Positions 1-64,000 of a stretch of DNA of 64,000 bases are shown here, piece by piece. The notes beneath the pieces were generated by a model, which was not told the DNA's origin, did not search any database, and worked only from the letters and a program-made list of their open reading frames with translations. This stretch comes from Candidatus Hydrogenedentota bacterium. GTDB lineage: Bacteria > Hydrogenedentota > Hydrogenedentia > Hydrogenedentales > SLHB01. The stretch's first letter is position 1. Each line of letters starts with the position of its first letter. Position numbers and translations under genes: made by a program. The stretch is taken from NCBI GenBank assembly GCA_029552745.1, contig JAKPDK010000184.1:551372-615371 (forward strand). The letters run 5' to 3'.

Positions 1-291
1 CCAAACCCCCAAACACAAGGTCCTTTGGTCTTGATAATTCTTTTCGTCAGCATTGACACGTTGATACCAGATGAGCACACCATTTGGGGCAGCGAACGTG
101 CTCACGGGCGCGTACCAGAGCTTCGGTTTGTTGGGATCAGGAGGGATCAACGGCAGAGTGCGCTCGGGTGCTTGCGGGGCTATCGCGGCGTTGGTCGCAT
201 ATTCCATCGTGCCCGGGTTCACAAAAGGCAAGACCACGTCAGTTTCAAAATATGCACTACTATATAGGAAAAGAATGCTCGCAACGACCAT
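1..291 (-). CDS. Partial hypothetical protein running off the left edge (N-terminal hydrophobic stretch)
   Basis: Hand translation of the minus strand gives an open frame MVVASILFLYSSAYFETDVVLPFVNPGTMEYATNAAIAPQAPERTLPLIPPDPNKPKLWYAPVSTFAAPNGVLIWYQRVNADEKNYQDQRT... with no stop to the edge; an alternative ATG is at 327. Confidence 0.45.
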   Translation of the reverse strand, partial: MVVASILFLYSSAYFETDVVLPFVNPGTMEYATNAAIAPQAPERTLPLIPPDPNKPKLWYAPVSTFAAPNGVLIWYQRVNADEKNYQDQRTLCLGVW

Positions 292-408
292 TATCGTTTC
301 CCCGCAGTTCCCTGTATGGTACGCCATGTTGGCGCAAAACACAAACCCATTTTCGGTAGAACCAACCATCCAAAGTGGCGCAGGCATTCTTGCCCCTGCC
401 CCCCGGTT

Positions 409-452
409 GTCATTGCGAGGAGTTCCGCCAGGCACGACGCGGCAATCCCCTT
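409..452 (+). repeat. Half copy of dispersed repeat family 1
   Basis: GTCATTGCGAGGAGTTCCGCCAGGCACGACGCGGCAATCCCCTTAA. Confidence 0.8.
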
Positions 453-499
453 AACCCGCCGGAAACGACATGGAGATAATCCTAATCAAGGACGCGGTA

Positions 500-520
500 G
501 GGCGAGTCGGTGACTCGCCC
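500..520. repeat. Family 3 intergenic palindrome
   Basis: GGGCGAGTC-ggt-GACTCGCCC perfect 9-bp stem. Confidence 0.7.
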
Positions 521-613
521 CTATCGGAGGACCGGGACGATCGTGTCCGTGACGCCGCACCACGTCACTTTGCTATAGTATGGTCTCAACCAACTCAAGA
601 AATGGGGAAATGT

Positions 614-2545
614 ATGTCAGAGGACAGACAGAACCAGACAATCACGTTCAGAAGTATTGTCCTCGGCCTTGTTTTGATCCCCATCAACGGCGTTTACCTC
701 ATTGCATCCGAGATCCTTTGGCTTACTTCGGCGCCGACTGCGCTGAGTCTTTTTTATAACGTTGTTTTTGTGCTGTTTTGGCTTGTCATCGCGAATCTCG
801 CCCTAAAACGTTTCAAACCCGCATGGGCACTTCAGCCGGGCGAACTTTTCGTAGTCTACACGATGCTTTCTATCGCCAGCGCCGTGTGTAGCATCGATAT
901 GCTAGACGTCTTGATTCCCACGATGGGTCACCTCTTTCATTTTCAACCCATCGAACAACAATACGACGACATCATGGCAAACCTACCGCGCTGGCTGGTG
1001 GTGCAAGACGAAGCCGCATTAAAAGGTTTTTACCTAGGCCAAGAGAGTATTTTTGACCCAGCCATGTTTCTGCCCTGGCTGAAGCCGTTGTTCCTATGGT
1101 TCTGGTTCATTCTGGCTCTTTTCGCGGTGATGGGTGGGCTCATCCTCACCCTTCGGGTTCCCTGGACAAAACACGAAAAGCTCGCGTACCCGATCATCCA
1201 AGTACCGATGGTCTTAATCACACAACCAGCATCCCTTTTCACCAACCGACTTTTTTGGGCGGGCTTTTTGACAGTCGCTGCCATAGATTTTGTCAATGGC
1301 ATGAACTTTTTCTACCCAACCATCCCCCAAATACCCCTCGTGAAGTTGGTCGACCTCGTAACCTTGTTCCCCGAACGTCCCTGGGCAGCCATGGGACGTA
1401 CCATGGTTTCCTTGTATCCCTTTGCCGTTGCGCTTTGTTTTTTCATGCCCACAGATCTCGTTTTCTCCTGCTGGTTCTTTTATTTTGTCTTCAAAGCCCA
1501 ACGCGTCGCCGCCAGTTACTTCGGTGTCCACGGCATGAGCGGCTTTCCCTATATCGGCGAACAAACCTGCGGCGGGTACTACGCGCTGGCGTTCGCCGCG
1601 CTGTGGGTGTGCCGCAGACACCTCCTGCGCACCATCCGACTTGCCGTGGGCTTGCCTTGCGAAACCACGGAACCGGGAGAACGGGCGGAAACTCGCCTGG
1701 CACTCACGTTGATCTTAGTCGGATTCCTCTTTCTCATTTTCTTCAGCGTGTACCAAGGCATGACACCCGCCATCGCCCTGTTCTTTTTCCTGTCCTATTT
1801 TCTCATCGCGGTGGCAATCACCCGCATGCGCGCCGAGTTGGGCTACTTATCTCACGACCTCCACTTTATCGGACCGCAATTTCAAATCGTTAATGCCATC
1901 GGACAACCCGAAATGGCGCAGCGTTTCCCCCGCGACCTTGTCCTTTTCGGACTCTACCATTTCATCACCCGCGCTTACCGATCTCACCCAATGCCCCACG
2001 GGCTGGAAGCCCTCCGCATTGCGGAACGCCTTGACATGAACCGTCGCCGTTATCTTATCGCCATGGCACTCGCCACTATATTTGGGATTGTCGGGGCGTA
2101 CTGGGCAATTCTTTATGTATTCACAAAATATGGCGCTTCCAACATCTCGATGATCGGTGAATGGCTCGGACGAGAGACATGGACCTTTGTCAATCGCTGG
2201 TTTACTGCTCCCGAAAAGCACGTGCCCTACCCCACCTACGCCATTTTAGTCGGTGTCCTCGTCGGGCTCGGGCTCGCGGTCCTTCGCCTCAACCTCGTTT
2301 GGTGGCCCTTTCATCCTGTAGGCTACGCCGTCAGTGGCTCGTGGTCGATGGACCAGCTCTGGGCGTGTTTCCTCGCTGCATGGATCATGAAAGTGTTACT
2401 ACTCCGCTATGGCGGCGCAAAGGCATACCGCGCTGCCTGGCCCTTACTTATAGGCATCATCCTCGGCGATTTTATAGCCGGCAACGCCTGGACTATTTTT
2501 GGATTGATCACAGAACAAGACGTTTATCACTTTTGGCCCTATTGA
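614..2545 (+). CDS. Large polytopic membrane protein of uncharacterised family (DUF6784/6785-like, unverified)
   Basis: ORF 470-2545; likely start at MSEDRQNQT; many hydrophobic segments. Confidence 0.75.
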   Translation: MSEDRQNQTITFRSIVLGLVLIPINGVYLIASEILWLTSAPTALSLFYNVVFVLFWLVIANLALKRFKPAWALQPGELFVVYTMLSIASAVCSIDMLDVLIPTMGHLFHFQPIEQQYDDIMANLPRWLVVQDEAALKGFYLGQESIFDPAMFLPWLKPLFLWFWFILALFAVMGGLILTLRVPWTKHEKLAYPIIQVPMVLITQPASLFTNRLFWAGFLTVAAIDFVNGMNFFYPTIPQIPLVKLVDLVTLFPERPWAAMGRTMVSLYPFAVALCFFMPTDLVFSCWFFYFVFKAQRVAASYFGVHGMSGFPYIGEQTCGGYYALAFAALWVCRRHLLRTIRLAVGLPCETTEPGERAETRLALTLILVGFLFLIFFSVYQGMTPAIALFFFLSYFLIAVAITRMRAELGYLSHDLHFIGPQFQIVNAIGQPEMAQRFPRDLVLFGLYHFITRAYRSHPMPHGLEALRIAERLDMNRRRYLIAMALATIFGIVGAYWAILYVFTKYGASNISMIGEWLGRETWTFVNRWFTAPEKHVPYPTYAILVGVLVGLGLAVLRLNLVWWPFHPVGYAVSGSWSMDQLWACFLAAWIMKVLLLRYGGAKAYRAAWPLLIGIILGDFIAGNAWTIFGLITEQDVYHFWPY

Positions 2546-2645
2546 CCAATCCTACGGTTGTCTTGCCAATATTGCCACAGGCTGCAAATATTTCTATGGC
2601 GTTCCCTGGGTAAAACTAACTTCGTACCGAACGGTTGAGGGGTAA

Positions 2646-2665
2646 GGGCGAGGCATGCCTCGCCC
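2646..2665. repeat. Family 3 intergenic palindrome
   Basis: GGGCGAGGCATGCCTCGCCC, perfect 20-bp palindrome followed by CCTACGGGG. Confidence 0.75.
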
Positions 2666-2801
2666 CTACGGGGAGGGTGGCATGTGTACGGAGAAGGGGT
2701 TTCTGGGCAAAGACCGGGAGGGCGAGCACGGGGATTCGCCCCTACGAGGGATCCAAGGGGCGGGTTTTACCCGAGCTTGTTGGGTTCGGTGTCCCGCCGG
2801 T

Positions 2802-2845
2802 GTCATTGCGAGGAGTGCCACCAGGCACGACGCGGCAATCCCCTC
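2802..2845 (+). repeat. Half copy of dispersed repeat family 1
   Basis: GTCATTGCGAGGAGTGCCACCAGGCACGACGCGGCAATCCCCTC. Confidence 0.8.
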
Positions 2846-3060
2846 AGGTAACCGAAAGTGACCACACAAGGTAGCACAGGCATTCTTGCCTGTGACGCGA
2901 TAATGTCTCGGATACCATGATAAACCTCTCTGAACTCTCCTTTTCCGCCATGGTTCGCCGTTCCGACGCCACCGCAGTCCTTGTAAATTGCTTCCTGACG
3001 GCTCCTAATGCCAAACTAAGGACTTCGACGAAACGTTTATAAATAATAACTTGGAGATTT

Positions 3061-5766
3061 TTGATGCAGTCCTTGGCTTCATTTTGTTTTTCATTGCTCA
3101 TGACGTACACCGCGTTGGTTGGGCCGGAGGGAATTAACCTGGAAAATAAGCATATCCATGTGACTGCCGCTAGTTCGGAAGGCGCGCTTGTTGAAGAGTT
3201 CCGACTCGTGGCGACAAATCATGATCTGGCTGGAAAGGAGGGTATGTTTCAGGAAGGTTTTGGGATCGGGAGTTTTTACGTGCCCAACCGGCGGCTGAAC
3301 GAACGCATCGAAGTTTTGGAAGACGTCACAGACCACGCTGCGTTTCGGTACTCCTACGATTGCGATGGACCCAATATCAAAAACCTTCACGTGACAAGAA
3401 CTGTTGAGTTTTTCGACGATCGCTCCGGAATCCGAGTCACTTGGCAAGTCGAGAACCGCGGCGATGAGGATCAATGGATCGCCCCGTGGGTGCGGTGTGA
3501 TGTGGCTCCGGGCGGGACGTTCGATTCCCGCGACCGGTTCGACGTGCCTACGCCCGACGGCATTGTTCAACCCCGTCGGAACACCTATGTGCCGGCTAGT
3601 CGTAATTGGGTCGCCGCAACAGACCCCGTTGCAAAAGAAACCGTCTACGGTGTCTTTAATGCCGAAGAACTGCACTCCTTCCTCATTCTTTATGACCTCG
3701 AAGATTCCACCGCGGCGTTTCAAGCCGCCTTTGTGCCGCGTGTGCTGGCCAAAGGACAAAAGTGGCAGACAATCTACTATGTAAATGCCGTTCGCGGGTT
3801 AGAGTATGTGGACTTCGCGTCCGAAGAGTTTGCCGTCCAAGTCGAATACGCGCCGGGCCTGCTACGGACCTACTTTGCTCCGGCGCAACCCCTCGCTTCT
3901 GCCGTCATCCGTACCCGCATCCGTTCGGGCGACGACGTTCAAAAACTGCCAGATAAACAATTCGACTTTAACCCTCCCACCATCGTCCGCTGCACCTACG
4001 ATTGGCGGGCACCCGTCGACGGAATGTACGAACTGCTTGCTCAGATGGAACAACAAGGGAAACCCCTCGCGCTCGGCAAAGACACCGCTTCCCCGCACGG
4101 AGGTATCGACACCTACTTCATCGCCGGTACCCCATCCAGCGTCGTCTTCGAACCGTGGACCGATGCGCCGTACCAATTGGATCACGGCGGCAGAAAGTTG
4201 AAACGTCAACCTGCCGTTGTGCTTGAGAACCTGCACGCGTGGGCCGAATCTTCCCTGACAAAAGTCTTCCGCGAAGATATCCTTGTACCCATAGGCACGC
4301 CCAACCCTACCGCGTCAATCTCTTTAGCTAAAAATGAACATGAATCGTTTCAAATCGTGTTGCGTGCCGCTGGCAGCACCCCCATCACCCAGGTATCTGT
4401 TCGTGTCCATGATCTCGTAAATGCGTCAGGCAGTTCTACCATTCCGGCACAAGATATCACTGCAAGACGCGTCGGCTACTACCCCGTGCGCATCCCCACG
4501 CATTTCGAGACCCCCACAGGCGATTGGCCTGATCCGCTCCTACCTGACGATCCCTTCACCGTACCCGCAGGGGAGTGTGTACCCCTCTGGTTTACCGTCT
4601 ATGCCCGTCCCGACTTGACACCGGGCATATATAAGGGACTGATCGAGATTACCGCTGCGGAGGTTCCACCCGTCGAATTGTTTCTGGAGGCACGTGTTCG
4701 GGGGTTCTCTCTTCCAGATACGCCCCGACTAAAAACGGACATCGGTTTTCTACCAGAAATCGCCCTTGCGCAATCCAAATCGCTTGGGTACCAAGGGTCC
4801 CTCGTGGAATTGATTACAGCATACAAACAAGACGCCTTCGCCCACCGCGTCACGTTGCGGGAAATCGCGCAGCTTCCCCCGGAAAACCCCGACTACACTG
4901 CGGCGCTTCGCAACTTTGAACGCGCTTTCTCGGACTTGACACGCCGCGGCGCAACGACGTTTGCCGTGCCACCCTCACTCATCGATGTACCCGACCAACT
5001 AAAACAAGCCGACGATTTCGTGGCCTCTCATAACCTATCCAAACGCGCGTTCTGTCCGCTTACAGACCAACCCGCTCGTCCCGCCTGGCCTAGACTTCTC
5101 GAACGGATGCAACTCTGGAAAACCACCGCCCCAAACATCCCCGTCATGGTTACCACGTATGGTCTCGAGCCGTTTTTGCCGGATGCTCTGGATATCTGGG
5201 CGGTACATCTACCCGTCATGGATACAACCAACAATCGCCGAATTCTCGAACGCGTTCAAGCTGGCGGAGAAGTCTGGCTTTACGTCAATCATGAGCCCGC
5301 GCGACCTTACCCCAACCTCTTCATCGATTTCGAAAGCATCGAGCACCGCATCCTCTTCTGGCAGGCATGGGCGCTCGGTGCAAAAGGCTTTCATTACGCC
5401 AGTATCAACGCCGCAGAGCCTTCCCAGAATCCCTATACGGATCAGCTTGACATCACCCCGTCCAACGGCAACGGCTTTCTGGTCTACCCCGGCAAAAATG
5501 GACCCATCGCCTCCATCCGCTGGGAAAACATCCGCGACGGCATAGACGACTACGATTATCTCACTATCTTTCACGAACTTCTCGCAAAACTCGAAAAAAC
5601 CTCACCCACTGACCCGTTGATCAAACGTGCGCGAGCCGCTGCCAACCTAAACGAAATCATGCCGAGCCTTGTCGGTTTTTCCCGCGACCCGAACGTCCTG
5701 CTCAACAAGCGTGAGGAACTCGCAGCATTAATCGAAGAGATGACAAAGAAGATACTCGCCAAATAA
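3061..5766 (+). CDS. Secreted DUF4091 / GH123-like protein
   Basis: 901 aa; C-terminal LGAKGFHYASIN...SIRWENIRDGIDDYDYL is characteristic of DUF4091 proteins. Confidence 0.75.
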   Translation: MMQSLASFCFSLLMTYTALVGPEGINLENKHIHVTAASSEGALVEEFRLVATNHDLAGKEGMFQEGFGIGSFYVPNRRLNERIEVLEDVTDHAAFRYSYDCDGPNIKNLHVTRTVEFFDDRSGIRVTWQVENRGDEDQWIAPWVRCDVAPGGTFDSRDRFDVPTPDGIVQPRRNTYVPASRNWVAATDPVAKETVYGVFNAEELHSFLILYDLEDSTAAFQAAFVPRVLAKGQKWQTIYYVNAVRGLEYVDFASEEFAVQVEYAPGLLRTYFAPAQPLASAVIRTRIRSGDDVQKLPDKQFDFNPPTIVRCTYDWRAPVDGMYELLAQMEQQGKPLALGKDTASPHGGIDTYFIAGTPSSVVFEPWTDAPYQLDHGGRKLKRQPAVVLENLHAWAESSLTKVFREDILVPIGTPNPTASISLAKNEHESFQIVLRAAGSTPITQVSVRVHDLVNASGSSTIPAQDITARRVGYYPVRIPTHFETPTGDWPDPLLPDDPFTVPAGECVPLWFTVYARPDLTPGIYKGLIEITAAEVPPVELFLEARVRGFSLPDTPRLKTDIGFLPEIALAQSKSLGYQGSLVELITAYKQDAFAHRVTLREIAQLPPENPDYTAALRNFERAFSDLTRRGATTFAVPPSLIDVPDQLKQADDFVASHNLSKRAFCPLTDQPARPAWPRLLERMQLWKTTAPNIPVMVTTYGLEPFLPDALDIWAVHLPVMDTTNNRRILERVQAGGEVWLYVNHEPARPYPNLFIDFESIEHRILFWQAWALGAKGFHYASINAAEPSQNPYTDQLDITPSNGNGFLVYPGKNGPIASIRWENIRDGIDDYDYLTIFHELLAKLEKTSPTDPLIKRARAAANLNEIMPSLVGFSRDPNVLLNKREELAALIEEMTKKILAK

Positions 5767-5884
5767 GGCTCAGAGACTATCGTGACGGCAGGATACCCCT
5801 GTCCAAATTTCACCGGAACCCGCAATACCCTTGGATGGAGGGACGCGTTTCACCGCGTCCAAATTCATACCGCCCCAACGCGCC

Positions 5885-6024
5885 GTCATTGCGAGGAGTG
5901 CCGTCAGGCACGACGTGGCAATCCCCTCGGGAGTTCGGGGGTGACCCTGCCTTTGCCTGAGGCCCTCTTGCGCTACGCGGTTAAGGGGATTGCTTCGTCG
6001 CTCGGGGACTCGCTCCTCGCAATC
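5885..6024 (-). repeat. Full copy of dispersed repeat family 1 (TIR element, about 140 bp)
   Basis: GTCATTGCGAGGAGTGCC...GGGGACTCGCTCCTCGCAATCA; reverse complement aligns along its length with 9679-9824. Confidence 0.85.
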
Positions 6025-6275
6025 AAGGCAGGAGGCAGTGCACGGAAGGGGCCGTCCACGACGGTGCCGTGCCCCTGCAAAACAGGCGGAGGAGGTGGGT
6101 CCAATCCCCAAAAACCTTATTTTTATGCGGAACCGTCACATTGTGATAGAATGTGGTTCGTGTTAAAATAGTTTACATAAACTCTAGAAACTTTTTACGA
6201 AATCTAGGGATAATCTATAACTAGAAGGAGCGACAAGGCGTACGTCGGTGCTTCAGGGCGACGTCTTAAGACGTT

Positions 6276-6947
6276 ATGGCGGAAGGATTAAACAAGGCTA
6301 CAGCGCAGGAGAAAGCTGGTCGATTTTTCGTTATCGACCGGAACGAGGCTCCTTTGTCTGCCTTGAGCGACGAAGAGTTGATGTTGCGGTATGCGGACGG
6401 TTCCGAGGAAGCTTTTGAAGAACTGGTACGACGGCGGCATAAGGGAATCCTGAATTACATGTTTCGCATGGTGCAGAACAGTCAAATCGCCGAGGAGTTG
6501 ACGCAAGAGGTCTTTCTCGCGCTTGTCCAAAACGCGGAACGTTACCAACCCACTGCCAAGTTTACCACCTATCTTTACAAAATTGCCTCCAACATCGTGG
6601 CGAAGGAATGGTCGAAAAGCAAACGTCGTCCGCAGGTTTTTCGCTTGCCAGGTTGGTTGAGCAGTGACGAGGAAGATGTCCTGGAATTGATTGATCAAGT
6701 GGAGGATGAGCGGGCAGATTTTGCCAGGAAATTAGAACGCGACGAAGTTTCAGAAGTCGTGAACGATGCGTTGAAACGTGTTCCGGAGCCATACCGGGAA
6801 GCGTTTGTCCTTCACCGAATGCAAGACCTATCGTATGAGGACGTCGCGGCAATTATGGACGCGCCGGTGGGCACCGTAAAATCGCGCGTGTTTCGCGCAG
6901 AACAAATGCTCCGTCCTCTTCTGAAACGGGTAAAGAAAGATTTATGA
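6276..6947 (+). CDS. ECF-type RNA polymerase sigma factor
   Basis: FEELVRRRHKGILNYMFRMVQNSQIAEELTQEVFLALVQNAERYQP plus region 4 YREAFVLHRMQDLSYEDVAAIMDAPVGTVKSRVFRAEQML. Confidence 0.93.
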   Translation: MAEGLNKATAQEKAGRFFVIDRNEAPLSALSDEELMLRYADGSEEAFEELVRRRHKGILNYMFRMVQNSQIAEELTQEVFLALVQNAERYQPTAKFTTYLYKIASNIVAKEWSKSKRRPQVFRLPGWLSSDEEDVLELIDQVEDERADFARKLERDEVSEVVNDALKRVPEPYREAFVLHRMQDLSYEDVAAIMDAPVGTVKSRVFRAEQMLRPLLKRVKKDL

Positions 6948-6957
6948 GGATATCGGC

Positions 6958-7644
6958 ATGAGCCACCCCAGCGCCAGGGAGTTGTTCGAGTATGCTGAGC
7001 TACTAGCAGATGGCGCCCATGTTATTCCTGCTGCGCACGCACGCCATGTGGCACGCTGTGCGCGCTGCGCGGCAGAGGTGGAACGAATCCGTGCTTCTTT
7101 GGCCTATGTGGCACGAAGCGCAGCGCTGGAGCCGACCGAAGAATGCACGCGGCGGATTCTGGCGGCTGCCCGAGAGGCACGAAAACGTCCCTCAAACAAA
7201 ACAAAACCTGTTATTTCCGGGCTGCGGACAGTTTGGGGTATCACAAAAGCATTTGCATGCGCCGCAACGGTGCTGCTGATGGCAGGGGTATCGTTCCACG
7301 CCGTCCTGAACCAAGCCTCCTCATCTTCCGTCTCTGCCGCCGTTTCCCGCTCCCCGGTGCCCGTGTTGGTTTCTCAGAATCCGGTCGTGTCGCCGCAACT
7401 CGTCGGAAAAGTGTCCCGGGAGATCGGTGAACTCGCTTCCGTGCTGCAAAAAACGTCCCCCAAACAGACGCCAGCAGAATGGCGGAACCGCCGTTTTGCA
7501 TTGGCTGTACGCGAAGATATCACGGCGGCTTCGCAGGCGTTGGAACGTAACCCGGGCTGCGAACGGGCTCTGGATATGATGACACTAAACTTAACCCGCC
7601 AAGCGGACGTATTGAAGACCATCTACGTCGAACGTACATTATGA
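6958..7644 (+). CDS. Putative anti-sigma factor with one TM segment
   Basis: Immediately downstream of the sigma gene; HARHVARCARCAAEVE zinc-finger-like motif; central hydrophobic segment. Confidence 0.7.
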   Translation: MSHPSARELFEYAELLADGAHVIPAAHARHVARCARCAAEVERIRASLAYVARSAALEPTEECTRRILAAAREARKRPSNKTKPVISGLRTVWGITKAFACAATVLLMAGVSFHAVLNQASSSSVSAAVSRSPVPVLVSQNPVVSPQLVGKVSREIGELASVLQKTSPKQTPAEWRNRRFALAVREDITAASQALERNPGCERALDMMTLNLTRQADVLKTIYVERTL

Positions 7645-7651
7645 CATTCGT

Positions 7652-9583
7652 ATGATTTTCTCAAAAAGAAAGAGCGTCGGGACCGGGGTCTTGACGCTTG
7701 TTTTATTCTGGACGGGACACGCTATCGCCCAGACGAGTTCGGCAGGTTCCTTTTTCGAGACAATTTCCCGCACGTTGAGCCGCATCGGGGATAAAACCCA
7801 AGAGCTCTTGGCGCCAGCTTTTGGTCCTGTCGGCGGCAATGAGATCCTAGATTTCCGCGATAAAACAGTAGCGCGACGAGAACTCGTTCGCCATATCGAG
7901 GCGCCCCAAGGCACGACCCTATTTGTTGCCAACGAGTTTGGACACATTGAGATAGAGACATGGCGTGAACCGGTAGTTCAAGTGCGCGCAGAAATCCTGG
8001 CAGGGGCACAGACGTTCGACCTGGCGCAACAACTCGCCAATGCCATCGACGTCCAACTAGCCGCAACCGAGAAACACATTGACGTCCGAACGCGCTATCC
8101 CGATATGCGTGAAATTGGGGACATCGCAAAAACGGTCAATTGTAAGATTACCCTGCCGGCGTTTGTGAGCGTAGAATGCACCAACAATTTCGGGGATATT
8201 CGCATCAAAGATGTCCAAGCGCCTGTGGTGCTAGATTGCCGCTACGGTGCGGTCGAGTTGCAGAATATCGGGGGTACCGTACGTGCTCGAGCACGCGGCG
8301 AGTTCCCGCTGCGTGTGAATGGATTAAAAGGCGGCGGTACCTTTGAACTCTGGCGCACCCAAGCGGAATTCCGAAACGTTTCCCAGAATCTCAAGGTTTT
8401 GAACTTTTTCGGGACCATTACTATCGATGATCTCAGCGATGCTGTTGAAGCCGATATTACAAACGATAGCGGACCTATCCGAGTGGTGCTTGCGGATGAC
8501 AAGGTGCCGGATGTGCAGGCCTCTGTCTTTTTTGGGTCTTTGAAATCGGACATCCCCATGAATCCAACAACCAGCGGCGACTTAATATCCGGACGCAGCA
8601 CAAGTACACAATCCAACCAACGCCTCTTCTTGAGCACGACATTCGGCGACATTGAGATTGTGCGTCGCGAAAAGAATGCAGCGGCGCCGCAGCAACAGAA
8701 CGATACCGCGGGCGATTACATGGAAAGTACTTTACCCGAAATCGAACAACTGTTAGCAGAAGGTACGCCTGTCGTCATCGATCTCGAACAGGCAAATGTT
8801 CGGATAGAGGGTGTTGACGAAAACCATGTGCAGGTAACCGGTTCTCAAGTGATGCGCATGAAACCCGGTAGCGACCCGCGTCTTGCAGCAGAAGCCCTCA
8901 CCTTGAGGTTAGAGCCTGCGGAAAACGGCTTGCGAGTGATAGGGAAAGCTCGGGACAACCTAGAAGCACTCGGGTGCACCTACTACCGGTTCGAACTGCA
9001 AATCAAGTGCCCGCGAACCTCCCCTGTATCCGTCAAAAACGTATCCGGGGTTACCACGATCCGCGGACTCGGGGACAAAATATCTATAGAACAGACCGAA
9101 GGGCGGGTAACCATTGAAAATTGCAAGAGTCCGATGGAAATTCACCTGGCACGGGGTGATTTACAGATTAACGAATGTGCTGGACCCGTGACTGCAACGG
9201 TGGACACAGGGAATGTGAGCACGCGTAAAGTGTTCGAAAGCCAGACTATCACTGCGGGACAAGGGAAAACCGTGCTCGATTCTCCTGGAAATGGCCTCAC
9301 CGTGCGGCAACGCGGAGGCGATGTACGCTTGTTGCCTCTCGACGGCATTTTGGGAGATTTTGACGTAAAAGCAGAGGGAGGGAATATCAGTATTCTCATC
9401 CCCGATTCGAGTGACGCCGTCCTGCTAGTTACCGCGCGAAATGGAAACGTTCGTACTGCATACCCTTTGACTGGGGAAATTGGCAGAGATTTTCAACGCC
9501 TCCAAGGTAGACTGCGCCCCGAAGGCGAGGGGAAATACCGCGTGGTATTAGAAACGGTCGGTGGGGATATTATCGTGGACTGA
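7652..9583 (+). CDS. DUF4097-type beta-strand repeat secreted/surface protein
   Basis: 643 aa with signal peptide and repeated short beta-strand patterns (FGDIEIVRR, GNVSTRKV, GGNISILIPDSSDAVL). Confidence 0.7.
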   Translation: MIFSKRKSVGTGVLTLVLFWTGHAIAQTSSAGSFFETISRTLSRIGDKTQELLAPAFGPVGGNEILDFRDKTVARRELVRHIEAPQGTTLFVANEFGHIEIETWREPVVQVRAEILAGAQTFDLAQQLANAIDVQLAATEKHIDVRTRYPDMREIGDIAKTVNCKITLPAFVSVECTNNFGDIRIKDVQAPVVLDCRYGAVELQNIGGTVRARARGEFPLRVNGLKGGGTFELWRTQAEFRNVSQNLKVLNFFGTITIDDLSDAVEADITNDSGPIRVVLADDKVPDVQASVFFGSLKSDIPMNPTTSGDLISGRSTSTQSNQRLFLSTTFGDIEIVRREKNAAAPQQQNDTAGDYMESTLPEIEQLLAEGTPVVIDLEQANVRIEGVDENHVQVTGSQVMRMKPGSDPRLAAEALTLRLEPAENGLRVIGKARDNLEALGCTYYRFELQIKCPRTSPVSVKNVSGVTTIRGLGDKISIEQTEGRVTIENCKSPMEIHLARGDLQINECAGPVTATVDTGNVSTRKVFESQTITAGQGKTVLDSPGNGLTVRQRGGDVRLLPLDGILGDFDVKAEGGNISILIPDSSDAVLLVTARNGNVRTAYPLTGEIGRDFQRLQGRLRPEGEGKYRVVLETVGGDIIVD

Positions 9584-9678
9584 CCACGAGGCACGACCGC
9601 TCCGAAACCAATCGCTTGTATAAGTTCACAAACGTTTTCACTGCATCGAGGAGGTAGACCAGGCTCATACGCCCGGTT

Positions 9679-9824
9679 GTCATTGCGAGGAGCGAGTCTC
9701 CGAATGACGAAGCAATCCCCTCAACCGCACAGCGCAAGAGAACCTCGGGCTAAACAGAGTCCGGAGCATCTCCGAATTCCCAAGGAGAATGCCACGTCGC
9801 CCCTTCGGGGCTCCTCGCAATGAC
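9679..9824 (+). repeat. Full copy of dispersed repeat family 1 (146 bp, 15-bp perfect TIR)
   Basis: GTCATTGCGAGGAGC at 9679-9693 and GCTCCTCGCAATGAC at 9810-9824. Confidence 0.9.
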
Positions 9825-9870
9825 AGGGACGGGCAACACCGCAATAGGACGACGTAATACGAAAAAACAA

Positions 9871-10025
9871 GTAATGTCAAATACTCAAGAGGTTCGTGAA
9901 CGGCTCCATCATACTTTTGGACGCCATGCGGCGGTTCCTTTCCCTTAAGGATCTTCATGGAAAGTCCTCTCTTCAGTTTCTCATCCAATATAATAAAAGG
10001 GCAAAAGGCACTAGACGAATACATC
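9871..10025 (-). repeat. Dispersed repeat family 2, long copy
   Basis: Minus strand GTATTCGTCTAGTGCCTTTTGCCC...GATGAGAAACTGAAGAGAGGACTTTCCATGAAGATCCTTAAGGGAAAGGAACCG...GAACCTCTTGAGTATTTG aligns without gaps to 41782-41940. Confidence 0.85.
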
Positions 10026-10158
10026 GTTTTTACGCAAGCGTACATTTTCGTATATACTCAATACTGGAGTTATAATTTTAAGGTGCGATCACATAATGTT
10101 CTATGGGGACTCAGGACGCGCGACTTCAAAAAGAAAAGTGTAAAACAGGCGGGAACGC

Positions 10159-11037
10159 ATGACCGACAAAAATAAAACAAAAGAAGAATTGCTCGAGGAA
10201 ATCGAACGTCTTCGCGAACGCATCATGGACCTGGAGCAGGCGAAAGAAACCTCCGAGTACCTTGAGCGGTTGGTGCGAATCAGTGAACAAGCCGAACGCG
10301 AGTTCAGTAAACGCCTGAGTGCCTTGTTGGAAATTGTCAATGAGCTTTCTATGGAACCGACCGTGGATGACCTCTGCCGACGCGCCGTGGAGTTGTCTAC
10401 ACAACGACTGGGTTTTGAACGTATCGGCATCCTTTTCAAAACCGATAATCCGGAAGTGTTTGTTGGGTCGTTTGGGATCGACGAACATGGCCACATTCGA
10501 GACGAGCGAAACACCTACACCCACTTCGACGAGAATTCACCCGAATACCCGATTTTAAACAGTAAAGAGCCGCTGGTGTTTTGGGGCACGGAACCGGTGG
10601 TCGACGCAAAAGGGAAGGTTATCGGCACAGGAAGACGCGTGCTGGCGCCCATGTGGGATGGGCAAAAGGTGATCGGCCACATGAGCATGGACAACCTCAT
10701 CACCAACACGCCGATTACCGAACAACAATGCAACCTGTTTCGAATGTTCAGTACCAGCGTGGGATACCTGGTTACGAGGAAACGTACGGACTTAGAACGC
10801 GAACGGTTAATAACTGAGTTGCAAGCCGCCCTCGCTCAAATCAAGACCCTGAGTGGACTCATTCCCATTTGCGCGTCGTGCAAGAAAATCCGCGATGATA
10901 AGGGCTATTGGAGTCAGGTGGAAGAATACATCCGAGCACACTCCGATGTCGAGTTCACACACAGCATATGCCCTGAATGTATGAAAAAACTCTATCCGGA
11001 AGTTGTTGCAGCGCAACAAAATGACCGACAGATGTAA
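10159..11037 (+). CDS. Coiled-coil GAF-domain protein with C-terminal CASCKKIRDDKGYW...CPEC motif
   Basis: N-terminal coiled coil, GAF-like centre, C-terminal LIPICASCKKIRDDKGYWSQVEEYIRAHSDVEFTHSICPECMKKLYPE. Confidence 0.75.
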   Translation: MTDKNKTKEELLEEIERLRERIMDLEQAKETSEYLERLVRISEQAEREFSKRLSALLEIVNELSMEPTVDDLCRRAVELSTQRLGFERIGILFKTDNPEVFVGSFGIDEHGHIRDERNTYTHFDENSPEYPILNSKEPLVFWGTEPVVDAKGKVIGTGRRVLAPMWDGQKVIGHMSMDNLITNTPITEQQCNLFRMFSTSVGYLVTRKRTDLERERLITELQAALAQIKTLSGLIPICASCKKIRDDKGYWSQVEEYIRAHSDVEFTHSICPECMKKLYPEVVAAQQNDRQM

Positions 11038-11069
11038 GCACGTTGAGGCATCTGACTGGGAGGCACCTT

Positions 11070-11420
11070 ATGAAAGCACGTGGTCAATCGAAATCCGAGT
11101 ACAAGATGTCTATCCGGGAACAAGCAAAACAAAAACTTCATCCCGACCATAGCCTGAAACAGGCACAATATCGTAGTGCCGTCGAAAGCGAACGACAAAA
11201 ATTGCTCACGAAATCCTCCGAGGCCGGCGACCCCAAAGCGAAAAAGATCCGAAGCGAGCTAACCTTTTTGCTAAACAATTACACACCCGCCCACGATATG
11301 CGAATAGAACAGCTGATTGAAGAGTGGCGCAAGAGCGGCGATCCTCAATATGACCCCATGATACGGATCAAACTGCGCCAAGCGCGCCAAAGTCACATGC
11401 GGGAGACGCCCTCCGTCTGA
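11070..11420 (+). CDS. Hypothetical protein
   Basis: Open frame 33 bp after the GAF gene, MKARGQSKSEYKMSIREQAKQ...; no recognised family. Confidence 0.5.
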   Translation: MKARGQSKSEYKMSIREQAKQKLHPDHSLKQAQYRSAVESERQKLLTKSSEAGDPKAKKIRSELTFLLNNYTPAHDMRIEQLIEEWRKSGDPQYDPMIRIKLRQARQSHMRETPSV

Positions 11421-11465
11421 AGCAGTATTCTCTGGCTAAAGAGCGGTGTATTTTAGAAAACGACT

Positions 11466-12647
11466 CTACTTGCCGGAGGCTGGTGTGGTCTCGCCGAAAT
11501 TTGCGGCGCCATTAAACACTTTGTTGAAAAACTCTACCATGTAATATTGACACCGGTCATTGACTTCCTTAGCGAGATCCATCGTATGCGGCCAACCTTC
11601 GAGTCGGTCATACAGGTAAAAAATCCCCAGTTCTTTCAGCTTCTTCGCTAGGAGATCGGATTGAGTTACGGGTACAGTGTCGTCAACCGTCCCCTGCAGA
11701 ATCAACGTCGGCGGGTCATCCGGCGTCAAATAAGTGATCGGCGAAGCTTTCACATACAGATCGGGGTCTTCTTCGTATGTTTTGCCTAGAAACGCCTTCA
11801 CCACATCCGCTTTTTGACCCTCGGGCGCCGTCAAGTCAACCGGGCCATAGAGGTCTACAACGGCTTGCACACGGCTACTGACACCGGCATTTCCTCCAGA
11901 GCCTTCAAACTCCGGGAGATCGCTGGTATATCCTACCATCAGCGCCAAATACCCGCCTGCCGAACCACCGATGACCGCAATCTTGTTAGGGTCAACGTGG
12001 TATTGACTGGCATTGGCACGCATCCAACGGACGGCACATTTTGCATCTTCGACCGCAGCAGGAAATTTCGCTTCACTCGAAAACCGATAAGAAATCGTGG
12101 CGACAACATACCCCCGTTTGGCAAACAGCCCGGTGTAGTACTTGTAATCGGAGCGGTTTCCGCTTTTCCATCCGCCGCCATGAATAAATATCAATCCCGG
12201 ACGCAACTCGGAACCTGCCGTTGCGGGCTGATACAAATCCAAAAGAAGCGGTCGTGTACCGCCTATGTTGCCATACTCAATATCTTTGGTTTCGATTACG
12301 CCTTCCGGCACCGGGGCATCCCTGTCGATTATAGCCACCTTGCCCGACATGACAGCGGCATGCACCTCTGCGGTGGTCGCAAAACCCTTCGGAGCTGGTG
12401 GAGCGCCCTCCAAAGGTGTCACAAGGGAGGAAACATCGTCCTTCTGTCTTTCTTCTGCAGGAGGCGTCTCAGATGCTGACGAAGCTGCTGGAGCAGGGGA
12501 AGGTGTTTGAACAACTGCTGCCGCGGGCGCCTCAGTTGGGGGAGGCGGTTGAGGACTTTCCTTCGGCGCACATGCACTTAGGACTACCAGCAAAAAAACG
12601 AACGACGCAAGAGAAAAAACGCCAGGTCTCTTGTAAAGAACCTTCAT
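11466..12647 (-). CDS. Alpha/beta hydrolase (esterase/BD-FAE-like) lipoprotein
   Basis: Lipobox VVLSACAPKE; IFIHGGGWKSGNRSDYK; GGSAGGYLALMVGY nucleophile elbow; LILQGTVDDTVP. Confidence 0.88.
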   Translation of the reverse strand: MKVLYKRPGVFSLASFVFLLVVLSACAPKESPQPPPPTEAPAAAVVQTPSPAPAASSASETPPAEERQKDDVSSLVTPLEGAPPAPKGFATTAEVHAAVMSGKVAIIDRDAPVPEGVIETKDIEYGNIGGTRPLLLDLYQPATAGSELRPGLIFIHGGGWKSGNRSDYKYYTGLFAKRGYVVATISYRFSSEAKFPAAVEDAKCAVRWMRANASQYHVDPNKIAVIGGSAGGYLALMVGYTSDLPEFEGSGGNAGVSSRVQAVVDLYGPVDLTAPEGQKADVVKAFLGKTYEEDPDLYVKASPITYLTPDDPPTLILQGTVDDTVPVTQSDLLAKKLKELGIFYLYDRLEGWPHTMDLAKEVNDRCQYYMVEFFNKVFNGAANFGETTPASGK

Positions 12648-12690
12648 TTTTCAGCCTTTCTACGTACGCTCTTGTACAACAGGCAAGAGG

Positions 12691-13932
12691 TTACTGGATT
12701 TTCTCAACGCGGTAACCGCCTTTTGCACGGTCACTCAAGTAAATCAAGAAAAATACAATACAGATCACCACCGGCAAAATCGCCCAAATAGGTAGTACTT
12801 TCTCGGGTCCCAGCTTATCATTGATTAGCCCCATCACCGGGCCAGCCACCGCCGTCGAAATACTCCCGGTACCTCCGATGAGAGCAAGACCAAACGCCCC
12901 TGTCCGTGGAAAACGTTCAGAGGTGATACCCAACATGGTAGGCCACCAAAAACACACGCCGAAATACAAAAGGCCGGAGGCGATAAACCACATCAGCGGA
13001 GTCTTTGCGATGTTGCACAAGAAAAGGCCGACGGCCGCAAAGGGGGCGGTAAATGCGATCAAAGATACCGGTGTGAATTTATGCGCAATACCGCTGACGA
13101 ATTGCCTCAATGCCCACATTAAGCCGCTGCCCCACACCAGCAGCAACACCCCAGCACCATGACGGCTCCCCATGACTTGATTGTAAATATTGGTAATCCA
13201 CTGTCCGGGCCCCAGCTCGGTGGCGGCCGTCAACCACATCATCACCCACACCAACCAAAACAAAGGTTGACGAAGTGTTTCTGTGAACATTTCTGAAAAT
13301 GACACCCCTGCCGCTTTACGTTCTGTCGGTGGGAACTTCTCGCCCAGAATCATGACGGTGTAAATAACAGCCGGAATTAGTAGCAAAGCCATCTTAACTT
13401 TCCAGCCGAGTGCACTACCTGGCCCAAACGACGACGTCTGATTCAACGCAACACATAGCAAGCCGCCGATGACAATACCTCCCGGAAACCAGGCATGAAA
13501 AAGGGTCAGTTTTTGCGTTTTCTTTTCCGGGTAGATAGTGGCGATCAGAGGATTGCACGCCGCCTCCACCAAACCGTTCGCGATACCGACCAACAACGTG
13601 GCAAGGAAAAGCACCGTAAAGTTGGGAGCGAAAATAGTGAGAATGGCGCCACCGATGTGCCCTGCCGCCGCCAAGCGAATAATGTTGCCCATTCCCAACG
13701 CATCGCACAAAGGACCGCCAATAAAAATCGAGAGTCCAAATCCCCAAAATGCTGCTCCGGCAATCCACCCGACATTCGTTTTGTTCAAACTAAATACACT
13801 CTCAAAATCGGCCATGATGTCCCCGCGAATAGCAAAGGACATTGCCGTCGCAATCAAAGCGATGCAACTCGCCAAGAAAAGACGATCGGCATTAATTTTT
13901 TGGGTGTCAGAAGCGTCCGCCATGTTTGCCAT
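12691..13932 (-). CDS. MFS transporter
   Basis: About 12 hydrophobic segments; MADFESVFSLNKTNVGWIAGAAFWGFGLSIFIGGPLCDALG. Confidence 0.88.
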   Translation of the reverse strand: MANMADASDTQKINADRLFLASCIALIATAMSFAIRGDIMADFESVFSLNKTNVGWIAGAAFWGFGLSIFIGGPLCDALGMGNIIRLAAAGHIGGAILTIFAPNFTVLFLATLLVGIANGLVEAACNPLIATIYPEKKTQKLTLFHAWFPGGIVIGGLLCVALNQTSSFGPGSALGWKVKMALLLIPAVIYTVMILGEKFPPTERKAAGVSFSEMFTETLRQPLFWLVWVMMWLTAATELGPGQWITNIYNQVMGSRHGAGVLLLVWGSGLMWALRQFVSGIAHKFTPVSLIAFTAPFAAVGLFLCNIAKTPLMWFIASGLLYFGVCFWWPTMLGITSERFPRTGAFGLALIGGTGSISTAVAGPVMGLINDKLGPEKVLPIWAILPVVICIVFFLIYLSDRAKGGYRVEKIQ

Positions 13933-14141
13933 CTCGCAATTCCTCCTTCACGATTAGGATTCCGCGCCCCAGCGGAACCCGTTTGCCGCCACTATCCTTT
14001 GTGATACTACTTATGTCTTATGGGCTACGTCAACCCCTTTCTAAAGTTGACGACCCCTCCACCGGTTTTTCCGAAGACGCCCCCACAAGCGTGTCGTAAA
14101 TACCGGGACAGTTCTGTAGTGATCCTGAGAAAAACTGACAC

Positions 14142-14606
14142 CTAACTACGGGTGCGCACAACGCGTTTAATAGCTCGGTCCATCTCCCGTGTCTCTTCAC
14201 GTTCGCGGATCACAGCCCGCTTATCCACCGTATGCCGCCCCCGACAAAGTCCAATCTCCACTTTGACCTTCCCGCGAGAAAAATAAAGACGCAACGGAAC
14301 GAGGGTCAAACCTTTTTCGGCGACTTGCCCGCCCAGTCTCAGAATCTCCCGCTTGTGCATGAGTAGTTTGCGGGGGCGTTCGGGGTCATGGTTCCACACA
14401 GAACCCTTCTCATACGGGCTAATGTGTGCACCGATCAAAAACAGTTCGCCGTTCTCCACATCAGCGTAACTATCTTTTAGGGATATCCTGCCTTCCCGCA
14501 AAGACTTTACTTCCGTGCCGCGCAAGGCGATGCCTGCTTCAAACCGCTCCAGCACCTCATAATCCCGCCGCGCCCGGCGGTTATCGATGATCAATTTTTC
14601 GCCCAC
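14142..14606 (-). CDS. smpB: SsrA-binding protein SmpB
   Basis: NRRARRDYEVLERFEAGIALRGTEVKSLREGRISLKDSYADVENGELFLIGAHISPY. Confidence 0.97.
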   Translation of the reverse strand: MGEKLIIDNRRARRDYEVLERFEAGIALRGTEVKSLREGRISLKDSYADVENGELFLIGAHISPYEKGSVWNHDPERPRKLLMHKREILRLGGQVAEKGLTLVPLRLYFSRGKVKVEIGLCRGRHTVDKRAVIREREETREMDRAIKRVVRTRS

Positions 14607-14626
14607 AGCGGCTCCTAATCAACTTC

Positions 14627-15955
14627 TTAGTTGGCGCCGCGTCGCGGTCCCCAAGAAGGACCCTGACATTCCAGTCCGGGAATATTGATGCGGCGTTGCA
14701 TGCCAGTTTCTACGTTAACCGTCCAGAGCTCCCATCTACCCGAACGACTTGAGGCAAACACAATATGACGAGAATCTTTTGACCAACTCGGTGACTCGTT
14801 ACTGCCCGGCGAATCGGTCAACTTGCGTGGATCGGAACCATCTGCATTCATAACATAAATCTCAAATCCACCACTCTCTACCACATAGACGATTTTCTTG
14901 CCGTCTGGCGACCATTCCGGATCATAGGACCTTCCCCCCTGATAGGAAAGGCGTCTGAGATTACTGCCGTCCAGACCGCTAGCAAAAATCTGGGCACCAC
15001 CTAAACGGTCACTCACAAAAACAATCTCTTTTCCGTCAGGACTGAAGGAGGGCGAGGTTTCCAGTGATTTCGCATTCGTGACACGTCTTTTGCCTGAACC
15101 GTCCGGATTCACAAGATAAATCTCTGCGTTGGCGTCTTTGCTCAAGGCTATTGCCAATTGACTACCATCAGGCGCCCACGCGGGAGAGACATTCATGCCG
15201 ACATCTTTCGACAGGTAGGTGGATTTACCCGTCGTCAGGTCCAACACATAAAGAAAGGGGAAACGGTCCTTGAACGACAAATACGCGATTCGGTTACCCT
15301 CGGGTGAGAATTGGGGCAGAATGGACGTGCTGTTATGTTCCGTAACCCGCTTCAAGTTGGCGCCGTCATAATCCACCACGTAGATTTCTTTATTCCCCGT
15401 GCTTGACGTAAACCCGCTGAAACAAATCTGCGAAGTCGCTATACCTGCCTCACCGGTTAGCGCTAGAACAATCTCGTCTGAGAATTGATGGGCAATATGC
15501 CTTTTCCAATCCGCCGTTGCCGTGAACCGTTTCCCGACATACTGTTGGCCGCTTCGCACCTCAAAAAGCCTGCCTTCCAACACGATTCTTCCTTGCTCCA
15601 TCGTCACGTAAGCATATACGAGGAACTCAATCCCAGTTTGTCCCCATGCCGGGAAATCAATCCTTCCGGCATCGCTGGTGAACCCCACAAAACTTTTGGG
15701 GTAACGATCACGCGATAGCAACGTGAAAAGGCAGGAAAAGTCCAAATCATACCGGACAATTTCGGCAAGTTCTGCGCCTAAAGCTTCCTGGCCAGGCGCG
15801 GCGGCAAAATCCGGCACCGCGATGGCTATTCGTTGATCGACGCGAGTTATGTCGATCCGCACAGCGCCGGGTGCAGAACTTTGTCCAAAAGCAGACGTCC
15901 CCAGCGTCATCGATATTCCCACCAGCAGAACCCATACAATATCACACCGTTTCAC
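14627..15955 (-). CDS. tolB: Tol-Pal system protein TolB
   Basis: Signal peptide, TolB N-domain, repeated WSPDGKKIVYV/FSPDGKEIVFVSDR beta-propeller motifs. Confidence 0.92.
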   Translation of the reverse strand: MKRCDIVWVLLVGISMTLGTSAFGQSSAPGAVRIDITRVDQRIAIAVPDFAAAPGQEALGAELAEIVRYDLDFSCLFTLLSRDRYPKSFVGFTSDAGRIDFPAWGQTGIEFLVYAYVTMEQGRIVLEGRLFEVRSGQQYVGKRFTATADWKRHIAHQFSDEIVLALTGEAGIATSQICFSGFTSSTGNKEIYVVDYDGANLKRVTEHNSTSILPQFSPEGNRIAYLSFKDRFPFLYVLDLTTGKSTYLSKDVGMNVSPAWAPDGSQLAIALSKDANAEIYLVNPDGSGKRRVTNAKSLETSPSFSPDGKEIVFVSDRLGGAQIFASGLDGSNLRRLSYQGGRSYDPEWSPDGKKIVYVVESGGFEIYVMNADGSDPRKLTDSPGSNESPSWSKDSRHIVFASSRSGRWELWTVNVETGMQRRINIPGLECQGPSWGPRRGAN

Positions 15956-16012
15956 GTTGTCTTTCTCCTTTTTCTCCTAATCCCGCCCTTTTGAGAATTA
16001 TCGCTATCCACC

Positions 16013-17140
16013 TCATGACCCGATGGTGAAGGTAAACACCACCTGCTGCTCCAATTCCCTAAATCCGTCCGGAAACGGCGGATAGGGTGCAGCTTCCTTC
16101 AAGGCTTTCACCGCAGACTCTGCCACACGCGGGTCGGCTGTGTCTTTAACAATAACTGGGTCGGAAAGCAGATTACCATCTCGGCTAACCCAAACCGAGA
16201 TCTCCACTTGACTGCCAATCGGCGCGCCTGCCGGTTGGACCCACGCACGATCCACCAAACGCTGTACAAGCCGAGACCAAGCGTCTAACTCCGTGGGTAA
16301 CCCCGCGCTTTCCATCGTAATTCCTGTTTTCAGGGGAGTCGTTGGCACGGCTGGCGCCTTCGCCTCTTGGATAGGTTCCCGAATGGGCTCCGTTTTGGGT
16401 TTCGTCTCCGCCTTGGGCTTCGCCTCCGGCTTCGGCTTGGGTTCCGGAGGCTTGGGCTTGGCTTCCTGTTTAGGCGGCTCCGGTTTGGGCTCAGGTTTGG
16501 GTTTCGGCTCCGGTTTCGGCACCTCCGGTTTGGGCTTTGGCGGTTCGGGTTTCGGAGGTTCAGGCTTCGGTTCCGGTTTCGGTTCGGGTGGCGGCGGCGT
16601 TTCAGGTTCCGGCGGCGCCGCTTGTTGTTTCGGCGTTTCCGGTGAAAACTGGTCACTGACCAGTTGGACTTGGTAAATATTCCCCGCGACGGGTGTGCGA
16701 CGCAACATGTATGTCTGACTAAAAACTATAACGGCAAGAACATGTAGCACGATCGATACAATTATCGCATACCGCAAACGACGGTTTGTGGGCAGACGCC
16801 TCCAATAATCTTCATAAGGAGACCGCACCCATTCGGGTATACCGCTGCGCGTACCCGCAACTCGTGGATCCGCTTGCCTTCGGAAAGCGACCAGATTGTC
16901 CTGCGTCGCGCCCGTTGGATTCATCGCAACACGGCGGTTCGTGGAGGCGCCAAACGGAGAGACACGCCTGACCTGCGGCGACGGGTCCCCCGTAAAAACA
17001 CACGGTCGCTCTTCCGAAAACGGTGTTCCTCCCTGACTCGTCGAAGTCGGACGAGTGCCAGGAAGCGAGCGGGCATTCTGGGGACCGCTCAACGGCACAC
17101 CCCGTCTAGGATCTATAGGCTTTTGCGGTCTATTTTCCAT
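16013..17140 (-). CDS. TonB/TolA-like energy transducer with Pro-Glu-Lys-rich linker
   Basis: One TM segment, PEPKPEPKPEPPKPEPPKPKPE linker, C-terminal TonB_C-like domain (VWVSRDGNLLSDPVIVKDTADPRVAESAVKALKEAAPYPPFP). Confidence 0.88.
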   Translation of the reverse strand: MENRPQKPIDPRRGVPLSGPQNARSLPGTRPTSTSQGGTPFSEERPCVFTGDPSPQVRRVSPFGASTNRRVAMNPTGATQDNLVAFRRQADPRVAGTRSGIPEWVRSPYEDYWRRLPTNRRLRYAIIVSIVLHVLAVIVFSQTYMLRRTPVAGNIYQVQLVSDQFSPETPKQQAAPPEPETPPPPEPKPEPKPEPPKPEPPKPKPEVPKPEPKPKPEPKPEPPKQEAKPKPPEPKPKPEAKPKAETKPKTEPIREPIQEAKAPAVPTTPLKTGITMESAGLPTELDAWSRLVQRLVDRAWVQPAGAPIGSQVEISVWVSRDGNLLSDPVIVKDTADPRVAESAVKALKEAAPYPPFPDGFRELEQQVVFTFTIGS

Positions 17141-17378
17141 ACCAAATCAATAAATCTGACACTTTGTCATGAGTCTATTAGAACATTTCAACCATATAAT
17201 AAGCAACAAGACTAGCTCTCTTCCCCCTTGAGTTTAACAGTCTACGTGCCTAGACAATCGGCACAAGATGCGACTTCGATGTATCCAGGAAATCATCTTT
17301 GACTTCTATCCTCTTTGCAAGCAATAAAGTTCCCTGGATACGAGACGATTACCAAACCGACCTATGCGTTTTCCCCAT

Positions 17379-20300
17379 TCAGTTGACTGTAAAAATATAG
17401 TTTCCTGAACCCAAAGCTAACCTCCAACCGGATGAGGTCTGTTCCGCGTCTTTCGGGAGTTCCTGATTGTTCATTAACACGCGCCCTTCTTGCTTTACCC
17501 GAGGTACCGTAACCACCGCCTCGCTATTTGGAGGAACGCAAACTCTCATCCAAAAACGGTCTTCGTCCCTCCTCCAGTCGCAGGCGATTTCCCCCCGAAC
17601 GGAATCCAGTCTTGTCTGAGCGCCTCCTAAATTATCTGGGATACGCGGCGCTATCTCAATCCGATGAAATCCAGGCTCGGGCAACGCGCCTATACCGCCC
17701 ATTACATCCATCATCCAACCTAGGATGCCCCCAAACATCTGGTGATTATGGGAATTCATCTTATTATCCGTTTCGAGATTCCACAACTCCCATAAAGTCG
17801 TTGCCCCATGGTTTAACATGTAGCCCCAACTCGGAAAATCTTGCTGAAAGACCAACCGAAAAGCCAAATCCTCACGATTTGCGGCTTTGAGTACGTCGAA
17901 CAGGTACTTTGTACCCAAGATCCCCGTTGCAAGATGTCCATTTCGTTTTTCTTCTATGTCTCGTATCAAGTGTTGTAACGCGGACTCTTTTTGTTGGTTT
18001 TGAGCAATTCCAAGATACAGAGGCCATATCTGAGAAAACTGGCTCCCATTGCCGTAACACTGATCCTTCTCGTTCCAAAAACTTCGGTTAAAAGCGTCCG
18101 CGATCCGCGCAGCCCGGTCGGCGAAGCTAATGCGATCTCCTTCGTTTCCGAGAACCGACGCAAACTCCTCTAAAATCTTAGCCGTCCAGTAATAAACCCC
18201 CGTGGAGATTAACGGCCCTGGTGTTTCTTCCAAACCAACCCAGTCACCATAATGGCAATACTCGACAATACCCTCTTTCGCCCTCTTTTCCATCGTGGAA
18301 AACCAGCGCTTGATGTTTTCGTAATGCTCTGACACAGCGCGGACATCGCCGTAATAGCGGTAAAGGTACCATGTAATCAGCGGATAGGCAATTGCCCATG
18401 GGGGGGAACCTTCTACGCGTCCAAAACGCCCCTGCAAAAAGGGGGCAACATCCGGTACATACCCTTCCTCGCTTTGGGAATCCGCAATACAGCGCAACCA
18501 ATTTTCATAATACGCCGCGGCATCGTAATTCATGATGGTACTTTCCGCGGCTAGATGAGCGTCCCCCATCCAGCCCATGCGCTCATCCCGTTGAGGGCAA
18601 TCCGTGGGATGACTCATCGAGTTCGCACGAATACTCCACCGTGTCATGTCCCGAATGGCATTAAGTACCGGGCTCGTCGTGGAAAAACATCCCGCTTCGG
18701 GAAAATCGGTATGAACGACCTCCGCTTGGATGTCATCGGCTTTAAGGTCTCGCGGGTACCCTTTTATTTCAGCATATCGAAAACCGTGTTGCGTGAAACG
18801 AGGAGCATAGACTTCTTCACCGCTCCCCTTAAGGATATATCGGTCTGTCGCCCGCGCCGAACGTAAATTGGACGGATTCAATGTCCCGTCGGGATACAGA
18901 ACTTCGGCATGACGCATCACAATTTCCCTACCGGCATTTCCCTCTACCCTAATGCGCAGCCATCCCGTAAGATTCTGCCCGAAGTCCACTATTTGAGTGT
19001 CGGCATCCAACCGGCTGATCTGTATCGGATGGCGCCGTTCCACAACACGAATTGGAGGCATGCTTTGATTGTTCAACTGCCGGGGTGGTTCCTCGTAAAG
19101 AACCGCAGGCGCCCAATCCGTGTCCTGAAATCCGGGCTCTGCCCACCCCGGAATCTCTTTTCTGGCATCATAGGTTTCGCCATGGTACAGGCTTTCTTCT
19201 CGGATGGGACCATCGACCGTTGTCCGCCAACTTTCATCCGTAACAACGATTTCTTCGCCACCGTCGGCGTATTTCACTCGCAATTGCAACCACGCGGCGC
19301 ATGTACCGTAGTGCCAGCCGTGTCCAAGCATCAGACCTATGGCATTTTCCCCGGAACGGACCGCATCGGTAACGTCGTATACGCTGTACAATGCCCTTTT
19401 TGTCCGGACGGTATCCGCCGGATCAAGGACATGGTCTCCGATACGTTGCCCGTTCAGATACAATTCATAATAGCCGAGAGCGGATACATATGCCCTGGCA
19501 CGCGTGACCTTTTCACGCAAGGAAAATCCTTTTCGAAGCAGCGGAGAATGCAGCGACTCGCCGACATAATTGCATATCCCATCGGTAAGATAAGCAAGGC
19601 TTATTCCATGTTGCTCGCTTTCCTGAGTCGTGGAACAGGTAGCGGATTTTCCCAGGGATAACACGTTCTGTCCCGTTCCCAACAGACGCAGCTCGGCTAA
19701 TGCAAACACGTAGGAGCCCGGTTTTCGTTCATACAAGCGAGTGGCGGAAAGTCGGACATAGCGGGCTGAGATAGGAGTTTCGAGCCGAATGGTCACCGCG
19801 TTGCCGCCAGGATTGGGCACATCCGTCTCGCCGGAGTCGACCGTGTACTTCGGTGATGTGAAACGGTCTTCGTCAGAAAACTCTAAACGATACCTCAGAG
19901 GAAAACCAAAACCCTCGACCGTAGTGTCCCCTTCTTTTTTTGTTGCAGGGTACAGAATAACCGTGGTGATCTCGTCAGAACCGCCCAAATCGAGTTGTAC
20001 CCATTGGGTCTCGTCTGCTTTACCGACCGTTCGCGATTGATATCCTACGTGTTGCTTCGCATCTTGCGGACCACGAATCCACCGGGCTCTAAAATCTTCC
20101 GCATGTAACAACCCCATTTCGAACCAAGCAGGCTCACTCCACGCACTCACACGGTCTTGGGCATCCCATGTGCGCACTTTCCAATAATAGCGTGCAAAAG
20201 AACGAAGTGCGGGACCGGCATACTCGACGTGTATCGAATTGTCAGAAATTATCTTTCCCGAATCCCAATAGGGCGTCCCGTTGTCTAGCTCCTCTAACGA

Positions 20301-20516
20301 GGAAGCAACCATTACCTCATACGCTGTTTGCTTCTGGTTGTTCTCGGCATGTCTCATCCACCAGGAAAAGCGGGGAATCGGCGTATCAATTCCCAACGGA
20401 TTGCACAGGTATTCCGTACGTAAATGGGTAGGAGACATCTGCTCGCTGCCTGACGCGTCCATCAGCGGGATGACCAGTATGAGAAAAATGAGTCCAGTTG
20501 TTCTGTTTCGCATCAT
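17379..20516 (-). CDS. Alpha-L-rhamnosidase (GH78)
   Basis: LRTEYLCNPLGIDTPIPRFSWWM; RITARDxxYxLYLNG-like region; DCPQRDERMGWMGDAHLAAESTIMNYD; likely start MMRNRTTG. Confidence 0.93.
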   Translation of the reverse strand: MMRNRTTGLIFLILVIPLMDASGSEQMSPTHLRTEYLCNPLGIDTPIPRFSWWMRHAENNQKQTAYEVMVASSLEELDNGTPYWDSGKIISDNSIHVEYAGPALRSFARYYWKVRTWDAQDRVSAWSEPAWFEMGLLHAEDFRARWIRGPQDAKQHVGYQSRTVGKADETQWVQLDLGGSDEITTVILYPATKKEGDTTVEGFGFPLRYRLEFSDEDRFTSPKYTVDSGETDVPNPGGNAVTIRLETPISARYVRLSATRLYERKPGSYVFALAELRLLGTGQNVLSLGKSATCSTTQESEQHGISLAYLTDGICNYVGESLHSPLLRKGFSLREKVTRARAYVSALGYYELYLNGQRIGDHVLDPADTVRTKRALYSVYDVTDAVRSGENAIGLMLGHGWHYGTCAAWLQLRVKYADGGEEIVVTDESWRTTVDGPIREESLYHGETYDARKEIPGWAEPGFQDTDWAPAVLYEEPPRQLNNQSMPPIRVVERRHPIQISRLDADTQIVDFGQNLTGWLRIRVEGNAGREIVMRHAEVLYPDGTLNPSNLRSARATDRYILKGSGEEVYAPRFTQHGFRYAEIKGYPRDLKADDIQAEVVHTDFPEAGCFSTTSPVLNAIRDMTRWSIRANSMSHPTDCPQRDERMGWMGDAHLAAESTIMNYDAAAYYENWLRCIADSQSEEGYVPDVAPFLQGRFGRVEGSPPWAIAYPLITWYLYRYYGDVRAVSEHYENIKRWFSTMEKRAKEGIVEYCHYGDWVGLEETPGPLISTGVYYWTAKILEEFASVLGNEGDRISFADRAARIADAFNRSFWNEKDQCYGNGSQFSQIWPLYLGIAQNQQKESALQHLIRDIEEKRNGHLATGILGTKYLFDVLKAANREDLAFRLVFQQDFPSWGYMLNHGATTLWELWNLETDNKMNSHNHQMFGGILGWMMDVMGGIGALPEPGFHRIEIAPRIPDNLGGAQTRLDSVRGEIACDWRRDEDRFWMRVCVPPNSEAVVTVPRVKQEGRVLMNNQELPKDAEQTSSGWRLALGSGNYIFTVN

Positions 20517-20542
20517 AGTTCCTGTTGCCTCCTCTGAGTTAT

Positions 20543-21052
20543 TCAAGCATGTCGAATGCGTTCCACATGAATTTCCTTCCATGTCGTCCCATCAAGGTCA
20601 TACAAAGACGCTCCAATTTCGTGCGGTACTATTCGCACGATCGCAAAACTCGGCGGTACTCCCGTCCGGTCGTTTACCTTCAAGTGACCCGGATTCACAT
20701 GAAGCGCTTTTCCCATCCACTCAATCTTCGCCCGATGGGTATGCCCGGTTAGAATAAGATCTGCCTCATAATCTTGGGGTAACAAGTCTTTCGGCGCATG
20801 CACCGCTACCAACGTCAGCCCGTCGATATCCTCCACGATGCGTTTGGGAATGTGAGGGTGGTAATACTCCGAACACCAAAGTCCCGGCACAGCAGTGACG
20901 TTATACCCCGCATCACGCAAAACTTCCGCATCTGAAAAGTCATCGCCCAAATGAAAAAATCGATCGGCATGATAGATTCTCACGGCAACATCCGCCACCG
21001 ACAACATCAGCGGCAGATTCCCATGAGTATCGCTCATCACACCAATAATCAC
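20543..21052 (-). CDS. YfcE/MJ0936-type metallophosphoesterase
   Basis: GTG start giving VIIGVMSDTHGNLPLM; FHLGDD; GHTHRAKIEWMGKALHVNPGH. Confidence 0.88.
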   Translation of the reverse strand: MIIGVMSDTHGNLPLMLSVADVAVRIYHADRFFHLGDDFSDAEVLRDAGYNVTAVPGLWCSEYYHPHIPKRIVEDIDGLTLVAVHAPKDLLPQDYEADLILTGHTHRAKIEWMGKALHVNPGHLKVNDRTGVPPSFAIVRIVPHEIGASLYDLDGTTWKEIHVERIRHA

Positions 21053-21231
21053 TTGAAAAAGGCTTCCGTTTATAAAGTGGCGTTCTTTCCCACACGGGCA
21101 TCCATTCATCGCAATCGAATAATCGAAGTCACAATCGCGAATTGTTGCACACCGGACACAATCAGAGCAATCAGAAATGTCTCGTTGCCGCACGGTATAG
21201 AAGGTTCATGGGGCAACGTGCTACTATATAG

Positions 21232-23130
<1,899 letters not shown>

Positions 23131-23168
23131 TGGCTGCTTTTCGAACTTCCTGTACTCTCAGCTAAACG

Positions 23169-24221
23169 TTAAAAATCGAACTGGTCAATATTGTTACTAT
23201 CAAAGACGATGGGATCGCCCAAAATAATCTCGTCGCCTACCACTTTGACGGCGCCGAGTCTACCTGCGTCAAAAGTCGTCGCGCCGGGTTTGATCTCATC
23301 TTTAGCCGCCGCCACCGCGACGCGAACTGCCAAATACCCCAAATCAACCGCGTTCCAAAGAACGAATTTCTTGACGGTGCCGTCTTTCACATATTCGCGC
23401 ATCATATTGGGCGTGGACAATCCCGTCAAAAAGACACGGTCCGCCGCTTGGGCATTCCGGATGGCTTCTGCCGCGCCCGGCAATGCCACTGACGTGATGG
23501 CAAATATCCCTTGTAACTCGGGATAGGTTTTCAAACAATCTGCCGTGACTTGAGTAGCTAGTTCTTTGTCTTCTTCGGACGCCTTCGGGTCTTTTGACAG
23601 GTTAACCATGTTCGGGTATTTTTCCTGGCGATATTTTTCCATCTCGCGCATCCAGATATTTTGATTCGCTGCCGTAAGCGACCCCGTCAAGATTAAGTAC
23701 TTCGCTTCAGGTCCCACTGCAGATGCCATGACATCCATCAAGGTGCGTGCGACGCTTTCCGATGTGCATTGATTGACAAAAAAGTCGCGGGCGTCTTTCC
23801 GTGCGTCCGCATCCCAAGCGATGACCTTGATACCTGCAGCCCGAGCTTCTTGTAAGACCGGCGCAATCGCATCCGGATCGTTCGGTGCCACGGCGATGGC
23901 ATCGTATTTTTTCGATATCCACGTTTCAATCATCTGCACTTGCTGTTGCACATCGTTGGTAACGGGACCATCATAAACCAGCCGGACATCAAGTTCTGCA
24001 GCCGCTTGTTTTGCGCCTCGCTCCGTTGCGTTGAAAAAGTCAATCCCTATCAGTTTCGGCATAACGCCGATCGTGAGCTGTCTCGGGCTTTCTCCTTGCG
24101 ACGTAGAAGAGTCGGGTGCTGCGCCCGATTTGTCCGTCGCGTCGGGTTGGTTGGGCTTACAACCACAAAGAATTACCAGCGCCGAAAAAACTGCTACAAG
24201 AATCACACACCAGGTTTTCAT
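23169..24221 (-). CDS. Sugar ABC transporter substrate-binding lipoprotein (RhaS/LsrB-like)
   Basis: Lipobox ALVILCGCKPN; periplasmic sugar-binding fold motifs; start overlaps the preceding permease stop by 4 nt. Confidence 0.88.
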   Translation of the reverse strand: MKTWCVILVAVFSALVILCGCKPNQPDATDKSGAAPDSSTSQGESPRQLTIGVMPKLIGIDFFNATERGAKQAAAELDVRLVYDGPVTNDVQQQVQMIETWISKKYDAIAVAPNDPDAIAPVLQEARAAGIKVIAWDADARKDARDFFVNQCTSESVARTLMDVMASAVGPEAKYLILTGSLTAANQNIWMREMEKYRQEKYPNMVNLSKDPKASEEDKELATQVTADCLKTYPELQGIFAITSVALPGAAEAIRNAQAADRVFLTGLSTPNMMREYVKDGTVKKFVLWNAVDLGYLAVRVAVAAAKDEIKPGATTFDAGRLGAVKVVGDEIILGDPIVFDSNNIDQFDF

Positions 24222-25183
24222 AATTTGGCTCTCCCTCGAGACGTCATCCATTCGTTCAAAATTGCTGTGATAACCAATAATACGCCAACGGCGATAATCA
24301 CGTACTGGGCACGCACATCAGCCAACAGTAAACCGTGTCTTAGAATACCAATCAAAAAAAGCCCAAGCAACGAACCGACGATGCTACCCTGCCCGCCGCT
24401 TATACGAGTGCCTCCAATCACCACGCACGCTACTACTTCCAACTCGAGTCCTCGCGCCGTGTCGGCTTTCGCGGTTGCATATAAAGCAGTATGAAACAGG
24501 GCTGCAATCCCGCACATGATCCCACAAACCGTGTAGAGCGCCAGGTACATGCGGCTGACCCCGATGGCTGCAAAGCGCGCCGCTATGGGATTTTCCCCGA
24601 TACATTCCGTGAACCGACCCATCCACGTTTTCCGCAGGATGATCCCTGCGAAGATGAAAGCGACCAACAGGAACACAATGGAGAACGGAACGTCTTTCCC
24701 GCCCGAGAATTTAAGCAGGCTCCCCTGGCCTATCCATAGAAAATCTGACGGGAAATCGGCAAGAGCCCGCGCCTTGCTGAGCCCCATAGCGATGCCGCGG
24801 AAAAGTGCCATCGTGGCTAGGGTGGTCACGAGGGGAGGCACCCCCAATCGACTAATCACAAGCCCGTTAGCCATACCACATACACCACCGACCAACACAC
24901 CGACGGCTCCCGCAAGCCAGATGGGCAAATGGACGTCATTGAACAACATGCCGAAGACAACCCCAGAAAGGGCGAGAATGGAGCCTACGGAAAGGTCGAT
25001 TCCGGCTGTTGCCATGATGAACGTCATCGGCAAGGCAAGAAGTCCCGCGGGCACCCAGTATCGGGCACGCCGCAACAGATTGTTCCAATCCGAGAATCCA
25101 TCCACCGTAGCGGCAAAACCCAGATACACCACCAACAATAAGAGGAATAAGATCGCTTCTCTCGACGCTAGAAGGCGTTTCAC
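24218..25183 (-). CDS. Sugar ABC transporter permease (RbsC/RhaQ-like)
   Basis: ATAGIDLSVGSILALSGVVFG; VACVVIGGTRISGGQGSIVGSLLG. Confidence 0.9.
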   Translation of the reverse strand: MKRLLASREAILFLLLLVVYLGFAATVDGFSDWNNLLRRARYWVPAGLLALPMTFIMATAGIDLSVGSILALSGVVFGMLFNDVHLPIWLAGAVGVLVGGVCGMANGLVISRLGVPPLVTTLATMALFRGIAMGLSKARALADFPSDFLWIGQGSLLKFSGGKDVPFSIVFLLVAFIFAGIILRKTWMGRFTECIGENPIAARFAAIGVSRMYLALYTVCGIMCGIAALFHTALYATAKADTARGLELEVVACVVIGGTRISGGQGSIVGSLLGLFLIGILRHGLLLADVRAQYVIIAVGVLLVITAILNEWMTSRGRAKL

Positions 25184-27684
25184 GAAGATTTCTCCGTCAG
25201 ATTCTCATGGAGCAATTTGTCTGCAACCACCGCAAGCAGTATCAATCCGCCAATAAAGAAGTTCTGCCAATAGGAACTGATGCGCATCAGAATCAAGGCA
25301 TTGTAAAGCAAGGCTGTTAAACAGGCTCCCAGCAAAGCCCCAACCGCTGAACCTCTTCCACCAAGTATGTTGGTGCCGCCAATCACCGCCGCTGCAATGG
25401 CACGCAGTTCCCATCCTTCACCGGTATTGGCTTGAACGTTACCGTAGAAACCCGCATGAAGCACCGCGGTAAGACCCACCAATGCCCCACTCATTCCAAA
25501 GGTCAACATCGTTAAGCGTATTTTGGATAACCCAATGAGTTGAGCCGCTCTCGCGGAGTTGCCAAGTGCTAGCACCCTACGTCCCGACAATGTATAACGC
25601 ATGAAAATGTGAATGGCAAGAGTAACGCCTGCCGCATACCAACAGATTTTCGGAACCCCGAGGAAATTACCTAGTCCCAGTGCGCGATAGGCGTCGGGCA
25701 GCTGCAATACCTCCTTACCTGCGGTAACAATACGCATCACACCTCGATAGATACTGATCCCCGCCAACGTAACGATAATCGGGTGAATTCGCGCCAACAA
25801 GGCCGTACCCGCGTTCGCCAGACTCAAAGCCGTTCCCGTCGCAATCGCAAGAGACAGACAAACGATCGGCGGTACGCCTGCTTTAGCAGCCAACGCCGCA
25901 ATAGCGCCCACAAGACCCATCATAGAACCTACCGAAATATCAATGCCGCCCGCACAGATGACCAGCATCGCGCCCTGAGCCATGATGGCGGGCAATGCGG
26001 CATTTGCCAACACGTCCAAAAGGTTTCTCGTATTCGCAAACTCGGCAGGTTTCAAAAAAGCCATTACAAGGGCCAAAGAAAGCGTGAATCCCAACAGACC
26101 CAATTCACGAGCGCGCATCAACACCGCGGCACGAGACCGTTTTCGCTCACGCTGTTTCTTTTCTCTTTCCTGCTCGGCAAGAGAAAGCGGAGATTTCGGC
26201 ACGGCCGCTTGCGCCATGTCATGTTCGGTGTGTTCCCCGGGCTTGAAAATGCCAACGGCTTTGCCTTCCGCCATCACAAGGACACGGTCACTCAGTGCAG
26301 CCACCTCGGGCAATTCGGAGCTAATTAAAACTACCGCAACCCCTCGCGCGGCGGACTCGGTGATAAGGCGGTGAAGTTCCGCTTTTGCGGAGACATCCAC
26401 CCCTCGGGTAGGCTCGTCAAGAATCAGAATTTTTGGGTCCACAGCCCGCCACCGTCCAAAGACGACCTTCTGCTGGTTACCGCCACTCAACGTGGTCATC
26501 GGCTGTTCCATGGAATCGGCCTTGACGCCGGTGTCAGCTATGATACGCGCCGCCAACGCCGATTCACGGGCATGATGGATCCACGTCGCGGTGCAAAGAC
26601 GCTTGAGCACCGAGACGGTGGCATTCGAACGGAGCGGATGGGTTGGGAAAATGCCTTGTACTAGGCGGTCTTCCGGTAGATAAGCCATACCCGCGGCAAC
26701 AGCGTCTTGCGGTGAGCGCACCCGTACCGTAACCCCATCAATCAATACCTCGCCTTGTGCGGCTCGGCGAAGCCCGAAAAGAGTCTGGGCAAGTTCGCTC
26801 CTACCAGCCCCCACAAAACCATATATCCCAAAGATCTCGCCCGCACGCACGTCAAACGTCACGTCGCGGAACGCGCCTGCGACATCCCCGAGATGCTCCA
26901 CCCGAAGTCGTACACCGCCCTTTGCCAAAGAAGGCTTCTCAAAAGGCCGCGCCGAGTCACGGCCTATCATCGCGGCGACGAGACTGTCCATAGTAAAAGC
27001 GGCAGCGCTGTCTTCTGAAACCGTCTCGCCATCTCGCATCACCGTGATACGGTCGCATAATTCCAAGACCTCTTCTAACCGGTGGCTTACATAAACAATG
27101 GCAGTCCCTTCTTCGCGTAAACGACGGATATGCGTAAACAAGCTCTCTATCTCGTGAGAGGTGAGAGCCGAAGTCGGCTCGTCAAGGAAAAGGACCTTTG
27201 TCCGTTGGGCAACCGCTGCGGCGATTTCCGCCATCATGCGACGTGCCACCGACAAACCCGCCGCCGAAGCCCGAACATCAAATGATTCGCCAAAAGTCCC
27301 TATTTCCCGTTCCGCCTCCGCATAGGTGCTTCGCCAATCAATCAAGCGGTAGCGGTTTCGAATCAGACCACGTCGTAACAACATATTTTCCGCTACGCTA
27401 AGCTGTGGAAATAGGTCAGCTTCTTGATGAACGACGGCAATGCCACATGCTGTTGCATGAACCGGACCCGTGAGAGCTATGGGCTTGCCCGAAATCCGAA
27501 GAATGCCCGCGTCGGGCGGAAACACTCCCGACGCGATACGAATCATGGTGCTCTTGCCTGCGCCGTTCTCCCCCACCAAACCATGTATCTCCCCGGGGCG
27601 TACGCGCAGGTGCGCACCACGCAGCGCCTCGACGGCACCAAAACGTTTATAGATATTTTCGAGTTCAAAAATGGGTTGCGTCAT
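25180..27684 (-). CDS. Sugar ABC transporter: tandem ATPase domains fused to a permease domain
   Basis: GENGAGKST; LDEPTSAL; FVGAGRSEL; LSGGNQQKVVFGRW; LDEPTRGVDV; then a complete permease from about residue 530 (CAGGIDISVGSMMGLVGAIAAL; AAVIGGTNILGGRGSAVG). Confidence 0.92.
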   Translation of the reverse strand: MTQPIFELENIYKRFGAVEALRGAHLRVRPGEIHGLVGENGAGKSTMIRIASGVFPPDAGILRISGKPIALTGPVHATACGIAVVHQEADLFPQLSVAENMLLRRGLIRNRYRLIDWRSTYAEAEREIGTFGESFDVRASAAGLSVARRMMAEIAAAVAQRTKVLFLDEPTSALTSHEIESLFTHIRRLREEGTAIVYVSHRLEEVLELCDRITVMRDGETVSEDSAAAFTMDSLVAAMIGRDSARPFEKPSLAKGGVRLRVEHLGDVAGAFRDVTFDVRAGEIFGIYGFVGAGRSELAQTLFGLRRAAQGEVLIDGVTVRVRSPQDAVAAGMAYLPEDRLVQGIFPTHPLRSNATVSVLKRLCTATWIHHARESALAARIIADTGVKADSMEQPMTTLSGGNQQKVVFGRWRAVDPKILILDEPTRGVDVSAKAELHRLITESAARGVAVVLISSELPEVAALSDRVLVMAEGKAVGIFKPGEHTEHDMAQAAVPKSPLSLAEQEREKKQRERKRSRAAVLMRARELGLLGFTLSLALVMAFLKPAEFANTRNLLDVLANAALPAIMAQGAMLVICAGGIDISVGSMMGLVGAIAALAAKAGVPPIVCLSLAIATGTALSLANAGTALLARIHPIIVTLAGISIYRGVMRIVTAGKEVLQLPDAYRALGLGNFLGVPKICWYAAGVTLAIHIFMRYTLSGRRVLALGNSARAAQLIGLSKIRLTMLTFGMSGALVGLTAVLHAGFYGNVQANTGEGWELRAIAAAVIGGTNILGGRGSAVGALLGACLTALLYNALILMRISSYWQNFFIGGLILLAVVADKLLHENLTEKSS

Positions 27685-27729
27685 GGCGCTCGATAATAAA
27701 ACGCGGCAACTCGCGGGTCAACTCAGTGA

Positions 27730-27873
27730 GTACGTCCTGTACCCCCTTGCGATGTCTTATTCCTTTGAGTGAGAAATTGAATAGCGGGCTTCCCATATAG
27801 GTTATTGCGGGAAAGGCATGGACGCATGGGACTCCTTGCTACGTTTGAGTTATCTATGACCCCCTTGATCGTT
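27730..27873 (+). repeat. Dispersed repeat family 2, diverged copy
   Basis: GTCCTGTACCCCCTTGCG...GAGTGAGAAATTGAATAGCGGGCTTCCCATATAGGTTATTGCGGGAAAGGCATGGACGCATGG. Confidence 0.7.
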
Positions 27874-28051
27874 TGTCGGGACACGCCCTTTTTCCGGGGT
27901 AGGTCTTGTCCCACCACGTGCTGATCCCTGTCTTTGCGAAGACCGCCATGAGGAACGACCCGGCAATCCCCCAGGTTTCTGTAGGGGCGCTACGTGTTGC
28001 GCCCTCCCGTGTTTCCAGATAGAGATCTTTTCCCTCTAGATTGCCCGCCTT

Positions 28052-28197
28052 GTCATTGCGAGGAGTGCCGTTAGGCACGACATGGCAATCCCCTCAGGTA
28101 TCCGTAAATTACCCTGCCGCCCCTGCCCGACGCCCTCATGCGCTGTGCGGTTAAGGGGATTTCTTCGTCGCATCCGGGACTCGTTCCTCGCAAGGAC
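28052..28197 (-). repeat. Full copy of dispersed repeat family 1 (146 bp)
   Basis: GTCATTGCGAGGAGTGCCG...ACTCGTTCCTCGCAAGGACA; same length as the 9679 copy, inverted orientation. Confidence 0.85.
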
Positions 28198-28299
28198 AAC
28201 CAGGGGGACAGTAGGCAGAAAAAGAGAGTACTAAAATATGACATTGTAGGGACGCCCGCCTGTGGTCGCCCAACCGCTCATAGCCTCACCCAGAATAGG

Positions 28300-28959
28300 T
28301 TAGTTCGCACGACGTTCCAGAATCCGTGCGCGCAAGGCAGCAGCCGCCTCTCGGACATCTGGCACGGCAGTCACAGCAGTAACCACAGCAATATGTCGTG
28401 CCCCACGCTCTAGAACCAGATCAACATTATCTAGCTTGATTCCGCCCATAGTCGTCCACGGTATGGTGAGGTGTGGCGCTACTTCGCTGATCATTTCTAA
28501 GCCGACTGCCCCGCAGCTCACGGATTTTGTCTGTGTGGGGAAAATGGGGCCGATGTTAACGTAGCTTGCACCCGCGAGCTGGGCGGCAAGGGCTTCTTCC
28601 CGATTGTGCGTCGATGCACCGATAAGAAGCTCTGGCGCCAGACGCCGCGCCTGAGAAACGGGCAAGTCTTCGTTCCCAAGATGCACCCCGTCCGCATCTA
28701 CCGCCAAGGCGATGTCCACGCGGTCGTCAATTATCAACAAAGCGCCTGCTTGTGCTGTACGCTCCCGAAACACACAGGCCCGTGTGTAAAGCTCTCGGTC
28801 CGAACATTCCTTCTCGCGCAACTGAACCAGACGAACTCCCGCCTCCAAGACCCAATCAAGTACTTTTACGGCAGGCCGTCCCGCACAAAATGATTCCGTA
28901 ATCACCACATAAAGGTCTGTTTGTCGGAACAACCGCAAGCGTTCCTCGTGGGTCATCAA
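28300..28959 (-). CDS. thiE: Thiamine-phosphate synthase ThiE
   Basis: LVQLREKE; LLIIDDRVDIALAVDADGVHLGNEDLP; GPIFPTQTKS; in a thi cluster. Confidence 0.93.
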   Translation of the reverse strand: MMTHEERLRLFRQTDLYVVITESFCAGRPAVKVLDWVLEAGVRLVQLREKECSDRELYTRACVFRERTAQAGALLIIDDRVDIALAVDADGVHLGNEDLPVSQARRLAPELLIGASTHNREEALAAQLAGASYVNIGPIFPTQTKSVSCGAVGLEMISEVAPHLTIPWTTMGGIKLDNVDLVLERGARHIAVVTAVTAVPDVREAAAALRARILERRAN

Positions 28960-29159
28960 CCACCTCCGACAAACCGTACCAGCTCTACCCGATCGCCTTC
29001 GCTGAACTTGGTATCTTCAAATCGTGTGCGGTCGATGATCGTCCCGTTGATTTCCACCACAACGCCCTCAGTTTGAAACCCAAGGTCTTTTAGTAAACCC
29101 GCCACGGTCGTACCATCCCCAACGTCCCGCATCTCGCCATTAAGAGTGATTTTCATCAT
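28956..29159 (-). CDS. thiS: Sulfur carrier protein ThiS
   Basis: MMKITLNGEMRDVGDGTTVAGLLKDLG...VVVEINGTIIDR...FVGGG with C-terminal GG. Confidence 0.92.
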   Translation of the reverse strand: MMKITLNGEMRDVGDGTTVAGLLKDLGFQTEGVVVEINGTIIDRTRFEDTKFSEGDRVELVRFVGGG

Positions 29160-30321
29160 CCGTGCTTCCTTCAACACAAGAACCGACCCATCCGACTTGA
29201 TCGTCAACAAACGCCGCGTCAAAATCTTTCCAAACCGGATCGTATCCCGCTTTTCGAATGGCTTCCGCGACTTCTGCCGGACTCCGAGTGTCTTCTATCT
29301 CGAATTGTTCCAGCGTCTCCTCACCATGTGTGGAATAGCCGCCGGGGCGAGTTGACGAACCTGCACTCATCATCGTTACCCCCAGCGGAATGAGCCTATC
29401 CCGCAAAGACGCCCGTTCCCGCGTAGATAGATTAAAGCCCACCTCCGGCAAAAAGAGCCGTGCTGCAAGCATCAACTGAACCAAATCTCGATCGCTGAGC
29501 GGATTCACAACCCGGAAACGCGGCGGCGTGTGTATCAGCCTCGGAAAAGACATCGAGATGGCGCTTTGCCAACAGGCTTTTTGCAAGTAACGGGCATGCA
29601 ACATCGCCCAAAACCCGTCGATGCGCCAATCATAAAGCCCCAGCAACGCCCCGATACTCAGACGGCGAACTCCTGCCTTGCCGGCACGTTCGATCGCATC
29701 CAAACGATACGCATAATCCCGTTTTCGCCCTTTTAGATGGACGCGCGCATACGTCTCGCGGTCGTAGGTCTCCATGTATAGCGTAACGCCATCAAGTCCT
29801 GCATAAACGAGACGCCTGTACTCGTCCTCATCCAACGCGTAGACCTCAATAGAAACCGAAGCGAAGTACTCCCGCGCTAATGAGACGGCTTTTTCGATGT
29901 ATGAAACCGGCACGGCGCGCGGCGCTTCCCCTGTGAGGAGCAAAACATGCTGGAATCCGCGCGCAGCCAGTGCCTCACACTCCCGCCGTATCTCTGCTTC
30001 GGTCAGAGTCAGTCGCTTCAATTTGCTGCCGGACCGGACCGCATATCCACAATAGACACAATCGGCGCCACAAATGTTGGAAATATACAATGGGGCATAT
30101 AACCCAATGGTTCTTCCGAAAAAACGTCGCGTGCGCCGATGGGCTAGCTGCGCCATAGCTTCCAACCAAGGTCGTGCTGCTTCAGAGAGCAAGGCACAAA
30201 CGTCCGTTTCCGTCAGCTCCTCTTTGGAAAGAGCGCGCTCCACATCCCGCTCGCTGGAAAGAGATATACGCTCCCGCACACGATCGGCGCTCCAGTATTC
30301 CAATACAGATGCAAAACTCAT
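29140..30321 (-). CDS. thiH: 2-iminoacetate synthase ThiH
   Basis: Radical SAM CGADCVYCGY; MSAGSSTRPGGY; position between thiG and thiS. Confidence 0.95.
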   Translation of the reverse strand: MSFASVLEYWSADRVRERISLSSERDVERALSKEELTETDVCALLSEAARPWLEAMAQLAHRRTRRFFGRTIGLYAPLYISNICGADCVYCGYAVRSGSKLKRLTLTEAEIRRECEALAARGFQHVLLLTGEAPRAVPVSYIEKAVSLAREYFASVSIEVYALDEDEYRRLVYAGLDGVTLYMETYDRETYARVHLKGRKRDYAYRLDAIERAGKAGVRRLSIGALLGLYDWRIDGFWAMLHARYLQKACWQSAISMSFPRLIHTPPRFRVVNPLSDRDLVQLMLAARLFLPEVGFNLSTRERASLRDRLIPLGVTMMSAGSSTRPGGYSTHGEETLEQFEIEDTRSPAEVAEAIRKAGYDPVWKDFDAAFVDDQVGWVGSCVEGSTDDENHS

Positions 30322-30332
30322 ATCTGCCTTTC

Positions 30333-31139
30333 CTATTCAGTCGCGGCCTTCCCGCGCGCGAGCTCGTCCAAAAAACCCGTGAGCGGCGATGATGCCGACG
30401 CCGTATCACGAACGGGACCCATGCCCGCTCGGTACGCCAGTCGACCCGCCTCAACCGCCAGAGCAAACGCACGCGCCATCGCACCGGGATCCTCCGCATC
30501 GGCAAGCGCCGTGTTCACCAGTACCGCGTCCGCACCGAGCTCCATCGCCTCCGCCGCATGAGAAGGCGCCCCAAGTCCCGCATCCACCACTACCGGTACG
30601 GTCGCCTGTTCAATAATAATCCGAATCATGTCCCGCGTGCGCACCCCGCGGTTACTTCCTATAGGGGCCCCCAAGGGCATAACCGTCGCCGTACCTACTT
30701 CTTCCAACTTCTTTGCCAACACCGGATCGGCTTGGATATAAGGCAACACCACGAACCCATCCCGCACGAGCATCTCGGCAGCTTTCAAGGTTTCAATCGG
30801 GTCCGGCAAGAGATATTTGGGTTCTGGAGTGAGCTCCAGTTTCACCCAAGGCTCCAGCCCAGCGGCTCGAGCCATTCTTGCCAGCCGTACCGCTTCTTCC
30901 GCATTTCTAGCGCCCGATGTATTCGGCAAAATGAGATGCCGCTTGGGATCGAGTACCGACATAATGCTGTCTTGTTCCCGGCGCGACAAGTCCGCCCGAC
31001 GCAGCGCCACGGTCACAATCTCTGCGTCGGAGGCGTCCAGAGCCGCCTGCAACGCCGTGGCACTGGAAAATTTGCCCGTGCCCACCATCAACCGAGATCG
31101 AAAACTCCTACCCGCTATCACAAAGGGATCGTCTGTCAT
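30333..31139 (-). CDS. thiG: Thiazole synthase ThiG
   Basis: [81 protein letters not shown]. Confidence 0.97.
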
Positions 31140-31143
31140 ATTC

Positions 31144-31911
31144 TCACCTTATTGCAGCACAGCCACAGTCTGGACGCCGCCGTACAGTCAACGTCCGCAG
31201 GGACATGGATACACCATCTACACCGTGCAGCCGCCCGCTCCCATCCTCCCGCGGCTGCCATAAACCAACAACCCAACGAATAATTTCAAGCGCCTCTAAA
31301 CTGCCCAGAATTCCCGGTACCGCGCCCAAAACACCAAGCTCCGCCGTGGTAGGCGTACCACGCGGGACTTGTGGGAATAGACACCGCAAACACGGCGTCT
31401 TGCCAGGCACCACAAATTGTGCCTGACCGGACAGCCCTAAAATTCCTGCCGTGGCAAACGGCTTCTTCATACGTAAACACACGTCGTTGATGAGGAATTT
31501 CGATTCAAAATTGTCAGTAGCCTCCGCAACGACGTCATAATTTTCTAAGATTCCTTCCGCCGTTTCCGCGGTGACGCGTCGATCCACCAACACCAAATTT
31601 ACTTCTGGATTCAGCGCTTGTAGCACCTCCGCGGCAGATTCCGTCTTCTTCTTTCCGATGCGTGAAGTGGCATGCAGCACCTGACGCTGTAAGTTGGACA
31701 ACTCAACTACATCCGCATCAATCAACCCAAGAGTACCGATCCCCGCCGCCGCCAAATACAAGCACAGGGGACTACCTAATCCTCCCAGACCTACTACTGC
31801 CACGCGACTCTCCCGCAGCTTCGCTTGGCCCACCTCGCCTATGCCCGGTATCCGAATATTCCGCGCATATCGAATCCGCTGTTCTTCCGTCAAATGCACC
31901 ATTTTTCTCAT
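31144..31911 (-). CDS. thiF: ThiF/MoeB-type adenylyltransferase
   Basis: [36 protein letters not shown]; [13 protein letters not shown]; C-terminal CxC. Confidence 0.9.
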
Positions 31912-31960
31912 CCCGGATAAAAATATAGTGTATCAAAATCACCTCACCCCCCGAAAGATA

Positions 31961-32030
31961 CTGTGTTCATTCAGTACCTTTGGAACTCTTTGTTACATTG
32001 GATGAGGAATCGAGGATGGGAAAACCATGA
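31961..32030 (+). repeat. Dispersed repeat family 2, truncated copy
   Basis: CTGTGTTCATTCAGTACCTTTGGAACTCTTTGTTACATTGGATGAGGAATCGAGGATGGGAAAACCATGAA. Confidence 0.7.
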
Positions 32031-32632
32031 AAGGATTAATGGGGGCACGGTATTGTATGTCAGTAGCTATTGGGCAAGTTTCCTAATTCACAGCGGCACG
32101 TGATCCAATGCGGCTCCGATGGGAAACGGCACATCAGAGCGCTTCTCGTCGTGTCGACCCTACTGCTCGGCAGAAGTAATCGTACTTCTGGAGATTGAAG
32201 CGATGGCAGCAATCGTCCGCCTCTAGAGAAGGCGGATAGATACCGACCCCATGTTTCGCAACGTCAAAAACCACCGTTAGGGCTAGGTCTTGACCATGAG
32301 CGCCTGCGCAGGACCAATGGGGGCGACCGTCACTTCGCCCTTTTGGCACTCATCTACGATCGGTCATATGCTTTTAGCCCCGCCGAAATGTTCCCCATTG
32401 TGCCAAAACTCAAAACCAACACAAAAAAGAACCCCGTACACAGCCTGAGCCTACTTCACAAACTACTTTTCGCGGATCTACCTCTGCCCCCTCATTCATG
32501 CCTTTGCCGGGAAAAGCCGCGTTCGCCTAAAACTGGAGAAGGCTGAGAGTAGGTTGACTCCTTACATGCAGGACTCAAGGAAATTGCCCTAACCCCGTTT
32601 CACAGGCTTTTTAACCACGTCGGCTCTTATGC

Positions 32633-33655
32633 TCATTTCTGACGGGGCAATGCCTTTCCTAATGCGCGAAGCTGGTTCAAGAATGGCTCTGGGATATGTC
32701 CGTTCTTCTCAATCGGTACGTCCCACGTGACAGCCCCGCCTTTTTCGACGATCCCGCGTGTGATAGCAATGACCTGTTCGTCCGTAAATCGCGGAGGGCT
32801 CTGAGCCCACCAAGGTCCGAGGTAACTCAACATGTGGAATTGCGCGTGTCCCACTTTAGGTCCTGGGCATTTCACCTTGTCAGGCTCATTGATCTCGCCG
32901 GCTGTATAGTCTTCGTGCTCGGACAACGTGATGATAGGATCGAGCACACCCGGGTTAAACGCGACAATGGCTTGGGGGTTGCCCGCCCGAGCTGCCGCTG
33001 CAAATGAAGCAAAGTTCGGCGGGTCGTCATGATAGTACATCTCGTGCGGGTAGTAACACCCATCGAACCACCAACCGGAAACCTTGGCGCCATAGCGCCC
33101 GGCCCATTCCCGAATTACCGCTTCCCACTTTTTCTGAAACGATGCCAATCGCAAGCCGGCATCGGGTCCCCCTTTTGGAAACGACCAGTACGGATATTTG
33201 CCGGGCTGCCATTCCAATGCTTTGACTGCATCGGCATCGCGGTCCGGCGCACCAGACGGCAGATACAACATAAGCCGAATATTTCGTGCGTGAAGCGCTT
33301 CGTAAAGGTCTGCAATAAGGTCCCTTCGGGAGCATTTGCTGGGTTTGATACCCGTCAAGTTATCGTAAACAGGGTTCGGCGAGCAATAAAATCCCGAATT
33401 TTGTCCCAGGGTGATTATGTAATACCTGGCCCCCGCAGACGCCAGCTGGTCCGCGAGCCCTGCTACATCAAACCCATCCACGGCACGGTTCCACGCCTCG
33501 ATGGTGATAGGTTCTTCTTTGATGACCGTGTCTGCCATATAGTGTGTAAAGACGCCCCACTGCGCCTCGCGCAACCATGCCGCCCGGTCAGAAGCCCCAG
33601 AAGCCTGTTCTGGTGCGGTGACAATTCCACTGAAAACAAGAAGAAACATAGTCAT
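32633..33655 (-). CDS. GH29 alpha-L-fucosidase-like secreted protein
   Basis: AQWGVFTHYMA; RYYIITLGQNSGFYCSPN; KVSGWWFDGCYYPHEMYY (candidate nucleophile Asp). Confidence 0.65.
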   Translation of the reverse strand: MTMFLLVFSGIVTAPEQASGASDRAAWLREAQWGVFTHYMADTVIKEEPITIEAWNRAVDGFDVAGLADQLASAGARYYIITLGQNSGFYCSPNPVYDNLTGIKPSKCSRRDLIADLYEALHARNIRLMLYLPSGAPDRDADAVKALEWQPGKYPYWSFPKGGPDAGLRLASFQKKWEAVIREWAGRYGAKVSGWWFDGCYYPHEMYYHDDPPNFASFAAAARAGNPQAIVAFNPGVLDPIITLSEHEDYTAGEINEPDKVKCPGPKVGHAQFHMLSYLGPWWAQSPPRFTDEQVIAITRGIVEKGGAVTWDVPIEKNGHIPEPFLNQLRALGKALPRQK

Positions 33656-33716
33656 ATTGCCTCCTCTTTGATATAGCCCATAACCCCTGCTGTGCGGTTG
33701 CCATTGATACGCTCTT

Positions 33717-35228
33717 TCACGACTTCGGATAGACATCCGCGGGATGCGCTGGAAATCCCCGTACCCCTCTCGATTGATCAAATTGATAAATTCGTTGACG
33801 AGGACGTTCTTGAAACGGAAACACCCGCAATTTCCCGTCTTCCAACGCACGATCACAGTTAGGTCGTGCTACGGCCAAACAAGCCAACCGCCGCAACCGT
33901 TCGGCGACTTCGGGAACGGTATCGATGCACTGTATCTTTTCTTCGGGGTCTTGCGCCACATTAAATAACTGTTCGCGGCCTCCATTTGCCATAAAAATAT
34001 ATTTCCAATCGCCTTCGCGTATCATGATTTTGAACAAAGGCGTGCCGGGGTTTCCATACATGCCGACGAGATGTTGCCGCGGTTCTGTGGCACCTTCCAA
34101 CATCCCCAGCACATTGACCCCGTCCCGGCATTGGGTGTCGCCCGCCGCGCCCGTGGCGATTCCGTACAAGTCGGTCAGACAAACCAATTCCCTGCGTTCC
34201 ATCTTTGCGGGTATACGCGCAGGCCAACTCATTAAAAAGGGGATATGACACGATGCTTCAAAAAAACTTTCCTTTTGCCAGGCGTGGTGGTCTCCTAGGT
34301 GATCGCCGTGGTCAGAAAAGAAACAAATCAAGGTATTCTCCGCATCACGGCGTCGCTCCAAGGCATCCAAAATCTTGCCTATGCAGTAATCGATGTAGGA
34401 GATCTCCCCATAGTAACGCGCTTTCAGCACACGAGCATGCGAATCGTTGATATCTTCCGCCCAAATCGCGTAATTCATCCACGGAATCTGTTCATCCATG
34501 TGATCAATTGCTATGTCCCCGCGTCGCGGATTAGGCAGACGATCAGGGTCGTACATCCTATTAAAGGGAATGGGTGGGGCACACGGGGGATGCGGCCCAA
34601 TAAATGACACAAAACCAAAAAACGGTCTGTCGTCCTCCGCGTTGATGAGTTCAATGGCGCGGTCAGCCGCCCATCCTTCTACCGTGACCGATGCCGGCAT
34701 AGGACTCATTTGAGGCATGTAGTACATTTCGGTGCGCTCGCCCATGAGACCCTCAATAAAATCATAAGCAGGATGTTCACGGGCAATAAACGCCGCGTAA
34801 GCGTCGCGGGAGCGTTGATCCGGCGTCCCGTACAACTCTTCGCTGTGCAAATGCACCTCGTAGCCAAGGTCTTCATCCCAAGGGAGCGTGTGCGATTTTC
34901 CCACGGCGAAGGTACGATAACCTAGTCGCGCCATCGTTCGAGCCAAATACGAGCCGCATCGCTCTTCCATGGTGCGAGGCTGACCGTCTACAAGATCGGG
35001 AGGAGCATTATGATAAATCCCTGTTTGAAACGGCTCTCGGCCTGTTCGGATCGTATAGCGAGCCGGTACGCATACCGGACACGTCGAGTACGCGTTCGTA
35101 AACACCGCACCCCGCGCAACAAGCCGATCTAGATTCGGCGTATAAATGTCCTGATTTCCCAAAGCGGCAATCGTATCAAAACGTTGCTGGTCGGTCATGA
35201 TGAACAAAATGTTAGGTTTTCGAGACAT
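33717..35228 (-). CDS. Formylglycine-dependent sulfatase
   Basis: MSRKPNILFIMTDQQRFDTIAALGN; CxPxR motif in STCPVCVPARYTIRTGR; FFSDHGDHLGDHHAWQKESFFE. Confidence 0.94.
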   Translation of the reverse strand: MSRKPNILFIMTDQQRFDTIAALGNQDIYTPNLDRLVARGAVFTNAYSTCPVCVPARYTIRTGREPFQTGIYHNAPPDLVDGQPRTMEERCGSYLARTMARLGYRTFAVGKSHTLPWDEDLGYEVHLHSEELYGTPDQRSRDAYAAFIAREHPAYDFIEGLMGERTEMYYMPQMSPMPASVTVEGWAADRAIELINAEDDRPFFGFVSFIGPHPPCAPPIPFNRMYDPDRLPNPRRGDIAIDHMDEQIPWMNYAIWAEDINDSHARVLKARYYGEISYIDYCIGKILDALERRRDAENTLICFFSDHGDHLGDHHAWQKESFFEASCHIPFLMSWPARIPAKMERRELVCLTDLYGIATGAAGDTQCRDGVNVLGMLEGATEPRQHLVGMYGNPGTPLFKIMIREGDWKYIFMANGGREQLFNVAQDPEEKIQCIDTVPEVAERLRRLACLAVARPNCDRALEDGKLRVFPFQERPRQRIYQFDQSRGVRGFPAHPADVYPKS

Positions 35229-35469
35229 ATGCTCTCTCCTCAATGTTACGCCCCTGCGGTCACACATAAATTGGTATTCTAGACCTATTCCTATCACGCT
35301 TTCGAAATTATAAGGAGAATCTAGATTGGCTTGCTTCCAGTGCGAGTGAACCTCTACCCAGTTATCCTACCCAGTTTCCTGCCGTACCTTCGCTTGTTGT
35401 TATGAGATTAGAAAAACTGTATCTTAATCTTTGTTCGTGTTTTAGAGTGTGCAATGACAGGGGTCGGTT

Positions 35470-36978
35470 ATGATGGATGCGGCAAGTGGTGCAAGTTCTA
35501 ACGCGCCGGACATCATTCTTAAATCAGGGGCATATACGCTTCGTGTGACGGCCGACAGCATGCGCATTTTGCTCGATTGCGCTGCTGTTCCGCCCGACAT
35601 CCGTTCTCTTATTGCCGCAATCCGTGCCGACTTGGCGGAAAACGGTGTCCCTGAGGAATGGCTCGGAGAACCATTGGAACAACGCCTGAGACCCTTCGCA
35701 TCAGCGCCTTCGATCTCGGGTGCGGTCATTGTGGAAGGAGAACCGTCTATCCCACCGACAGACGGTCGAATCGAATGGGGCGGTGATTTTTTTGCAGTCG
35801 GGTTTGCAATTGATGAAAAAACAGGCGCAATAGACTACCGGCGTCCCATCGCGCAAACCTCCGTGGAAGAAGGCCAATTTCTTGCCCGCATTATTCCCCC
35901 AAACCCCGGCAAGAACGGCCGTGACGTCTTCGGCAGAATGCTACCTGCCGCAAAAGGCACCTGGCCCACGTTTCGCGCCGGACAGAACGTCCGAGAGGAC
36001 AAAAATAATCGTTGCTACTACGCCACCAAGAGCGGGCGCATCCGTTGGGATGCCAACATGCTGTCCGTCGATGAAGTCTACACAATTCGGGGAAATGTGG
36101 GACTGGAAACAGGGAATATTTCGCATTCCGGCGCCCTTATCGTTGAAGGAGACATTGAGGCGTGTACGGAAGTAGAAGCGCGCGGCGATATTGAAGTGTA
36201 CGGCGTCATCGAACGAGCCGACGTGAGCACCCGCGGCAATCTCTACGTGCGAGGTGGCATCACAGGAAGAGGAAAAAGACCTATTCAAGTTGCCGGCAGA
36301 GTTCAGGCACGATTTATTAATGAAGCCGAATTGGAAGTCGACGGAGATATGGCAATAGAACGGGAAATCGTTCAATCGACTGTAAGAACACGAGGAATTC
36401 TCGCGATGCCGCAAGGACGCGTTGTTGGAGGAGAAATCATGGCGCTTGGCGGCATTCTGATAGGTCAAAGCGGAAGTGAAGCCGGCGTACCCACCTTACT
36501 CACTGCCGGAGAAGATTTCCGCTTACTGCGACGACTGCCGGAGTTACAGGAAGAGATCAATTCATTGGAAACACGGCGCGAACGGGTGAAACAAGTGCTG
36601 GAACCTTTGCGCGGGCGAAAAATGACCCCGGAAATGCATGAAGCCATGGAAAGACTCCTACTGGACTTATCCCTGACTGAAGAGAGAATTGCTGAGCTCA
36701 AGGCGGAGATCGAGCAATTAAAACAAGACGCTAAAGAACGTGCCCGACGCCGCATTGAAGTCGAGAAAAATGTCTTTCCCGAAACAATTTTCAATATCGG
36801 CGGCGACCGAAAACGCATTCGAGAAGCCATTCTTGGCCCTTTATATGCGTTGCCTGTCCGTGGGGAAATTCAGCTTCGCACAGGACGACTCAAATGGGAT
36901 CTGAAAAGCCGCGGCACGACAGATGCCCAGCGAAAACAGGAAGAGCTCGAAGAGAACCCGCCAGAAGAGAAAACCTAA
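35470..36978 (+). CDS. DUF342/FapA-type protein
   Basis: YRRPIAQTSVEEGQFLARIIPPNPGKNGRDVFGRMLPA followed by repetitive beta pattern and C-terminal coiled coil. Confidence 0.85.
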   Translation: MMDAASGASSNAPDIILKSGAYTLRVTADSMRILLDCAAVPPDIRSLIAAIRADLAENGVPEEWLGEPLEQRLRPFASAPSISGAVIVEGEPSIPPTDGRIEWGGDFFAVGFAIDEKTGAIDYRRPIAQTSVEEGQFLARIIPPNPGKNGRDVFGRMLPAAKGTWPTFRAGQNVREDKNNRCYYATKSGRIRWDANMLSVDEVYTIRGNVGLETGNISHSGALIVEGDIEACTEVEARGDIEVYGVIERADVSTRGNLYVRGGITGRGKRPIQVAGRVQARFINEAELEVDGDMAIEREIVQSTVRTRGILAMPQGRVVGGEIMALGGILIGQSGSEAGVPTLLTAGEDFRLLRRLPELQEEINSLETRRERVKQVLEPLRGRKMTPEMHEAMERLLLDLSLTEERIAELKAEIEQLKQDAKERARRRIEVEKNVFPETIFNIGGDRKRIREAILGPLYALPVRGEIQLRTGRLKWDLKSRGTTDAQRKQEELEENPPEEKT

Positions 36979-36999
36979 CTACTCAACTGTATAACATAA

Positions 37000-37035
37000 A
37001 CAGGGCACCGGTGCTTTTCACAAACGGTGCCCTGT
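37000..37035. terminator. Hairpin between convergent genes, possible bidirectional terminator
   Basis: ACAGGGCACCG (37000-37010) / CGGTGCCCTGT (37025-37035), perfect 11-bp stem between stops at 36978(+) and 37051(-). Confidence 0.65.
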
Positions 37036-37050
37036 TGTCCAAATCAAAAC

Positions 37051-38013
37051 CTATGCCCAAGTCATCGCCGTGGTCTTTTGAGTAATGATCACTTGCTTTA
37101 GAAAATCAGCGGCTTTACTCAAGCCTTCCCAGTTCGACATCAGACTGTCTTCGTGTTCAATACTCAACACGTAGTCATATCCCACCATGCGCAACGTCGA
37201 TACGAAATCTTTCCACCATTCGAGGCTATGTCCGTAACCACACGTGCGGAAAATCCAGGAACGGTTAAGCTCGTCGCCGTAATGCTTCGTATCGAGTACG
37301 CCGTTCACACGCGTGTTTTGCGGATACACCATGGAATCTTTGGCGTGAACATGGAAAATGGCTTTGCCGAGTGCGCGCACAGCCTCCACCGGCTCGATCC
37401 CCTGCCAGAATAGGTGACTCGGGTCAAAGTTTGCACCCAGATTCGACCCGCACGCCTTGCGCAGTTTGAGCAACGTCTCGGGATTGTACACCACAAACCC
37501 CGGATGCATCTCGAAGGCAATTTTCACCCCATGATCCGCAGCAAATTTCGCCTGTTTTGTCCAGTACGGAATGACCTTTTTCTCCCATTGCCAATTGAGT
37601 ATCTCCAAATAATCCGGAGGCCACGGACAGGTCACCCAGTTAGGTTTGGTTGAGTTTTCATCCGAACCGGGACATCCCGAAAAATCAATGACCACCTTCA
37701 CCCCAAGCAGCTCTGCAAGGCGGATGGTCTTCGTTTGTACGTCAATATTTTTCTTCGCAAAACCCTCATCCGGATGCAGACAGTTTCCGTGGCAGCTCAA
37801 TGCACTAATCATCAAGCCTTCGCCCTTCAGCATCGCAACCAATTCGTCGCGTTTGGGCTTGGACTCCAGCAGCTCATCCGGATTGCAATGCGCATTCGGC
37901 GGATAGTTACCACAACCCAGCTCAATGGCTTGTAAACCGAGCGGCCGGATCATCTCCAGCACGGCTTTCAACGGTTTATCGGCAAACAAGACAGACAAAA
38001 ACCCCAGTTTCAT
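37051..38013 (-). CDS. Sugar phosphate isomerase/epimerase (AP endonuclease 2-like TIM barrel)
   Basis: LQAIELGCGNYP; IAFEMHPGFVVYNPETLLKL; GANFDPSHLFWQGIEPVEAVRALGKAIFHVHAKD. Confidence 0.9.
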   Translation of the reverse strand: MKLGFLSVLFADKPLKAVLEMIRPLGLQAIELGCGNYPPNAHCNPDELLESKPKRDELVAMLKGEGLMISALSCHGNCLHPDEGFAKKNIDVQTKTIRLAELLGVKVVIDFSGCPGSDENSTKPNWVTCPWPPDYLEILNWQWEKKVIPYWTKQAKFAADHGVKIAFEMHPGFVVYNPETLLKLRKACGSNLGANFDPSHLFWQGIEPVEAVRALGKAIFHVHAKDSMVYPQNTRVNGVLDTKHYGDELNRSWIFRTCGYGHSLEWWKDFVSTLRMVGYDYVLSIEHEDSLMSNWEGLSKAADFLKQVIITQKTTAMTWA

Positions 38014-38025
38014 GACAATGTCCTC

Positions 38026-39192
38026 CTATTTCACTTTTTCCCACTTTTTCGTCGCTGCTGCTTTCTCGACGGCATCCAACACCCGTTGGCATTTCACAGC
38101 ATCTTCAAATGTTGGATAGGTCACGTTCTTGCGGTTCAATTGTGTCAGAAAATCGTAAATCTCGTGCACAAACAAATGTTCATATCCGATGATATGCCCC
38201 GTGGGCCACCACGCCTTGATGTAAGGATGGGCGGCGTCCGTGGCATGTACTCGGCGGAATCCCTGCACATGTGCCGGGTCTTTCCGATTATAATAGTGGA
38301 AGAAATTCATATCTTCCTGATTCCACAACACTGATCCCTCACTCCCATATATCTCGATAGAATTGTAGTTTCGTCTGCCCGTCGCAAACCGCGTTGCCTC
38401 AAACGAAGCCAACGTATCCGCCCCTTTAATTCTGCCGATGAACACAGCGGCATCATCCACATCCACCGTATCCATCTTGCTGGATTTCTTGCCTTGAGCG
38501 CCCGCTGTGATGCCGGTGTCTTTCTCCGATACACGCCGCTGCTTGATAAACGTCTCCATAACAGCCGCCACTTCGCTCACCTCACCGACAAGGTAATGAC
38601 ACAGGTCAGTGATGTGGGCGCCGATATCCCCCAGAGCCCCCGAACCCGTATGCTTTTTCTTCAGCCGCCACACCATCGGAAAATCCGGATCGACGATCCA
38701 GTCTTGTTGATAAGCGGCGCGGAAGTGAAATATGCGCCCCAGCTCGCCTTTGTTTATCATTTTCTTAATAGTAGCTACCGCCGGCGCGAAACGATAGGAA
38801 AAGCCACACATATGTTTTATGCCGGCTTTCTTCGCCGCAGCCAACATTTCCTCCGCCTCTTTCAAACTATTCGCCAAAGGCTTCTCACAAACAATGTGTT
38901 TACCCGCTTTCGCTGCAGCAATAGCAATGGGCGGATGCAAAAAGTTCGGTGTGCAAATATCAACAATATCAATGTCCTCCCGCGCAACAACCTCTTGCCA
39001 GTCCAAGCTGGTCTCCTGCCAGCCGTATCGCTCCGCCACCGCCAGCTCTTCCGGATACTTACCGCACAATACTTTCATAACCGGTTGCACGGGCAAGTCA
39101 AAGAACATACCCACTTTCCGCCAGGCATTGCTGTGCGCTTTTCCCATGAACTGCGCGCCTATCAACGCCACATTGACCTGCTTCTTCGCCAT
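38026..39192 (-). CDS. Gfo/Idh/MocA family oxidoreductase
   Basis: VALIGAQFMGKAHSNAW; DIVDICTPNFLHPPIAIAAAKAGKHIVCEKPLA; GDIGAHITDL. Confidence 0.94.
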   Translation of the reverse strand: MAKKQVNVALIGAQFMGKAHSNAWRKVGMFFDLPVQPVMKVLCGKYPEELAVAERYGWQETSLDWQEVVAREDIDIVDICTPNFLHPPIAIAAAKAGKHIVCEKPLANSLKEAEEMLAAAKKAGIKHMCGFSYRFAPAVATIKKMINKGELGRIFHFRAAYQQDWIVDPDFPMVWRLKKKHTGSGALGDIGAHITDLCHYLVGEVSEVAAVMETFIKQRRVSEKDTGITAGAQGKKSSKMDTVDVDDAAVFIGRIKGADTLASFEATRFATGRRNYNSIEIYGSEGSVLWNQEDMNFFHYYNRKDPAHVQGFRRVHATDAAHPYIKAWWPTGHIIGYEHLFVHEIYDFLTQLNRKNVTYPTFEDAVKCQRVLDAVEKAAATKKWEKVK

Positions 39193-39247
39193 GGTTCTTT
39201 CCCTCCGACTTTGTTAGCCTCTTCTATTCGACCTCAGGAGACGCCAC

Positions 39248-40039
39248 CTACTGGTACGTCTCGTCGTGCCGAAACCGACTAAAGTATTCGTCAATCTCAT
39301 GCCGTAAAGCAAGCCCCACCCGCTCAAAACAACGCAAAAGATCCTCGTATACTCTGTCTCCTGCAAGGAAATCCCAGAACTCCTCAGCCACTTTCAGTTC
39401 TTTGTCAAGATCCAACATACCGCGTAGAGTCCATCGTTCGTAGGGTTGAGGTTCGTACGGATTGTACGGAATCGCGATATAGGAGTGAACATTGGCATCT
39501 GGATGTTCTGTCAAATATACCCCTATCCATTCCAGAAGCGTTCTTTTAAAGTCCTTAAAATTACTTATATTGGGCTTCGCCGTTTTGATATCGAAAAAAT
39601 GCACAGATCCATCAGCACCCTTGACGCATATATCAGCTTTCACCATTCTAGTAGAGGTCAAATCGTCATGTCTTACGGCTTTTCGGATCCGACTTACCTC
39701 CATATCTTTGTTTGGCGTTTTTCCCGTAGATATTTCGTCAATAATTCGTTGTATTTCTGTTTGTGCTGAAGAGCTAATTTTCCCACCCACATCATACTGA
39801 GCCTGGGCGTAAGAAAAACGTTGTCTCGCCAACACCTCTCCGAGAGGCTCAAAAATAGATGTACCAAATGTCGTATTAAGGGATTGTATGAACGAGAATA
39901 AAGCCATTCTGTCTTTGCCGAGCAGACGATAATGAAAAGGCATATGATTCGTTTCTGGCTTGTAAGTGCGTAACTTCTTTCGGATACTAGCAGTGATTAC
40001 CCCTTCGATCTGCCCTAACTGTTCAGGCGATAAAGACAC
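39248..40039 (-). CDS. TdeIII-like type II restriction endonuclease
   Basis: Next to a DNA methyltransferase; KADICVKGADGSVHFFDIKTAKPNISNFKDFKRTLLEW gives a D-x(n)-ExK-like nuclease core (DIKTAK); overall resemblance to the TdeIII/MjaII family. Confidence 0.8.
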   Translation of the reverse strand: MSLSPEQLGQIEGVITASIRKKLRTYKPETNHMPFHYRLLGKDRMALFSFIQSLNTTFGTSIFEPLGEVLARQRFSYAQAQYDVGGKISSSAQTEIQRIIDEISTGKTPNKDMEVSRIRKAVRHDDLTSTRMVKADICVKGADGSVHFFDIKTAKPNISNFKDFKRTLLEWIGVYLTEHPDANVHSYIAIPYNPYEPQPYERWTLRGMLDLDKELKVAEEFWDFLAGDRVYEDLLRCFERVGLALRHEIDEYFSRFRHDETYQ

Positions 40040-40040
40040 T

Positions 40041-41651
40041 TCAGCACCCTTTCATATGAAAGATTGTTTCCGAATAGGCATTAGAACGATCCTTTTCCAC
40101 GCGGTTGAGCACGGGACGTTTATATGTTTGAACAATCTTCATGCCTGCTGCTATAGCAATCTGCGGATAAAGGTTGAACTTGTCGTTTGCCACCAGAAAA
40201 ACATCAAAATCTGATTGAAGAAATCTCTTGCAATTCTGAAGCACATCTGCTATGCCGCGCACATAAGAAGTCCTTGCCTCAAAACCCTGTCCTTTATAAA
40301 GTGGACCAATTTCCAAATCATCTTTTCTCTCAAAACCAAACATTTCGTAGGCATACGCATGTTGATCATGATAGTCAATAAGGCCCACATATGGAGGGCT
40401 CGAAAAAATGCCGCGTATCTTCTTTTCGCCTAATAGCCCCGCAAGATTAGGATTCTTGTCTCGCAACTCGCCCCAAATATCAATTGTCCTACTATCTCCG
40501 ACAAGAGCGACTTGCATGGTATTCGTCCGGAGCCGATCAAACTCTTCTAGCCGCTCCAGCGTGTCTAAGGTGTAACGTCTCCACCATTCGCTTATGGAAA
40601 AAATCGGTTTGCAGATTTTTCCGTGTTTCTTACAGTAATAGGTAGTTAATACCGGGTCTTTTAACGTGGCGAGATCGGCATGAGTTGTTGCACGGCAGGA
40701 ACGGGCTGTCCTACTTAAAATAACTGAAACAATGTCTCGTACCTTCTCGTTTTGTATCTTCTTCACACTCTCCAAAAGAAAATCTATTTCTTTCCGGACA
40801 GGGAGCAAAAACCACTTGTTAAGAAAATTCCCAGTGTCTTTCTGCGCTATTTCAATACCATATTTCTGGAGAAGTCGATTGTATATGGGCAAAAATAGTT
40901 GTTGTTTTTCCGCAGCATAGGTATCTTCGTCTATTTCATCGTTCTTCACTTTCCTTCTAAAGTCTGGTGTGGGAAAGTACACGCTGTTGAAACGGGCTAA
41001 CTCATAAAGAAGTTCCTGTTCAAAGACCACATTCTGTTGGCCTTGTTGAAACGCCGTTAACTCTGCAGTCAGTTGCGCTAAGATCCTTCTGAGATGCGTT
41101 AAGTCATGTTTTTCGATCTTCACATTCGAAATCATTACGTTAAAAGCCGATATGTCAATACCTATAGCATGAAGGCCTAATTCGTTCGCTTGGACAAGCG
41201 TAGTCCCACTGCCGCAAAATGGATCAAGTACAATATCCCCGGGACGAAAGAATACTTGTTTCTTAAACTCGTCTGTGTGTGAATCCAAAAAGTACTCAAC
41301 CAGCTGAGGAATGAACTTACCTTTGTAAGGATGGAGACGGTGGACATGTTTTGTTCTTTCTGATTCTTTATACTCGGCAAAAGACAAATGCCAATTAAGA
41401 TCATGACCCAGCTGCTTTTTCCATAGTCCTTGTTTATCCGACGCATCATAGTACTGTTTAAGCTCTTTTAGGCTTACCAATGGATTGCCATCTGTACCAA
41501 AACGCCTTATCCTTCCATATTGGATTAGATAAGATATGTTAGAAACGGTAACCCTACGCTTCAGATAGTTAGAAGCCCACGTGCTAGCCTCTCCCAGTTT
41601 TACCAAGTCAGTGTCTTGTAACGGTTCCCAAAGACTCCAATTGCTCTCCAT
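40041..41651 (-). CDS. Type II DNA methyltransferase (SPPY-type) with N-terminal helix-turn-helix-like region
   Basis: DIVLDPFCGSGTTLVQANELGLHAIGIDIS (motif I) and IFSSPPYVGLIDY (motif IV); adjacent to the REase by 1 nt. Confidence 0.92.
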   Translation of the reverse strand: MESNWSLWEPLQDTDLVKLGEASTWASNYLKRRVTVSNISYLIQYGRIRRFGTDGNPLVSLKELKQYYDASDKQGLWKKQLGHDLNWHLSFAEYKESERTKHVHRLHPYKGKFIPQLVEYFLDSHTDEFKKQVFFRPGDIVLDPFCGSGTTLVQANELGLHAIGIDISAFNVMISNVKIEKHDLTHLRRILAQLTAELTAFQQGQQNVVFEQELLYELARFNSVYFPTPDFRRKVKNDEIDEDTYAAEKQQLFLPIYNRLLQKYGIEIAQKDTGNFLNKWFLLPVRKEIDFLLESVKKIQNEKVRDIVSVILSRTARSCRATTHADLATLKDPVLTTYYCKKHGKICKPIFSISEWWRRYTLDTLERLEEFDRLRTNTMQVALVGDSRTIDIWGELRDKNPNLAGLLGEKKIRGIFSSPPYVGLIDYHDQHAYAYEMFGFERKDDLEIGPLYKGQGFEARTSYVRGIADVLQNCKRFLQSDFDVFLVANDKFNLYPQIAIAAGMKIVQTYKRPVLNRVEKDRSNAYSETIFHMKGC

Positions 41652-41781
41652 AGAAAACTCCAAAAGCTACCGAAAAGCTATTTTCTTCGTGAATCTTTCC
41701 GTCGTACCTACTCACATAGACTCAATTATAACCGTGGCGGGAATTACTTTCACACCAAGACAAAGGCATATTCAAATGTTT

Positions 41782-41940
41782 TGTATTCGTCCAGTACCTT
41801 TGGCGCTTTTTGATATGTTGAATGAGGAATTGAAGAAAGGGTTTTCCATAATGGTCATTAACGGAAAGGTACCGACGCGTGGCACCCCAAAGTACGTTTG
41901 ATCCACTAACGAACCCCTTGAGCATTTGGAATTACTCATT
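41782..41940 (+). repeat. Dispersed repeat family 2, long copy
   Basis: TGTATTCGTCCAGTACCTTTGGCGCTTTTTGATATGTTGAATGAGGAATTGAAGAAAGGGTTTTCCATAATGGTCATTAACGGAAAGG...GAACCCCTTGAGCATTTG. Confidence 0.85.
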
Positions 41941-42074
41941 TAAGAACTGCCCAGGGTTTCCCAATCGGACGGGTGACGGTTTCGCACAACGTGTTGAAGA
42001 CTTAAGGAAAATAATGGCAAAATAACAAAACGTATGAAATAACTTTTGGGATGTTGCCCTGGCAAGGAGTGAAG

Positions 42075-42662
42075 ATGCAGGAAGAAGGACAAGAAAAAGC
42101 GGAACCAAAACGTGCGGATGGTCTTATCGATCGCCTTTTGAAGACACGTACGGTTGTATTAGCGGGCGAAGTGGATCAGGATTTGGCAGAGCGGATCATC
42201 ACCCAGCTCATGATTCTGGACGCGGACTCAAATGACCCAATTCGCGTATTGGTGACCTCGCAAGGAGGACATGTCGATTCCGGGTTTGCTATTCACGACA
42301 TCATGCGGTTTCTTAAGTCCCCGGTGCTCACAATCGGCGTCGGCTGGGTGGCAAGCATCGCTGTACCGATCATGTTTGGAGCGGAAAAGACCAACCGGTT
42401 CTCCTTACCCAACACACGTTTTCTCATTCACCAACCCAGTGGCGGCATCGGAGGACAATTGCAAGATATCCGCATTGAAGCCCAAGAAATGATCCGTATT
42501 CGGGAGAGGTTAAACCAACTCATTGCACGGGAAACGGGACAACCTGTCGAAAAGGTTCGGGCCGACAGCGATCGCAATTTCTGGATGACCGCGGAGGAAG
42601 CCCTCGAGTACGGACTCATTTCGCGTATCGTTACCAGCATAGATGATTTGAACAAAAAATGA
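42075..42662 (+). CDS. clpP: ClpP-family serine protease with variant catalytic Asp position
   Basis: VLAGEVDQDLAERIITQLMILDADS; GWVASIAVPIMFGAEKTNRFSLPNTRFLIHQPSGG; DSDRNFWMTAEEALEYGLI. Confidence 0.92.
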   Translation: MQEEGQEKAEPKRADGLIDRLLKTRTVVLAGEVDQDLAERIITQLMILDADSNDPIRVLVTSQGGHVDSGFAIHDIMRFLKSPVLTIGVGWVASIAVPIMFGAEKTNRFSLPNTRFLIHQPSGGIGGQLQDIRIEAQEMIRIRERLNQLIARETGQPVEKVRADSDRNFWMTAEEALEYGLISRIVTSIDDLNKK

Positions 42663-42722
42663 CATTCAGCGATGCTTCGGCGTCGCTTCGCAAAATAGCT
42701 GTCGGTCTGGGGAGCGACATGA

Positions 42723-44174
42723 GTGTTATTTAACTCGGTCAAGTTTGTCGTTTTCTTCCCAGCGGTTGTATTTCTATATTTTGCTCTTCCACACCGTTTT
42801 CGTTGGGCCCTTTTGCTGGCTGCCAGTTACTACTTCTACATGTGCTGGAAAGCCGAGTACCTGGTCTTAATCATCATTTCCACCGCGATTGACTACTTCG
42901 CCGCGTTAGTCATCGCACAAACTTCGCGTAAACTCTACCGCAGGCTGCTCCTTGCATGTAGTCTCGCTGGCAATTTCGGGCTACTATTCGCTTTCAAATA
43001 TTTCAATTTCGTCAACGACTCGTTGCGTGCCGCCCTTAATCATTTCAATATCATGTATGACGTCCCCGCCCTACACGTTTTGCTTCCCGTGGGCATTTCG
43101 TTCTACACCTTCCAAACGGTCAGTTACACCATCGACGTGTATTTGGGAAAACAACAGCCGGAACGGCACCTCGGTATTTTTGCGTTATATGTCTCTTTTT
43201 TTCCTCAATTGGTAGCCGGACCAATCGAACGGCCACAACGCCTTTTACCCCAATTCTTCGAAAAACACTCCTGGAACAAAGCCCTCGCCATTGATGGTCT
43301 CCAACTCATGCTCTGGGGATTTTTCAAGAAGATCGTCATTGCAGACCGACTGGCGATTTATGTAAATGAAGTCTTCAATCATCCCGGTGCTTATCATGGC
43401 TTTCCCGTCTGGTTGGCGGCATATTTTTTCTCTATCCAAATCTATTGCGATTTTTCGGGTTATTCAGACATTGCGGTCGGCTCAGCGCAAATCATGGGCT
43501 TCCGCCTCATCGAAAACTTTCACCAACCTTATTTCTCTCAGAATATCGCCGAGTTTTGGCGCCGTTGGCACGTGTCCCTGTCGACATGGTTTCGCGACTA
43601 CGTGTTCATCCCTTTGGGAGGAAGCCGCACAACTCCCCTGCGCCGCATGCGTAACATTATGATCACGTTTCTCGTAAGCGGCTTATGGCATGGGGCAAAC
43701 TGGACTTTCGTCATCTGGGGCGGTTTGCACGGATTGTACTATGTCTTCTCGCAACTTACCCAAAACATCCGCGAAATTTTTGTCAAACGAACGGGCTTGG
43801 TTCACCTACCTACCTTGCATCGCCTAGCTCAAATCATCATCACGTTCCATCTCGTCACCTTCGCATATATCTTTTTCAGGGCAAACGGACTTCGAGATGC
43901 AGCAGTCCTGGTTCAAAACCTCGCGCATTTTGGATTCACAAAACAGGCTGTCCGTGTAATAATGACCCCGCGTGATTTTACCGCGGTGTGGGTGTTCGTC
44001 ATTGCAATGCTGATCGTGGAATGGCTTTGGCAAACTCAAAAGTCTGGATCGGGGCGCAGTCCTTTTGCTGGCAGGGGAAACAGATTTCAATGGGTTTTTT
44101 ACTACCTCGTGACAGTGTGTATTTTCATTTTCGGAAAATTCGGTTCCAATCCCTTTATTTATTTCCAGTTCTAA
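42723..44174 (+). CDS. MBOAT family O-acyltransferase (AlgI-like)
   Basis: LPVGISFYTFQTVSYTIDVYLG; YFSQNIAEFWRRWHVSLSTWFRDYVFIPLGGSR; LVSGLWHGANWTFVIWGGLHG. Confidence 0.95.
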   Translation: MLFNSVKFVVFFPAVVFLYFALPHRFRWALLLAASYYFYMCWKAEYLVLIIISTAIDYFAALVIAQTSRKLYRRLLLACSLAGNFGLLFAFKYFNFVNDSLRAALNHFNIMYDVPALHVLLPVGISFYTFQTVSYTIDVYLGKQQPERHLGIFALYVSFFPQLVAGPIERPQRLLPQFFEKHSWNKALAIDGLQLMLWGFFKKIVIADRLAIYVNEVFNHPGAYHGFPVWLAAYFFSIQIYCDFSGYSDIAVGSAQIMGFRLIENFHQPYFSQNIAEFWRRWHVSLSTWFRDYVFIPLGGSRTTPLRRMRNIMITFLVSGLWHGANWTFVIWGGLHGLYYVFSQLTQNIREIFVKRTGLVHLPTLHRLAQIIITFHLVTFAYIFFRANGLRDAAVLVQNLAHFGFTKQAVRVIMTPRDFTAVWVFVIAMLIVEWLWQTQKSGSGRSPFAGRGNRFQWVFYYLVTVCIFIFGKFGSNPFIYFQF

Positions 44175-44191
44175 ATAGAACCTAACTTAGC

Positions 44192-44986
44192 TCAGTGCGT
44201 ATCTGTCTTACCCGATGTCGGGGACGCGCCCGGTCTAAATTTCGGTACAGCGCGCAATAGCCGCCGGTAAATACGCACAGAATCACGGAACCGCCGAAAA
44301 TGTGAGGTGGGATTACCCGTCTCGTACAACGTTTGAATCGGCTCGCAAACTACACGATATCCCTGCAAAACCGCCTTTACCAAAATCTCCGTTTCGGTCT
44401 CATACCTTCCCCCTTCCACTGTTCGCAACACATCCTCCAAAAAACGCCGAGAATGCAAGCGATACCCCGACTGGGTGTCTGCAATGTGTTGCCCCAGAAG
44501 ACGACGGACCACCGCAATACTCAACGTATTCCCCACTCGGCTACGCCAAGGAACGTGTTTCAGATCAAAGCGGCGCGCACCAATCACCAAGTCGGCATTT
44601 TGTTCCAGAAAGACACGGTAAAGACGCGGCAGTTCCCGAGGGTCATGTTGGCCATCGGCATCCATAACGGCAACACAATCCACAGAAACATAGCTCACCG
44701 CATGACGAAACCCTTCCAGAAGAGCAAACCCCTTGCCTCGATTGACATCAAAAGACAGGATCGTTGCGGTATCAGCGGGTAATCTCTTTGGTGCGCCATC
44801 CGTGCTACCATCATCTACAACAATCACCCTGTCGACAAACTCACGCGCGCCTAAGACGACAGGGAGCAGTCGTTCGCCGGCGTTATAGCAAGGGATAACA
44901 ACTGCTACATGCGTTCTCAAGGCAGCACCGCAAACATCCATGGCGTTCATTGATATAAACCAATCCCAAAAACGGGCACGCGGCAT
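44192..44986 (-). CDS. Family 2 glycosyltransferase (dolichol-phosphate mannosyltransferase-like)
   Basis: VVIPCYNAGERLLPVV; VIVVDDGSTDGAP; AVMDADGQHDPRELPRL. Confidence 0.92.
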   Translation of the reverse strand: MPRARFWDWFISMNAMDVCGAALRTHVAVVIPCYNAGERLLPVVLGAREFVDRVIVVDDGSTDGAPKRLPADTATILSFDVNRGKGFALLEGFRHAVSYVSVDCVAVMDADGQHDPRELPRLYRVFLEQNADLVIGARRFDLKHVPWRSRVGNTLSIAVVRRLLGQHIADTQSGYRLHSRRFLEDVLRTVEGGRYETETEILVKAVLQGYRVVCEPIQTLYETGNPTSHFRRFRDSVRIYRRLLRAVPKFRPGASPTSGKTDTH

Positions 44987-45093
44987 CGTCTATGTCGGCA
45001 ACGGCACTTTCCCGTCCGCCGAGAAGTCCTTTTTGCTCCTCCGCCTCTACACGTGAACCCTGGTGAGCGGCATACTGCCATCACTCCAACGGC

Positions 45094-46299
45094 TTACTCT
45101 CGACGAAGCCGCTCGATACAATCTAATAAGCTCGCACAGATCCGTTCATTGTCGTCGTCAGACATAATAGGGTGAATAGGCACGCAGAACAGCCGGGCGC
45201 CTAACTCCTCAGATAAAGGCAACCGTTGTCCCGGTGTACGGTCTCTTAAATACTTCCGCACCGTATACGCCGGTGGATTTGCCACCAAGCATTTCACCCC
45301 GTACTCTTCGAACATCATTTTGATGAGCTTATCGCGTTTTTCACCCGCCCACTTCCGACAGATCAAGCACGTATATAAATAATAGGAATGGACACAATCA
45401 TCAGGCTCTATGGGCAACGTCAGTTCCGGAACGTCCGCCAATAATTCATGTCGTCGAAGCGCGAGTCGTCTTCTTGCAGCGATAAAGTCATCCAATTTTC
45501 TTAACTGAACAAGCCCAACCGCCGCCTGCACCTTCGTCATAACAAACGACGATCCCCAAATATCCAAATCATATCCGTAAAAACGCGTGGAGCGCATAAA
45601 CGCGGCAACGTCATCATCGTCCGTTGCCACCATCCCCCCTTCACCCAACGTCGTCATATTCTTCATCGTATGAAACGAAAAAACCGTCATCAACCCCTTC
45701 TTGCCGATTTTTTCTCCGCGGTAAGCTCCCCCGCACGCGCGCGCCGCATCGCCAATCACGGGCAAAGGTCCATGCTGGTCGTGAGGATAACGTTTACCGA
45801 GCTCCACCAAGTCGTCCATCGGTGCTGAAAGCCCATTCATATGCACCGGAAAAATGGCTCGGGTTCGATGCGTGATGCGTTTTTCAACATCATTTGGGTC
45901 CAATTGTAGCGTATCCGGATCCACTTCACCCCATACGATTTGTCCCCCTGCTCCCACAACAGCCAATGGTGCCGCCACAAAATTGATCGCCGGCACAATC
46001 ACCTCATCGCCCGGCTGCAAATTCAGATAACGCATCGCCATATCCAGCCCGGGACCCGCGCTGTTGATTGCGACGCAGTGTTTCACACCGAGGTACTTGG
46101 CGAAGGCTTGCTCAAACTCAATGATACGCGCTGACGAGAAACCAAACCCCGCGTTGATATCTATTGATTCCCGTATCGCCCCAACAGCCGCCTCAATCTC
46201 CTCTTCATCGTAGATGCTTCCTAAGAGAGGCTCCCCTTCCCATAAGATTTTCGGTTTGCCGCGTTTCAACACCGCCTCTTTCCACTGTGCGCTCATCAT
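45094..46299 (-). CDS. DegT/DnrJ/EryC1/StrS family PLP-dependent aminotransferase
   Basis: VKHCVAINSAGPGLDMAMRYLNLQPGDEVIVPAINFVAAPLAV; VFSFHTMKNMTTLGEGGMVATDD. Confidence 0.93.
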   Translation of the reverse strand: MMSAQWKEAVLKRGKPKILWEGEPLLGSIYDEEEIEAAVGAIRESIDINAGFGFSSARIIEFEQAFAKYLGVKHCVAINSAGPGLDMAMRYLNLQPGDEVIVPAINFVAAPLAVVGAGGQIVWGEVDPDTLQLDPNDVEKRITHRTRAIFPVHMNGLSAPMDDLVELGKRYPHDQHGPLPVIGDAARACGGAYRGEKIGKKGLMTVFSFHTMKNMTTLGEGGMVATDDDDVAAFMRSTRFYGYDLDIWGSSFVMTKVQAAVGLVQLRKLDDFIAARRRLALRRHELLADVPELTLPIEPDDCVHSYYLYTCLICRKWAGEKRDKLIKMMFEEYGVKCLVANPPAYTVRKYLRDRTPGQRLPLSEELGARLFCVPIHPIMSDDDNERICASLLDCIERLRRE

Positions 46300-46633
46300 G
46301 ACGAATACCCGCCTCCTTTCCTACCGTTCCGGCATTATACATGACCAAGTTTCATATATAATACACCAAGAACACCCGCTAAAAGCGCCGCAAATCTAAC
46401 GTTTATGCTTAGCGATCGACACCCTACTAGACGCTTGCGGACACCCTAACATAAGCTCAGCATGTTACCCTTATCCCACCCCACTACTACCGCGGCAAAA
46501 GCCCCGTGCTTAACCGGCAAGTGCCCCTAAAAGCGTGTCCTCAGCCTTTGGACATTTTGCCCCTGCAGATGTGTAAGCTTGTAAACCTTTGGCAATACCG
46601 CCAGGAAGTAGACGAGGGCTTATACGGCGGGTT

Positions 46634-46775
46634 GTCATTGCGAGAGCGAGTCTTCGAAGCGACGAAGCAATCCCCTCAACCGCGTAGCGCAAGAGGGCGT
46701 AATCCGGAAACGGGGCTTCCCCCGAATCCCCCAGAGGATTGCCACGTTGTGGCTAACGGCACTCCTCGCAGTGAC
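46634..46775 (+). repeat. Full copy of dispersed repeat family 1 (142 bp)
   Basis: GTCATTGCGAGAGCGAGTCTTCGAAGCGACGAAGCAATCCCCTCAACCGCGTAGCGCAAGAGGG...GGCACTCCTCGCAGTGAC. Confidence 0.88.
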
Positions 46776-46814
46776 AGCGTGGAAGGCTTTCTATCCCCTG
46801 CGCACGCGTCAGCC

Positions 46815-46965
46815 CCCTGTATCCCCCCGCACGCGGGGCGACTAGTTTCTTCATCGCTTTCTACCTCCTTTTCGTTCCTGTATCCCCCCGCACGCGGGGG
46901 GACTAAAGATGCGTTGCAGTTCCCAGCTCATCTTCTTACTTGTCTCCCCCGCACGCGGGGGGACC
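46815..46965. CRISPR. Orphan three-repeat CRISPR mini-array, type I-E-like geometry
   Basis: Repeats at 46815-46843, 46876-46904 (29 nt, 1 mismatch: CCTGTATCCCCCCGCACGCGGGG[C/G]GACTA) and a degenerate third at 46937-46965; GCACGC cores at 46828, 46889, 46950, spaced exactly 61 nt; two 32-nt spacers. Confidence 0.85.
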
Positions 46966-46993
46966 TAAAAGGGCATATCAATCGGCAAACCCC

Positions 46994-47058
46994 AAAATGC
47001 CCTCTTCAATTCCTCATTCAAAAGAACAAAAAGTGCCAACGGTACGGGACTTATACAA
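46994..47058 (-). repeat. Dispersed repeat family 2, truncated copy
   Basis: Minus strand CATTGTATAAGTCCCGTACCGTTGGCACTTTTTGTTCTTTTGAATGAGGAATTGAAGAGGG. Confidence 0.7.
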
Positions 47059-47062
47059 TGCG

Positions 47063-47092
47063 TTGACAGATTCGAGGAAAATTTGATAAACT
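47063..47092 (+). promoter_or_regulatory. Candidate sigma-70-type promoter for rpsU
   Basis: TTGACA (47063-47068), 18-nt spacer, TAAACT (47087-47092); pattern match only. Confidence 0.45.
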
Positions 47093-47209
47093 CTTTCCTG
47101 CTTCTGGGTGCGCTTCAGATTTCGATAATGGGATCACACGACTTGGTCTTGGGTCGTGTTGTCCGAATTTTCACCTCTGGGTGAAGGAAAGAGAGGAGGT
47201 TGAGTTCGG

Positions 47210-47401
47210 TTGACAAAAGTGCGCGTAAAAGCCGATGAGCCCTTTGAAAAGGCGCTGAGGCGATTCAAAAAGAAATGTAATAAAGAAGGGATCATGCAGC
47301 GGCTGAAAGAAATGAAGTATTACGAAAAGCCCAGTGAAAAACGCCGTCGGAAATTAGCAAAAGCGATTGCACGCAATCAGGCGGCAAATACCCCCGAGTG
47401 A
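47210..47401 (+). CDS. rpsU: 30S ribosomal protein S21
   Basis: TTG start; KVRVKADEPFEKALRRFKKKCNKEGIMQRLKEMKYYEKPSEKRRRKLAKAI; AGAGAGGAGG ribosome-binding site upstream. Confidence 0.95.
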   Translation: MTKVRVKADEPFEKALRRFKKKCNKEGIMQRLKEMKYYEKPSEKRRRKLAKAIARNQAANTPE

Positions 47402-47431
47402 GGAATATGAAGCGCACGGGCGAGCAACGTT

Positions 47432-47466
47432 ACAGGACTAGGTGACTAGTCCTGTTTTGTTTTATA
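47432..47466 (+). terminator. Rho-independent terminator of rpsU
   Basis: ACAGGACTAG-gtga-CTAGTCCTGT perfect 10-bp stem followed by TTTTGTTTTATAGTTTTT. Confidence 0.9.
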
Positions 47467-47494
47467 GTTTTTGCTTACAAAGAGGAGACGGTCT

Positions 47495-49024
47495 GTGAGC
47501 ATCACGATAGGAATGGACATTGGCACCAGCGGCACAAAAGCCATCGCCGTTGACAATCATGGTACGCTGTTGGCTTCGGCTCTTTTCGAATATCCTCTCA
47601 TAACGCCTAAACCTGGCTGGGCAGAACAAAACCCGGAAGATTGGAAATCGGCAGCACTCCACGCCCTTTCCTCTCTCGCCTACCAACTTGGCGACCGGCG
47701 TCACGATGTCAAGGCAATCGGCTTGACAGGACAGATGCACGGGTCCGTTTTTCTGGACGATAACGGCCAGGTGCTGCGGCCCGCTATTCTTTGGTGTGAC
47801 CAACGCACAGCGAAACAGTGCGACGAAATCACGGAAAAAATCGGCGCGGAAAAACTCATTGAAATGGTGTGCAATCCCGCGCTGACAGGATTTACGGCAC
47901 CGAAGATTCTATGGCTTCGCGAGAATGAACCTCACCATTACGAAAAGACGCGCGCAGTGTTGCTTCCGAAAGATTACATTCGTTATGTGCTCACCGGTGA
48001 ATACGCCACCGATGTTGCAGACGCCTCGGGCACGCTCCTGTTTGACGTCAAGAAACGACAATGGCACCGGGAACTGATGCAGCGTCTTGGAATAGACCCC
48101 GCCTGGATGCCCCGCGCTTACGAGGGACCGGAGGTTACCGGCAAACTCTCTCCAGAAATAGCGGAAAAAACCGGGATTCCTGCACACACCCCGGTTATTG
48201 CGGGTGGCGGTGATCAAGCGGCAGGTGGTGTCGGTTGTGGTATCGTCAAACCCGGGATCATTTCATGCACCGTTGGCACCAGCGGCGTTGTGTTTGCGTT
48301 TTCTGAAAAGATCACACTCGATCCCAAGGGTCGGGTACATACGTTTTGTCATTCAGTGCCCGGCAAATGGCATGTCATGGGTGTCATGCTCAGCGCCGGG
48401 GGTTCCCTCCGTTGGTTCCGCGATGCCCTCTGTGCCAGTGAAAAGGCTGTTGCCGCGGAAACGGGTCACGACCCCTATGAATACATCACGCAGGCCGCCG
48501 GGCGCATACCGGCTGGCGCGGAAGGATTGTTATTCCTTCCTTATTTAACCGGGGAACGGACGCCGCATAAAGACCCATTTGCTCGCGGTGCGTTCATTGG
48601 TTTGTCGCTACGGCATACTCGGGCGCACATGGCACGTGCCGTTTTGGAAGGCGTGGCGTTTGGCATGCGCGACAGCCTCGAAATCATCCGGGAAATGGGG
48701 GTACCCATCCGCGAAGTACGCGCCTCGGGTGGCGGCGCGCGCAGTGTCCTATGGCGTCAAATTCAGGCCGATGTCAACCGCACACCCTTGGTAACCACGA
48801 ACATTGACGAAGGCCCTGCCTATGGCGCGGCATTGTTGGGTATGGTGGGCGCCGGTTTATATAAATCGGTCGAAGAAGCCTGCGACAACACCATTCACGT
48901 CGAGGACATGTGTACGCCTGACACGCAACAGTCTGACGTCTATGACCGTTGGTTCGTTGAATACCAACGCGCTTACATGGCGTTGGCAGAAGGATTCCGT
49001 CGGGCGGCTGCGTTAACAAGTTAA
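47495..49024 (+). CDS. xylB: Xylulokinase (FGGY family)
   Basis: GMDIGTSGTKAIAVD; LTGQMHGSVFLDDNGQVLRPAILWCDQRT; GGGDQAAGGVGCG; GGGARSVLWRQIQADV. Confidence 0.94.
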   Translation: MSITIGMDIGTSGTKAIAVDNHGTLLASALFEYPLITPKPGWAEQNPEDWKSAALHALSSLAYQLGDRRHDVKAIGLTGQMHGSVFLDDNGQVLRPAILWCDQRTAKQCDEITEKIGAEKLIEMVCNPALTGFTAPKILWLRENEPHHYEKTRAVLLPKDYIRYVLTGEYATDVADASGTLLFDVKKRQWHRELMQRLGIDPAWMPRAYEGPEVTGKLSPEIAEKTGIPAHTPVIAGGGDQAAGGVGCGIVKPGIISCTVGTSGVVFAFSEKITLDPKGRVHTFCHSVPGKWHVMGVMLSAGGSLRWFRDALCASEKAVAAETGHDPYEYITQAAGRIPAGAEGLLFLPYLTGERTPHKDPFARGAFIGLSLRHTRAHMARAVLEGVAFGMRDSLEIIREMGVPIREVRASGGGARSVLWRQIQADVNRTPLVTTNIDEGPAYGAALLGMVGAGLYKSVEEACDNTIHVEDMCTPDTQQSDVYDRWFVEYQRAYMALAEGFRRAAALTS

Positions 49025-49109
49025 GTTGTTCCCGGTGAGGTACGGCGACTCACAGGCGATAAAAGAAAGAAAGATCTGTTTACTCTTTTTAGTGATTGAA
49101 ACATCCCCC

Positions 49110-50102
49110 ATGACAACATGCCACGAGCGCCAGCAAGAGGAAATTTTCGAACTCATCGTCGATGAAGTTTCTGAGGGGCAACGGCTTGATGTATACCTTG
49201 CCGAACAGATTGCCGACGCGTCCCGTTCGTTCATCAAACGTCTAATCAAAGACGATCGCGTGTGGGTCAATGGCAAGTTGTGTACGCGCCCGGCGCGCCC
49301 CGTGACAACGGGGGAACATATTCGCCTTGCGCTGCCTCACCCTCCTACCACAGAGCTTCAACCCGAAAACATCCCCCTGGAAATTCTCTATCAAGACGCA
49401 GATGTCATCGTGGTAAACAAACCAGCCGGGTTGGTCGTACACCCCGCCCCCGGACATTATACGGGTACCCTGGTGCATGCCTTACTTTACCATTGTCCGG
49501 ACTTCCGCCCCTCCGGTTCTGACCCGCTTCGCCCGGGAATCGTTCACCGATTGGATCGAGACACTTCGGGCGTGATGGTCGTTGCCAAAACACCGCTTGC
49601 TTTTTCCGTTTTGTCCGAACAAGCGCGCAATCACGAGTTCGACCGCGAATATCTGGCTTTGGTCCAAGGCGAATTCAAAGAAAACAACGGTCGGATCGAA
49701 GCTGCATTAGGACGGAGTATCGCAGATCCCAAAAAAATCACCATTACCGGAGTCGATGGAAAAGAAGCCGCGACAAGATTTCGCGTACTGAAACGTTTCG
49801 GTGTCGCATCCCTCCTGGCACTCCAATTGGAAACCGGGCGGACTCACCAGATTCGAGTCCACCTCAGATTTGCCGGACACCCCGTTTTGGGAGACCCCGT
49901 CTATGGCGTCACCGACTTCACAACATGGAAAGTACCTACAAACGTGAAGTCTGCCTTACAACACTTACAGGGTCAGGCACTCCATGCCGCTCGTTTGGGA
50001 TTTGTCCACCCTACGACAAAACAACACATGCTTTTCACGGCTCCGGTGCCTCAAGATTTTGAAGGCGCCCTCTCCGCTTTGACAGCATTTGCGGACGCCT
50101 GA
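49110..50102 (+). CDS. rluD: RluA/RluD-family pseudouridine synthase
   Basis: S4 domain GQRLDVYLAEQI; HRLDRDTSGVMVVAKT; LETGRTHQIRVHLRFAGHPVLGDPVYG. Confidence 0.95.
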   Translation: MTTCHERQQEEIFELIVDEVSEGQRLDVYLAEQIADASRSFIKRLIKDDRVWVNGKLCTRPARPVTTGEHIRLALPHPPTTELQPENIPLEILYQDADVIVVNKPAGLVVHPAPGHYTGTLVHALLYHCPDFRPSGSDPLRPGIVHRLDRDTSGVMVVAKTPLAFSVLSEQARNHEFDREYLALVQGEFKENNGRIEAALGRSIADPKKITITGVDGKEAATRFRVLKRFGVASLLALQLETGRTHQIRVHLRFAGHPVLGDPVYGVTDFTTWKVPTNVKSALQHLQGQALHAARLGFVHPTTKQHMLFTAPVPQDFEGALSALTAFADA

Positions 50103-50935
50103 ACGCTTTCGCCATGTGAAGCGTTTAGGATCTCACTAACAATCGCGACATTTTCCGCCACTTGATCCCTGTATTTCGGAAACATTCCTACAACCACCGC
50201 ATCACAGGGTTTGATGTTGGCGAAAACTTCCTCAAACACTGCCCGCACTTGTTCCGATGAGCCACAAAGTCTTCCGGCAGCAAATATCTTGAACGCAAGA
50301 CACGTTTTTCGCGTCCGCTGAATGCGCTCATACATTGCTTGCCGGTCCTCAGGGCGGTATTCCTCTTGTACATCCATGTTGCCAGACACAATAGCGCTTT
50401 CACGGGGTTTACGACTCAAGTTGTGGAGGCAAGTCATATAGAAGTCCACGTCAAGGTCTTTCTCTTCTGCATAGTCCACGACCTCTGGAATGTGCGTGCC
50501 CAATCCCGTTTGCACGCCAGTGTCCCGGATGGCTTTCAAAAGCTCCTGCACTTCATGGAATGTCCCCTCTTGAAAATGACGGTCGGTAAATGTACCGTGT
50601 ACATAGATTCCCACAGCCCCAAAACGCGCCAGTTGTTTTACATGTCCCGAAAGATCCCGCAGTTCCGATGCCGTCTGAGCAATAAAATGCAGGCGGCCAC
50701 CCTCAGCCCAATATTCGCGAAGACACGCTTGAATGAACACATCTCCCCGTGCCTGCACCGTGTTGATACCGTGGGCCTCACACGCAGCCAATGTCTTCTT
50801 AATGCGTTCCACCGTAAAGAACTCCAACATTTCCGTACTTAGCTGCGCATTCAAATGCGAGTTACCCCGAAAAGGATTTCCCCCAACAATTAGCCTTGTG
50901 ATATTCAATTCACCAAAAGGAACGGTCGGCAACAT
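50051..50935 (-). CDS. Aldo/keto reductase-like TIM-barrel protein
   Basis: Full-length ORF with barrel-like pattern (RLIVGGNPFRGNSHLN; GINTVQARGD; FKIFAAGRL); convergent with rluD. Confidence 0.65.
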   Translation of the reverse strand: MLPTVPFGELNITRLIVGGNPFRGNSHLNAQLSTEMLEFFTVERIKKTLAACEAHGINTVQARGDVFIQACLREYWAEGGRLHFIAQTASELRDLSGHVKQLARFGAVGIYVHGTFTDRHFQEGTFHEVQELLKAIRDTGVQTGLGTHIPEVVDYAEEKDLDVDFYMTCLHNLSRKPRESAIVSGNMDVQEEYRPEDRQAMYERIQRTRKTCLAFKIFAAGRLCGSSEQVRAVFEEVFANIKPCDAVVVGMFPKYRDQVAENVAIVSEILNASHGESVQASANAVKAERAPSKS

Positions 50936-51064
50936 CTATCACCTCCATGAATCAGAGAACCTTTTACAAATTATCACATTGGACTCGTAGGTTAAAGAAA
51001 TGTATCCTTATCGTCTGAGCATCATTTTCAACTTTTACGATACGAATAGAAACGGAGAACACCA

Positions 51065-52048
51065 ATGGTACCCGAGTATGTTCATGGACCAATCGCCAAT
51101 GTTTTTACGGTCTTTCATGATGACGGCACGCTGGATGACGAAGGACAACGCAATTTCCTAGATGCCCTGTTAGCCACGGAATGCGTCAGCGCGTTCTTTG
51201 TACGGTCGGGCATGGGGCAAATGTATACGTTTCAATTTGAAGACGTGAAACAGATCGCCCGCAACGCATGCAAACATTTGGAGGGACTCGCCCCTGTTTT
51301 GGTAGGTACTTCCGGAATCTGGGATCGAGACTATGACCGACTTCCCGACAGAGAAGTTTACACACAACAAGCCATCGAACTGAGCAAATATGCGCAAGAT
51401 GTCGGCGCTGCCGGTGTGGTATTGACTATTCCTGATGCGCTCGGGGTATATCCCGGAGAAAAAGTGGAAGACGTCTGCATGGCATACTTCGAAAAAGTCG
51501 CCGAAGCCGTGACCATCCCTATTTTTCTCTATCAACCCAGAACTCCCGAACCCTTTGCTGTCACGCCGGAAACCCTCCGCATGTACGCCGATATCCCCGG
51601 TGTCAAGGGCATTAAGGTATCTACCGCCGACGCGGGTTACATCTTGGACCTATGTCACGCGGTTGCGGGTCACGAAGACTTCGCCTACATCACGGGCAAC
51701 GAAACGGCGTTCTATGCAGGCCTTTGTGTCGGGTCAACTGCAGTTATCGGGCAAGGAGCGTGCATCAATCCCATCATCTTGCGGACAGTCCAAGACCGTT
51801 ACGAACAAGGAGACCATGCCGGCGCGATTGAAGCCCAATATTCGGCCAATCTCTTGGTGAGAAAGGCGAAAAATGCCGTAGAGTTTTTCAAGCGCTATCT
51901 CAACGAGAAGGGGTACCGAATGGGTACTACTGCACGCCCATCAAAGACAACAGGCAAAGCCAAAGACAAAGGGCCCCTTACCGACGAAGACTACAAGACA
52001 TTCAAATTCCTACTCGAATCTGAACTCGCAAAATACGTCCGGGGATGA
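51065..52048 (+). CDS. Dihydrodipicolinate synthase/N-acetylneuraminate lyase family protein
   Basis: GPIANVFTVFHDDGTLDDEGQRNFLDALL; GAAGVVLTIPDAL; IPIFLYQPRTPEPFAVTPETL; GIKVSTADAGY. Confidence 0.85.
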   Translation: MVPEYVHGPIANVFTVFHDDGTLDDEGQRNFLDALLATECVSAFFVRSGMGQMYTFQFEDVKQIARNACKHLEGLAPVLVGTSGIWDRDYDRLPDREVYTQQAIELSKYAQDVGAAGVVLTIPDALGVYPGEKVEDVCMAYFEKVAEAVTIPIFLYQPRTPEPFAVTPETLRMYADIPGVKGIKVSTADAGYILDLCHAVAGHEDFAYITGNETAFYAGLCVGSTAVIGQGACINPIILRTVQDRYEQGDHAGAIEAQYSANLLVRKAKNAVEFFKRYLNEKGYRMGTTARPSKTTGKAKDKGPLTDEDYKTFKFLLESELAKYVRG

Positions 52049-52067
52049 ATCGAAAAGAAAGTTTACA

Positions 52068-53636
52068 ATGTCGTCTCTCATTCGAGAATGCCCTCGCGCA
52101 CTAGGGGGCAAGCCCAAACGCGTCTGGACGGTTTTGTTTTGCTGTTGCCTGACTTTTGCAGCCTCCACGGATGACAGCGAAAAAAGTAACCCTTCCGGAA
52201 ACGTCTTTCAGGGCGGGAAAATACAGATACGTCAGAACCCCACTCCCAAAGAACAGACCCCTTCGGCGCCTGTCACAAGAACTCAAAAAGACACGGTGTT
52301 TTCCTTGGACGAGTTTTTCGGCGCTCCCATCGAAACGCTGGATTACGACCAACTTCTGACGCTGGCTTCGACCTATGTGGAAAGCCAAACTCTTCAAGGT
52401 ATCCCACCCACGACTGCTTGGCAGACGCTCGAAAACAAAATGAAAGCATCTTCCAGAACAGCGCTATCCCCGTCTGCACGCACGCTGCTTGCGTTGGTAA
52501 AAAACATCTTCGCCTGGCAAGAACTGGAAGCTGCGTTCACAACAGACCCATCGGGAAACGCCCTGCGACGGTCTGTCGCGGTCGTCAAGGATCAAGCCGC
52601 AATCGACCCTCAGTTTGATAACGAACGACTCAAACGTATCCTCGAAACTATCGAAACCAAAGGGCTTTTTGTGCCGTCTTCGATCTTGTTTCGACGCTTC
52701 GTCATTCCTTATCGCCCAATGCGAATTCCTTCCGAATCATATCTTCTTGAAATTCCTGTAAAACCTGAATACCAAGACGCCGAACATGAAGTACGAGCCA
52801 CGTTGGATTTCTTGGCTCCGTTCGCGCCTGTTCACCGGATTGATTTCGATACAGTCGGTACCGCAGAAATACGAGTCGACAAAAGCGTCGATGGCAAGAA
52901 ATACGAAAAAGTGCAATCGTGGACAACCCAGCGAAGAGGAGGAATTCGCGGCCCTGTATTCCTCCAACCGCCGCAAAAAACCCGTTTTCTCACTCTCACC
53001 GCAATCGCCCCGGCAGAAACAGCCGTACTCCGTAATATTCGGATCTTCGCTATAAAAGAATCCCCCTTGGCTGTCTGTCCCAAATCTTCGGTTCCGCCCC
53101 TGCTGGATGCCGATTTCAAAGAGTCCTGCTGGCCGCGAGAACCTCAAGTAGATGGTTTTGTACTTAACACCGAACCCGCCTTTGCCGAAGCACAGACCAC
53201 TGTACGTCTGATTCACGATGGCGAAACGCTCTACCTTGCGGCATATCTCCGCGAGCCCCGCATGGCAACTCGCGTCACGCTGCCGCGCCAACGGGATGCC
53301 TCTTTAGATGACGACGAATCTTTTGAGATAGTTTTCGTCTTTTCTGACGACGTTCGATATCGTTTCGCTATCAATGCCTCGGGAACACAGTCTGACAGCC
53401 GAAACAATGATCCCACCTGGGATGCTGCCTGGCGCGTCATTACGAAAGACTATCCGTTGGGTTGGGCTGCGGAAATCGCTATTCCTTTCCAAGCGTTCGA
53501 AGGCCGAATGCTTCCGGGAACTACTTGCGCCGCAAACTTCATCCGAACACGCAAGAATGTAGTTACCGAACGCTCTTCCTGGGCGTTCAGTGCAACCGCA
53601 GAAAAGGAGACGTTTGGCAAAGTGCTGCTTGACTGA
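52068..53636 (+). CDS. Secreted protein with C-terminal CBM9-like/DOMON region
   Basis: N-terminal signal peptide; C-terminal ADFKESCWPREPQVDGF...TTVRLIHDGETLYLAAYLRE...DDESFEIVFV...WAAEIAIPFQAF. Confidence 0.7.
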   Translation: MSSLIRECPRALGGKPKRVWTVLFCCCLTFAASTDDSEKSNPSGNVFQGGKIQIRQNPTPKEQTPSAPVTRTQKDTVFSLDEFFGAPIETLDYDQLLTLASTYVESQTLQGIPPTTAWQTLENKMKASSRTALSPSARTLLALVKNIFAWQELEAAFTTDPSGNALRRSVAVVKDQAAIDPQFDNERLKRILETIETKGLFVPSSILFRRFVIPYRPMRIPSESYLLEIPVKPEYQDAEHEVRATLDFLAPFAPVHRIDFDTVGTAEIRVDKSVDGKKYEKVQSWTTQRRGGIRGPVFLQPPQKTRFLTLTAIAPAETAVLRNIRIFAIKESPLAVCPKSSVPPLLDADFKESCWPREPQVDGFVLNTEPAFAEAQTTVRLIHDGETLYLAAYLREPRMATRVTLPRQRDASLDDDESFEIVFVFSDDVRYRFAINASGTQSDSRNNDPTWDAAWRVITKDYPLGWAAEIAIPFQAFEGRMLPGTTCAANFIRTRKNVVTERSSWAFSATAEKETFGKVLLD

Positions 53637-53718
53637 TGCAACGGTGACTCACTTTTGATAGAAAATACCCAAAAGGTCATATATCGTTTTTCCGAGTCAC
53701 ATTCAACTCGAGGAAAAT

Positions 53719-55665
53719 ATGCCGGGTTTCAGCGAGACAAACCGTAATCAACCCAATTCAGAGAGCTTTGCCAGCCCACCCCCGACACCTGCTGCAAGTC
53801 ATTCTTTTGACAGTAGCCGACCGCCATTCAGCGCGGGAGATTGTATTGCAGATCAGTTTGAAGTTGTGCGTGTCTTGGGGATCGGCGGCATGGGTGTGGT
53901 GTACGAGGTCATTGATCGTCTCACTCGACAACACCTGGCGCTGAAACAAATCCGTTTCGAACTTGCCAAAAATCAAAAAGTCTGCGAATACTTCCTTCAA
54001 GAGGTCGCTGTGGCTCGACGCCTTCGCCATCCCAACATCGTTGCCGTTTACGATGTGCGAAAAGTGGGCGATTTGCTGTTCTACACCATGGAGCTTCTCG
54101 ATGGGGATTCGCTGCGAAACTGCATGAAGCGGCACGGTCGTTTTGCCTTGCCAGAAGCAGCCGTCATCATGCGCCAGCTATGTCTTGCACTCGAACACGC
54201 CCACGAGTTTACGGTACATCGCGACGTCTCCCCGGAAAATGTCATGGTGACCCGCGACGGAATCAAGTTGCTCGATTTTGGCATCGCCAAGGTGTTGGAA
54301 AGTGCAACAGATGTGAAACGCGCATTTGGAAAAACGTACTATACGGCGCCCGAGCAATTGGAGAATTCCGCCACCGTTGACGCCCGAGCCGATATCTATT
54401 CTTTGGGAGTCATGCTTTTTGAAATGCTCACCGGGCTCGTACCCAAAAAACCGCTTTCCAAAGACTTCACATTCCCTGGTCTATCACCCGACGTATGCCG
54501 CCTCATCGCCCAAGCCGTTGCGCCTGTTGAGGAGCGATTCTCGAGTGTATACGAGTTTCGGCTTGCGTTGGAACAGTGTGCGGAAGCCCACGCAGCGGCT
54601 TCACAGGCAAGCGCTTCTGAAACCATCGAAACGCCGGCATCGGGTATCTTCGATAAGACTCCGCGACAACCGGGAGAAGGCAAAGCCAGGCCCTCGCAAA
54701 AGCCGCCGCCATCTAACAAAGACTTTGCCAAGAAAAAGCGCTCTTTTGAACGTGCCCTTATTTTGACATCCTTATGTACCGTCTTAGGCCTGTTTCTCAT
54801 CGTTTTCATCCTCATCTACAAAGCTCAAGTATCGACCCCCGTGACCCCAAGCGAATCCACACAAGATATCTATCGCCAAAACCCTCCACTTGCAACTCCC
54901 AAAACGGAAAGTTTTGCGCCACGATGGCAGGTTTTTGGCCGCAAAGCAGTTTTGACCTTGCCTAAAAACGTCACCATGGAATTCGTCCGAGTCCGCATGG
55001 GGGCCTTCCGTATGGGCAGCGGCTCGGAACGGGTCAGTGACGCAAGTCCCTCGCATGAAGTAACCCTGACCCAAAGCTTTTGGATAGGCAAAACGGAGGT
55101 CACCCAAGCACAGTGGGAAGCCGTCATGCACACCAAACCATGGGCAAACCAACCCGCTGTCTTAGAGCACCCCGACGCACCCGCTGTATATATCAGTTGG
55201 TACGACGCGCAGGACTACCTCGCACGGCTGAATACCTTTAACGCCGGCATCTTTCGGCTTCCCACGGAAGCAGAATGGGAATACGCATGTCGCGCAGGAG
55301 ACACCGGATCGTTTTGTTTCGGTGACGATGCAGATAAACTCCCGACGTTTGCCTGGTTTCAAAAGAACACACGACAACAGCTTTTCCCGTACGCGCAACC
55401 GGTCGGTCAAAAGAGTCCCAACACGTGGGGGCTCTTCGATGTACATGGAAACGTGGCGGAATGGTGTCACGATTGGTATTCTGCTTCTTATTATACAAAC
55501 CAACCTGTGGAAGACCCGCAAGGTCCGTTGAGCGGCGTATTCAAAGTAATACGCGGAGGTTCCTGGCGCGATTTCGAAAGGAGTTGCACTTGCTTTGCGC
55601 GAGATAAGGAACAACCAACCACTCGTTCCAGCGCCATCGGCTTCCGGATATGTCGCGCATTTTGA
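53719..55665 (+). CDS. Ser/Thr protein kinase fused to formylglycine-generating-enzyme/SUMF1-like domain
   Basis: Kinase motifs GIGGMGVVYE, ALKQIR, HRDVSPENV, LLDFGIAK; TM segment; FGE-like FRMGS...PSHEVTLTQSFWIGKTEVTQAQWEAVM...LPTEAEWEYACRAG...IRGGSWRDF...GFRICRAF. Confidence 0.93.
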   Translation: MPGFSETNRNQPNSESFASPPPTPAASHSFDSSRPPFSAGDCIADQFEVVRVLGIGGMGVVYEVIDRLTRQHLALKQIRFELAKNQKVCEYFLQEVAVARRLRHPNIVAVYDVRKVGDLLFYTMELLDGDSLRNCMKRHGRFALPEAAVIMRQLCLALEHAHEFTVHRDVSPENVMVTRDGIKLLDFGIAKVLESATDVKRAFGKTYYTAPEQLENSATVDARADIYSLGVMLFEMLTGLVPKKPLSKDFTFPGLSPDVCRLIAQAVAPVEERFSSVYEFRLALEQCAEAHAAASQASASETIETPASGIFDKTPRQPGEGKARPSQKPPPSNKDFAKKKRSFERALILTSLCTVLGLFLIVFILIYKAQVSTPVTPSESTQDIYRQNPPLATPKTESFAPRWQVFGRKAVLTLPKNVTMEFVRVRMGAFRMGSGSERVSDASPSHEVTLTQSFWIGKTEVTQAQWEAVMHTKPWANQPAVLEHPDAPAVYISWYDAQDYLARLNTFNAGIFRLPTEAEWEYACRAGDTGSFCFGDDADKLPTFAWFQKNTRQQLFPYAQPVGQKSPNTWGLFDVHGNVAEWCHDWYSASYYTNQPVEDPQGPLSGVFKVIRGGSWRDFERSCTCFARDKEQPTTRSSAIGFRICRAF

Positions 55666-55686
55666 CCGATCCTCGCCTCGCTTACC

Positions 55687-56544
55687 TCAGGCGAGCAATT
55701 TCACCACATCCGAAAACACACGGGCAACCGGTATGCCGGCAGCCTCCAACTTGGCTATTTTTGCGGTGGCTGTCTCATCTTCTCCACCGACAATCGCTCC
55801 CGCATGCCCCATTCTTCTCCCGGGAGGTGCCGTTAATCCCGCCATAAAAGCCACCACCTTCTTCGTCATCGAGGTGCGAAAATACTCTGCGGCGACCACT
55901 TCGTCCTGGCCCCCGATTTCTCCAACCATAACCACCGCATCGGTATCGGGATCTGCCTCAAATAACGGGAGCAAATCCAGAAACGTGCTTCCGATAATGG
56001 GGTCCCCTCCTATACCAATACACGTCGACTGGCCTATACCGGCATCGGTCAATTGTTTCACAATTTCGTACGTCAGCGTGCCGCTCCTTGAAATGACCCC
56101 GACCCGACCTGGCTTATGAATTTCCCCTGGCATGATACCCACCTTACTCTTGCCCGGGGAGATCAAACCGGGACAGTTGGGACCTATCATCCGAATACCA
56201 CGTTCTTGCAACCGCTCGTACGCTTCCAAAACATCCAACGTGGGAATACCTTCCGTAATCACCACCAACAGACGTATGGAAGATTCCGCCGCATCTAACA
56301 TCGCCTCTCGAGCGAAACGCGCCGGGACATACATCACGGAAACATCGGCTTGGGTAGCCGCTACCGCCTCTTTCATCGTATTAAAAACAGGCACCCCTAA
56401 AAACACTTGCCCGCCTTTACCCGGGGTAACGCCTCCAACAATCTTGGTCCCATAGTCAATCATCCGCTGCGCGTGGAACGATCCGTCCCTGCCCGTAATT
56501 CCTTGAACAATCACGCGCGAGTTTTCATCCAACAAGATACTCAT
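55687..56544 (-). CDS. sucD: Succinyl-CoA synthetase subunit alpha
   Basis: [59 protein letters not shown]. Confidence 0.96.
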
Positions 56545-57686
56545 CGTAGTGCCCCTACTATTGCCGCAGCGCGTGCCGCCGCTTCGTCCAATGTCGCCGC
56601 CGAAATCACCTGCGCTTCTTTAAGAAGATGTCTTCCTTCTGCTTCGTTCGTGCCTACCAAGCGCACAATCAACGGTACGCGCACCTCAAATTGACGCAAC
56701 GATTCGATGATGCCGCGCGCAATATCATCGCATCGCGTGATACCGCCGAATATGTTCACCAGAATTACTTTGACATCAGGGTTTTTCAGGATTAGCCGAA
56801 ATGCGGCAATCACCTTCTTCGGATCGGAACTACCGCCCACATCAAGAAAGTTCGCTGGCTTACCCCCGTAATGTTTGATAATGTCCATGGTGGCCATCGC
56901 AAGACCGGCGCCATTCACCATGCAACCAATATTTCCATGAAGACGTATAAAGCTTAATCCCTCTTCTTTCGCGGCAACTTCGTCCGCGTCTTCGGCTTCG
57001 GGGTCTCTTAAGTACAATAGTTCCGGATGACGAAACAACGCGTTGTCATCCAAAATCACTTTGGAATCCAACGCTATCACTTTTCCACCCTCATCACAGA
57101 CCAATGGATTGATCTCCACCAAGGAACAATCTTTTTCCGCAAACAACCGCGCCATCTGACGCATCAGATTCGCCGTCTCAGCTGATTCCCGCGGATGAGG
57201 AAACAGGCTGGCGGCTATCGGCATTACACGCTCTAACGGAATATCCCTCAATTCACGCGTCGCAACGTCGAGTCGTAGGATCTTCTCGGGCGATTCCTTC
57301 GCAATGGCCTCAATTTCTACCCCCCCTTCGGCACAGGCAATGAATGAAGCTTTGCGCCGACGCCGGTCTACGATTAGGCTCAAATATACCTCACGTGCGG
57401 CTCGTACTACCTCCGCCACAAGAAGCTTCCTGACCGGTAGACCTTTGATCTCGAGAGCCAGAATCTCGGAAGCCGCTGCCAACATTTGGTCAGCGGTATT
57501 CACAACACGAACGCCACCCGCTTTGCCTCTCCCACCCGCATGCACTTGCGCCTTGAGCACAACGGGAAAACCCAAACGGCCTGCTGCTTCCAAGGCTTCT
57601 TCAGGCGTACAAACAGCAACACCCGAAGGAACGGGTATGCCATAGGCACGAAATAAGTCTGCCCCTTGATATTCGTACAGTTTCAT
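56541..57686 (-). CDS. sucC: Succinyl-CoA synthetase subunit beta
   Basis: [64 protein letters not shown]; overlaps sucD start by 4 nt. Confidence 0.96.
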
Positions 57687-57777
57687 TTATACCACCTTGA
57701 ACAAAGTTTTCCCTTATCCTTTGATAAAAACAACGCGTATTAGCTAAATATTCACGAACGTGAGAGATGTTACGGGA

Positions 57778-59154
57778 CTAACTTTCCAATAATCCCCGTG
57801 CTTGCCGTGCTAATTCGGGATCGAGGGCTTCCAGGCCTTCCACCTCACGCATCGCCTCTTCCCGATTGCCCTGTCGAAGATATATCTCACATAAAGTCAC
57901 CCGAGCCACCGTATACGTGGGATCAAGTCGCATCGCTTCGCGACAGGACGCAATCGCCTCGTCCACTTGACCCAGTTCCAACAACGCCGCTGCGCGGTTG
58001 TTATAAAGGGAGGGGTTCTGAGCGTCCAATTCCAACGCCCTGTCCCAGAACGCCAACGCGTCTTCATAATGTCCTAATAGGTACTGGGACTCCCCTTTTT
58101 CGATAAGTTCTGAAACCGTTTCGGTGCATGTTGCCTCTGCCTCGGAGAAACCTGCCTCTTCGTAGTCTGTTTCCGCTGCGGAGTATGTCGCGGATGCATC
58201 ACGTGGTTCGCTTTCTTCATCCTCGAAGTCCGTATATACTTGTGGCGATGAGGCAGTTTCGCTTTCAGCGAAATCCCGCCCCCGCTCCGATTGAATGCCA
58301 GAACCCGATGGAGCCGTCTCGTCCAATGCGCTCGGACCCTCCGATACCTTCTCTTCTTGCTCGGTCAAATGCTTGTGTGCCAGCGCAAGACCCGCTTCCG
58401 CTTCCGCGAGTTCCGGTTGGAGCCTCAACGCACGTTGAAATGCGGCGAAAGCACGTTTCCACTGGCTCAAACGGATACAGGTTCGTCCTAGAGCGAGTTG
58501 CGCCCGTGCCGAAAACGGCTGCAGACGCGCCGCCTCTTCCCGCGCCGCCAGTTCGTCCCCATCGCGCCCCAAAGCCTCATAAGCATCCGCCAATCCTTCA
58601 TAAACCATGGGATTTTCTGCGTGAGACGAAGCCAGGCGTTCGAACACTTCGGCGGCAGCAGCCGGTTGTTTCATATCCAGAAGAGACAAACCTTGTCCGA
58701 TAGCGGCCTCGATGCAGTTGGGATCAATCGTCAGCGCCCGTTTGAACGCCGCCTGTGCCTCCGCATGTCCCCCCATTCGGCGGTATGCATTAGCCATTCC
58801 CAAGAAAGCTGCCAAGTGGTTGGACTTTTGCCGCGACGCGCGGCTGTACAACGCTATTGCCTCTTCCAACTGTCCCATCTTCAAACAGACACTGGCTAAA
58901 TCACAAAGGTACTGGGGATCATCCGGCGCCAGTTCTACCGCCCGACGGTACGCCTCCGTCGCGGCGACAAGACGCCCCAATCGAAAATGACAGTATCCTG
59001 CATTGCTCACGGCCCCGGCATCGCGCGCGTCGTTCTGTATGATCTCCTCAAAACAAGCCAACGCATCCTCAAACTCTTCGCGCTCGATATGTCGCAATCC
59101 CTTCCGAAACAAAAACGAAGCGCGCACGCGCTGAAAAATCTTCCGACTTGCCAC
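57778..59154 (-). CDS. TPR-repeat protein
   Basis: Many 34-residue TPR motifs (e.g. AGYCHFRLGRLVAATEAYRRAVELAPDDPQ). Confidence 0.92.
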   Translation of the reverse strand: MASRKIFQRVRASFLFRKGLRHIEREEFEDALACFEEIIQNDARDAGAVSNAGYCHFRLGRLVAATEAYRRAVELAPDDPQYLCDLASVCLKMGQLEEAIALYSRASRQKSNHLAAFLGMANAYRRMGGHAEAQAAFKRALTIDPNCIEAAIGQGLSLLDMKQPAAAAEVFERLASSHAENPMVYEGLADAYEALGRDGDELAAREEAARLQPFSARAQLALGRTCIRLSQWKRAFAAFQRALRLQPELAEAEAGLALAHKHLTEQEEKVSEGPSALDETAPSGSGIQSERGRDFAESETASSPQVYTDFEDEESEPRDASATYSAAETDYEEAGFSEAEATCTETVSELIEKGESQYLLGHYEDALAFWDRALELDAQNPSLYNNRAAALLELGQVDEAIASCREAMRLDPTYTVARVTLCEIYLRQGNREEAMREVEGLEALDPELARQARGLLES

Positions 59155-59247
59155 GGCTGCCGCTCCTTATACCAAAGTTATTGCTTGCTTAGCAGCACCT
59201 TCACGCCAACCGGTCACCTGTATTGTTCCAAATTACCAAAGCAACGC

Positions 59248-60369
59248 TCAATAACCGCCGTAACGCAATCCGGCATCTATCCATACAAAATAGTTCCGTT
59301 CTGTCTTTTCGGGCAACGGTTCGGTAATCGGCGCCGCGGTCGGCATCATGACATACCCGCCCCCTGCTTTTGCTGCCTCCATCTGACGCCGAACAGTCTC
59401 TTCCACCTCATCGGCGTCCGCATGTTCCAGCACTTTGAGTTCTGTATTGCCAAACAACACAAGGCGATCACCATATAACCGCTTCACTTCAGCCAACTCA
59501 ATATCACCGTCCGGCGGCGGCTCAATAGGGTCCAGTCCCCGAGCACCCGTCGCAACAATCAACGGCAACACATTCCGAATCCGACCGTGGCAATGCAACC
59601 GAACAAAAATACCGCCTTCTTGTAAAATTCGGATGGTCTCCGTGCACCCCGGTACTACCATCTCTTCAAAGTATTCTTTGGGAAGATACGGCGGAGTGTA
59701 ATACTCAGGACCACAAAGACGATAGACAGGTCCCAACTTGTATTCCGCTTCGATTTTGGACTTTGCATAAACAGGTTCTTTCATGGCATCAATGAGTTCA
59801 AGAATCTTGTCCCGGTGTTGACAGCACATCACGGTAAACAAACCAAACTCAAACAAGTCCGGAACAAACGCCGAGGGGTCTCCCCCGCTATTCATCACAA
59901 TGCCGTGTTCGCCCACGCGCTCTTCGGCTATCTGATAGCTTTCCACAGCGGCTTTCACTTTTTTCTCGTCAATACAAAAAAGTTGACGAACCACACTCAA
60001 ATATCGGTCTATATCCTCGGGAGTCTTCAACAAGTGTTCTGTGGTCCACGTCGTATGCACATGTGGATAACGTCGTTGCACCTTCGTCAAATCGCCTTTC
60101 GGTGTGCGTAGCCGCGCATAATACGTAATCGAACCGTCCTCGTGCCGTTCCTCCCTGCCATCCCACAAAGGACATGCCGCCCACGCATCCCATCCCCACA
60201 TATACAAACAATCTGTGTCTGCGCGAATTTTGTCCATCAAACGCTTGTACGAGGGATGTCTGTTCTCAAAACTATCGGGGTTATAGCCGTTCAGTTCATA
60301 CGTGGAAATCGGAACCCGATCCACAGGTTCCCGACGCAACGTCCGCAGAAGTCGTTCACGCGATGTCAT
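59248..60369 (-). CDS. Uroporphyrinogen decarboxylase (URO-D) superfamily protein
   Basis: MTSRERLLRTLRREPVDRVPIS; GIFVRLHCHGRIRNVLPLIVATGARGLDPIEPPPDGDI. Confidence 0.85.
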   Translation of the reverse strand: MTSRERLLRTLRREPVDRVPISTYELNGYNPDSFENRHPSYKRLMDKIRADTDCLYMWGWDAWAACPLWDGREERHEDGSITYYARLRTPKGDLTKVQRRYPHVHTTWTTEHLLKTPEDIDRYLSVVRQLFCIDEKKVKAAVESYQIAEERVGEHGIVMNSGGDPSAFVPDLFEFGLFTVMCCQHRDKILELIDAMKEPVYAKSKIEAEYKLGPVYRLCGPEYYTPPYLPKEYFEEMVVPGCTETIRILQEGGIFVRLHCHGRIRNVLPLIVATGARGLDPIEPPPDGDIELAEVKRLYGDRLVLFGNTELKVLEHADADEVEETVRRQMEAAKAGGGYVMMPTAAPITEPLPEKTERNYFVWIDAGLRYGGY

Positions 60370-60378
60370 CGCACCCTC

Positions 60379-62613
60379 CTACCGTATCTCCACTTCGGCA
60401 TAATCCACGCGTTCGGCGCTGTTGGTGTGACCATGAATGTGGATGGTATAGGATGGTTCACACCCTGACCGCCGGTCCGCCAAACAATAGGAAACGAATG
60501 CAGGTTCCAAAGGAATTGGTACCCATTCGATGGTGCGTTCATCAGGATATACCGACGCCAGATAATTCCCCGCCTTTTCACCTTGTGCAAACGCAACCAC
60601 GTAAAGTCGGCCGTCTGGAGTCTCATGAAATCTCGCTTGTACAGGCTCACCCGAAGCATTCCCCTCCCAAATTACGCGACGCTCGATGAGCTTGCCTTGG
60701 TCTACCACCGCAAGAAACAAAGATCTGGTCACCGAAAGCCCCGGGAAAAATCGGTCGCGCAACAATTCCGACGCTACCGGCTGCTCCGTGTACAGAATAT
60801 ACGCTTGCCCGGAAGGGCTTACCCACAGGTCCTGGTTGAAAATGTTCCCCGCTGTCGCATCTACGTTCGCAATCTCAATGGGTTCCATAAAATCTTGCGC
60901 CAAAATATCCGGCGTCCATGTAAAATAGAGAATGCGAAACACATAATCCCACTCGCGTTGAAGTTTCTCCCGCTTGTACGCGCGCCATTCCTCAACAGGC
61001 TCATAGATATCACCCACCGCAAGTACGTACGCCGCCTTTCCTTGAAGCGCCACCTGCGGATAACACGCCCGAATGGGGAAACCAATCGCACCAGAACGCA
61101 GCGTCTCGCCCTCCTCTGTCAGATAACACCAGTGCTGTAAGGAAGTCTGGGCATCAATGTGTAACACGAGCAGTCGTCTCGAGGTAGGATCTGCAGCCAA
61201 CCCCCGGTAAGAGTGATCCGTAAAATGAGGCAACGGGTCGCCCCAGTTCGGCAAAATCCGCTGCGGCTCTTCTTCCAACTCGTCTATGTCAAAACGTAAC
61301 AGCCCCGGCTCGCACCGACCATAGCGTGTCCCGGGAGGCTCCACCAAGTCGTTCACACTCAAAAACAGTCGTTTGCCCATCACGGCCAAGGGACAAGGTT
61401 CCCGTTGAGAAAAGCTCCCCGGCATAGCCACCGTTTCCCACCCTTGTGCCCCACGCCGTAGCAAGCGCCAGCGCGTGTTCGAAAGCGGCAGAACGTCCCG
61501 CCCCGTTTCCATCTGACTTACAAAAACGTCCTCTCCCGAACACACAACTTGGGTATTTCCGTGTGACCACATCGGACCCGACCCATTGTTTGGCGGCTCA
61601 AAACGATAAACTTCTTCCTGAACGCGAACGATCGCCATAGGTTTTGTTCTCCAATCTCCCAGCAGCGCTGCCAATGCCTTGCCCACGGCTTCGTGTCCTT
61701 CCTCGTTCAAATGTACCCCGTCGGTAAACGAATTAGCAGGCAGCGCCCCCGTCTGCCGCAACCCCGAACACATAATCCCAGCCGCAGCAACCTGTTCCAT
61801 AATGTTCTGTTCCACACGGGGATCGTCCATCGGCTCCGCCACTGGACACAACACCAAATGAAGCGCGGCGCCTTTCGGCAGGCACTCCGCAAGGGTGCGC
61901 AATGCTGCCACGTTTGTCGCAATCTGATGTTCCCCCGCAGTCTCGCCGCCCCGCGCGATCGACGACGGCTTCTCCTGCAGCATGTCCCAGCCGAGCAGCC
62001 GTCCCGCGTGCCAACGCAACAGCGCAAAGCCCACAGGCAACGCCCACCGCGGTTTTTCAAGCGGAAACGCCACACTCGAGCCCGTCAGTTCCGTCACAGG
62101 CGGTCGCTCAAAATCGCGAGGAATTGCAAACACCAGCACAAGGTCTGGCTCCAATTCTTTCAAACGACTTTGATAAAGCGCCACCATCTGCGCCACGGAA
62201 TACCCATTCACCCCGGCGTTCACGACCTCGCAGTTGGGCAACTTCCGTTCCAACACCGACGTGAAAAGCTTCTCTTGAGGAATCCCCAACCCGCCCCACG
62301 TTACCGAATCCCCCAATACCAAAATCCGCCGCACCCCCGGCTTGCGCGAGAAAAACGGACGCGCATCGCGCACGCCCCACTCGTTCACCACAACACGCAC
62401 CCCGCCGATGTGCACATCCTGCATCGGCTTCACTCGGTACCCGGCGACATCGTCGCGCTCATACAACACCATGTTGCGGGCGCCCAACACCCGCAAGCCA
62501 CCCTCTACCAACAAGAGCGCCAACGCTACGGAAAAGAAGATAGCCGCTGCCCGACGCCCCATCCAATAAAAACGGTGCTTCACCGGTCGTCTATCCGTGT
62601 TTACGCCATCCAT
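60379..62613 (-). CDS. SGNH/GDSL hydrolase-domain membrane-anchored protein
   Basis: N-terminal TM; ILVLGDSVTWGGLGI; VNAGVNGYSVAQM; DGVHLNEEGHEAVGKAL. Confidence 0.8.
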   Translation of the reverse strand: MDGVNTDRRPVKHRFYWMGRRAAAIFFSVALALLLVEGGLRVLGARNMVLYERDDVAGYRVKPMQDVHIGGVRVVVNEWGVRDARPFFSRKPGVRRILVLGDSVTWGGLGIPQEKLFTSVLERKLPNCEVVNAGVNGYSVAQMVALYQSRLKELEPDLVLVFAIPRDFERPPVTELTGSSVAFPLEKPRWALPVGFALLRWHAGRLLGWDMLQEKPSSIARGGETAGEHQIATNVAALRTLAECLPKGAALHLVLCPVAEPMDDPRVEQNIMEQVAAAGIMCSGLRQTGALPANSFTDGVHLNEEGHEAVGKALAALLGDWRTKPMAIVRVQEEVYRFEPPNNGSGPMWSHGNTQVVCSGEDVFVSQMETGRDVLPLSNTRWRLLRRGAQGWETVAMPGSFSQREPCPLAVMGKRLFLSVNDLVEPPGTRYGRCEPGLLRFDIDELEEEPQRILPNWGDPLPHFTDHSYRGLAADPTSRRLLVLHIDAQTSLQHWCYLTEEGETLRSGAIGFPIRACYPQVALQGKAAYVLAVGDIYEPVEEWRAYKREKLQREWDYVFRILYFTWTPDILAQDFMEPIEIANVDATAGNIFNQDLWVSPSGQAYILYTEQPVASELLRDRFFPGLSVTRSLFLAVVDQGKLIERRVIWEGNASGEPVQARFHETPDGRLYVVAFAQGEKAGNYLASVYPDERTIEWVPIPLEPAFVSYCLADRRSGCEPSYTIHIHGHTNSAERVDYAEVEIR

Positions 62614-62649
62614 TTCACTAAGTACAACGAGAGCTCATCCAAAGCCCCT

Positions 62650-63423
62650 TCATGACTCCGGAGGCGAGATAGAAACCGAAACCAAATGCCCCTTGAGGTC
62701 GACAAACTGAAAACCTATTTTCGCTTGCATCGGTTTCTTCTCGCACTCGATCTGATACTTCAATTCCAACTCCGGCGGATTCCCTGCTCGAAATTCCTTC
62801 GATTGCAACGTCAACCCTTTCATCGCACCACTTTCCGGCAACGCAGAGTCCAAAAACGCCTGCAGCTGTTCCGCTGTCAACACCTTCTGTAATTCTTCGT
62901 GCATCATCGCACGCGCCTCGTCAATCTTTCCCGTCATGATTTTCGTCAAACAGTCTTCTGCCTGCTTCTCATAGAGCGCGGTGTCCGAAAGCTCGGTAAA
63001 CCAATCCGCCAACTTATCCGATTGCACGTTAAACTGGATGATCTTCCCATCCCGCAATACCAACGCCGACTGCGCATCCCCTTGCTCAAAGCGCACCGTT
63101 CCGCTACTCTCCGTGATCTTGACACCATCGCGAATTTGCGTGCTCGTGTTAAAATCCGTCGCGCGTAGCCCCTTGCACTTCCCTAACCGAGCCTGCATCG
63201 CTTTCACCCATGCCGCTAACACCGGCGCGTCGATTTGCTGCTGCAACTCGGCATCCAACAGCGCCATCACCTCATCGACATTGCCTGAATCCACCGCCCG
63301 ATAAAACGCCTCTTGTTCCGACGCCCCGCGGTGAAACGCCAACACCAACAACACCAACAACACCCCTAGAACCACCCCAACCAGCACCACCACAGCGCCA
63401 CAACCCGCTAAAAAACTCTTCAT
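62650..63423 (-). CDS. Secreted/membrane-anchored protein with two similar DUF3887-like modules
   Basis: N-terminal TM; two similar helical segments (YRAVDSGNVDEVMALLDAELQQQI / LTKIMTGKIDEARAMMHEELQKVL). Confidence 0.6.
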   Translation of the reverse strand: MKSFLAGCGAVVVLVGVVLGVLLVLLVLAFHRGASEQEAFYRAVDSGNVDEVMALLDAELQQQIDAPVLAAWVKAMQARLGKCKGLRATDFNTSTQIRDGVKITESSGTVRFEQGDAQSALVLRDGKIIQFNVQSDKLADWFTELSDTALYEKQAEDCLTKIMTGKIDEARAMMHEELQKVLTAEQLQAFLDSALPESGAMKGLTLQSKEFRAGNPPELELKYQIECEKKPMQAKIGFQFVDLKGHLVSVSISPPES

Positions 63424-63530
63424 GACTCGCTCCCTCCAAAGTTAGCTGTTTCACGTCATGCTACACCCAACCATCCCCTACATCAAGCCCCAGTTGAAAC
63501 ACGCCAAGTCCGTGCGGAAAACTAAAGCCC

Positions 63531-63875
63531 GTGAAAAACAAACGTCGCGAGTTCTCGGAGTACAAAGGCGTGTGGCTCTTCGCCCTCTTCGATCTGCCCG
63601 TAGATACCGCTGAAACCCGCAGAAGCTATACCAAATTCCGCAATGCCCTCATCAAAATGGGCTTCAGTATGCTGCAATACTCCGTTTACGCCCGCTACTT
63701 CAACAGCGAGGAATCTTGCGAACCCTACCGAAAACGCATCCGACAAGCCCTGCCCACAGAAGGCCAAGTGCGACTACTTGCAGTTACCGACAAACAATTC
63801 GGAAAAATGGAAGTTTACAGCGGCAAAAAACAAAAAGAAGTAGAAGAACCTCCCCCACAACTCATGCTTTTCTAA
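63531..63875 (+). CDS. cas2: CRISPR-associated endonuclease Cas2 (type II-like)
   Basis: GTG start; VWLFALFDLPVDTAETRRSYTKFRNALIKMGFSMLQYSVYARYF...VRLLAVTDKQFGKMEVYSGKK...PPPQLMLF, matching type II (II-C-like) Cas2 proteins. Confidence 0.95.
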   Translation: MKNKRREFSEYKGVWLFALFDLPVDTAETRRSYTKFRNALIKMGFSMLQYSVYARYFNSEESCEPYRKRIRQALPTEGQVRLLAVTDKQFGKMEVYSGKKQKEVEEPPPQLMLF

Positions 63876-63887
63876 AGCCCCAAAAAA

Positions 63888-63922
63888 CACTAACCCCCCT
63901 TAACCACTGGGGTTAAGAGGGG
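63888..63922 (-). terminator. Strong hairpin, possible terminator for minus-strand (array) transcription
   Basis: CCCCCTTAACC-ACTGG-GGTTAAGAGGGG; on the minus strand it is followed by TTAGTGTTTTTT. Confidence 0.5.
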
Positions 63923-63925
63923 TCT

Positions 63926-64000
63926 AGTATACCTGAGCGGAGATTCTCCTCAAACCACAGCAATGAAGATTGAACGTGAACCTCGTCAAAAGTATACCTA
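63926..64000 (-). CRISPR. Edge of a probable CRISPR array (36-bp repeat, type II-like), truncated by the window end
   Basis: AGTATACCTGAGCGGAGATTCTCCTCAAACCACAGC (63926-63961; minus strand GCTGTGGTTTGAGGAGAATCTCCGCTCAGGTATACT), 29-nt spacer, then AGTATACCTA at 63991-64000 (9/10 match to repeat start); adjacent to cas2. Confidence 0.65.

Follow-up and report, generated by a model that had tools for sequence, protein, structure and literature searches.

The question raised by this locus is whether three evenly spaced hairpin repeats constitute a CRISPR array, and how such an array could have arisen where it stands. A repeat search of the window, i.e. of the whole stretch of 64,000 nucleotides that was analysed, located three repeats of 29 nt in steps of 61 and 61 nt. 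The sense strand is the minus strand, as judged from how the element around it is oriented and on which side the PAM lies; in this direction, the array consists of the degenerate repeat 1 (AGGTCCCCCCGCGTGCGGGGGAGACAAGT, 46938-46966), spacer 1 (AAGAAGATGAGCTGGGAACTGCAACGCATCTT, 46906-46937), repeat 2 (TAGTCCCCCCGCGTGCGGGGGGATACAGG, 46877-46905), spacer 2 (AACGAAAAGGAGGTAGAAAGCGATGAAGAAAC, 46845-46876) and repeat 3 (TAGTCGCCCCGCGTGCGGGGGGATACAGG, 46816-46844). Repeats 2 and 3 were also found by the hairpin model. Both spacers are 32 nt long and unrelated to each other, which confirms the arrangement described in the first-pass annotation; the type I-E geometry proposed there is supported by the 61-nt period, the 29-nt shared repeat and the 32-nt inserts. 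Compared with repeat 3, repeat 2 is 97% identical (1 of 29 positions differs), repeat 1 only 69%. At the hairpin, repeats 2 and 3 agree in 28 of 29 positions, and the comparison of exact cores yields a 29-nt duplication; their flanks diverge on both sides, leaving the 32-nt insert in between. The locus would thus be a mini-array with two insertion events. The repeat hairpins fold strongly (z-score -3.3); a search of Rfam 15 gave no match above the gathering score for this feature.

The mini-array is located inside a MITE-like element copy of 488 bp on the minus strand (46570-47057), both ends of which match the terminal sequences of a family, with 4 and 7 mismatches. The left end (TGTATAAGTCCCGTACCGTTGGCAC..., 47022-47057) has an imperfect inverted copy in the right end (...ATTGCCAAAGGTTTACAAGCTTACACA, 46570-46596). 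Between the left end and repeat 1 lies the left module (46967-47021), which is the candidate leader side if the array has the polarity known from E. coli; the PAM end of spacer 2 faces this module. The right module (46597-46815) includes an interspersed repeat GTCATTGCGAGG...CTCGCAATGACA. In the window (46634-46790) and in most sister copies, the right module contains the interspersed repeat GTCATTGCGAGGAGC...GGCAATCCCC...CTCGCAATGACA, which has the appearance of a second element, either nested within the MITE or fused to it. A further copy of this MITE is represented by its left half, without the hairpin, on the plus strand of the window from 41782 to about 41910.

The element is spread through the Hydrogenedentota genome. 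In the 4.36-Mb genome, its core 16-mer CCCCGCACGCGGGGGG is present 10 times and the reversed control pattern 0 times, and 131 raw matches over both strands were obtained with a covariance model of the hairpin. Our catalogue comprises 47 hairpin loci, which were read individually and belong mainly to one family. The family layout is a left module ending in GGTTTGATCTATCTATGCCCCCCTTAG, one or more hairpins, and a right module starting with GGGGGCTGAACC or GGGGGCTGACGCG. In the copies with a single hairpin (L069, L084, L087, L098, L105, L107, L109), the modules are 33-36 nt apart; in other copies the distance is larger by about 60 or 120 nt, and extra hairpins, some of them decayed, fill the added stretch. 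The ends of the element, TGTATAAGTYCAGTACCTTTGGCAC... and ...GTGCCAAAGGTTTGTGAACTTATGCA, are imperfect terminal inverted repeats of about 27 bp. Both ends are present in 19 catalogued loci with lengths of 409-737 bp, six of which are flanked by exact 5-bp target duplications (atgat, gagct, ggaac, aatta, gagcc, ctcta); none is visible at the window copy. With terminal inverted repeats, target-site duplications and many dispersed copies devoid of a transposase gene, the element is MITE-like and non-autonomous. Note that the first-pass annotation had regarded single copies of the repeat elsewhere in the genome as an argument against an array. Such copies do exist, but what is dispersed is a transposable element, and the mini-arrays in its copies are independent of each other; dispersal therefore accounts for the array instead of arguing against it. 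Of the origins considered there, a nucleation array is supported, whereas the reading as an orphan or relic array proved too narrow. The repeat is the central hairpin of this dispersed element.

The spacing of the hairpins is characteristic. Among the 36 pairs of adjacent hairpins less than 150 nt apart in the window's genome, 25 have a distance of 59-61 nt, 13 of these of exactly 61 nt (59 nt: 5; 60 nt: 7; 61 nt: 13; 62 nt: 2; 56-58 nt: 5; four others). These gaps are not all independent, since the insert GTGTTGTTCTTCTGTCATC is common to about ten loci and was inherited. If these loci are excluded, roughly twenty gaps remain, which are mostly 60-62 nt long and have otherwise mostly unrelated inserts. 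The hairpin duplications around the inserts comprise 28-31 nt, and the spacers found at one and the same position of the element vary from copy to copy. Some inserts (among those of L064, L075, L077, L082, L096 and L108) are pieces of the genome's other interspersed repeats (GTAGGGGCGGTTCGCGAACCGCCC; CTCTGTGTTCTCCGTGTCCTCTGTGGTGAA). Such inserts would be expected if prespacers are taken from high-copy DNA of the cell itself, or they may result from nesting.

Sixteen spacers were concatenated and searched against the whole genome, and matches in the arrays themselves were set aside. Six match the chromosome outside any array, two of them near-perfectly and four weakly (85-92% identity, E-values of 1e-6 to 0.01). 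Spacer 2 of the window agrees in 31 of 32 positions with C27:119155-119186, which is preceded by AAA on its 5' side and covers the ribosome-binding site and the first codons of a 111-aa ORF. The spacer of L088 matches C25:270079-270109 in 31 of 31 positions, inside the ORF of an iron-only hydrogenase. AAG is the PAM of the E. coli type I-E system; AAA or AAG lies at most 1 nt from the 5' edge in five of the six self-protospacers of the window's genome and in 8 of 11 protospacers over all genomes, compared with 2 of 11 at the other end. Given a background of 8.2%, the binomial p-value for 8 of 11 is 2.7e-7; the tolerance of one base was chosen because repeat edges are decayed in this genome. 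The spacers thus derive in part from other DNA with a one-sided AAR motif, spacer 2 of the window included. For spacer 1, no source was found in the genome comparison, in a blastn search against phages, or in a scan of IMG/VR with its 22-nt core; in the blastn search, spacer 2 had only weak partial matches.

These data bear on an explanation that requires no CRISPR enzyme: the family could be a modular interspersed repeat comparable to BOX or clustered REP sequences, in which recombination, nesting or slippage increases the number of hairpin units. It would account for the fact that the hairpin belongs to a dispersed element, for the one insert common to about ten copies, for inserts taken from other interspersed repeats, for clusters in other genomes spaced at 49-50, 54 and 93 nt, and for the duplicated whole units of L147 and L180. 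Slippage, however, yields repeated inserts, yet most inserts are unrelated and some stem from elsewhere in the chromosome, while REP or BOX units would multiply without foreign inserts. Moreover, neither the 60-62-nt ladder nor the exact 28-31-nt duplications, the chromosomal sources or the one-sided AAR bias are predicted, and we regard this explanation as unlikely. Slippage, nesting, REP clustering and broken-up arrays have in common that none predicts the ruler, the PAM side and the chromosomal source together.

An enzyme that could have produced this pattern is encoded in the same genome. The first-pass annotation had suggested looking there for a type I-E cas operon, and contig C106 indeed contains the genes for Cse1, Cse2, Cas7e, Cas5e, Cas6e, Cas1e (TIGR03638, E = 8e-109) and Cas2e (PF09707, E = 1.8e-31). 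A longer array of 61-nt period, which had likewise been proposed as a target of the search, is also located on C106; it has 19 repeats, but its repeat ATCGTCCCCACACGCGTGGGGGTGAACC(G/A) is not the 29-mer of the window. Of its 18 units, 12 have G and 6 have A as the 29th base of the repeat, as expected if this base was left by an AAR PAM. Although the two repeats differ, the mini-repeat agrees with that of C106 in 19 of 28 positions, which is above the value of all 2000 shuffles, and a cognate Cas1e-Cas2e pair is present. The locus (L026, G000:C106:440000-459900, 8567-15900) encodes a Cas5e with a C-terminal HNH domain (residues 280-315), its Cse1 aligns with the model over the first two thirds only, and no Cas3 above the cut-off was detected in the genome, which is 99.7% complete. 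It is a type I-E system of the Cas5-HNH kind (PMC10910872, PMC11822464), with which it shares the HNH domain of Cas5e and the lack of a Cas3 above the cut-off; this likeness concerns the cas locus of C106, not the mini-arrays. A third CRISPR locus, with a second Cas1 and an array of 72-74-nt period (repeat CTTAACCCCCTAGACCTGATGAAGAAGGGATAGAAAC), lies at the start of C106 (L028, G000:C106:1-12000, 265-2414). The statement that no cas genes are near the mini-array needs correction in that the window itself contains a Cas2 gene at its right edge (63531-63875). This Cas2 is 60% identical to the one beside Cas9 and Cas1 in G008, a Candidatus Hydrogenedentota MAG of a different genus and the same family, and a type II locus is probably truncated here by the end of the contig.

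We conclude, with a probability of about 0.85, that Cas1e-Cas2e has used the MITE hairpin many times as a surrogate CRISPR repeat and has thereby generated dispersed mini-arrays. According to this model, the non-autonomous MITE would spread through the genome with a central hairpin TAGTCCCCCCGCGTGCGGGGGGATACAG(G) that resembles the genome's own type I-E repeat; Cas1e-Cas2e would take this hairpin for a CRISPR repeat and integrate 32/33-nt prespacers cut beside AAA or AAG, several of them drawn from the cell's own chromosome. Each integration would duplicate the 28/29-bp hairpin, and many copies would be hit, some of them two or three times. The outcome would be mini-arrays scattered through the genome, without adjoining cas genes. 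Type I-E Cas1-Cas2 is known to leave a characteristic signature, namely a 32/33-bp insert starting beside AAR and framed by a 28/29-bp target duplication, from which we infer that this integrase was at work. In the window's element family, the left module flanks the PAM-proximal side of the spacers and may act as a leader. All results rest on MAG assemblies, and integration was read from sequence rather than observed. The main weakness of the proposal is that three MAGs with clean 61-nt arrays, namely G008 and two Roseiflexus MAGs, have no Cas1e above the cut-off, which may be due to loss, missing contigs or another adaptation module. The self-protospacers of G008 that lack AAR, the four weak self-matches, the missing source of spacer 1 and the insert shared by about ten copies also speak against it.

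A further reading, which concerns function and can be compatible with an origin by Cas1e-Cas2e, is that the mini-arrays are under selection and produce putative crRNAs, which serve gene regulation or defence via the Cas5-HNH Cascade. The presence of this Cascade gene set and the strong folding of the repeats fit such a role. Most repeats are decayed, however, the spacers of the window have no phage match, and with active interference, exact self-matches adjoining a PAM would be detrimental to the cell; the near-exact self-matches with PAM argue against active interference from the mini-arrays. We consider a working role improbable, and the mini-arrays are presumably by-products of integration rather than immune memory. 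That the transposon picked up and spread pieces of a former genuine array, either relic or trans-served, is highly improbable: the geometry and the likeness to I-E repeats would agree with it, and the spacer common to L149 and L150 of G008 and the insert common to about ten copies indicate that some spread occurred after acquisition, but many single-hairpin copies have no spacer, different spacers occupy the same point of the element, and the genuine array stands elsewhere, on C106, with a different repeat.

The same architecture was found in independent cases, which are G008 and, from the Chloroflexota, Roseiflexus and a Chloroflexales MAG. In G008, the hairpin TCAATCCCCCCGCACGCGGGGGGAAGGC sits in an unrelated MITE with the ends CAGGGCAATCGCATC/GATGCGATTGCCCTG and, as judged by eye, target duplications of about 10 bp. 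There are loci with one (L152, L155, L156), two (L148, L153, L154), three (L149, L151), four (L147) and six hairpins (L150), and the multi-hairpin loci are spaced at 61 nt. The altered repeats at the right end of L150 suggest growth from the left; two of its spacers match the G008 chromosome in 33 of 33 and 31 of 33 positions, and neither protospacer has an AAR. In the two Roseiflexus MAGs, SKYB12 and SKYG45, a dispersed palindromic element harbours arrays with five and eight repeats and many exact 28-31-nt duplications; two self-protospacers adjoin AAG, in one case with an offset of one base. The Chloroflexales MAG encodes Cas1e and contains three 61-nt pairs as well as one self-protospacer adjoining AAG. 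Other candidates were rejected: G038, G055, G042 and G020 contain dispersed hairpins without the 61-nt pattern, and in G038 and G055, which have no Cas1e above the cut-off, similar hairpins show other spacings. Pairs in Luteimonas, Lysobacteraceae, Rhodospirillales, Acidobacteria and others were not counted, as the scan had pre-selected a spacing of 60-62 nt; in Luteimonas, similar hairpins also occur at many other spacings. Locus L164 (G055:C72), with near-identical tandem hairpin units at 49-50 nt, is an array of the slippage type, in contrast to the 61-nt arrays.

A more general reading, to which we give slightly less than even odds, is that new CRISPR arrays repeatedly arise in nature, and in several phyla, from hairpins of MITE- or REP-like elements. 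Cas1-Cas2 of type I-E, or perhaps of other types where Cas1e is absent, would nucleate an array, and transposition would then copy hairpin, leader-like flank and spacers together. If true, this would mirror, in present-day genomes, the derivation of CRISPR repeats from mobile elements that has been proposed.

The closest known system is the overexpression of Cas1-Cas2 in E. coli, which leads to non-canonical spacer integration and spontaneous CRISPR loci (Nivala et al. 2018, as cited in PMC11788318 and PMC9456107). In both cases, Cas1-Cas2 would insert spacers at chromosomal sites outside arrays. As represented in these citing papers, the laboratory events occurred under overexpression and at scattered sites, with a reported stimulation near IHF-like motifs, whereas here one defined transposon hairpin in natural genomes is affected at many loci and sometimes repeatedly. 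A type I-E array shares with the mini-arrays the palindromic 28/29-nt repeat, the 32/33-nt spacers, the AAR PAM and the presence of Cas1e-Cas2e in the genome; the mini-arrays differ by few and decaying repeats, the location inside MITEs, the lack of adjoining cas genes, partly self-derived spacers, and a repeat unlike that of the genuine array. MITEs and REP or BOX sequences are likewise short, dispersed, non-coding elements with inverted ends and target duplications or palindromes, but to our knowledge they do not carry unrelated 32-nt spacers at a fixed period, as the window's family does at its central hairpin. Solitary repeat units and mini-arrays of phages (PMC8616872) are similar in that repeat-like units or arrays with one spacer occur apart from cas genes; they resemble host CRISPR repeats and are located in viruses, whereas mini-arrays of the type seen in the window are located in MITEs of the chromosome and employ the hairpin of the MITE itself. 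In our literature search, no publication was found that describes CRISPR arrays seeded by MITEs or REP elements, or MITE hairpins as repeated natural integration sites. Off-target integration by Cas1-Cas2 is known from the laboratory; recurrent natural arrays seeded by MITEs appear to be new.

The origin of new CRISPR arrays and their leaders is an open question. If our proposal is correct, the genome provides a natural, genome-wide set of off-target Cas1-Cas2 events at one non-CRISPR sequence, in which empty, one-step and multi-step sites exist side by side, so that the needs of the integrase beyond the hairpin become testable; it would also demonstrate capture of self-DNA at such sites and link the spread of a transposon with the birth of arrays. 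A practical warning would be that some of the orphan arrays reported by array finders are transposon hairpins. As a minor observation, three inserts (spacer 2 of the window, L093 and L182) bear an AGGAG motif resembling a ribosome-binding site together with a start codon (AAGGAGGTAGAAAGCGATG, CAGGAGGCGTAAATTATG, AAAGGAGCGACGAAATG), which may be due to chance or to a capture bias towards gene starts.
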